From Bacteroidota bacterium (GTDB lineage Bacteria > Bacteroidota > Ignavibacteria > Palsa-1295): a stretch of DNA of 34,456 bases. Shown piece after piece: positions 1 to 34,456 of this stretch (within the stretch, counting starts at the first letter, position 1; each line of letters starts with the position of its first letter). Both the position numbers and the translations under genes were made by a program. The notes beneath the pieces are model-generated. The model was given only the letters and a program-made list of their open reading frames with translations, did not search any database and was not told the origin of the DNA. The DNA lies in NCBI GenBank assembly GCA_030706385.1, contig JAUZOQ010000029.1, forward strand, positions 1 through 34,456, read 5' to 3'.

Positions 1-282
1 GTTGCCCGCATATCCAGTCCCCTTCACGGCAACAAATTCCTCAAGAGCCGCTCGCCCAACCGCCATCACTAGGGAAAGAAGGTGCCGCTCTACTTCCCCG
101 ATCTCCATGCCTTGTGCCATGACGACACCGGTTAGTTTTATGGAATGGATATTTTTCCAAGCTTTCTTTCCGCCGATGGCTTCGATATGTTTATTGATTA
201 TCTCGTCGGCAGTTTCGGCGTGAACGATTGAAATGCTCATCAGCATGAGCACAGCAGCAAGAAGAATTCTACGGGTTTTCAT
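1..282 (-). CDS. Exported protein of unknown function, C-terminus cut by window edge
   Basis: The minus-strand frame is open from an ATG at 282 to the window edge (94 codons seen). It begins with a clear Sec signal peptide (MKTRRILLAAVLMLMSIS, cleavage near VHA-ET). This is followed by a short helix-like stretch (ADEIINKHIEAIGGKKAW) and then KLTGVVMAQGMEI. That beginning is typical of periplasmic outer-membrane-lipoprotein-sorting-like proteins of Bacteroidota, in which an 'AIGG...W' segment precedes a LolA-like beta sandwich. The part that would decide the family lies outside the window, so only export is well supported. A + strand frame over the same bases lacks a signal peptide and looks like a shadow. 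Confidence 0.65.
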   Translation of the reverse strand, partial: MKTRRILLAAVLMLMSISIVHAETADEIINKHIEAIGGKKAWKNIHSIKLTGVVMAQGMEIGEVERHLLSLVMAVGRAALEEFVAVKGTGYAGN

Positions 283-318
283 GGTGGTGTCAGTTAGTAT
301 AGGTTTAAGGATGATATC

Positions 319-514
319 CTGAGCAAAGTCACCGCTCGAAAAATGCATGAAATTCTCAGTGTCTCAAAGTTGAAAATACGGTACGAGATAACACCAAAAG
401 AGTTACAAAACGTTTGTGGATTGGTTTAGCGAGGTATACGGGCACTCCCGTCTTCAAGGCAATCCCAAAACCTTCAATTATGAGTTGGTTTTCATGGGTA
501 GATGATAATCGGTG
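319..514 (+). pseudogene. Decayed remnant of an IS3-type transposase (OrfB C-terminus)
   Basis: Read across frames, this gene-free stretch resembles the end of an IS3-family OrfB (DDE integrase). One frame gives NA-stop-NSQCLKVE, which matches the usual D-N-A-x-x-E-S-F-x-x-L-K-V-E block. A later frame gives FVDWFSEVYGHSRLQG followed by NPKTFNYEL, matching the usual F-E-Y-I-E-V-F-Y-N-x-x-R-x-H-S-x-L-G-x-x-x-P-x-x-F-E-x-E end. Stops and frame changes break it, so it is inactive. No inverted terminal repeat was recognised. The match was made by eye from knowledge of the family, so the boundaries are approximate. Confidence 0.5.
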
Positions 515-642
515 GAAAATTCTCTCGAACAATAGCCACCGGAATTCCCACACCGCCACTAAGCTGCGGAGACATATTGCCTGATGGGAGTCAGGAATGA
601 TCTAGGCGTAATGTATTATGTAAGCCGATCGTGATTCAATCC

Positions 643-1872
643 TTAGATATATGCCACCTCACCATGCAAAACTTCATCGACTCCTTTCTCTTCCTCATGC
701 TGCTCGACCTTGACAGGAGTGATCATGTTGATGATCTTCAGCATACCATACGTGAAGCCGAAGGCATAGATGGCTGCACCAATTGTGACACCGACTTGCA
801 ACAGGAAGAAGCTTGTATTGCCAAGCGCAAGTCCGTTGACTCCGGCCGAGTTCACGGCAGAATCTGCAAAGACTCCAAGAAGGACCACTCCAAGGCATCC
901 GCCCACTCCGTGCACTCCCCACACATCGAGCGCATCGTCCCAGCCGCGTTTATTCTTCAGCTGCACAGCGAAATAGCAGACCAGTCCTGCTGCAAGACCG
1001 ATAATGACGGCGCTCGTTGTCGATACATAACCTGCAGCGGGCGTGATCGTTGCAAGGCCTGCAACAGCTCCGGTAAGCAGTCCGAGAAATTTCGGTTTGC
1101 GTGAAGCTCTCCATTCCATCAGCAGCCAGGCGATCGCAGCAAACGAAGCGGCGACATCAGTATTCAAGAAGGCAAGAGCAGTCACACCATCAACTTTGAA
1201 TTGAGATCCGGCATTGAAGCCATACCATCCGAACCATAAGAGCCCAGTGCCAAGAGCTACCAGTGGAATGCTATGAGGTTGTGCATCCCCGACCTTTCGT
1301 TTACCAACGTAAAATACTGAGGCCAGCGCAGCGAAACCTGCTATTGCATGCACAACAATTCCACCGGCAAAATCCTGAACGCCCCAGCTTGCAAGCAATC
1401 CGCCGCCCCAGACCATGTGAACGAAGGGGAAGTAGACAAGCAGCAACCAAAAAGTCAAAAAGAGCATATATGCTCCGAAGCGAACGCGGTTTGTGAATGC
1501 TCCGGTGATAAGAGCAGGAGTGATGATGGCGAACATCATCTGGTAGGCGACAAAGACTAGAAGCGGAATATTGGGTGTCAGAGGCGAAGGAGTGTTGACT
1601 GTGACTCCATGCAGGAATGACATATCGAAATTGCCAATGATACCGCCAAGCAGATCAGTATGAGTCTTGAGATCTCCGCTAAAACACATGGAGTATCCGC
1701 AAATAAACCAGAGTACGGTTGTAAAACCCATGGATACAAAACTCTGCATCATGATCGAAAGAACATTTTTTCGTCCTACAAGTCCGCCGTAAAAAAAAGC
1801 CAACCCTGGAGTCATGAGCATGACAAGGCTGGTTGCGATAAGCATAAAACCAGTATTACCGGTATCGAACAT
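643..1872 (-). CDS. amt: Ammonium transporter, Amt/MEP/Rh family
   Basis: This is an inner-membrane channel conducting NH4+/NH3. The ATG at 1872 was chosen because an excellent SD (AGGAGG) lies 7 bases upstream; a longer frame upstream adds about 54 residues unlike the family. The product of 409 residues is close to the family's usual length and has eleven or so hydrophobic segments. Visible landmarks are FYGGLVGRKNVLS near residue 27, the first pore histidine in DFAGGIVVHAIAG (H175), GLLWFGWYGFNAGS near 210, and the second pore histidine in WGVHGVGG (H321). The C-terminus (GVDEVLHGEVAYI) matches the cytoplasmic tail contacted by PII/GlnK regulators in this family. No glnK gene is adjacent in this window. 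The gene appears to be single, ending 84 bases before the IS remnant side, with a dyad symmetry upstream. Confidence 0.95.
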   Translation of the reverse strand: MFDTGNTGFMLIATSLVMLMTPGLAFFYGGLVGRKNVLSIMMQSFVSMGFTTVLWFICGYSMCFSGDLKTHTDLLGGIIGNFDMSFLHGVTVNTPSPLTPNIPLLVFVAYQMMFAIITPALITGAFTNRVRFGAYMLFLTFWLLLVYFPFVHMVWGGGLLASWGVQDFAGGIVVHAIAGFAALASVFYVGKRKVGDAQPHSIPLVALGTGLLWFGWYGFNAGSQFKVDGVTALAFLNTDVAASFAAIAWLLMEWRASRKPKFLGLLTGAVAGLATITPAAGYVSTTSAVIIGLAAGLVCYFAVQLKNKRGWDDALDVWGVHGVGGCLGVVLLGVFADSAVNSAGVNGLALGNTSFFLLQVGVTIGAAIYAFGFTYGMLKIINMITPVKVEQHEEEKGVDEVLHGEVAYI

Positions 1873-1936
1873 GGGTAGTCCTCCTATGATATGGATGATA
1901 GATTGGCTTCGAATATACGCAAATATGATTGTGCAG

Positions 1937-1953
1937 CCCTCATGCATAGAGGG
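1937..1953. promoter_or_regulatory. Dyad symmetry upstream of amt, possible operator
   Basis: CCCTC-N7-GAGGG forms an inverted repeat 65-81 bases upstream of the amt start, with the self-complementary ATGCAT in its middle. On the minus strand it is followed at once by CATATTTG, a 7/8 match to the Bacteroidota -7 element TAnnTTTG, with no good -33 partner. A binding site for a nitrogen-responsive regulator would fit the position, but no regulator can be named from sequence. Confidence 0.3.
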
Positions 1954-2087
1954 AGGAAAAGAATGTTCATGATAATTATGAACGACACTCAATATCAAAA
2001 GAGCGGTCAGAATTGGGATTGGCTCTGCAACCATTCTCAGCCTGATCTTGTCATAAAAATAGTAATTATACTTGAATACGAAAACTT

Positions 2088-2768
2088 GTGAAGATTATTT
2101 CATTAATTCTCGCATCAGGGTTTAGTCTCGTCCTTCTTGGAAGTTGTAAGAATAGCGGAACTTCCGCGCCATCACCTGGATCAACTGCAAGTGTTCAAGA
2201 TCTTTATCCATTGAAGATCGGAGATAGTTGGACATATCACAGGCAAGTGCTTTCACCCACGGGGTCAGTCACCTTCGATACTGAGGACACATTGACGCTC
2301 CCAAATCAGATCACATTTCAGGGGCAACAAGCATTCCAACAAAACTTAACACCGATTGACACGATCGGCACCGAGTGGTACTACTACAATGGCAGCTCAG
2401 ATATTTATTCGGTCCATCATCCTCAGAGCGATTTTGAAATAGCACATTACCTCCATTATCCAATGAAGGTCGGGGAGTCATTTATACTCGCTGATGATAG
2501 TACCTTTGCACGCAATTACGACGATAAGACCGTGCTAGTGTTGCGCTCCTCAAATGAAAGTGTCACCGTTCCTGCCGGGTCATTTTCTTGTGTGTATTTT
2601 GAGAAATATGGGATTACCACAACGAGTGGAGTTGTCGATACAGAGATGTTCGACAAACTCTATTACGCTTCCGGTGTAGGATTGGTAATGGACAAGGGCT
2701 TCGTGAAGAGTGCTGGTGTAACATATCAGCAATCCGAACAAGATCTAGTTAGCTTTATGGTAAAGTAA
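2088..2768 (+). CDS. Predicted lipoprotein of unknown function
   Basis: The 226-residue product starts at a GTG and has a lipoprotein signal: a short positive start, a hydrophobic core (IISLILASGFSLVLLGSC) and a lipobox-like LGSC with the lipidated cysteine at residue 20. A Ser/Pro/Thr-rich linker follows (NSGTSAPSPGSTAS), then a beta-rich domain opening with YPLKIGDSWTYHRQ. Such 'PLK.GD.W.Y' openings are common in hypothetical Bacteroidota lipoproteins. The domain also has FEIAHYLHYPMKVGES and a VPAGSFSCVYFE segment. I cannot assign a function. It lies between amt (divergent) and the first delta-60 protein (same strand, 106-base gap). Confidence 0.8.
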   Translation: MKIISLILASGFSLVLLGSCKNSGTSAPSPGSTASVQDLYPLKIGDSWTYHRQVLSPTGSVTFDTEDTLTLPNQITFQGQQAFQQNLTPIDTIGTEWYYYNGSSDIYSVHHPQSDFEIAHYLHYPMKVGESFILADDSTFARNYDDKTVLVLRSSNESVTVPAGSFSCVYFEKYGITTTSGVVDTEMFDKLYYASGVGLVMDKGFVKSAGVTYQQSEQDLVSFMVK

Positions 2769-2874
2769 GTATGTGATCGATCTAAGAATGACACTCTTCC
2801 GATCTTATTCCGGTGGCGCATAAACATATCTTCCGCATTTTTCGTTATTTTGGCTCAATCATGCAGAAGATTAT

Positions 2875-4488
2875 ATGAAGACTGTATTCCTTGCCTTAAC
2901 TTTAGGAGTTCTATTTACTTTAGCGGGTTCGAGTGCCACAGCGCAACTAAAAATCATAGCAGATATCGATACATCGTTTGCGCATGGTGGAAAGGTCGAA
3001 GTGGCCCTAAGTGCATTTGGCGATGAGGTTACCGATTTCTATGGTGTATTTCCCGATGTGCAGACGACGAGTAAGATCACCGTCTGCGGAAAAGTCGGCA
3101 CTGCCGATCCGAGTCTCTATAAAATTGGCCTGATCCAACTTAATCCATTAGGATCGTTCGACGCCTCATTCGGAAGCGGCGGCAAAGTGATTACATCGTG
3201 GGGTGTATCCTCGTACCCCAATCGCATGTTTGTAAGCCCAATCGATAGCAGCATCATTATTTCGGGAATGTCGGCCTCAAGCACGGATTACCGCGATCAC
3301 CTCGCATCTCTATTCAAGTTCAAGAAGAATGGTAGTATCGATTCGAGTTTCGGAGGTGACGGGCATGTTGCCGTTCGATTCAATGCTCTGTTCGGCGGCG
3401 AGTTCGTAAATATCTATCCTGTAGATACGACCTATCTTGCATGCGGAACAGTATCAACGCAGAGCTCAGTAATCGGGGTCATCGCCATGCGGTTTTTCAG
3501 GAATGGTAATTTAGATACAACATATGGAAGCCAAGGGAAGGGGTTTATTCCCGTGTATATGGAATCAGTGAATGGATTTCTCTCGCCGGATGCAAGCCTC
3601 ACCCTCATTGGCGCAGAAGTACCAACCGATAGTGAACCTCCTATCGTCAAGCACATTATACTCGCGCGCTTCAAGCCTAACGGAATGCCGGATTCCGGCT
3701 TTGGTAAGAACGGAGTAGTCAAGACCGGTGTCGTCATCGGAAGGAATTCTGTTGCTGCAGCTATCCAACCGAACTACGATATCATTGCTGCCTATACACC
3801 GCCCGAGATATCCTTGAACGTACCGTGGATAGTAGTCCGGTTCAACATCGATGGATCGCTCGATACTCTCTACGGAGATAAAGGCTACGTCACGATCGGC
3901 TTCGGTCCGGGATCTTCAGAAACCAGAGGCGTGAACATTGCCAAGAATGGCAAAGCAACCGTTAATGGAAATGTATCTTACGGGCAAGGTTCCTGCGCTA
4001 CTGCACGGATTAATCCTGACGGCTCTCCTGATATAACTTTCAATCAGATCGGAAATGCCGTGATCGATGTCGATAGCGGCGCTTATCCCAACTACCTGCT
4101 AAAATTTGTCGGCATCGGAAATAAGAAGTATTGTGGAGTCGGAGGATCAATCCATAATGGGCTCTCCCAGTTTCTGATCGCAAAATTCAGGGATGATACG
4201 TTACCGACGGTTTCCGTTGCAACTTCCGACGGATCCGGCGAAGGAGTTCAGATCTATCCGAATCCAGCTTCTTTGAGTTTTACTATTCAGACGGAGAATA
4301 GGTCGATTTCCAATATTACTCTCCTCGACGAATTAGGCCGTCACATTCAGCTCACTAGCGAACAGAATATTTCATCAGGATCACAGCACTTCGTGTTCGA
4401 TTCCTCCAAATTACAGAATGGCCTTTATCACTGCGTTATCCGATCGGGAGGGAAGCAGATCGTGAAAGATTTAGTGATCCTGCACTAA
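2875..4488 (+). CDS. Delta-60 repeat surface protein with T9SS sorting domain (copy 1)
   Basis: This 537-residue secreted protein has a Sec signal peptide at residues 1-23 (cleavage at ATA-Q). The body contains at least seven copies of the delta-60 motif, of the form G-x-x-D-x-x-F/Y-G-x-x-G-x-V, for example GSFDASFGSGGKVITS, GSIDSSFGGDGHV, GNLDTTYGSQGKG, GMPDSGFGKNGVV and GSLDTLYGDKGYV. These repeats are expected to form a beta-propeller-like fold. Residues 459-537 are a T9SS C-terminal domain: IYPNPAS, a LLDELGRHI strand, NGLYHCVI, and a KDLVILH end. It should be exported by Sec and then secreted or surface-attached by T9SS; its ligand is unknown. It is convergent with the multicopper oxidase gene, 12 bases away, and paralogous to the gene at 9640. 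Confidence 0.9.
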   Translation: MKTVFLALTLGVLFTLAGSSATAQLKIIADIDTSFAHGGKVEVALSAFGDEVTDFYGVFPDVQTTSKITVCGKVGTADPSLYKIGLIQLNPLGSFDASFGSGGKVITSWGVSSYPNRMFVSPIDSSIIISGMSASSTDYRDHLASLFKFKKNGSIDSSFGGDGHVAVRFNALFGGEFVNIYPVDTTYLACGTVSTQSSVIGVIAMRFFRNGNLDTTYGSQGKGFIPVYMESVNGFLSPDASLTLIGAEVPTDSEPPIVKHIILARFKPNGMPDSGFGKNGVVKTGVVIGRNSVAAAIQPNYDIIAAYTPPEISLNVPWIVVRFNIDGSLDTLYGDKGYVTIGFGPGSSETRGVNIAKNGKATVNGNVSYGQGSCATARINPDGSPDITFNQIGNAVIDVDSGAYPNYLLKFVGIGNKKYCGVGGSIHNGLSQFLIAKFRDDTLPTVSVATSDGSGEGVQIYPNPASLSFTIQTENRSISNITLLDELGRHIQLTSEQNISSGSQHFVFDSSKLQNGLYHCVIRSGGKQIVKDLVILH

Positions 4489-4500
4489 TGATACATTGGC

Positions 4501-6180
4501 TCAGCGCATGACGGTGAGCGTGGTTTTCCTATCGCCCAGGACGACGAAGTAGCTTCCGATTGGGATTAAAGAAGCATCGAAGCTATATTTATCTGCCCCT
4601 GCCGTTAGACTCTTTTCTAAAATCACCGTTCCTTTCGTATCGGAGATTCGTAATGTCTCTGCTTTCGCCAGAGGCAAGAACGTGAACACGGCATGATCCG
4701 ATGCCGGATTAGGCGAAATTTGTACTGTACTTATCTCAGAGCCTGCGCCATCGGTTACACTTGAAGAATCGATAACGAAATTTGCCATCATTCCCATATC
4801 GGCATGTTCAAGTTTATGGCAATGAATGAGAAAGAGTCCGGAGTAATCGGTGAATTTCAGTAAGACATTCACCGTGCCTTGAGGATCGAGCCGAACGATA
4901 TCCTTCCAGCCGCCTTCTGTTGGTTCAGGTGCGCCACCATTACGATCGAGAACTTGAAATTGTGCTCCATGCACATGGACAGGATGGGTGTTCTCCGCTT
5001 CGCTCATAAACGTCCATTTCTCAAGTTGCTGAAAAGGCACGTGAGCATCGATGCGGTTGATGTCGTAGGCCTGGTCGTTGATATGATGGATCGCTGCAAA
5101 AGTCCAGATCCGAGTGGGAGCACCGGCTGCCTGATATTTTTCAATCGCCGGCAATTGTGAAGGTATCGTGCCGTTCGATACTCCGCTCTTATTAATTTGA
5201 AATTGCATCAGATCCATTTCTGCTCCTTGGGCTACCGTTCCAGAGCCTGCTCCATCGCTAAACGTGAATTTCAGTGACTTTAGATTTACGGTTTGGCCTT
5301 GCGAATAAGAAGAAAAATCTATCAGAACATCGAGTCTCTCTGCCGGAGCAAGCCATGCACTCGTGAGAGTAAGCGGCGAGTCGATGAAGCCGCCATCATT
5401 GCCGATAACGGTGAATGACTTCCCATCACTCAAAGCAATCTTGTAGAACCGGGAATTCGAACCGTTGACTAGACGCAAGCGGTACAGCGTTGGCGCAACG
5501 GAGAGATACGCATTCGGTGTGCCATTAACCAATATGGTATCGCCGAGCCATCCGCTGTTGATATCCAGATTGCCGGGAGCATAGATCAGTTGGTGATCCG
5601 TATCGAACCGTTTGTCGGTAAACATCAAAGGAACGTCATACTCTCCGGATGGAAGGGATAAAGCTTTCTCTTCATCATCTTCTACGATAAAGAAGCCGGC
5701 AATTCCTTTATAGACTTGCTCTCCCGTCGTCATATGAGGATGAGCATGATAGAAACTTGTGCAGGCCCGTTGAATGATGGGGAAGCTTACACTGTAGGAA
5801 TTGCCACCGGATACGGCATCACGCGGATGGCCTCCCATCGAACTTGGAGCATGTATGCCATGCCAATGAAGCACGGAATCGTCGACCAGATTATTGTGGA
5901 TCGTTGCTGCGAATGTATCCCCTTTCTTTACACGAATAGTCGGCGCAGGAAAAGAATTATTGATGAGCAGCAGATTCGTGTCGACTCCGGGATAGATCTT
6001 GAACGAAGAGGGAGCAAGGGTCAGGTCGCCGCCGGAGATGACTGCCGGAATCCTGATCTCCTGCATCTCAACCGGTGGTGCGCCAAAGATTTGAGTAGGG
6101 AATGCATTCAGTTTCGATGCAGCGGCGGCAGCGATACCTGCCTGAGCTGTGCGCTTGAGAAATGTTCTGCGTGTGATCAT
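4501..6180 (-). CDS. Multicopper oxidase with Tat-type leader and T9SS sorting domain
   Basis: This blue-copper oxidase transfers electrons from a reducing substrate (a phenol, Cu+ or another metal) to O2. All four copper-binding blocks are present: HWHG (H105, H107), HAHPH (H145, H147, H149), HPVHVH (H399, H402, H404) and HCHKLEH-ADMGM (H453, C454, H455, H459, M464), which supplies type 1, 2 and 3 copper ligands. The N-terminus (ITRRTFLKRTAQAGIAAAAA) is a Tat-type twin-arginine leader. The last ~80 residues (ISPNPAS, a LRISDTKGTVI strand, IGSYFVVL, TLTVMR) form a T9SS sorting domain. The ATG at 6180 is preferred over a TTG two codons earlier. The length (559) equals a normal three-domain CotA/CueO-size enzyme plus the tail. 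Substrate is not predictable. The kelch gene lies just upstream on the same strand, 46 bases away. Confidence 0.93.
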   Translation of the reverse strand: MITRRTFLKRTAQAGIAAAAASKLNAFPTQIFGAPPVEMQEIRIPAVISGGDLTLAPSSFKIYPGVDTNLLLINNSFPAPTIRVKKGDTFAATIHNNLVDDSVLHWHGIHAPSSMGGHPRDAVSGGNSYSVSFPIIQRACTSFYHAHPHMTTGEQVYKGIAGFFIVEDDEEKALSLPSGEYDVPLMFTDKRFDTDHQLIYAPGNLDINSGWLGDTILVNGTPNAYLSVAPTLYRLRLVNGSNSRFYKIALSDGKSFTVIGNDGGFIDSPLTLTSAWLAPAERLDVLIDFSSYSQGQTVNLKSLKFTFSDGAGSGTVAQGAEMDLMQFQINKSGVSNGTIPSQLPAIEKYQAAGAPTRIWTFAAIHHINDQAYDINRIDAHVPFQQLEKWTFMSEAENTHPVHVHGAQFQVLDRNGGAPEPTEGGWKDIVRLDPQGTVNVLLKFTDYSGLFLIHCHKLEHADMGMMANFVIDSSSVTDGAGSEISTVQISPNPASDHAVFTFLPLAKAETLRISDTKGTVILEKSLTAGADKYSFDASLIPIGSYFVVLGDRKTTLTVMR

Positions 6181-6226
6181 TACCAATAAAAACGGGTGGG
6201 AAAGGGGAATAGTGCTCGGAGATATC

Positions 6227-7483
6227 CTACTGCTTCACGACCATCTTCACGATAGAATTATGCTCTGTTATGAGATGAATGAGATAGAGCCCGGCAGGAA
6301 GGTTCGAAAGGTCGATCGTAGTGTCGACTGCACTAAATTCTAACGGATCGGTGACGACGGCTCCGAACATGTTCTCAATGCGGATTTTCACCGGCTCTGA
6401 GGAGTATTGCTGAAGATGAACGATTCCGCTTGTAGGATTAGGAAATAGTCTCGATTCAACTGCCGATTTCGGTTCCTTAACATCGTTTGTTCGGGGCGTA
6501 TAAACTTCATTCACATTCAGAAAACCTGTTCCATCCCTTCCGGAGAGAGCATAAATACTTCCGTTTGCGGCGACAGAAGCGAGACCGGCACGCGGTGTGA
6601 ATGTGCCTGTTGTTTGCGGTGTGTTCCATCCATTTGTCGATGGATCGAATACTTCGAGTGTATTGAGATATTTGATCCCGTCATACCCGCCGATCGTGTA
6701 GATCTTCCCATCGAGCACGCTTGAAGCAAGCCCCTCGCGATGAGTGAATGTTCCGGTAGTCTGCGGTGTGACCCATGTGTTTGCTTGCGGATCGAAGACT
6801 TCCGGAGAAATTAATATGCTTGAACCCTGACCGCCAAAAACATAGATCTTTCCATCCACAGCACAGGCCGTGAGGTCGGTTCGTCCTGTCATTTTTCCCG
6901 ACGTTGAGGGAGTGCTCCATGTCTTCGTCTCAGGATCGAGTACTTCCAGCGTACTCAGATAACCGTTATCGGTATTATATCCTCCGAGCACGTAGATATT
7001 GTTATCAATGACTGCAGCTGCTGCACGCCAGCGTTTCGTAAAAGTGCCGGTGGTAATGAGAGAAGTCCAAATTTGTGTTTGCGGATCGAAAACCTCTACA
7101 ATGTTCGAGGCTCCACTCGAATCATATCCGCCCAGCGTATAGATCTTGCCGCCGACTACAGCACAGCAAAGACCTTTGCGCGGAGTGAATTTTCCGGTAG
7201 TTGTGGGTGCACTCCATACATTGAGTGCCGGATCAAAAACTTCAAGCGTATCTAAGAATTCAGAGCCATCATATCCACCAAGAGTATAGATCTTTCCATC
7301 CACCACACAAGCTGCGAACGCAGCTCTAGGACTAAATCCGGTTGATGATGCCGGGCTCCACGAGCCCGACAAACTCTGAGCGAACAGGGAACCAGGAAGA
7401 AGAATGGATAGAAGCAAGATGAAGATAGGTAAAGAAAAAACCCCGTCCTTACGTGACGGGGTTTTCCTGAACGATCTCATCAT
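6227..7483 (-). CDS. Kelch-repeat beta-propeller with T9SS sorting domain
   Basis: This is a secreted protein of about 418 residues. Six kelch blades can be read, each with a hydrophobic run, a V-x-G-K-I-Y-x-x-GGY core and a downstream LEVFDPxTxxW (for example VDGKIYTLGGYDGSEFLDT and LDGKIYTIGGYDGIKYLNT), so a six-bladed propeller is expected. The C-terminus (LFPNPTSGIVHL, RIENMFGAVV, AGLYLIHL, KMVVKQ) is a T9SS sorting domain. The start at 7483 (or the adjacent ATG at 7480) gives a workable signal peptide: a basic 16-residue n-region, the core FSLPIFILLLSILLPGS, then LFA-Q. A longer frame upstream runs into the preceding gene. A strong terminator hairpin lies inside codons 7-17 of this frame. 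Binding partner unknown. Confidence 0.87.
   Translation of the reverse strand: MMRSFRKTPSRKDGVFSLPIFILLLSILLPGSLFAQSLSGSWSPASSTGFSPRAAFAACVVDGKIYTLGGYDGSEFLDTLEVFDPALNVWSAPTTTGKFTPRKGLCCAVVGGKIYTLGGYDSSGASNIVEVFDPQTQIWTSLITTGTFTKRWRAAAAVIDNNIYVLGGYNTDNGYLSTLEVLDPETKTWSTPSTSGKMTGRTDLTACAVDGKIYVFGGQGSSILISPEVFDPQANTWVTPQTTGTFTHREGLASSVLDGKIYTIGGYDGIKYLNTLEVFDPSTNGWNTPQTTGTFTPRAGLASVAANGSIYALSGRDGTGFLNVNEVYTPRTNDVKEPKSAVESRLFPNPTSGIVHLQQYSSEPVKIRIENMFGAVVTDPLEFSAVDTTIDLSNLPAGLYLIHLITEHNSIVKMVVKQ
7435..7465 (-). terminator. Strong rho-independent terminator, inside the start of the kelch gene
   Basis: On the minus strand AAAACCCCGTC and GACGGGGTTTT form a perfect 11-bp stem around a 7-base loop, followed by a run of six T (two of them beyond the stem). 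It sits 39-69 bases after the stop of the GVxG-repeat gene (stop at 7504), where a terminator for that gene is expected. It also overlaps codons 7-17 of the kelch gene, beginning only 18 bases after that start codon. Confidence 0.85.
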
Positions 7484-7503
7484 CAAACTCACTTGGAGCA
7501 CCG

Positions 7504-9450
7504 TTATTGCTTTACAACCCACACATTCATATATGCGGGTGTGGTAAACGTTTGGTTGTTGAGGCTGAGGATCTGCCATTTTGCTCTGCCGCTATCGTAG
7601 TACACGCCGAGCGCTTGCTTGAAGCTCCCTGCGTTAAACGCGGTGAGATCTTTCACGACGTAGGTTACGAAGAGCAGGCAATTCGGATCGCCGTTACAGA
7701 TAGGATTATCGATCTCCGTTTGAGTATTGGTGATCTTATTCGCAGCGGTTACGGTATGTTGGAATGCGGCCTTATTTGCACCGCTTACCTTAATTGCTCC
7801 GTTATCCAGTTGCATTGCATTACCGATCCCGTTTCCGACGTAGCTTGCCTTAACACCGGCACCATTGGGAGAGGAAGTCTCACCAAGAACTCCGTTATTT
7901 GTTGCAGAGCCATCCGTTGCTTTTCCATAAACTCCATGTCCGGTTGGAGTTTCACCATAGACTCCCCATCCGCTACCGGCCTGATAGCCGACAACTCCAA
8001 TGCCATTGCCATTAGCGCTGACATTGATTCCGCGTACACCTGCACTCCAGGCAGCGGGCGTACTGCTGGACGCTTTACCGAAGACTCCGGTCGGTCCGGT
8101 CAGAGCGCCGGTTCCTGCGCTTGCGCTGAAGGTCTCTCCGAGGACTCCGATCGAATTATTCTGACCATAACCCGATCCGTGAATTCCTGTGGCACCGTCT
8201 TTCAGAGCAAACCCTCTGACTGCTTCACCTGATCCGGCATTCGATGCTTCCAGTGCCTGAGCTGAGCTTGATGTGTTCGTGATCTGGAAAAATCCTGCGC
8301 GGCCTGTCGTGCTCAGCCCTGTCACTCCATCGCCGGCAACTGCAACGCCGGAAACACCAGTTGAATTATTGTTTCCCTTACCCTGGACGCCAGCGTATGA
8401 AGACGATCCGCCATCGCTATAGCCGACAACTCCGAAATAATTGACTCCTGCATCTCCCCAGATTGCAGCATTCGTGACGATCCCCAAACCGGCGCCTACC
8501 CCTGCAAGTCCGCGAATCGTCGTACCCGTTGCACCGGTGTTGGCTACGGTGAAGACAGAGCCAGTCAGGTTTGCGCCGAGCGCGAGATACGGCATCTGCA
8601 ATATCGGCTGCTGCCATGCAACGTTTCCATTTCCATCGGCAGAGGGGACATAATTCTTTGTCACGTTCGGAGCAGCGATCTTCGACACCGTTACTGCAAG
8701 ATCCTGGATGTTTGCATTTGTAATTGCATTGGCAGCCATCTTATCATTCGAGATCCCTGCCTTCGCAACGCTGACTAAAGCGATCGGTCCGCTCGAATTA
8801 GCGACTGCGATCGAAGTATCTCCCGGAGAAACGCCTTGAATTCCATTACCTGTGCCGGGCGGAACATTGATCGTGACCGTTTTTCCTGACGTCGTGACCT
8901 TCGTCGCGCCGCTGCCGGTGATGATAATATCGCCGCTTGCATCATTGATCGATCGGACAACTCCCGTTACGCCTGCCGAGAGAGCGTTGGCAGAATCGGC
9001 TATCGTTGCATGCGCAGCGTAGAGCGATGTTGCAGTGCTAAAGGCATTTTGTGCAAATGCGGAGTTAAGAGCGTACGGAGCGGCTGTCAGAAGCGTGCGA
9101 GGTGTAAGTTCGGCGCCGCCATCAATGGAGATGCCGAGGAAATAGGCGCTATCGAATTGGACATGGCCGGGAATCGCTGTTTGAGATCCGATCATCGCAG
9201 AGAGAACGCCTCTCGTTATTGCATCACTCTGTGTTTCGGTAAAGATCGCAGTCCCTCCGGAAGGGAATGTATAAAGATTGAATGTAATGGTATGATTACC
9301 GTCGGGTATCGGCCTTCCCGTATTATCGGTAACTATGCCCTGATAGCTGAGTACGCGAGGGATTTGAGCATCTGCGCGATGAGAAGCCAGAAGAAAAAAG
9401 AGGCATACTAACAGTAGAGAGATCGATCGTGTTTTCATAAATAACTTCAT
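7504..9450 (-). CDS. Large exported low-complexity protein with GVxG-type repeats
   Basis: This 648-residue product starts at an ATG at 9450 or, as likely, at 9438 (MKTRSISLLL); neither has a clear SD. The signal peptide ends at ADA-QIP. The segment after it, IPRVLSYQGIVTDNTGRPIPDG, begins a beta domain seen at the start of many large FCB-group surface proteins. Residues ~160-290 are Thr/Ala/Ser rich. From ~300 to 560 there are irregular repeats of G-V-x-G with small residues (GVQGKGNNNSTGVSGVAVAGDGVTG style, GVYGET, GVYGKA, GVLGETS), resembling tail-fibre or beta-helix passenger stalks. The C-terminal ~80 residues, with paired cysteines (ICNGDPNCLLFVTY), are a separate domain ending NVWVVKQ. 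No T9SS domain is visible. The function is unknown; a surface fibre is a guess. Confidence 0.8.
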   Translation of the reverse strand: MKLFMKTRSISLLLVCLFFLLASHRADAQIPRVLSYQGIVTDNTGRPIPDGNHTITFNLYTFPSGGTAIFTETQSDAITRGVLSAMIGSQTAIPGHVQFDSAYFLGISIDGGAELTPRTLLTAAPYALNSAFAQNAFSTATSLYAAHATIADSANALSAGVTGVVRSINDASGDIIITGSGATKVTTSGKTVTINVPPGTGNGIQGVSPGDTSIAVANSSGPIALVSVAKAGISNDKMAANAITNANIQDLAVTVSKIAAPNVTKNYVPSADGNGNVAWQQPILQMPYLALGANLTGSVFTVANTGATGTTIRGLAGVGAGLGIVTNAAIWGDAGVNYFGVVGYSDGGSSSYAGVQGKGNNNSTGVSGVAVAGDGVTGLSTTGRAGFFQITNTSSSAQALEASNAGSGEAVRGFALKDGATGIHGSGYGQNNSIGVLGETFSASAGTGALTGPTGVFGKASSSTPAAWSAGVRGINVSANGNGIGVVGYQAGSGWGVYGETPTGHGVYGKATDGSATNNGVLGETSSPNGAGVKASYVGNGIGNAMQLDNGAIKVSGANKAAFQHTVTAANKITNTQTEIDNPICNGDPNCLLFVTYVVKDLTAFNAGSFKQALGVYYDSGRAKWQILSLNNQTFTTPAYMNVWVVKQ

Positions 9451-9639
9451 TAAGTAAAATTGAATAAAGCCGGGTGAAGCACAGAGCTAACAATATTTCG
9501 GCGAAAAAGTGCTTGGGAAGCCATATATTGATGTAGTCAGAAGCCCCCTGGAGTGGAAAGAGTAAAACGCAACCCCGATTTTCTACGTTCATAAATCCTG
9601 CGAGAATCGTATTCTACTAACTACAACGAAAGTCATCCT

Positions 9640-11223
9640 ATGAGAAGTATTGCCACGGTAATTCTGATGTTTTCTCTTGTGCTTTTTGCACGCCAATCCA
9701 ATGCACAGCTCGAGATCAGGATCGATCCGACATTTGGAAATGCTGGGAGGACGGTCGTGAATATCGGCGGCTTGAATAATGAGGTTACGGCGTTCAACGC
9801 CGAGCGGGGAAAGCCAACAACAGTCTGTGGCAAGATCAGCACCGCTCTTCCGGGAATATACCGACTCGGAATCGTACAGGTCGATACAGGAGGGAAACTC
9901 GACGCAGGATTTGGCACTAGTGGTATCGTTGATATGGCCTGGAGCGCGACGGACTATCCTCTCGATCTGAAAGTCCTTGATAACGGAGTAATTCTTTCCG
10001 GAGTAAGTGGCTCATCGGCCGCACCTGCAGCAGAGATACCTACGGTATACCTTTTTAAATTCAACGGAACGCCCGACTCTTCATTCGGACATTTTGGCAG
10101 AGTGCAAATGCAATTCGACGATCGCTCTTCCGGAGAAGCCACTAATGTCTATTTCGGAGGATTCAATACCTACGTTGCTTGCGGAAGGTCACTGGCAAGC
10201 GAAGGCGGTGTCAGCGGATTCGGCGTTATGCGCCTTAAGAGCGATGGCACGCTGGATTCGTCATTCGCGTTTAACGGCAGAGCGATCATACCCGCTCTCG
10301 TCCACTCCGTACAAGGCTTCTTTCTCAATGACCGTCGAATCTTCATGTGCGGTATTAGTGATACCGGAAGGCCGGAACTCCTGGTTGCCAGGTTCACAGA
10401 ATTCGGATGGGCGGATTCGGCTGTCGGCACAAATGGATTGATCCATACCGGCATTTATCTCGCTCCCGACAAGAATATTTTCGCTGCCTTCGAAGGAGAT
10501 AATAAGATCATGATCTTACTTCCAACACCGGATTCTCTGCCTACTCCCATCACGCTATGCCGGTTCGATCCGCATGGATTTCTCGATGCGGGTTACGGTA
10601 TCGGCGGATTTGCCAGGAATGAGATCTCTACGTCATTCACGCCGAAAGGTCTCGACGTCCTTGGCGATTATGGCTGTGTCGTTTCAGGATTGGAAAATAG
10701 CGGAATCGGCAGATCGATGTTCATGAAGATCAACGATACGAGTGGACATCTCGACCCACGATTCAGCACAACTCCAATCGCAGTCGATGTCGATAACGGC
10801 AATCAGAATTTTCTTCAATTTATCTGGACGCTCGGCAAAACGGATCCCTCCGGAGTTATCAAAAGGTTCATCGGAGTCGGAAGTTCTGTCAAAGATGGAG
10901 TCGGAAGTTTTATGATCACGAGATTTCTCGGCATTCAGAAAAGCGCTGTCTTTAGTTCTCCTGAGTCCGACAATTCATCGATAGAAGTTTATCCTGACCC
11001 CGTCGTGTCATCTTTCAAAATCAAATGCGGAGATGAAAGAGTGAGAACGGTGCGGGTCATTGACGCGTTAGGCCGCGAAATCCTGAAAGTCGGAGCAGAG
11101 GGCTACTCGCCGGATGATCATACGTTTTCATTGAACGCTTTGAACATTCCGAATGGAATCTACTTTTGCCTTGCGGAAGGTAGCGGACATAGCATGGTGC
11201 AAAAATTTGTCGTGAGCCACTAA
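9640..11223 (+). CDS. Delta-60 repeat surface protein with T9SS sorting domain (copy 2)
   Basis: This 527-residue protein is a colinear paralogue of the one at 2875. It has a signal peptide at residues 1-22 (cleavage at SNA-Q), then delta-60 motifs (IDPTFGNAGRTVV, GKLDAGFGTSGIVDM, GTPDSSFGHFGRVQM, GTLDSSFAFNGRAII, GWADSAVGTNGLIH, GFLDAGYGIGGFA). Residues 447-527 form a T9SS domain (VYPDPVVSSFKI, VRVIDALGREIL, NGIYFCLA, KFVVSH). Shared landmarks with copy 1 include TVCGK near residue 60 and VACG in the middle. Its ATG lies 20 bases before the methyltransferase across a short gap downstream, on the same strand. The role is presumably surface binding; the ligand is unknown. Confidence 0.9.
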   Translation: MRSIATVILMFSLVLFARQSNAQLEIRIDPTFGNAGRTVVNIGGLNNEVTAFNAERGKPTTVCGKISTALPGIYRLGIVQVDTGGKLDAGFGTSGIVDMAWSATDYPLDLKVLDNGVILSGVSGSSAAPAAEIPTVYLFKFNGTPDSSFGHFGRVQMQFDDRSSGEATNVYFGGFNTYVACGRSLASEGGVSGFGVMRLKSDGTLDSSFAFNGRAIIPALVHSVQGFFLNDRRIFMCGISDTGRPELLVARFTEFGWADSAVGTNGLIHTGIYLAPDKNIFAAFEGDNKIMILLPTPDSLPTPITLCRFDPHGFLDAGYGIGGFARNEISTSFTPKGLDVLGDYGCVVSGLENSGIGRSMFMKINDTSGHLDPRFSTTPIAVDVDNGNQNFLQFIWTLGKTDPSGVIKRFIGVGSSVKDGVGSFMITRFLGIQKSAVFSSPESDNSSIEVYPDPVVSSFKIKCGDERVRTVRVIDALGREILKVGAEGYSPDDHTFSLNALNIPNGIYFCLAEGSGHSMVQKFVVSH

Positions 11224-11243
11224 AACGAAATTACTATTTCTAT

Positions 11244-12092
11244 ATGGAACAACAATCGCTTGAAGCTATCAGTCGTCAACAAAAGCAAGCTTGGGATAAA
11301 TTTTCATCGGGTTGGGAAAAATGGGATGAGTTAACGATGGATTTCCTCAAGCCGCAGGGTGATGCGATAATCACTGCCTTGCGTTTGAGCCCCACTGATC
11401 GGGTTCTCGACATCGCATCCGGAACGGGGGAGCCGGCGCTATCGATTGCAAAGGTTGTCAGCGCGGGAAAAGTTATCGCTACCGATCTCTCTGATGGCAT
11501 GCTGGGTATTGCCAAAGGTCATGCCGTGTCAAAAGGAATAGTAAACTTTGAGGCGATTGCCAGTGATGCAACGAAGCTTCCCTTTGCGGACAACTCTTTC
11601 GATGCCGTAAGTTGCCGGTTAGGAATGATGTTCTTTCCCGATATGAAAGTTGCAGCAAAAGAAATGGCGCGTGTAGTCAAACCCGGTGGCCGGGTTGTAA
11701 CAACAGTATGGGGATCTCCATCTGCCAATCCGTGGGTGACGGCCATTATGGGACCCATGAATGAGCTTTTGAACATTCCAGCACCCCCTCCTGGGGCTCC
11801 TGGAATTTTCAGATGTGCTACTCCCGGAATCATTGAAGACATCTTCAGAGAAGTAGGTTTGAAAAATATTGCCAGCAGTGAAATTGCAGGAATCTATGAT
11901 TATCATTCCGAAGACAACTTTTGGACGTATATGAATGATGTCGTAGCTCCCGTCGTTGCTGCCATGAGCAAGGCAACGCCTGAAGAAAAACAAATCATTC
12001 GCAATAAGATGTCAGAAGCGATCCAGCGAATGAATCCCGATGGAGGCGCGAAAATCGAATATTCCGCTCGAATGATCACTGCAGAAAAATAG
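11244..12092 (+). CDS. Class I SAM-dependent methyltransferase (UbiE-like)
   Basis: The 282-residue protein has a Rossmann methyltransferase core: motif I DRVLDIASGTGEPALSIA (residues ~52-69), an acidic residue at the end of strand 2 (VIATDLSDGML), a motif II-like FEAIASDATKLPFADNSFDAVSCRLG (~102-127), and VVKPGGRVVTTVWG (~145). These are the hallmarks of the UbiE/COQ5 methyltransferase group, but the C-terminal half (LNIPAPPPGAPGIFRCATPG) differs from true UbiE, so the substrate is unknown. It starts 20 bases after the delta-60 gene and could be read through from it, although the functions do not obviously match. It ends convergent with a small minus-strand membrane-protein gene. Confidence 0.85.
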   Translation: MEQQSLEAISRQQKQAWDKFSSGWEKWDELTMDFLKPQGDAIITALRLSPTDRVLDIASGTGEPALSIAKVVSAGKVIATDLSDGMLGIAKGHAVSKGIVNFEAIASDATKLPFADNSFDAVSCRLGMMFFPDMKVAAKEMARVVKPGGRVVTTVWGSPSANPWVTAIMGPMNELLNIPAPPPGAPGIFRCATPGIIEDIFREVGLKNIASSEIAGIYDYHSEDNFWTYMNDVVAPVVAAMSKATPEEKQIIRNKMSEAIQRMNPDGGAKIEYSARMITAEK

Positions 12093-12125
12093 CTGCATTT
12101 CTTCATCTGGTTTTCGTTATCTATC

Positions 12126-12272
12126 CTAATCGCCGCCATGAGCGATGAAGATGATCTCGATGATGACGAATAGTATGAGGATCGCGCCGGCAAAATAGAG
12201 CCTATGTACGCGAGACGGAAGAAAGATCGCGATAATCGAAGCGATGAGCGCTCCGAGAGTGATTTTGAACAT
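12126..12272 (-). CDS. Small membrane protein (48 residues)
   Basis: A 49-codon frame starts at an ATG 12 bases after the stop of the beta-barrel gene upstream. The product has two hydrophobic stretches (ITLGALIASIIAIFLP at 4-19 and YFAGAILILFVIIEIIFIA at 26-44) separated by a basic turn (SRVHR). This matches the size and layout of small two-helix membrane proteins of the Lmo0937 kind, which are found near stress or envelope genes. The tight spacing suggests co-transcription with the upstream gene. The function is unknown. Confidence 0.6.
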   Translation of the reverse strand: MFKITLGALIASIIAIFLPSRVHRLYFAGAILILFVIIEIIFIAHGGD

Positions 12273-12284
12273 AGGTTTATGGGT

Positions 12285-13121
12285 TTATAATGGAAGTCGA
12301 TGTCTAATGCCAAGTCCTATCGTCACGGAAGATATTTTCCAATGAGAGGTTTGCGGGTCAGAAGAGATCATCGTCAATGGAACATGGTAGCTTCCCCCGG
12401 CCAGCAGAAAAAAATCTTCCGAAATCCGAAAATCATAACCGGCAGCAATAATGAGTGAGACATGCAACTTGTTGACATCCTGAACGGGTCCATCTTGAAG
12501 AGTCTCTCGCGTTGAACCGTTCTGAAATCGAATATTTGTAACCGTGTCCCCACCGGAGATTATAGTAGTATTGGCTAACTCTCGGATCTGCCTAAGATGA
12601 GAACTCAGGAGCGTTCCGAATTCAGGAGCGAGTTGAAGAAAGAACCCGCGTCCGAACGGAGTGAAGTTCAGATATGGAGCTACGAAAAGATAGGATAGGG
12701 TCACATCGATTGTACCCTTGAGATCGAGGATACCCCTAACGATCCGTTGATCACCAACACTGGCAACAGTTGATGAATCTCTGGATAGGGAAGTAGCAGT
12801 CGTGGAGTTATTATCAATCCCTACTTTGACGCCAAGTGAGAAATACCTGCTGAACTCGGATCCAACGAAAAAGTCTGCAATCCAGCTATCTGCTCTTCCG
12901 GCATCAAGATCGCTGCATCCGCAGCGTGCATCGAGTCTTCCGGATTGGAAGTTTCGCATCCACCCTCCTTCAACACCGACTGAAATTGAGCTTGGTTTCT
13001 CGTTACCGATCTCCTGAGCTTTGGCACTTAAGCACAGGACAGTAAGAAGTAGTGATCCGATCAGGACAGAAACAACGTCATTCGCGCACTTATAAGAGTC
13101 AGGTATGTACCTTGAAAGCAT
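12285..13121 (-). CDS. Outer-membrane beta-barrel protein
   Basis: This 278-residue product has a hydrophobic leader (VVSVLIGSLLLTVLCLSAKA-Q, cleavage near residue 36) after a slightly long n-region. The mature part alternates polar and hydrophobic residues with aromatic ends, as in small porin-like barrels: SISVGVEGGWMRN, WIADFFVGSEFSRYFSLGVKVGI, VTLSYLFVAPYLNFTPF, GFFLQLAPEFGTLL, LIIAAGYDFRI, FFLLAGGSYHVPL, and the last strand ISSVTIGLGIRHRL. A CGCSD cysteine cluster lies in the first loop. It is probably a structural or transport barrel of the outer membrane; no specific family could be recognised. It is followed closely by the 48-residue membrane protein. Confidence 0.75.
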   Translation of the reverse strand: MLSRYIPDSYKCANDVVSVLIGSLLLTVLCLSAKAQEIGNEKPSSISVGVEGGWMRNFQSGRLDARCGCSDLDAGRADSWIADFFVGSEFSRYFSLGVKVGIDNNSTTATSLSRDSSTVASVGDQRIVRGILDLKGTIDVTLSYLFVAPYLNFTPFGRGFFLQLAPEFGTLLSSHLRQIRELANTTIISGGDTVTNIRFQNGSTRETLQDGPVQDVNKLHVSLIIAAGYDFRISEDFFLLAGGSYHVPLTMISSDPQTSHWKISSVTIGLGIRHRLPL

Positions 13122-13147
13122 ATGTTGAAAATGTCTTGGCTGAAACG

Positions 13148-13648
13148 CTACAATTTCTGTTCATAGACCGGAGGCCGAGGTTTTTCCGTCATTCTTTTGT
13201 CTATCCTTTCCGCAAGCCATTGGAAATACTCACCAAGATATGGGTCCGGAAGTTTGATTCGCATATTGAGGAACATCGGTTTGTACTTCTCCCAGGAAGT
13301 CATCACGAATGAGCCAAGAGTTTTATCAACAAGGTCTACATCGATCACTTTATCGGCAACGAGTATGCCGAGATGCTCCATCTGCTGGGCAAATTGAATA
13401 AAGATCACTTGTTCATTCTGCGGCAGAGACTGAAATTCTGCCTGAGTTGCCGGCATCTGGCGATTGGTGAGCTGATATAAGAGCTCTGCAAATTCGCGTG
13501 ATTGGAAATTGCGGATCGTCTCAAGCGTAAGTCGCTCGCGCCGATCCCGAGCCGCCGAGTGGACTTGCGTAATTCCAAATACCAGTGCGACAAGAAATGA
13601 GAGTGCCAGCGCCAGATTGGCAATGACGGAGATCAGATCGTTTGTCAT
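13148..13648 (-). CDS. Membrane-anchored DUF4760-like protein
   Basis: The 166-residue product begins with one transmembrane helix (ISVIANLALALSFLVALVFGI, residues ~6-26). A mostly helical cytosolic domain follows: a RDRRERLTLETIRNFQSREFAELLYQL-like helix and then a segment containing FIQFAQQMEHLGILV, SWEKYKPMFLNMR and GEYFQWLAERI. This arrangement is that of the DUF4760 family, whose role is unknown. It stands alone between the barrel gene (26 bases downstream) and the divergent E1 gene (206 bases, carrying the E1 promoter region). Confidence 0.75.
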   Translation of the reverse strand: MTNDLISVIANLALALSFLVALVFGITQVHSAARDRRERLTLETIRNFQSREFAELLYQLTNRQMPATQAEFQSLPQNEQVIFIQFAQQMEHLGILVADKVIDVDLVDKTLGSFVMTSWEKYKPMFLNMRIKLPDPYLGEYFQWLAERIDKRMTEKPRPPVYEQKL

Positions 13649-13803
13649 GACTCAGTAATTAAGAGTAAGACAAATATACGTTCTGAAATTCGGGCGGAAA
13701 TGATTTCCATCTGCGTGATTTCAACAAAGCAAGTATCCTCATCGAAAGACTTGTTTCCCACGTCGCATTCACCAATCCGCCCATACCGCCGCCCCCGTCC
13801 CTT

Positions 13804-13833
13804 TTTGCACTAAAAAACCCTTGTTTATGTTCT
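13804..13833 (+). promoter_or_regulatory. Possible Bacteroidota-type promoter of the fused E1 gene
   Basis: TTTG (13804-13807), an 18-base spacer and TATGTTCT (13826-13833, a 6/8 match to TAnnTTTG) lie 22 bases before the E1 start codon. The spacing is one base shorter than the usual 19-21, so this is a tentative call. Confidence 0.3.
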
Positions 13834-13854
13834 AAGCGACTCTTAAACACATTT

Positions 13855-16137
13855 ATGCCGACGAAAACAAAAAATACGATCGCCGACACCGTGAAAGCTG
13901 CTTCTACCAATGGGCATACAGTCCCATACGTGCATCACACACTTACTTCGGAAGATCTGGAGCAGGAATACGCTTTTCCCGTCGCTCCGCCCAGCCTCGA
14001 ACCCCTTCCCGATGGCGCAGTTCTCACAGGTCCGAATGCCGACGGTTCGAAATCATTTCGCGGCACGCTGAAACAGGCCGGAGTACCCAAAGAGAAGCTT
14101 ATTGAGTGGTACAAACTCATGCATTTGGGCAGGTTATGCGACGATGCAGCGGCGAATTATCTCAAAAAAGCCATGGGCTGGAGCTATCATGCTCCTTGTG
14201 CAGGCCATGAAGGTATTCAGGAAGCGATCGGAGTCTCTTTCAGGCAAGGGCAGGACTACTTATTTCCATATTACCGCGACCTGATGACATGCCTTGCAGC
14301 AGGAATCACTGTCGAAGAGATCGTACTTAACGGCCTCTCGAAAGAAACCGATATAGCCGGAGGCGGCAGGCATATGTCGAATCACTTCGCAAAAATGTCC
14401 ATCGGCATTCAGAACGGTTCTTCGCTGACGAATAACCACTCTCAGCATACGACGGGATGCGCACGAGCGATCAAGTATTATCAAAAAGATGCCGTTGCAA
14501 TTTTTTCCGGCGGCGAGTCAGGATGCTCCGAAGGCTTCTTTTACGAAGCTGTTAATGGTGCGACAAAAGAAAAGGTACCGGCGATCTTCGTTATTCAAAA
14601 TAATAAGTACGGCATTGCTGTACCCGTCTTCGATCAGACTGCCAATGGCAGAGTTGCAGATAATTTCCGCGGTTTTGCAAATCTTCTCATTGCCTATTGC
14701 GACGGCACGGACGTCCTGGATTCCTATCGTGCAATGCAAGAGGCCTATGAATGGGTTCAGTCCGGCAGAGGTGCTGCAATGGTCCATGCTGATTGTGTGC
14801 GTATGCGTTCTCATTCGAATTCCGATCGCGATAGCCTCTACCGTTCGCCGGAAGAAATTGCCAATGCTGCAAAACGTGATCCCGTCATGCAATTCAGGGA
14901 ATGGCTCTTGCGTGAAGGAGTTCTGAACCAGAAGCAGATCGATGAGATCCACGAGCAGAATACAAAAGATTTTTATGCTTCGGCAGAGAAAGCCGAAGCC
15001 GCTCCGCCGGCAGATCCGGCAACCGTTACGCAGTTCGCTCAGGCGCCTTTGACTATCGCCCGCCCAGGCGCATATACGTTCGAGCCCGGCGACATTAACG
15101 TTAACTACCATCCCTATACGATTCCCAGAGCAAAAGATGAAGGACTCTTCTTTATCGATGGCATTAACCATACGATGAAAGAGGAGTTCAGACTGAACCC
15201 GAATACCTTTATTTGGGGCCAGGATATGGCGAATAAGGAAAAGGGAGGAGTCTTCAACGTCTCCAAAGGAATGCAGCAGGAATTTGGAATACAGCGAGTT
15301 TTCAATGCTCCGATAGCCGAAGATTTTATTGTCGGCACTGCCGATGGATTCTGCCGAGTCGATCAGGAAAATATATGGGTGATTGTCGAAGGAGCGGAAT
15401 TTGCTGATTACTTCTGGCCTGCAATGGAATCCTTCATCGAACTCACGCATGAATACTGGCGGACTAAAGGCCAGTACCTGCCGAACATTGTTATTCGTTT
15501 GGCATCGGGGGGATATATTCAAGGCGGATTATATCATTCGCAGAATCTCGAAGCGACATTTACTTCCATACCAGGCGTCCGGATCGTATCGCCTTCATTT
15601 GCTGACGATGCGCAAGGATTGCTCAGATCTGCCATGCGCACCCGCGGCCTGACACTCTATCTTGAGCCGAAGTCATTATACTACGCGCAGAAAGCCAAGG
15701 CTTTCTCGCTTGCCGATAATGAACTCGTGCCATTCGGCAAAGCCCGCCTGCGCAGAGCAGGTGATAAGATTTCAATCATTACCTACGGCAACACCGTTCA
15801 TCTATCCATTGCAGCAGCAGCAATGCTCGCGGCCGAGGGAATAGAGTGCGATGTGCTCGATCTTCGCTCGCTTTATCCTCTCGATACGGAAGCTATTATG
15901 GCAACAGTAACGAAGACGGGCAGAGCGCTTGTCGTACACGAGGATAAGGTCACCGGAGGCTTCGGCGGCGAAATTGCAGCACTGATCACTGAGCAGGCAT
16001 TTACGCATCTGGATGCTCCGGTGATGCGTGTTGGCTCTCTCTTCCAACCTGTAGGATTCGCGAAGCAGCTCGAAGATGCGATCCTGCCGAGCGCAGAGAA
16101 GATCGCTGAGGCTGCAAGGAAACTTGCGGCTTGGTAA
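13855..16137 (+). CDS. Fused 2-oxoacid dehydrogenase E1, alpha and beta in one chain
   Basis: This thiamine-diphosphate enzyme decarboxylates a 2-oxoacid (pyruvate or branched-chain) and passes the acyl group to lipoyl-E2. Residues ~80-395 are the alpha part (GRLCDDAAANYL, HEGIQEAIGVSF, GGGRHMSNHF, the cofactor segment 219-250 ending VIQNN). From ~420 is the beta part (FIWGQDMANKEKGGVF, VFNAPIAEDFIVG, GGYIQGGLYHSQNLEA), and the end is the transketolase C-terminal domain (DVLDLRSLYPLD, VHEDKVTGGFGGEI, FQPVGFAKQLEDAILP). Separate alpha and beta chains are the common arrangement; the single 760-residue chain is also known in Bacteroidota. In the cofactor motif the usual G-D-G reads G-E-S (220-222). 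No E2 or E3 gene is in the window. The short-chain dehydrogenase starts 10 bases after the stop. Confidence 0.93.
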   Translation: MPTKTKNTIADTVKAASTNGHTVPYVHHTLTSEDLEQEYAFPVAPPSLEPLPDGAVLTGPNADGSKSFRGTLKQAGVPKEKLIEWYKLMHLGRLCDDAAANYLKKAMGWSYHAPCAGHEGIQEAIGVSFRQGQDYLFPYYRDLMTCLAAGITVEEIVLNGLSKETDIAGGGRHMSNHFAKMSIGIQNGSSLTNNHSQHTTGCARAIKYYQKDAVAIFSGGESGCSEGFFYEAVNGATKEKVPAIFVIQNNKYGIAVPVFDQTANGRVADNFRGFANLLIAYCDGTDVLDSYRAMQEAYEWVQSGRGAAMVHADCVRMRSHSNSDRDSLYRSPEEIANAAKRDPVMQFREWLLREGVLNQKQIDEIHEQNTKDFYASAEKAEAAPPADPATVTQFAQAPLTIARPGAYTFEPGDINVNYHPYTIPRAKDEGLFFIDGINHTMKEEFRLNPNTFIWGQDMANKEKGGVFNVSKGMQQEFGIQRVFNAPIAEDFIVGTADGFCRVDQENIWVIVEGAEFADYFWPAMESFIELTHEYWRTKGQYLPNIVIRLASGGYIQGGLYHSQNLEATFTSIPGVRIVSPSFADDAQGLLRSAMRTRGLTLYLEPKSLYYAQKAKAFSLADNELVPFGKARLRRAGDKISIITYGNTVHLSIAAAAMLAAEGIECDVLDLRSLYPLDTEAIMATVTKTGRALVVHEDKVTGGFGGEIAALITEQAFTHLDAPVMRVGSLFQPVGFAKQLEDAILPSAEKIAEAARKLAAW

Positions 16138-16147
16138 TGAATTCAGG

Positions 16148-16897
16148 ATGAATTTATCCGGCAACACGATCCTCATCACCGGCGGAGCAACAGGCATCGG
16201 CCTTGCACTCGCCGAAGAATTCTTACAGCGCGAAAATGAGGTGATCATCTGCGGTAGGCGGCAGGAGAAGCTTCAGGAAGCGCAAGATAAGAATCCAAAA
16301 CTCCATATTCTTCAATGCGATATTTCGAGATCTAGAGAGCGAATCTCTCTTGCAAAGACTGTCACGGAAAAATTTCCGAGTATTAATATTCTTATTAATA
16401 ATGCAGGAATCCAGCAGGAGCTGAATTTTCTCGAAGAAATTGATAGCGAGAAGATCGAGAATGAAGTTGCTTCTAATCTCACGGCGCAGATCCATCTCTC
16501 ATCGTTGTTCATTCCTCAGTTTCTGAAGAAAGAAAGTCCGGCCATCGTTAATATGTCTTCCGGTCTTGGCTTTATTCCGCTTGCGATCGTACCTGTCTAT
16601 TGTGCTACCAAAGCTGCGATTCACTCATTCACAATGTCGCTCCGCAAGCAGCTCGAAAAAACTTCAATAAAAGTCTTTGAGATGGCTCCGCCCACTGTTG
16701 ATTCCGATCTTGATAGGGGTGCACGTGATAAACGAGGGATGGTTGACAAGGGAATTCGACCGGAAGAATGTGCTAAGGAGATAGTTAAAGCTCTCGAAGC
16801 GAATACAATGTTCGCTCTTATTGGCCAGGCTGAAAACTTATATGGAGCTGTAACGAGCGGAAAAGGGGAATTCGTGTTCGAGAGGATGAACGGATGA
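16148..16897 (+). CDS. Short-chain dehydrogenase/reductase
   Basis: This is an NAD(P)-dependent oxidoreductase of 249 residues. The ATG at 16148 was chosen because the cofactor motif TGGATGIG then falls at residues 11-18, as is usual; a longer frame overlaps the E1 gene by 62 bases. Further landmarks are NNAG (84-87), N110, the catalytic S137/S138 in MSSGLG, Y151 and K155 (YCATK). The C-terminal MAPPTVDSDLDRGA resembles the DltE/YdfG branch of classical SDRs. Substrate unknown. The 10-base gap from the E1 gene suggests an operon. It is convergent with the next gene (10 bases). Confidence 0.9.
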   Translation: MNLSGNTILITGGATGIGLALAEEFLQRENEVIICGRRQEKLQEAQDKNPKLHILQCDISRSRERISLAKTVTEKFPSINILINNAGIQQELNFLEEIDSEKIENEVASNLTAQIHLSSLFIPQFLKKESPAIVNMSSGLGFIPLAIVPVYCATKAAIHSFTMSLRKQLEKTSIKVFEMAPPTVDSDLDRGARDKRGMVDKGIRPEECAKEIVKALEANTMFALIGQAENLYGAVTSGKGEFVFERMNG

Positions 16898-16907
16898 CGT
16901 TATACGG

Positions 16908-17516
16908 TCAATTGACGCTGCTGCCAGCTGTCATCTTCTTAATGTCGTCGCGGATCTTTGCAGCTTTTTCATAATCCTCACTCTTGATCGCCTGATCGAG
17001 ATCGGCTTCGAGCTGCTCGATCTTCGTGAGCTTGCGGGGCGGTTCTTTCGGCAGTGGCGGAGTGCTCATCTCACCTTCTTCATCAATTTCCTCACCTTCT
17101 TCAAGATTATCGTCATCCTCCGGTACGAAGCCGGCTTCTTTCATGACGGCTTCAGTCACAAAGATCGGCGCGGCATAGCGGACGGCAATCGCAATAGCAT
17201 CGCTGGGTCGGGAATCGATCTCCTGATCGTCACTGAGCGTGATAGTTGCGAAGAAGATGCCGTCTTTGAGTTCAGCAATACACGCTTCTGTAACACGCGT
17301 ATTAAGAGCTTCAAGAACATTTTTCACCAAATCATGAGTAAGCGGGCGGGGAGGAGTGATGCCTTCCATTTCTAAGGCAATTGCCTGAGCCTCGAATCCT
17401 CCGATAATGATCGGAATCCTTCGAGCGCCTCCTGACTCTTTCAAAACAAGGGCATAGGCACCGTTCGATGCCGGGCTGGTGGAGATACCGAGGATTTCTA
17501 CTTGTACTTTATCCAT
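16908..17516 (-). CDS. Bifunctional nuclease domain (DUF151) protein with UVR motif
   Basis: Residues 1-130 are the DUF151/bifunctional nuclease domain (VEILGISTSPASNGAYALVL, RRIPIIIGGFEAQAIAL, PRPLTHDLVKNVL, SRPSDAIAIAVRYAAPIFV). An acidic linker follows (EDDDNLEEGEEIDEEGE), then a UvrB/UvrC-type UVR helix pair at ~165-196 (KIEQLEADLDQAIKSEDYEKAAKIRDDI). This domain order is well known in FCB-group bacteria and cyanobacteria. The DUF151 fold has been reported to have DNase/RNase activity in a plant homologue; the bacterial role is unsettled. It is transcribed in the same direction as etfBA upstream, with a 55-base gap. Confidence 0.92.
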   Translation of the reverse strand: MDKVQVEILGISTSPASNGAYALVLKESGGARRIPIIIGGFEAQAIALEMEGITPPRPLTHDLVKNVLEALNTRVTEACIAELKDGIFFATITLSDDQEIDSRPSDAIAIAVRYAAPIFVTEAVMKEAGFVPEDDDNLEEGEEIDEEGEMSTPPLPKEPPRKLTKIEQLEADLDQAIKSEDYEKAAKIRDDIKKMTAGSSVN

Positions 17517-17571
17517 CGTATTCGATTAACAAAAATCCCGAACCGAACATTCGTATCTCGTACACACTTTT

Positions 17572-18537
17572 TTAGTGTTTTATTTTCTTTACTTCTTCGG
17601 TCAGCTGGGGGATCACTTCGAAGGCATCGCCTACAATTCCGTAGTCGCAGACACCGAAGATGGGAGCGTTCGCATCCTTATTTATAGCAACAATGGTTTT
17701 AGAGCTTGACATTCCCGCAAGATGCTGAATTGCACCACTTACTCCAATGGCTACATAAAGTGTCGGGGATACGGTTTTTCCCGTCTGGCCTACCTGCTCC
17801 GAATGAGGACGCCACCCGGCATCGACGACGGCACGTGAGGCTCCGATAGCGGCACCAAACGCTGAGGCAAGGCCCTCAATAAGACCCCAGTTTTCGGGTC
17901 CTTTCATACCACGCCCAGCGGTTACAATGATATCCGCTTCGGCAACATCGAGCTTACCCTGTGAGAGTACAAGTTCTTTTGTCTGTTCTGCAAAGTCCTT
18001 CTCATCGAAAGCCACTGTGACATTCTCCACAATAGCACTTTCAGCTTGCTCTTTTGAAGCCTTCCAAAGATTTGGCCGTGTCGAATATACTTTTTTCGGA
18101 GTAAGAACGTCGATCGTTACATTTGCTTTGCCTGCATAGACGGGATGAGTCGCCTGTAATCGTCCTTCGTGCATGGCTAGAGCAGTGACGTCAGGCACAT
18201 ACCCGGCATGTAATCTGACGGCTACGCGCGGAGCAAGGTCTTTGCCTCTTGCTGTAGCGGGTATGATAACTACATCGGCATTCGCTTGTTTTGCAACTTC
18301 GGCTACAGCTTTCCCTGCAGCGCGCGACGAGTAATGAGCGAAGCGAGCTTCTTCTACAACGATAATCTTCGATACACCCGATCGCTTTACGGTATCCGAA
18401 AGCACGGATGCAGCACTTGCAGTGACGATAACGGCTGTAATGCTGGTCGCGCCGATGCTTCTGGCTGCCTCGATCGCCTCATACGAAGGTTTACGGATCG
18501 ATCCGGCTCGTTCTTCAAAGTAAACTAGAATGTTCAT
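17572..18537 (-). CDS. etfA: Electron transfer flavoprotein, alpha subunit
   Basis: The 321-residue alpha subunit binds FAD and, with EtfB, carries electrons from acyl-CoA and other dehydrogenases to the ETF:quinone oxidoreductase. The C-terminal FAD domain is unmistakable: SRAVVDAGWRPHSEQVGQTG, then KTVSPTLYVAIGVSGAIQHL, AGMSSSKTIVAINKD and PIFGVCDYGIVGD (residues ~235-310). The N-terminal domain begins MNILVYFEERAGSIRK. The ATG at 18537 follows a GAGAA-like SD. It lies 67 bases after etfB on the same strand and forms the usual etfB-etfA pair. Confidence 0.96.
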   Translation of the reverse strand: MNILVYFEERAGSIRKPSYEAIEAARSIGATSITAVIVTASAASVLSDTVKRSGVSKIIVVEEARFAHYSSRAAGKAVAEVAKQANADVVIIPATARGKDLAPRVAVRLHAGYVPDVTALAMHEGRLQATHPVYAGKANVTIDVLTPKKVYSTRPNLWKASKEQAESAIVENVTVAFDEKDFAEQTKELVLSQGKLDVAEADIIVTAGRGMKGPENWGLIEGLASAFGAAIGASRAVVDAGWRPHSEQVGQTGKTVSPTLYVAIGVSGAIQHLAGMSSSKTIVAINKDANAPIFGVCDYGIVGDAFEVIPQLTEEVKKIKH

Positions 18538-18604
18538 TATTCTCTTTCGTCGTTCTTCTATTATTTAACCATCACTAATTTCACCGTCATCATCTTGAGC
18601 TCGG

Positions 18605-19357
18605 TCAGAGTACTTTTGCCTCTTCATGCAGAAGTTTTACAAGTTCAATTGCAGCGCCTTGTGGATTTCCTTCGGCCTTGATGATCTTATTGACTCTCTT
18701 TTTCTCGGGCTTATCCATTTTGATGATGGAAGTTCTTCCGCTTGCCGGACTACCCGAAATCTCTTCGATCGGTTTCGATTTTGCTTTCATGATATTCGGT
18801 AGCGAGGGATATCGAGGGTCGTTAAGCCCTTTCTGGGCGGAAATGATACAAGGAAGCGAAAGAGAGATAATTTCCTTTCCGCCTTCGACTTCTTTTTCCG
18901 CTGTCACATTCGTACCTTCGATCGCAAGGCCAACGACGACAGTGGCTGCCGGCAGGTCGAGCAATTCCGAAAGCATCGGCGCCATTTCCATTCCGTCGAA
19001 GTCGATGGATTGTTTGCCCAGAAGAATGAGATCGGCTCCGATCGGTTTGATCGCTTCGGCAAGCATTTCTGCAACCGAGAACGAATCGGATTTTTCACCT
19101 TTGACCAGAATACCCTTATCAGCTCCCATTGCCAGAGCTTGACGAATCGCTTCTTTGGCTGCATCCGAGCCAACGGAAATTGCGATTACTTCGCCCGTAT
19201 TCTTCTCACGCAACTTCAGCGCTTCTTCGACAGCGAACTCGTCATATGGGTTAAGAATAAATTTTACTCCGGCAGGATCAATGTTTTTTCCGTCGGCGCC
19301 GAGATTGATCTTGGTAGTAGTATCGGGTACGTGGCTAACGCAAACAATTATTTTCAT
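18605..19357 (-). CDS. etfB: Electron transfer flavoprotein, beta subunit
   Basis: The 250-residue beta subunit binds AMP and pairs with EtfA. Visible signatures are the start KIIVCVSHVPDT, the NPYDEFAVEEALKL segment near 37, VIAISVG, the DLILLGKQSIDFD segment near 113, and a LPCIISAQKGLNDPRYPSLPN-like segment near 168-188, the ETF beta signature region. The ATG at 19357 has GGAGAAG about 12 bases upstream. The 580-base region upstream would hold the etfBA promoter, but no confident -33/-7 pair was recognised; a TTCTCGAGAA palindrome lies 60-70 bases upstream. Confidence 0.96.
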   Translation of the reverse strand: MKIIVCVSHVPDTTTKINLGADGKNIDPAGVKFILNPYDEFAVEEALKLREKNTGEVIAISVGSDAAKEAIRQALAMGADKGILVKGEKSDSFSVAEMLAEAIKPIGADLILLGKQSIDFDGMEMAPMLSELLDLPAATVVVGLAIEGTNVTAEKEVEGGKEIISLSLPCIISAQKGLNDPRYPSLPNIMKAKSKPIEEISGSPASGRTSIIKMDKPEKKRVNKIIKAEGNPQGAAIELVKLLHEEAKVL

Positions 19358-19940
19358 TTCTATTTCTCTTCTCCGTTATATCTGGGCGGACTTAAACACG
19401 GAGCCGCAATTCAACGTTTCTCGAGAATCGATAATTGTTACTCATCAATTGTAAAGACTTTCATGCACGAGGATCGATTCGGCATTGCGCTATTCACTTC
19501 ATCGGCCGATTATTTTTTTTTCTCAACATGCAAGACATTTTTTTTTCGGACTCTGTGGCAGGAAAAGTCCCGCAAATAATGGATTCTTTTGTCGAGAATT
19601 CGAAACATCCGTGCTAAATGGGCTTAAGGAGGGTTTTCCACACTCGATGAACCGATAAAATAGGGTTTAGCAAGTCAGGGCTGAGTTGCCCACAGGGGCG
19701 TGCATAACTTTGTGGATGATTCCATTTGGTATGAGGGAGGTGTGAGCAACTTGTGAATGATTAAGGGATTATGAACTGAGATTACGTTTTTTGGCAGTTT
19801 TCACAAGTTTCCACATCTTGGAGAAATCAAAATCCTCGAATCTACTGTCTAATAAAACATACGGAAATATTGCCGTAATACTTGATAAGTGGTGGATAAG
19901 CACGGGCCAAAGGCAATTTACTATGGAAATTCAAATATTT
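19358..19940. other. Gene-free region with clustered DnaA-box-like 9-mers, candidate replication origin
   Basis: No convincing gene lies in these 583 bases. Four 9-mers differ by one base from the DnaA box TTATNCACA: TTTTCCACA (19634), and on the other strand TGTGGATGA (19711), TGTGAATGA (19752) and GGTGGATAA (19891). TTGCCCACA (19686), TGTGAGCAA (19741), GTTTTCACA (19797) and GTTTCCACA (19807) differ by two. Chance alone would give about 0.2 one-mismatch sites in the ~290 bp that hold the cluster. Two long T runs (from 19511 and from 19539) could serve as an easily opened AT-rich element. The region may simply be the etfBA control region; an origin is a hypothesis. dnaA, dnaN and gidA are not nearby. 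Confidence 0.35.
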
Positions 19941-20687
19941 TTAGTCGGGCTCACCGTCTTCTTCAACATCGGAAGGGATTCCCCTCATTTGATTAAGAAT
20001 CCTGCTCGAGCGCCTTAGGATATAGGGCGAGGGGCTGGAAGCGCTCCAACGTACGGGGTTCGGAAGAACTGAAGCAAGCCGTGATGCTTCGGAAGCAGTA
20101 AGCAAATGCGCCGGCTTATGGAAATGATACTCCGATCCTGCTTCCACTCCGTAGACATTTGGTGCGAGTTCAACAATATTTGCATACATCTGCAGAATTC
20201 GTTGCTTGCTCCAAAAAAATTCGATCAGCACAGTGTAATATGCTTCGATCCCTTTCCGAATGAAACTATGCCAGGGCGGAAGAAAAAGATTCTTGGCTAC
20301 TTGCTGGCTGATCGTGCTCGCTCCGCGCATCGGACGGTTCGGATGTTTTGCATGCTCTCGTTGCGCATTCTCTATCTCCGTCATATCGAAGCCGTGATGA
20401 TCGTAAAAGCGTTGATCTTCGGCAGCGACGACGGCCTGAATAAAATTATCGGGCATCTCGCTCCAGGAAAGATTCGTATGCGAGAAGCCGACCGGCTCGC
20501 CGGAAAACAGATGATCGATACCTCTGAAGATCATCATCGTCGTGATCGGGGGATTGATGAAGCGAAGAAGAAGGACCTGAAAAACCGGAACAAGCAATAA
20601 AATGAGGGCAAGCTTCCATGCGAACGAAAAGAATTTCTTCGTACTTGTTCGTACTTTTGGCTGGCTTGTAGTGTTCTCTTCGCTCAC
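19941..20687 (-). CDS. mtgA: Monofunctional peptidoglycan glycosyltransferase
   Basis: This GT51 enzyme polymerises lipid II into glycan strands at the periplasmic face of the inner membrane. There is one transmembrane helix at residues ~21-43. The catalytic motif is VVAAEDQRFYDHHGFD with catalytic E90, followed by RGASTISQQVAKNLFL (121-136), RKGIEAYYTVLIEFFWSKQR (144-163), ILQMYANIVELAPNVYGVEA and SEYHFHKP. The usual first motif of class A PBPs is kept, but no transpeptidase domain follows, so this is the 248-residue monofunctional form. The only available start is a GTG at 20687. It is divergent from the Rsm22-type gene with only 15 bases between start codons. Confidence 0.95.
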   Translation of the reverse strand: MSEENTTSQPKVRTSTKKFFSFAWKLALILLLVPVFQVLLLRFINPPITTMMIFRGIDHLFSGEPVGFSHTNLSWSEMPDNFIQAVVAAEDQRFYDHHGFDMTEIENAQREHAKHPNRPMRGASTISQQVAKNLFLPPWHSFIRKGIEAYYTVLIEFFWSKQRILQMYANIVELAPNVYGVEAGSEYHFHKPAHLLTASEASRLASVLPNPVRWSASSPSPYILRRSSRILNQMRGIPSDVEEDGEPD

Positions 20688-20702
20688 AAAATAAATCTAC
20701 CA

Positions 20703-21902
20703 ATGCAACGGAATGCTCTGGATATACCCGATGAATATATCGCAGCTCTGAGCGAGAGGTTGTCATTCGACCTCACCTCAAAGAACCTTATAACGCGCTC
20801 CGGCAAAGCATATATCACAAAGCAGGCAGGAATTGTTTCCGCGATAAGCAAGGGACTGACACAGACAAGATCGGATTTCCTCGCCTCAGAGTATCTCAAG
20901 AATAGGGAAATACGTGAAGCGTATGCACTCTATTACATGACGACAAACCTTCTGAAGGTTTTCCAGCCGATGCGGGAATTGGCTCTCTCCGGCTTCTTCG
21001 ATCGATCGAGTCTGAGAATTCTTGACTTGGGATGTGGCACCGGTTCAGCGACGTGGGGAACTGAGCTATTTTTGCGATCGAAGAATAAAGATATCGATGC
21101 ATACTTTACCTTGACTGACTCGCTGGATGAAAATTTAGCTGAGGCGAAAACGTTTTCGAATTATTTCCTACGTCACCTCTCTGGTACTGGCTCGCATTTG
21201 GAATTCGAGCAATATGATCTTCGGCTGTCCTCGGAAAAACCGCCGGTATTGACTAGGCAACCTTACGATCTAGTTATCATGATGAACGTTCTCAATGAAC
21301 TCGATGAGAAGGATGATACTGTGTTGCTTAATTCTCTCACGTCACTTCTTGATACGCATGGAGCGATCGTAATTATTGAACCGGCGACGCGAGAGCAGTC
21401 CCGCCGTTTGCTTCGGCTACGAGATCTAGCGGTGAGGAGCGGTGCAACGATCTATTCTCCCTGTTCTCGTCAGGAAGGCTGTCCAGCGCTCGTCGATCCT
21501 GATGATTGGTGTCATACGGACGTGCCCTGGGTTCGGCCGCCCTTCATCGAAGCGATCGATAACATCGCCGGGACGTTGCGGCTTTCGTTAAAATACAGCT
21601 ATATAGTTATCAGCAAGGATGGCGTTACACTTTCAAAATCAATTGGAATGAATCATCTGTATCGTGTTGTGAGTGAACGATTTAACGAAAAGGGGCGGAT
21701 CAGGGCCATTCTTTGCGGCGAAAACGGCAGATGCGAACATATTATCAACAAACGAGATAGGTCCGAAGCAAATGCTGATTTCGCATCCATCGAAAGGTAT
21801 GATGTCGTTAAGCTCGATGGGGCAGTTCTCCGGGAGCATGACGCTATCCTCTCAAAAGACTCCGATTTTTCCATCGTGCTCCCAGTTTTGGGAGCACGTT
21901 AG
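20703..21902 (+). CDS. Rsm22/METTL17-type ribosomal small-subunit methyltransferase-like protein
   Basis: The 399-residue protein has a SAM-binding core with LDLGCGTGSATWG (107-119), then DLVIMMNVLNEL (189-200) and HGAIVIIEPATREQSRRLLRLRD-like sequence (220-242), the Rsm22 signature. This is followed by cysteines C254, C260 and C270 in PCSRQEGCPAL and DDWCH, plus C338/C344 in ILCGENGRC. In the eukaryotic relatives four such cysteines hold a [4Fe-4S] cluster and the protein helps assemble the mitochondrial small ribosomal subunit; a similar role in bacteria is inference. It has its own terminator (21916-21941) and a hairpin across its last codons. Confidence 0.85.
   Translation: MQRNALDIPDEYIAALSERLSFDLTSKNLITRSGKAYITKQAGIVSAISKGLTQTRSDFLASEYLKNREIREAYALYYMTTNLLKVFQPMRELALSGFFDRSSLRILDLGCGTGSATWGTELFLRSKNKDIDAYFTLTDSLDENLAEAKTFSNYFLRHLSGTGSHLEFEQYDLRLSSEKPPVLTRQPYDLVIMMNVLNELDEKDDTVLLNSLTSLLDTHGAIVIIEPATREQSRRLLRLRDLAVRSGATIYSPCSRQEGCPALVDPDDWCHTDVPWVRPPFIEAIDNIAGTLRLSLKYSYIVISKDGVTLSKSIGMNHLYRVVSERFNEKGRIRAILCGENGRCEHIINKRDRSEANADFASIERYDVVKLDGAVLREHDAILSKDSDFSIVLPVLGAR
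21875..21898 (+). repeat. 10-bp inverted repeat across the last codons of the Rsm22-type gene
   Basis: CGTGCTCCCA and TGGGAGCACG form a perfect 10-bp stem with a 4-base loop, ending two bases before the stop codon. The right arm (TTGGGAGCACG) occurs again at 22020-22030 in the leader of the next gene. A GC-rich hairpin this close to the stop could protect the mRNA end or work with the weaker terminator that follows. Confidence 0.6.
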
Positions 21903-21915
21903 GCACAAAATCAGA

Positions 21916-21941
21916 AAAATCTTCGGAAATCTGAAGATTTT
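21916..21941 (+). terminator. Probable terminator after the Rsm22-type gene
   Basis: AAAATCTTC and GAAGATTTT form a 9-bp stem around an 8-base loop, 14 bases after the stop codon. The following bases (CTTCTAAAATATTTG) contain few T in a row, so the terminator is moderate in strength. Confidence 0.6.
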
Positions 21942-21952
21942 CTTCTAAAATA

Positions 21953-21983
21953 TTTGATTTTGAGATTTTTTGCCGTATATTTG
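21953..21983 (+). promoter_or_regulatory. Bacteroidota-type promoter of the small gene at 22102
   Basis: TTTG (21953-21956), a 19-base spacer and TATATTTG (21976-21983) match the Bacteroidota primary-sigma consensus TTTG-N19-21-TAnnTTTG at every specified position. Transcription would start near 21990 and give a leader of about 110 bases before the ATG at 22102. Confidence 0.75.
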
Positions 21984-22003
21984 CACTGTGAGGTCCGCTT
22001 GAA

Positions 22004-22054
22004 CCAAGGTAATCTTATCTTGGGAGCACGCTCCGAAGGGAGCAAAAGCGGAGC
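22004..22054 (+). promoter_or_regulatory. Structured leader with mutually exclusive hairpins
   Basis: CCAAG (22004-22008) can pair with CTTGG (22019-22023). GCTCC (22030-22034) can pair with GGAGC (22039-22043) around a GAAG loop. The longer GCTCCG (22030-22035) can instead pair with CGGAGC (22049-22054). The last two share the same left arm, so only one can form at a time. It does not match a riboswitch class known to me. Confidence 0.4.
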
Positions 22055-22101
22055 AAAACGTTATAGTAGGTGTATTTTTTCAACCCCTCAGAGTACAGAT
22101 T

Positions 22102-22293
22102 ATGATAGCAACACTTGACCGCCTTCTTGCCCTTAGCCGCAAACTGCACACTGCCAAGATCCAGAGTGAGAGCGAACCGATCTATGTGGCGCTCGACCTT
22201 AATGAGCTTCAGCTCTTGAAGCGTCTTGCAGATGACTATCTCGAAGAATCTGAAAGCGTACTCTACGAAAGCGACCATCGGGCTGCGGCATAG
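22102..22293 (+). CDS. Small helical protein of unknown function (63 residues)
   Basis: The product is soluble, acidic to neutral and almost entirely helix-like, with leucine heptads (IATLDRLLALSRKLHTAK, then ALDLNELQLLKRLADDYLEE). No signal peptide, membrane segment or metal motif is visible. I do not recognise the family. The ATG at 22102 lacks a strong SD. The gene is supported by its complete unit: a consensus promoter about 120 bases upstream, a structured leader and a terminator 20 bases after the stop. It could be a regulator, an antitoxin-like protein or a ribosome-associated factor, but nothing in the sequence decides. Confidence 0.7.
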   Translation: MIATLDRLLALSRKLHTAKIQSESEPIYVALDLNELQLLKRLADDYLEESESVLYESDHRAAA

Positions 22294-22312
22294 CCCTTTT
22301 GACTTGCAAATG

Positions 22313-22341
22313 AAAGGGACGTATCCATTTGCGTCCCTTTT
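22313..22341. terminator. Terminator between the small gene and the methionine sulfoxide reductase gene
   Basis: AAAGGGACG and CGTCCCTTT form a perfect 9-bp stem with a 10-base loop. On the + strand it ends in TTTT and lies 20 bases after the small gene's stop. The convergent gene on the minus strand stops 27 bases away on the other side, so the hairpin may serve both, though its minus-strand T run is shorter. Confidence 0.75.
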
Positions 22342-22367
22342 ATACTTGCAGAACAAGGTCTGCGTTG

Positions 22368-22820
22368 CTAGACTGTCCGAAGTTTTCGGGCAATGATAGC
22401 CGCTGCCATCTCCAACATGGCTTTCTCTTCATTCCCGAAACGCGAGAGTTCGGCACTATCGACATCCAGAACTCCGAAGAGCTCACCATTGGCTGAGAGA
22501 AGAGGAATGACGATCTCGGATCTGGAGTCGGGATCGCAGGCAATGTGCCCGGGAAATTTTTCAACTTCGTCAACAACAATAGTTTCCTTCCGCAGCGCTG
22601 AAGTACCGCATACACCTTTGCCCATCTCAATTTTCGTACAAGCTGGCTTTCCGCCGAAGGGTCCTAAGTATAGCTCATTCGCATCACATAGATAAAATCC
22701 GAGCCAGTTGATGCGCTCAAGATTCCGGAAGAGGAAGGCCGCGGAATTTGCGAGCGTCGTAACGGGATGATCGGAAACATCGAGAAGCGTATCGAGATCT
22801 TGAATAAGTCTATCCCACAT
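22368..22820 (-). CDS. msrC: Free methionine-(R)-sulfoxide reductase (GAF domain)
   Basis: This cytosolic repair enzyme reduces free Met-R-O to methionine, using thioredoxin. The GAF-domain signatures are NWLGFYLCDANELYLGPFGG, then KPACTKI, GKGVCGT, FPGHIACDPDSRSEIVIPL and GVLDVDS. Cysteines C61, C71 and C95 have the same spacing (10 and 24) as C84, C94 and C118 of the E. coli enzyme. The ATG at 22820 (150 residues) starts where alignment to E. coli fRMsr begins. An upstream extension in the same frame, to 22973, adds about 50 basic residues without similarity to the family and was not used. It is convergent with the 63-residue gene. Confidence 0.9.
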   Translation of the reverse strand: MWDRLIQDLDTLLDVSDHPVTTLANSAAFLFRNLERINWLGFYLCDANELYLGPFGGKPACTKIEMGKGVCGTSALRKETIVVDEVEKFPGHIACDPDSRSEIVIPLLSANGELFGVLDVDSAELSRFGNEEKAMLEMAAAIIARKLRTV

Positions 22821-23133
22821 TGTGCTTGGTAATAGGTTGTGATAGATGCGGCGTTTGATCCTCAATACTCCTGCCAACAAAAATGTTCGGTGTCGTATTC
22901 TCCTGAGCATCGCATTTCTACTGAAGTTGTAATCAGGAAAATTGGATACCCTCCATCTAATCTGTGCGAACATGAACTCTTGTCTTTGTAATTTCGTATT
23001 TTAGTGGCGAGTTGTCTTGTTTTCAGGCGAAATTGATTAGAACACTGTAAGATTTCCAGTCGGGGTTTTGTAACTCCGGCACATGCTAAGTGTTCTGGTT
23101 AAGGAGTTTGCATTCTTCTTGGAGGTACTAACT

Positions 23134-24717
23134 ATGGATCGCAGATCATTTCTCACCGCTTGGGCGCAACGCCCGGGCATAACAGCTTATAATCATTCCC
23201 CAGCCTTCGGCTCGCATGAGCGAACCCTTTCGACTGGGCTCGAACCTTGGGTACCAAGCGTAGCTGAGCCCTGGGATGCCGTCCGGCAAGGGCATCTTTT
23301 GCGCCGGACAATGATGCTCCCGAAATGGACGGAGATCGATACGATCTCTAGTCTCACTCCATCGGCAGCGGTAGATCTGCTCTTAAATACTGCGAGTGAT
23401 CCTGCTCCGCCATCACAAGCCAACCACGAGACGACTTCGTTGAAGGGATTGGATTCTCCACTTGCCAATGCGCTGAAAGCCACATGGGCTTCCGATGACG
23501 CAGAGCTCAAGGATTGGTTTGCGAATGTTCTTTTGAACTCGCCTCTTTCCATTATCGAAAAGATGACTTTCTTTTGGAGCGGGCATTTTACAAGCCAGTT
23601 CGTAGCCGATGAATCGTATGTCATCGCTCCGCTGCTATATCGTCAGAATCAGCTTTTCCGCAATAACGGACTTTCGAATTTCCAGAGTTTGGCATTCGAT
23701 GTCACTCTGGACGGCGCCATGCTTGTTTATTTGGGCGGCATATTAAATACGAAGAGCCGTGCAAACGAAAATTACGCGCGGGAGTTGATGGAGCTCTTTA
23801 CGATGGGCTTGGGCAACTATTCCGAAGGTGATGTTAAGGAAGCTGCACGGATCCTGACGGGGTGGCGAGTGGCTCAGTTTAGCGACGAAGCAACACCAAA
23901 TGGAATATTCAATACGTATTTCTCTCCTGCCGATCATGACGAGGGAAACAAGACGTACCTTGGCGTATCATTCAGCGCCATAGTGGATGCCGATAATACC
24001 GAATTCCTCGTTAAGAAGAACGAGATCCAAAAACTGATCGATACGATCTTTACTTATCGGAAACAAGCAGTAGCCACGTTTATCTGTCGGAAGATCTATA
24101 AATTCTTTGTCTACAGCAATCCGGAAGGAACAGATGAAACGGTGATCGCAGCAATGGCTCAATTGTTCATGGACAACAATTTCGAGATCAAGCCGGTCAT
24201 CTCGGCACTTCTGAAGAGCGCGCATTTCTTCGACAATGCAAATATCGGCTGCCAGATCAAAACACCTGCTGAATATATTATTGGTATCGCTCGGCAGCTT
24301 GGGTATAAGACATCCATGGCTGCGAACATGACTACGATCTTACAGGAATTGTTCAATCCGCCGAATGTCAGCGGATGGACTGGCTGGCACGATTGGATCA
24401 CAACCAACACGTATCCTGTGCGATCGACGGTTGTCACGACTGCGATTGGCGCGATGACCGATCAGAATGTTCTCGATTTTATCGGGCAATTCCCGAACAA
24501 TGACGATGCGAATAAACTGATAACCAGTCTTGGTGCGCTCATGCTTCCGCGGAAACTGGCCCAGGCAAGGCACGATGATCTTGTCTCTCGTCTTGTCAGC
24601 GGCGGAAAAGATTACGAGTGGCCGTCGATCTTAAGCACAAGTCCGAGTACGGCCGCACGAAATATGCGCGATGTGCTAACGACGATCTGTAATTTGCCTG
24701 ACTATCAACTCTGCTAG
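23134..24717 (+). CDS. DUF1800 domain protein
   Basis: This is a 527-residue member of DUF1800, a family of unknown function that is nearly always coded next to DUF1501. The start at 23134 has a good SD (GGAGG, 8 bases upstream); an upstream ATG in frame adds 17 residues. Landmarks are FWSGHFTSQF (~145), NENYARELMELFTMGLGNYS (~211-230), VKEAARILTGW (~233-243), ATFICRKIYKFFV (~313) and PPNVSGWTGWHDW (~409-421). The N-terminus MDRRSFLTAW looks like a twin-arginine motif, but no hydrophobic core follows, so it has no ordinary signal peptide. No T9SS tail is seen. The DUF1501 gene follows after 18 bases, clearly an operon. Confidence 0.9.
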   Translation: MDRRSFLTAWAQRPGITAYNHSPAFGSHERTLSTGLEPWVPSVAEPWDAVRQGHLLRRTMMLPKWTEIDTISSLTPSAAVDLLLNTASDPAPPSQANHETTSLKGLDSPLANALKATWASDDAELKDWFANVLLNSPLSIIEKMTFFWSGHFTSQFVADESYVIAPLLYRQNQLFRNNGLSNFQSLAFDVTLDGAMLVYLGGILNTKSRANENYARELMELFTMGLGNYSEGDVKEAARILTGWRVAQFSDEATPNGIFNTYFSPADHDEGNKTYLGVSFSAIVDADNTEFLVKKNEIQKLIDTIFTYRKQAVATFICRKIYKFFVYSNPEGTDETVIAAMAQLFMDNNFEIKPVISALLKSAHFFDNANIGCQIKTPAEYIIGIARQLGYKTSMAANMTTILQELFNPPNVSGWTGWHDWITTNTYPVRSTVVTTAIGAMTDQNVLDFIGQFPNNDDANKLITSLGALMLPRKLAQARHDDLVSRLVSGGKDYEWPSILSTSPSTAARNMRDVLTTICNLPDYQLC

Positions 24718-24735
24718 AAGGAAGGAAACGCAACC

Positions 24736-26337
24736 ATGAAAAGACGCACATTTCTGAAATCCGCACTCGCAACAGCTGCAGCGACGCCGTTCTTCCTTGA
24801 GGGTATGCCGGTTCGGGCCACGACGCCACTGAAGTATCTTGCACAGTTGCCTCAGGCGAATCTCAATGATAGGATTCTCATCATCTGCCAGCTCTTCGGA
24901 GGAAATGACGGTTTGAACACCATCATTCCCGTCGATCAGGATACATATTATAATATTCGTCCCAACATCGCAATTCCAAAGGATAAGACGAAGATCTATG
25001 CCGGGATTAATTTCGCACCGAATCTGATCGGCGGCGATAAGCGCGGACTAGTAGGTTTGCTCGAGCAAGGATCGTTGGCCGTTGTTCAAGGGATAGGATA
25101 TCCGAATCCGAATCTTAGTCACTTTCGCTCAACCGATATTTGGCTTTCGGGAATAAACAATTCGGATGTCGATGCCCGTCTCGATACAGGCTGGGTCGGT
25201 CGATATCTTGAAAAGCAGTATCCGGATTTTCCCGCTTCACTTCCCGATGATCCGCTGGCGATCCAATTCGGTGGTTTTTCACTTGCACTGCAAAGTTCGA
25301 AAGGCAGAATGGGAATTGAAGTAACCAATCCCCAAAAGCAGGCCGGAGTCAGTTCATCTGCTGACGCACTCGATGACGAAAGTACCGGAACATCCTATTT
25401 GAACGAATATAATTTCGTGGCCGATATTGCTTCGCGCTCGAACAAATATGCACAACGCGTCAAGGATGCCTACGCTGCCGGAAAGCCTCAACTCTCCGGA
25501 CACTATGCAAGTGATAGCTTTGCCTCACAGATGGCAAACTGTGCTGCACTTATCGCTGGAGGATTGAACACAAAAGTCTATGTTGTCTCCCTCGGAGGAT
25601 TCGATAATCACGTCTCACAGCTCTTACCTGGCGGAGATTTCAACCAAGGCACACATCCGACACTGCTGAATAACCTTGCCGACGGAATTGCCCAGTTCAT
25701 GTATGATATGGTCAAGCTGAATTTGGCCGATCGCGTTATCGGACTAACGGTCAGTGAGTTCGGCAGGCGCCCATACGAGAACGGAAGTTTGGGGACCGAT
25801 CACGGAACATCGAGTATTCAGTTTGTCTTTGGAACACAAGTCTTGAGCGGTGCACAAGGTTACATTCCCGATCTGGCACATCTTGATGAGAATCAGGATA
25901 TCGTATTTAATATCGATTACCATCGCGTGTACCTTGAAGTGCTAACGAAGTGGTTCGATCTATCCTTGGATGATGCACGGTTGCTCTTGCCCGACCCGAA
26001 GAATTACACCGGGCCGCTTGATCCGCTTCCGATCATTCAGACACAAAAGAACTACGTCAATTATACGCCAAGCCCGGCTCGGCTTTCCATCGGCGGCAAT
26101 TATCCGAATCCTTTTGCCAATAAGACAACGATCTCAATTGAAATGCCACAGGCCGGTATGGTGACACTAAGTGTCTCCTCTATCGATGGGAAATACAACA
26201 AACAGCTCTTTGATCGAAAGCTTGAAGCCGGATTTCAGAGGATACCCCTTGATCTTGATCTTGCATCAGGTAATTACCTGCTCGTCGCAAAATCAGCGGG
26301 AATGACTGCATCCAAAATGGTGCAGTGCGTGAAATAG
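24736..26337 (+). CDS. DUF1501 domain protein with Tat-type leader and T9SS sorting domain
   Basis: This 533-residue protein belongs to DUF1501, an alkaline-phosphatase-like fold family of unknown function. The leader KRRTFLKSALATAAATPFFL is a twin-arginine (Tat) type, cleaved near VRA-TT. Family landmarks are QLFGGNDGLNTIIP (52-65), HFRSTDIWLSG (~131), VVSLGGFDNH (~284), TVSEFGRRPYENGSLGTDHG (~338-357) and the metal-site-like DYHRVY (~395). The end (IGGNYPNPFANKTTIS, VTLSVSSIDGKY, SGNYLLVA, KMVQCVK) is a T9SS sorting domain. The start has a strong SD (AAGGAAGGAAAC) and lies 18 bases after DUF1800. It probably acts at the cell surface; the substrate is unknown. Confidence 0.92.
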   Translation: MKRRTFLKSALATAAATPFFLEGMPVRATTPLKYLAQLPQANLNDRILIICQLFGGNDGLNTIIPVDQDTYYNIRPNIAIPKDKTKIYAGINFAPNLIGGDKRGLVGLLEQGSLAVVQGIGYPNPNLSHFRSTDIWLSGINNSDVDARLDTGWVGRYLEKQYPDFPASLPDDPLAIQFGGFSLALQSSKGRMGIEVTNPQKQAGVSSSADALDDESTGTSYLNEYNFVADIASRSNKYAQRVKDAYAAGKPQLSGHYASDSFASQMANCAALIAGGLNTKVYVVSLGGFDNHVSQLLPGGDFNQGTHPTLLNNLADGIAQFMYDMVKLNLADRVIGLTVSEFGRRPYENGSLGTDHGTSSIQFVFGTQVLSGAQGYIPDLAHLDENQDIVFNIDYHRVYLEVLTKWFDLSLDDARLLLPDPKNYTGPLDPLPIIQTQKNYVNYTPSPARLSIGGNYPNPFANKTTISIEMPQAGMVTLSVSSIDGKYNKQLFDRKLEAGFQRIPLDLDLASGNYLLVAKSAGMTASKMVQCVK

Positions 26338-26398
26338 TATATTCGAGTTGTGTGATTATTTCCTTTCTGTGTTGCGAAGGATAACCCGAGAGGCCGCT

Positions 26399-26443
26399 AT
26401 GACTGCGCCTGCAAAGAAAAAAGCTTTCTTACGTTATCGGTGA
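26399..26443 (+). CDS. Possible leader peptide overlapping the start of the giant surface protein gene
   Basis: ATG at 26399, preceded by GAGAGG, opens a 14-codon frame (MTAPAKKKAFLRYR) whose TGA overlaps the GTG start of the next gene by four bases (GTGA). Such an overlap is the usual geometry for translational coupling. It could be a chance frame. Confidence 0.35.
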   Translation: MTAPAKKKAFLRYR

Positions 26444-29400
26444 AACTGATATTCTTATTCATAATATTTTCTATGCTGTTCTGCGGAGCAGTGTCTGTTC
26501 ATGCGCAGAATTGTGACAGCGTTAAGGCATGCGCTTATAAGGCTATAACGATAACGGTTACAAGCGGAAAGGGAGCGCAGTATGTTGATGTGGATACATC
26601 GTATCGTATTCGCAATATCGATACGGCTATCACTTTTGAGGTTTGGGCACAGCCGCAAATTCAACCGGGCAAGAAGGTTTTCATCGGTGGCATCTGGGGC
26701 CCGAACAAAGATAATAATGACGTATGGGTTGCCTACATAGTTGACACAAAGATCTATTTCGCCCTTAGTGCTCCGAATTCGTTTCTTGGAGATCAAGATA
26801 ATACAGTAGCAACAGCTGATGTGCCGGACCTTTACACACGGGGTTGGATTCATCTGGCCTTCATTTGGGATGGGATCTCTCAAGAAGCAAGAATTTTTGT
26901 GGATGGATTCGAAGCAGCGCGTACTAGAAATGCCGCATTCCCTATCTCTGTACTCCACCATCAGGAAAGCGAAAAACTTCCTCTTGAAATTGGAGGGTGT
27001 AACGGGCTCTATGACGATCCGAATCTTAACCGCACCTTCCTGGGTCAGATCGATGAAGTTCGTTTATGGAGCCGTGCACTTTCGAGCAATGAGATCCGTT
27101 GCCAGAGAAATAAATCTCTTGAGGGCAATGAGCAGGACTTGGAGATCTATTATCGCGCCAATGATTCGAGTTACGTCCTTGATCTTTGCGATGCCACAGG
27201 ACACGGACACGTTGGCAGAGAGCGCAGCGGAGCCCGGATGTATCCGAGTGATCGCACCGTGCCCGCAACATTCACGCTCACTCCGAACTCGCTTAACGCC
27301 ACACTGATTTGTCAGGACGATTCAGATTTTACTTTCACGTTACTCGATACTTCATTTTGCGGCAATTCACTAACTGCGTATGTGTATTCAGGCTATTCAA
27401 CGCTCTATACTCTCAGCCAATCGACATTTAATACGCAGCAAGGTGTACCCATCACATTCACTATTCATTTTCATGGAAATCTAACCGGAGCGCTGGCAAC
27501 GTATTTGTATATCCAAAACAATAACAGATGCGGTGATTACCTGCGAATTCCTCTTGTCGTAAACCGTACAACGGAATTGCAATATAGCCAATCTGCATTG
27601 GTCTTCGATACGCTTTTTGTCGGATGTGCAGAACATTCCTTTTCGGAGGATTCACTCAAGATCTGCAATCAGAGCAACAGGCCGCTGAAGATCTACCAAA
27701 TTCTAAATAATAATCCAAAGTTTTCCTGGAAGCCTCTTCCCGGCAATCTTAATCTTCCGGTTACTTTGCAGCCGGGTGAGTGCTGGTCGCTCATCGTCCG
27801 TATGGATGTGAACGATACGACAAAAACCCTCTATGACACCCTGCACGTCATCAGCGATGATAAATGTCCCGGAAGCGGCTTTATTCCGCTTCAAGGCAGA
27901 ACTCAAGATGTTTTCGTCCTGCTTTATCCCAGTGCAAAGTCCCAGATCCACAACATGGCATTCGAAGCTGTGTGCCCCGGTCAATTGAGCAATGTTCAGG
28001 ATTACCAGTTCCGGGACTTGATGAACGATAATGTCAATATCGACAGCATAACATTTACTATACCAGAGTTCTTCGGAAGGAAGTGGACCTTCCCGATCGT
28101 CATGAAGCCCAAAACGGCATACACTCCGGAATTTATTCGATTCCGTCCCTCGGCCCCAGGACCATTTGTGGGGCAGATGAGGGCGATCAGTCATTATCGC
28201 GGATGCACGATCACGAAGACCATCGATCTTACCGGAACAGGAATTTCAGTCGACGTTGCATTCCTTACTCCTCAGGTTCTCTTCGGAAATATATCCGTCG
28301 GAAAAGTTGGCAACCAGATCGCAACGGTGAAGAACACCGGAACGGATCCGAGGAATATGTCCTCCTACCTTAAAGTAGGAGATGTATTCACGATTACAGG
28401 TGGAAAAACATTTGGGCTTGCTCCCGGCCAGACGGCGAATATTTCCCTTCAATTCCGTCCTAGGGAAAACAAGACGTACTATGATACGCTTTGCATTTTC
28501 GATCTTCAGTGCTATGGGACGATCTGCATTCCTGTCAGTGGCACCGGAGTGTTTGAGCAACTTGAATTTCGTCCAGCATATCTTGACATCGAAAATGTTC
28601 TGGGCTGCGAGTGCAAGACCGATACCGTCATGGTTCTCAATAGGACACCATCGGCATTCTCGATCACAAGCGATGCTTTGATCGATCCGAGTGGAAAGTT
28701 CACGATGCTCAATCATATTCCAACCGGCAATCTGCAACCAGGTCAGTCGTTCACGTATCAAGTGCAGTACTGCCCGAATGACCTCATCAGCGATCGTGCC
28801 GATCGCTCGTATATTCAAGTTAATCTTGCCGACGGCTCGAACTATCAGATACTTCTTCAGGGATCAAGCATGGTGCCGAAGCTTGCTGTCACGCCTCTGA
28901 CCACTTACGGACCTGTTGAGGTGGGCTGGCGCAAGGATGACAGCCTTACGATCGAGAATATTTCGGTGATCCCTGTCCACATCACTACTGTTTCAGTGCC
29001 TCCGGGATTCGTCTTGCTTTCTACGTCTCCGGCGCTTCCGATGTGGCTAAATCCTCGGGACTCGATAACAGCCTACGTTCGGTTCGCACCAACAGCAGGA
29101 CAAAATTATGTTGGTAATGTGATCGTTACGCTCGATACTCCGTGCGGAAAGCAGACTACGGGCGTCGTAACCGGTACCGGAACCGTGATCAAGCTCGATG
29201 TTCCGGTTCAGTTGATCAATTATGGATTAGTGAAACCCTGCGATTGCCAACAGCGTGAAATCCCTCTGACTAATCAAAGTAATTTCATCCCGATCAAGAT
29301 CGATTCGATATGGATCGACGATGTAGGACTGCCGAACCCCAATGCAACAGTCTTCAGTTGGTTTTCCAGACTGACGGGAAAATCGTCCGGATCGTTCGTC

Positions 29401-31350
29401 ATTCCGCCAAATACAGAGGATACGCTCGTTATCTCATTCTGCCCGAACATTCCTGCTCTTCCGCAGAACTTGACGATGAATGCTCAGATTCACATCAAGG
29501 CAAGCACGCCCGGCTGGAGTCAGCAATTCAATACATATCTTTCCGGAAGGCGTGAAATGAATTTTGAACCAAACCAATCGCTGGTTCAATTTCCGAATAC
29601 TCACGTCGATACCAGTGCCCAACCGATAAAGGTCAGCGTCACAGTGCCAGATGCGTTTACAAATCCGAGCGGAGATAGTATCATCTTCACTAAAGCGATC
29701 TTTGTCCCCGACCAGCGCGTCTTTACCGTTGCAGAATGTTCGGGTAAGCCTTTGCCGTGGATCGTTCGAAGAGGACAATCACTCTGCCTTACGTTCAACT
29801 TCTTCCCCAGGGCTCCAAAGAAGTATCGTGCTCGGTTGAACTTGTTCACGAGTTTTCCGTGCGATGGAGTCGATACGTCAATTCTTGTCACCGGAGAAGG
29901 TTTTGCTCCGGCATTCGGAGATGCCATGGCATTTGACACATCCCGGATCAATCAGGATACATTCCATATCACGACATGTGATACGCTGGTCATCTCGATC
30001 ATGATCACACGTGATATTCCGCAAAGTATCATCGATATGCTCTTCCATCTGGGATACGATACGACGAAGTTGAGATTCCTGGATATCCAGTCGCCATACA
30101 CGAATCAAGCTACGGGTTTGGATAGCGACGGCGTGTGGGCCGACTTGAAGAATGCCCGCGACGTGAAGGCCGGAACAGTTTGTTACGTGCGATTCTTACC
30201 TCGGGGTGATACGGCAAATTTTGTCATGTCCTTGGACAATATCGATTTCTCAAGCGATTCGATCGTCTTCTACAATATTATCGTAAATAACGATCATTGT
30301 ACGATCTTGATCGATAACCCGGAGATCAGTATCCAGAAACTGACGGATTTCGATACAGTACTCGTGAAGCAGTGCAAGAGCTTGCAAGTCGTTGTGCGGA
30401 ACCCTGGACTTGTTCCAATGCGCTTCGATTCGCTCGGAACACTGCCTCCGTATCACAGGATCACGGCATCGGATAAGCCCTATCCGCTGACATTAGCACC
30501 TGGGGATTCGATCGTTTTGACCGTTACTTTCTGCCCACTAGCCGATAGCTTGATCGATACGTCGGCATTTGCATTTTCAAATCAACCTTGCCCGATCGTC
30601 GATACAGGAAGGATACATAGTTATGGCTATGCTCCGCCGTATCCGCTCACGCTTTCATTCGATCCGCGCATTGGCATCGTCGATACGGTTTTCGGATTGA
30701 TCGCCGATACCGTTGAAGTTCCGATCCTCATCGATCGAGGCATGCCGCTTACACCGATCGATATCCGGTATACCATTGGCTATGACAAATACGCTTTGCA
30801 GTATCTCGGAATCACTTCAAAATACACTAAGCCGGTCGTGACCTATCAACCGGGCAAACTGGATGTAGACCTGTTGGGCTGCGATAGCGTAACAGCAGGA
30901 GAGATTGCACGAGTGAAATTCCTACTCGAGATTCCTGATTCAGTGATTTCATCTATGATCCTGACTCCGCGGAAGTTCACCAGCGACTCTGTCATGTTTA
31001 TCAAACCAGTACCGACCGGTGATACCAGTTCGGTGAAGATCGGAGCTCGCTGCACAATAAGTTATCTTGTATTTGCCGGAGGATCGAACACTTTTGCGAA
31101 TCCGCGTCCGAATCCAACGACAGGAAAGGTGGAGACGGAAGTACAATTCTTTGAAGATGTCAATCCGAAGCTGACGATCTATTCGAGTACCGGCGCAAAA
31201 GTCATGGACGTGCTCGATGGCACACAAATGATGAAGGGCGGCCGCTATAAACTGGAGTTCGATGTCTCACATCTTTCGGAAGGCGCTTACGTCCTGGTAT
31301 TTGAGGCCGGAGAGTTCAGGGCAAATAAGCGGATCGTTGTTAGAAAATAG
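26440..31350 (+). CDS. Giant T9SS surface protein: LamG, choice-of-anchor-D and cohesin-like domains
   Basis: The 1636-residue product has a signal peptide (residues 1-22, cleavage at VHA-Q). Residues ~30-265 are a LamG-type sugar-binding fold (FEVWAQP, WIHLAFIWDG, GQIDEVRLWSRALSSNEIR). From ~375 to ~1150, and again near 1290-1400, lie choice-of-anchor-D (HYDIN-like immunoglobulin) repeats, each with a C-x-C or single C, V-x-L-x-N turn and L-x-P-G. Two cohesin-like modules sit near 1160-1290 (FHLGYDTTKLRFLDI) and 1400-1535 (YTIGYDKYALQYLGI). The end (~1551-1636: PRPNPTTG, LTIYSSTGAKVMDV, EGAYVLVF, KRIVVRK) is a T9SS sorting domain. It is expected to be a cell-surface adhesin or scaffold. The start is GTG. 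It follows DUF1501 after 102 bases. Confidence 0.9.
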   Translation: MKLIFLFIIFSMLFCGAVSVHAQNCDSVKACAYKAITITVTSGKGAQYVDVDTSYRIRNIDTAITFEVWAQPQIQPGKKVFIGGIWGPNKDNNDVWVAYIVDTKIYFALSAPNSFLGDQDNTVATADVPDLYTRGWIHLAFIWDGISQEARIFVDGFEAARTRNAAFPISVLHHQESEKLPLEIGGCNGLYDDPNLNRTFLGQIDEVRLWSRALSSNEIRCQRNKSLEGNEQDLEIYYRANDSSYVLDLCDATGHGHVGRERSGARMYPSDRTVPATFTLTPNSLNATLICQDDSDFTFTLLDTSFCGNSLTAYVYSGYSTLYTLSQSTFNTQQGVPITFTIHFHGNLTGALATYLYIQNNNRCGDYLRIPLVVNRTTELQYSQSALVFDTLFVGCAEHSFSEDSLKICNQSNRPLKIYQILNNNPKFSWKPLPGNLNLPVTLQPGECWSLIVRMDVNDTTKTLYDTLHVISDDKCPGSGFIPLQGRTQDVFVLLYPSAKSQIHNMAFEAVCPGQLSNVQDYQFRDLMNDNVNIDSITFTIPEFFGRKWTFPIVMKPKTAYTPEFIRFRPSAPGPFVGQMRAISHYRGCTITKTIDLTGTGISVDVAFLTPQVLFGNISVGKVGNQIATVKNTGTDPRNMSSYLKVGDVFTITGGKTFGLAPGQTANISLQFRPRENKTYYDTLCIFDLQCYGTICIPVSGTGVFEQLEFRPAYLDIENVLGCECKTDTVMVLNRTPSAFSITSDALIDPSGKFTMLNHIPTGNLQPGQSFTYQVQYCPNDLISDRADRSYIQVNLADGSNYQILLQGSSMVPKLAVTPLTTYGPVEVGWRKDDSLTIENISVIPVHITTVSVPPGFVLLSTSPALPMWLNPRDSITAYVRFAPTAGQNYVGNVIVTLDTPCGKQTTGVVTGTGTVIKLDVPVQLINYGLVKPCDCQQREIPLTNQSNFIPIKIDSIWIDDVGLPNPNATVFSWFSRLTGKSSGSFVIPPNTEDTLVISFCPNIPALPQNLTMNAQIHIKASTPGWSQQFNTYLSGRREMNFEPNQSLVQFPNTHVDTSAQPIKVSVTVPDAFTNPSGDSIIFTKAIFVPDQRVFTVAECSGKPLPWIVRRGQSLCLTFNFFPRAPKKYRARLNLFTSFPCDGVDTSILVTGEGFAPAFGDAMAFDTSRINQDTFHITTCDTLVISIMITRDIPQSIIDMLFHLGYDTTKLRFLDIQSPYTNQATGLDSDGVWADLKNARDVKAGTVCYVRFLPRGDTANFVMSLDNIDFSSDSIVFYNIIVNNDHCTILIDNPEISIQKLTDFDTVLVKQCKSLQVVVRNPGLVPMRFDSLGTLPPYHRITASDKPYPLTLAPGDSIVLTVTFCPLADSLIDTSAFAFSNQPCPIVDTGRIHSYGYAPPYPLTLSFDPRIGIVDTVFGLIADTVEVPILIDRGMPLTPIDIRYTIGYDKYALQYLGITSKYTKPVVTYQPGKLDVDLLGCDSVTAGEIARVKFLLEIPDSVISSMILTPRKFTSDSVMFIKPVPTGDTSSVKIGARCTISYLVFAGGSNTFANPRPNPTTGKVETEVQFFEDVNPKLTIYSSTGAKVMDVLDGTQMMKGGRYKLEFDVSHLSEGAYVLVFEAGEFRANKRIVVRK

Positions 31351-31401
31351 TTTTGAAATTTATTTCATCGTAGTATAGTCATATCACTATTCGGTTTTTT
31401 C

Positions 31402-33429
31402 GTGAAGCAAATACTTTCCCTTTTCATACTTCTTTTCTTCTCTCACTCTCTGTACGGGCAAGGGTTAGAACAAATAGCTAAACAGAATTCGGAAAGGCCT
31501 GTGGCATTCCGCCTCGGTGTCTATGCCGACTATTCTCTCAACTTTCATAAGACAACGGCGAATGTCTATTGCTGCGACGATAATTACGGATGCGGAGTCT
31601 TCAGTAACGGAACGGGGAAAGGTTATTCGCTGGGGCTTCTCGCCGAGCTCCCCATATTCGGAAGATTCGAAGCCTATGGTTCGGCCGGATTCGCTCAGCG
31701 CGGCGGCAATTTTGGAGATGCGATTAATAGCAAGGATCCGATCCTTGATCCGACATCGAATCAATACGTTCATGCAAGGATCGTCAGCACTTTTTCCTCT
31801 ACCATACCGGAAATTATCGGAGGAATAGGACTCAAGTTCACGCCGTTCAAATTTCCATTCTATCTTCGAACTGGCCTGACACTAAACTTTCCGTTATCTT
31901 CTTCGGCCCACTATACACAAACCGAACACATTGAGTACCCGCTCGGCGTTACCTATCCCGAGACAAATACGACGTCGGTTCTTAGAGGAAGCGGTCCGAT
32001 CATCAATTTGCGCGAGACATTCGGTGTAAGCGGCGCAGTCGGGTATCCTGTACCATTGTCGAAGAATCTTACAGCAGCTCCGGAAATCGAGTACTATTTT
32101 CCGTTCACGGAAGTAAAGAACGACTACCATTGGAAAACTCAGACACTACAAGGCGGGTTGATCGTTCGGTATAACTTTTACAAACCGGAGCAGCCGCCTC
32201 CGGCCACACCGCCTCCGCCGCCGCCACCACCTCCTCCGCCACCACCGCCATCGAAGCCCGTGCCTCCCGTGGCCTATGTCGGTTTGGCAGAACCGAAATC
32301 CATAAGTGTGTATGAGACTACGGTGACGGAGACCTTTCCGATCCTTCCGTACATCTTCTTCGATAGTGCAAGCGCAAAGCCCGTTTCTCGGTATCAGATG
32401 GTTTCACCAAGCGAGAGATCTTCATTCGCTGAAGGCGCTTTACCGCATAATTCCCTTGGAGCCTACTATCACATCTTTGATATTCTTGGGAAGAGGCTGG
32501 CCGAACAACCAACTCAGACGCTCACGCTGAACGGAACGACGGATGGGAAGGAAGTACCTGCGTCCCAATCGAAAACTCTGGCACGAAGCCGCGCTGAAGC
32601 TGTGAAGAAATATCTTGTCGATGTCTGGAATATCCCGGAAGATCGAATTGCGATAAAAGCAAGCTCAGCTCCGACTATTCCTTCGTCGCAAAGAGATACG
32701 GGGGGAATTGCTGAAAATCGGCGCGTAGAGATCGTTGCTGGCGATGAAGCACTGCTAGCTCCGGTAGTTCATGCTCAATTCAAAGAGTATGCTGTGACTC
32801 CGGAGTCTGTTCCCTTCGCCATGAGCGTGCGCGCTCATGATCCCATCGCAACGTGGAAACTTGGTGTGAAGGCGCATGGCCAGGAAGTCTATTCGGTTAA
32901 CGGTGCTGGAGATCCTCCTGCTGTCATCGGTTGGAAACTTGATTCGAAATCTGTCGAAAGACTTGCTTCCACGCTTCAAGGCTCGGAGAAGTTACAATGC
33001 GGACTCGATGTAACTGATAATCATGGCATCACGGGCTCTTCCAATGTCGAATTACCTGCTACGAAAGAGACAAATCCGTTCGAGATCTCCCGGCTCTCGC
33101 TCGTTGTCTTTGATTTTGATAAAGCCGATATCAATGCTGCCAATAAAAAAATGGTCGCAGAATTTGTCTCCAAGACGATTCACGACGGCTCGACCGTTTC
33201 CATTACCGGCACAACCGATGCGATGGGCGAGTTGGATCATAACAAGGAGCTTTCTACATCCCGAGCATTCGCAGTTCACAAGCTTATCAAGGAAGAAAAT
33301 GCCGTGGCGGAGATAACGAAAGTCGAAGGCATAGGTCCGACGTATTCTCCCGAGATGAATTCGACTCCCGAAGGAAGATATTACTGCAGGACCGTCACTG
33401 TTCAGGTACAGACTCCACTGACTCGTTGA
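31402..33429 (+). CDS. Outer-membrane barrel with proline linker and tandem OmpA-like domains
   Basis: The 675-residue protein has a signal peptide (1-19, cleavage at LYG-Q). Residues ~20-262 form a beta barrel with a CC-D-D-N-Y-G-C cluster in its first loop. A linker with 14 consecutive prolines (~269-282) leads to a first OmpA C-terminal domain (FFDSASAK near 315, LNGTTDG, SRAEAVKKYLVDVW, NRRVEI near 438), a spacer beta domain (~452-555), and a second OmpA domain (LVVFDFDKADINAAN near 567, ITGTTDAMGELDHNKELSTS). OmpA domains bind peptidoglycan. The first keeps the NRRVE motif; the second has YYCRTVTV there, so its binding may be weak or changed. It starts at a GTG, 51 bases after the giant protein. 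Confidence 0.9.
   Translation: MKQILSLFILLFFSHSLYGQGLEQIAKQNSERPVAFRLGVYADYSLNFHKTTANVYCCDDNYGCGVFSNGTGKGYSLGLLAELPIFGRFEAYGSAGFAQRGGNFGDAINSKDPILDPTSNQYVHARIVSTFSSTIPEIIGGIGLKFTPFKFPFYLRTGLTLNFPLSSSAHYTQTEHIEYPLGVTYPETNTTSVLRGSGPIINLRETFGVSGAVGYPVPLSKNLTAAPEIEYYFPFTEVKNDYHWKTQTLQGGLIVRYNFYKPEQPPPATPPPPPPPPPPPPPPSKPVPPVAYVGLAEPKSISVYETTVTETFPILPYIFFDSASAKPVSRYQMVSPSERSSFAEGALPHNSLGAYYHIFDILGKRLAEQPTQTLTLNGTTDGKEVPASQSKTLARSRAEAVKKYLVDVWNIPEDRIAIKASSAPTIPSSQRDTGGIAENRRVEIVAGDEALLAPVVHAQFKEYAVTPESVPFAMSVRAHDPIATWKLGVKAHGQEVYSVNGAGDPPAVIGWKLDSKSVERLASTLQGSEKLQCGLDVTDNHGITGSSNVELPATKETNPFEISRLSLVVFDFDKADINAANKKMVAEFVSKTIHDGSTVSITGTTDAMGELDHNKELSTSRAFAVHKLIKEENAVAEITKVEGIGPTYSPEMNSTPEGRYYCRTVTVQVQTPLTR
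32194..32250 (+). repeat. CCN simple-sequence tract coding a proline linker
   Basis: Nineteen codons give PPP-AT and fourteen further prolines, using CCG, CCA and CCT in irregular order. It joins the barrel to the periplasmic domains and could vary in length by slippage, although the mixed codons reduce that. Confidence 0.9.
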
Positions 33430-33525
33430 CCGAAAACTCGGCAATATAGCAGTCTGCCTTGCATCTTTATTGAGAACGACGGCGGAAGATTCTTCGTTTT
33501 GAAGGCAAATACTATTACCTGCTCT

Positions 33526-34456
33526 ATGAATAATATGAATTTCCCGTTAATGCGCGGCAAAGCGACGCGTCAGCCTCATGTAGCAATTCCCGAAGGTACG
33601 TTTGAAGAAGAACATGGAAGGGAAGGATTTTTCGGCCGCGTGTCGCATCTCTATCATGCACATCCTCCGACCGGCTGGACACGAATCGAAGGGCCACTCC
33701 GCCCGCATGCCTTTTATCTCAAGAATATCGAGCCGACCGATATGAAAGATCCGAATGGTTTGCCGACGGCGATCCTCTATAATGACGATCTCATAATGCT
33801 GATCTCTCGCCGATCTGAACCACATCCGGCATATCTGCGCAATGCCGATGGCGATCTTCTCTATTTTATTCATAAAGGCGAAGGAAAATTCGAAACGGAT
33901 TTTGGAGTCCTCGATTTCGAGCCAGGGGATTATATCGTAATTCCCAGAGCAACTACCTATCGCATGATTCCAAAGACAAAAGATAATTTTTTCGTCTTAG
34001 TTGAGGCTCACTCAGAGATCTTGCCTCCATCGCCTGAGCAGAAGGGCTTGATCGGCATGCATGCTCTCTACGACATGGGCGCAGTTACTCTGCCTGAATT
34101 CGTAGAATATAAGAAGGTCGGAGAGAATGGAAAGGAATATGAAATTCGCGTAAAACGTCTTGGCGAATGGACATCGATCTTTTATCCATTCCATCCGATA
34201 GATATTGTCGGCTGGCGTGGAGATCTGACCTGCTTCAAGATCAATATGCGCGACATCCGTCCGGTAATGTCGCCGCGAGTACATCTTCCACCTCCGGTAC
34301 ATACGACGTTCCTTGCGAAGAATTTTGTAATCTGTTCGTTCCTTCCGCGCCCCTTAGAGGAAGATCATGATACGCTGAAAGTGCCATTCTATCATCGCAA
34401 TACGGACTACGATGAAGTGCTTTTCTATCATGATGGTGACTTCTTCAGCAGGGATA
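33526..34456 (+). CDS. hmgA: Homogentisate 1,2-dioxygenase, C-terminus cut by window edge
   Basis: This iron enzyme opens the homogentisate ring to 4-maleylacetoacetate in tyrosine and phenylalanine breakdown. 310 codons are visible before the edge. The recognisable parts are MNFPLMRGKATRQPHVAIP, LYHAHPPTGWTRIEGPLRPHAFYL, NADGDLLYFIHKGEGKFETD, GDYIVIPRATTYRM, PPPVHTTFLAKNFVICSFLPRPLEEDHDTLK (in parts) and HRNTDYDEVLFYHDGDFFSR. H290 and E297 have the spacing seen in bacterial homologues for the iron ligands; the last ligand lies beyond the window. The start at 33526 gives the standard N-terminus. It lies 96 bases after the OmpA gene and is probably a separate unit, with no clear promoter seen. 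Confidence 0.88.
   Translation, partial: MNNMNFPLMRGKATRQPHVAIPEGTFEEEHGREGFFGRVSHLYHAHPPTGWTRIEGPLRPHAFYLKNIEPTDMKDPNGLPTAILYNDDLIMLISRRSEPHPAYLRNADGDLLYFIHKGEGKFETDFGVLDFEPGDYIVIPRATTYRMIPKTKDNFFVLVEAHSEILPPSPEQKGLIGMHALYDMGAVTLPEFVEYKKVGENGKEYEIRVKRLGEWTSIFYPFHPIDIVGWRGDLTCFKINMRDIRPVMSPRVHLPPPVHTTFLAKNFVICSFLPRPLEEDHDTLKVPFYHRNTDYDEVLFYHDGDFFSRD

Follow-up and report, generated by a model that had tools for sequence, protein, structure and literature searches.

Within a 34,456-nucleotide contig of a Bacteroidota bacterium (the whole of this stretch is called the window below), a multicopper oxidase carries a twin-arginine leader at its N-terminus and a T9SS-type domain at its C-terminus. 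This combination had been proposed in an earlier note, and our analysis bears it out: the leader exceeds the cut-off of the Tat model TIGR01409, and the tail is recognized by profiles, fold and relatives. The finding is wider than that note supposed, as the window holds a second Tat+T9SS protein and the pair recurs across the phylum. Judging from the sequences, the oxidase likely represents a minority class of T9SS cargo, which would enter through Tat, already folded, and exit through SprA. The gene and its parts are arranged as follows.

4501..6180, complement strand: multicopper oxidase gene with Tat leader and T9SS-type C-terminal domain, 559 aa (open reading frame and Cu-oxidase Pfam domains)
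6073..6180, complement strand: leader, residues 1–36, with the motif TRRTFLK and a helix predicted at 4–22 (TIGR01409)
4762..6072, complement strand: multicopper oxidase core, residues 37–473 (Pfam, copper motifs, structure match)
4735..4761, complement strand: linker, residues 474–482, within a stretch (474–492) with model pLDDT below 50
4504..4734, complement strand: T9SS type A-like C-terminal domain, residues 483–559, with a PNPA motif and seven strands (profiles and model)

The earlier note had taken T9SS cargo to be Sec-dependent, and the parts of the literature available to us say the same. A Sec leader is stated for all T9SS effectors in PMC10202324, a 2025 paper holds that all of them possess a Sec-dependent signal peptide (PMC12618676), and a 2017 review assigns Sec to T2SS, T5SS or T9SS and Tat "for T2SS only" (PMC5449463); the portions seen of PMC7463736 and PMC9251779 likewise give Sec as the entry route. 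General sentences in the available text of PMC5445135 and PMC10925705 allow "Sec or Tat" for two-step systems, the former without a T9SS example and the latter with T9SS in its list, again without an example. No report of a Tat-entered T9SS cargo was found in the parts of the open-licence literature covered, which does not prove absence; such a protein does not appear in the sections available from PMC4804311, PMC5121618, PMC6549377, PMC11198818, PMC11495043 and PMC8400371. Proteins matching both models are probably already shown in database annotation. The two-stage route, Tat followed by T9SS, is not described for T9SS cargo in those parts of the literature.

The oxidase reading frame starts with an ATG at 6180 and ends with a TGA at 4501–4503 on the complement strand, whereas the automatic listing places the start upstream, at a TTG (6186). 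We accepted the ATG because the leader aligns from it in the closest relatives, which rules out a false Tat leader created by a wrong start codon. All three Pfam matches exceed their cut-offs (Cu-oxidase_2, 97.3 bits; Cu-oxidase_3, 89.5; Cu-oxidase, 30.7). The four copper-ligand motifs HWHG, YHxH, HxxHxHG and HCHxxxHxxxxM are all present, including the HCH cysteine and the axial methionine, as HWHG at residue 105, YHAH at 144, HPVHVHG at 399 and HCHKLEHADMGM at 453; the glycine that the search pattern demanded at the end of the third motif is absent from several relatives. The protein is thus predicted to be a copper-binding, laccase-type multicopper oxidase, and the intact motifs rule out an FtsP-like copper-free scaffold.

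An AlphaFold2 model of the full-length protein, built from 39 sequences (pLDDT 87.9, pTM 0.78), has three parts: the oxidase core, a segment of low confidence at 474–492 and a separate C-terminal domain of seven strands. The core has a mass of 47.8 kDa and, by a rule of thumb, a minimum sphere of about 4.8 nm. Its best match in the PDB is the Sulfurimonas multicopper oxidase 8z59 (Z 56.4, rmsd 1.6 over 433 residues), which is the best match in sequence as well (40% identity over 433 residues). This match stops at the end of the core, with window residue 473 (numbered in the TTG-started frame) falling at the end of the 8z59 chain; unlike the window oxidase, the 8z59 chain has no sorting domain.

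Further T9SS-tailed proteins are encoded near the oxidase gene, at 2875–4488, 6227–7579, 9640–11223 and 26440–31350. Two of them have DUF5122 repeats, one (6227–7579) is a Kelch protein, and one of 1636 residues combines a Laminin_G_3 domain with Ig domains of ASH/HYDIN-like type. The Kelch frame as listed (6227–7579) overlaps the end of the frame at 7504–9450, at 7504–7579; its true start is probably downstream, since a clear leader begins only after an internal methionine. A partial frame at 33499–34455 matches the N-terminal domain of homogentisate 1,2-dioxygenase. A copper-resistance operon was also considered and is ruled out, as the window frames scanned with Pfam include no copper-handling family, neither a copper chaperone nor a pump.

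The leader, MITRRTFLKRTAQAGIAAAAASKLNAF, scores 19.5 bits against the TIGR01409 cut-off of 16.7 and is the best match to this model in the whole genome. R4, R5 and F7 are invariant among the window oxidase and five relatives with intact leaders (44–60% identity), and most other leader positions vary. Tat or Sec character was judged by TIGR01409 together with hydropathy. Over the first 90 residues, the leader hydropathy is 1.27, compared with a median of 2.65 among the genome's 91 other scored sorting-domain proteins, only one of which is at or below 1.27. By these measures the leader appears to depart from the Sec-type signal peptide stated for T9SS effectors in the literature, and the departure is conserved in relatives.

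The region matching the sorting-domain models comprises the last 77 residues of the oxidase, at the extreme C-terminus, so the earlier placement within the last 85 residues was about right (483–559 by the model). The description of a full T9SS sorting domain was slightly too strong: the domain is real, yet both curated cut-offs are just missed (TIGR04183, 22.5 vs 23 bits; PF18962, 23.2 vs 27). A local profile made from the genome's 30 best sorting domains, with the window oxidase tail excluded, scores the tail at 24.5 bits, and none of 1100 shuffled C-termini exceeds 6.6 bits. Modeled alone, the tail forms seven strands (pLDDT 81.1, pTM 0.67), and within the full model pLDDT is 84–92 over residues 501–550 and lower toward the domain ends. 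PNPA and GxY are kept in the six closest proteins, and PxP, G and GxY in 24 tails.

A profile of the tail family searched against the PDB returns the sorting-domain chain 8glj_D first (E 4.6e-7), with the ice-binding protein 5uyt_A and the sorting-domain chain 8glk_D (E 5.2e-5) among the other top matches, a likeness to T9SS cargo at the level of sequence. Foldseek matches include the T9SS substrate chain 8glk_D and the mirolase CTD 8qb1 (E 0.01–0.05), and VIA matches include PorZ 5m11 (Z 9.1, rmsd 2.2 over 77 residues). In the structure search DUF3244 proteins come first and fibronectin type III domains score about equally, so a sorting domain is not singled out by its fold. The sequence profiles rule out a generic Ig or fibronectin domain, a distinction that the structure search cannot make. 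It is the combination of relatives, the predicted seven-strand fold and the PDB profile match that identifies this weak-scoring tail as a T9SS-type domain, and the lack of any sorting-domain match, which the earlier note had named as a possible refutation, does not apply.

The genome (3.52 Mb, 96% complete) encodes components for both steps. Tat genes, whose absence the earlier note had considered, are present as TatC (194 bits) and two TatA/B-type proteins (60.6 and 60.1 bits). SprA is found with a SprA_N match above cut-off (E 9.2e-50), and proteins resembling the PorU-type sortase and PorV match their models below the cut-offs, with 158 bits (cut-off 420) and 63.2 bits (cut-off 250), respectively. 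Across the set of relatives, SprA occurs in 59 of 61 genomes and in every one of the 53 with a completeness of 90% or more and no more than 5% contamination.

To place the oxidase among the other cargo of its genome, we compared both ends of these proteins. There are at least 150 sorting-domain matches, this being the number listed from 308 candidates, and the N-termini of the best 100 of the 150 were examined. Two of these 100 have Tat leaders, a Rieske protein on contig 73 and a DUF1501 protein on contig 125; seven frames start at contig edges, and the 91 others were scored for hydropathy. Arginine pairs near a hydrophobic stretch occur in four of the 91, all with a hydropathy of at least 2.1. 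From the other end, the Tat model has 17 matches in the genome, one of them a 56-residue frame and nine of them below the cut-off, and the C-termini of these were checked. An RR leader and a sorting domain occur together in six proteins: the window oxidase, a second oxidase paralogous to it on contig 1, the Rieske protein, and three of the DUF1501 family, one of which lies in the window at 24736–26337. The Tat cut-off is exceeded by four of these, and two DUF1501 proteins (13.0 and 13.4 bits) lie below it. Their leader hydropathies range from 1.27 to 2.03 and, on this single measure, two of the 91 other sorting-domain proteins are at or below 2.03. The tail of the oxidase paralogue is weaker than that of the window oxidase (TIGR04183, 13.6 bits; local profile, 18.0 bits).

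A one-off or chimeric gene is ruled out, since the leader–tail pair is conserved in the oxidase family. Relatives at E 1e-30 are present in 17 of the 61 genomes, and a scan of named genomes confirmed 518 relatives, of which the best 80 were used. Together with the window oxidase, its paralogue and L033, these gave 83 rows; two with missing motifs were dropped, leaving 81. The tail is present in 30 of the 81, and 29 of these 30 have an RR leader and none a lipobox; the thirtieth, L235, has such an RR leader in a different frame immediately upstream. Among the 51 tail-less rows, 31 have a lipobox, and a further 17 of the 81 rows have an RR leader with neither lipobox nor tail. The lipobox pattern overlooked at least two lipoprotein-like leaders (L279 and L285), and the identical or near-identical rows L290/L291 and L251/L252 are kept in the counts. 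From the last copper motif to the end of the protein, tail-less rows have 6–25 residues in 50 of 51 cases and 79 in one, and the tails of sorting-domain rows measure 89–121 residues. On a quick core tree, without bootstrap and with the tail-bearing row L255 on a long branch, the tail requires 2 changes, compared with 24.5 in shuffles. Tails of relatives reach up to 70 bits on the local profile.

Named records with the tail are titled Ignavibacteria, Ignavibacteriae, Ignavibacteriales, Ignavibacterium, Melioribacteraceae, Chlorobi, Chlorobiota or Bacteroidetes. The tail is absent from the Gemmatimonadota, Armatimonadota, Acidobacteriota, Chloroflexota, Opitutia, Rhodoferax and archaeon rows. 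A lipobox without a tail occurs in two rows titled Ignavibacteria and in all four titled Kapaibacterium, so taxon is not a clean predictor of the tail. This distribution of lipobox, tail or neither among the relatives indicates that one Tat-type oxidase is given different predicted later addresses across the family: anchoring by a lipid in many Bacteroidota and in some of the Gemmatimonadota, the T9SS tail chiefly in the lineage of the window and the Ignavibacteria group, and neither address elsewhere.

In the alignment of 39 rows (A2), TIGR04183 finds 25 at E 0.05, equal to the number of tail-bearing rows entered, and the Tat model finds nine at the same threshold. The low Tat count probably arises because methionine replaces the phenylalanine after RRx in many rows (16 of 26). 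The arginine pair is invariant in all 39, a circular result, because rows were picked for RR. The leaders of three more distant tail-bearing oxidases of the class (L046, L047 and L048) resemble Sec leaders on visual inspection, so an oxidase with a tail does not always require Tat. Algoriphagus relatives have NR where others have RR.

The pair of signals also occurs in two families unrelated to the oxidase, the DUF1501 and the Rieske proteins. One DUF1501 gene lies in the window, next to a DUF1800 gene.

23083..24717, forward strand: DUF1800 protein with an RR motif near its start (MDRRSFLTAW), directly upstream of the DUF1501 gene
24736..26337, forward strand: DUF1501 protein with the RR leader MKRRTFLK and a T9SS C-terminal domain, the second Tat+T9SS protein in the window

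The DUF1501 domain itself is clear (PF07394, 59 vs 27 bits). The tail of this protein exceeds the TIGR04183 cut-off (27.9 vs 23 bits), yet not that of PF18962 (20.5 vs 27), and its leader is below both Tat cut-offs (TIGR01409, 13.0 vs 16.7; PF10518, 18.8 vs 22.7). Within the class, both signals are present in all 28 DUF1501 loci examined, out of 30 once the broken or partial L341 and L342 are left out. Among 20 loci outside the class, picked from the better-scoring matches, all have the tail and 18 have RR, with KRKDF or NRKEF in the other two. Pfam finds no sorting domain in the window DUF1800 protein. In general, the DUF1800 proteins that adjoin two of the DUF1501 genes start with RR leaders and give no Pfam match to a sorting domain. 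Such a protein could possibly be co-exported as the partner of DUF1501. DYQLC forms the C-terminus of the window DUF1800 protein and of two from contig 75, where a third has DYQLS.

The Rieske protein is a sharper case of both signals than the oxidase. An RR leader and a tail are present in all nine Rieske loci examined, these being matches that reach into the Rieske domain; at least four more (G027, G033 and two in G052) were left out. The leaders read RRxF in eight and RRNA in one, and the tails score 32–68 bits on the local profile. The ligands CxH...CxxH are canonical in six of the nine and degenerate in three, and Pfam confirmed the domain in all three loci scanned. Rieske clusters are built and inserted in the cytoplasm, and therefore a Rieske protein using both signals would reach the periplasm folded. 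Possession of both signals thus implies a predicted export with a cytoplasm-built cofactor. Another Rieske protein of the window's genome, L061 (G000 contig 1, 1501–1935), has an RR leader, a lipobox-like cysteine and no tail, alongside the tail-bearing Rieske protein encoded there, the same choice of address as among the oxidases. In L173 and L174, Rieske proteins with RR leader and tail, cysteines follow the leader helix (TCAC and VCAC) in a lipobox-like place, and a triple signal is possible there. Lipobox and tail may thus not be strictly exclusive, against none of 30 tail-bearing oxidases with a lipobox.

The oxidase can be set beside several known systems. It resembles T9SS type A CTD cargo, such as the gingipains and F. 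johnsoniae NucA, in its C-terminal beta-sandwich and in the presence of SprA in the genome, and differs from that cargo in its Tat leader, compared with Sec in the parts of PMC10202324 and PMC12618676 available to us. With SufI/FtsP, a model Tat substrate, it shares the Tat leader and the fold (2uxt, Z 53.1, rmsd 1.6 over 409 residues); SufI keeps 2 of 12 copper-binding residues and binds no copper, according to the portion seen of PMC2661564, whereas the copper motifs of the window oxidase are intact. Tat-entered T2SS cargo passes the inner membrane in the same way and then uses a separate outer-membrane machine for folded proteins (PMC9127263 and PMC5449463, both seen in part); in the oxidase, the outer-membrane step would be T9SS instead. 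The Tat-exported E. coli oxidase CueO has a Tat leader, copper motifs and the same fold (2yxv, Z 53.3, rmsd 1.8 over 424 residues). The window oxidase lacks the methionine-rich segment of CueO (2 Met in residues 300–345) and is below the cut-off of the CueO equivalog (NF008205, 313 vs 525 bits). CueO is periplasmic, is not known to have a sorting domain and is loaded with copper in the periplasm.

Given the two signals, the copper motifs, the TatA, TatC and SprA genes, the conservation of the pair and its recurrence in two unrelated families, we propose a route in which the oxidase would fold in the cytoplasm and be taken through Tat, by its twin-arginine leader, across the inner membrane in the folded state. 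Copper completion would follow, most likely in the periplasm. The C-terminal beta-sandwich would then be captured by T9SS and brought to the SprA pore, through which the folded enzyme would be moved out. Folded passage through a wide pore, as the earlier note had envisaged, is plausible by size: the core needs about 4.8 nm, and the inner diameter of SprA is reported as about 7 nm (PMC7463736, seen in part), which leaves enough room. Folding ahead of the outer-membrane step, which that note had also put forward, is not new in itself, because the available parts of PMC10202324 and PMC9251779 already model Sec-entered cargo as folding before that step, in the periplasm. The novelty would lie in folding that precedes the inner membrane. 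We infer from these features the use of each pathway, the folded state, the timing of copper loading and the final place of the oxidase, anchored or released. The surface attachment put forward in the earlier note is one possible outcome; the PorU-type sortase and PorV models match only below their cut-offs, and CTD cargo may also be released. Against the proposed route speak these low PorU and PorV scores, the near misses of the oxidase tail at both curated cut-offs, the weaker tail of the paralogue, the few Tat-model matches in A2 and the Sec-looking leaders of L046–L048.

The leader could instead be used by Sec, or by both pathways, with the arginine pair inherited from a Tat ancestor and folding taking place only in the periplasm. 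The Sec-looking leaders of L046–L048, as judged by eye, and the NR of Algoriphagus speak for this, as they show that the RR requirement can relax. We nevertheless consider it quite unlikely, because RR is invariant in the window's own clade, the leader hydropathy is matched by a single one of the 91 other sorting-domain proteins, and both signals turn up again in the DUF1501 and Rieske families, the latter with a cluster assembled in the cytoplasm. That the tail is a relic, leaving an ordinary periplasmic Tat enzyme that is not secreted, would fit its scores just below the curated cut-offs, the still lower scores of the paralogue, and the 17 of 81 relatives with RR and neither lipobox nor tail. 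This appears improbable in view of the confident model over residues 501–550, the motifs kept in the six closest proteins and in the 24 tails, the strong tails of relatives, and a distribution confined to Ignavibacteria and kin, Chlorobi/Chlorobiota and Bacteroidetes with 2 changes on the tree.

A further alternative accepts that both signals work and concerns the metal: the apo-oxidase would be secreted and would acquire copper outside the cell. The missing copper chaperone and pump families among the Pfam-scanned window frames are in keeping with it, and the periplasmic loading of CueO points, indirectly, the other way; we regard it as unlikely. Entry through Tat, completion with copper in the periplasm and exit through SprA is the reading that we prefer for the oxidase.

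A broader and rather doubtful extension of this reading is that Bacteroidota in the wide sense may run a dedicated Tat-then-T9SS line for enzymes finished in the cytoplasm. Rieske proteins would reach the surface with their cluster, oxidases would follow, and DUF1501 would carry the tail-less RR-leader DUF1800 through SprA as a ready-made complex.

If the Tat-entry route holds, T9SS would also take proteins that are folded and, in the Rieske case, cofactor-loaded before they leave the cytoplasm. The Tat-entry class would comprise three unrelated families, with DUF1501 spread across the phylum, and the folding state of T9SS cargo would become directly testable with natural substrates. The copper oxidase and the Rieske protein would further suggest surface redox chemistry in the window's lineage and its Ignavibacteria relatives. 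Such a class would correct the Sec-only rule on which secretome prediction may rest.
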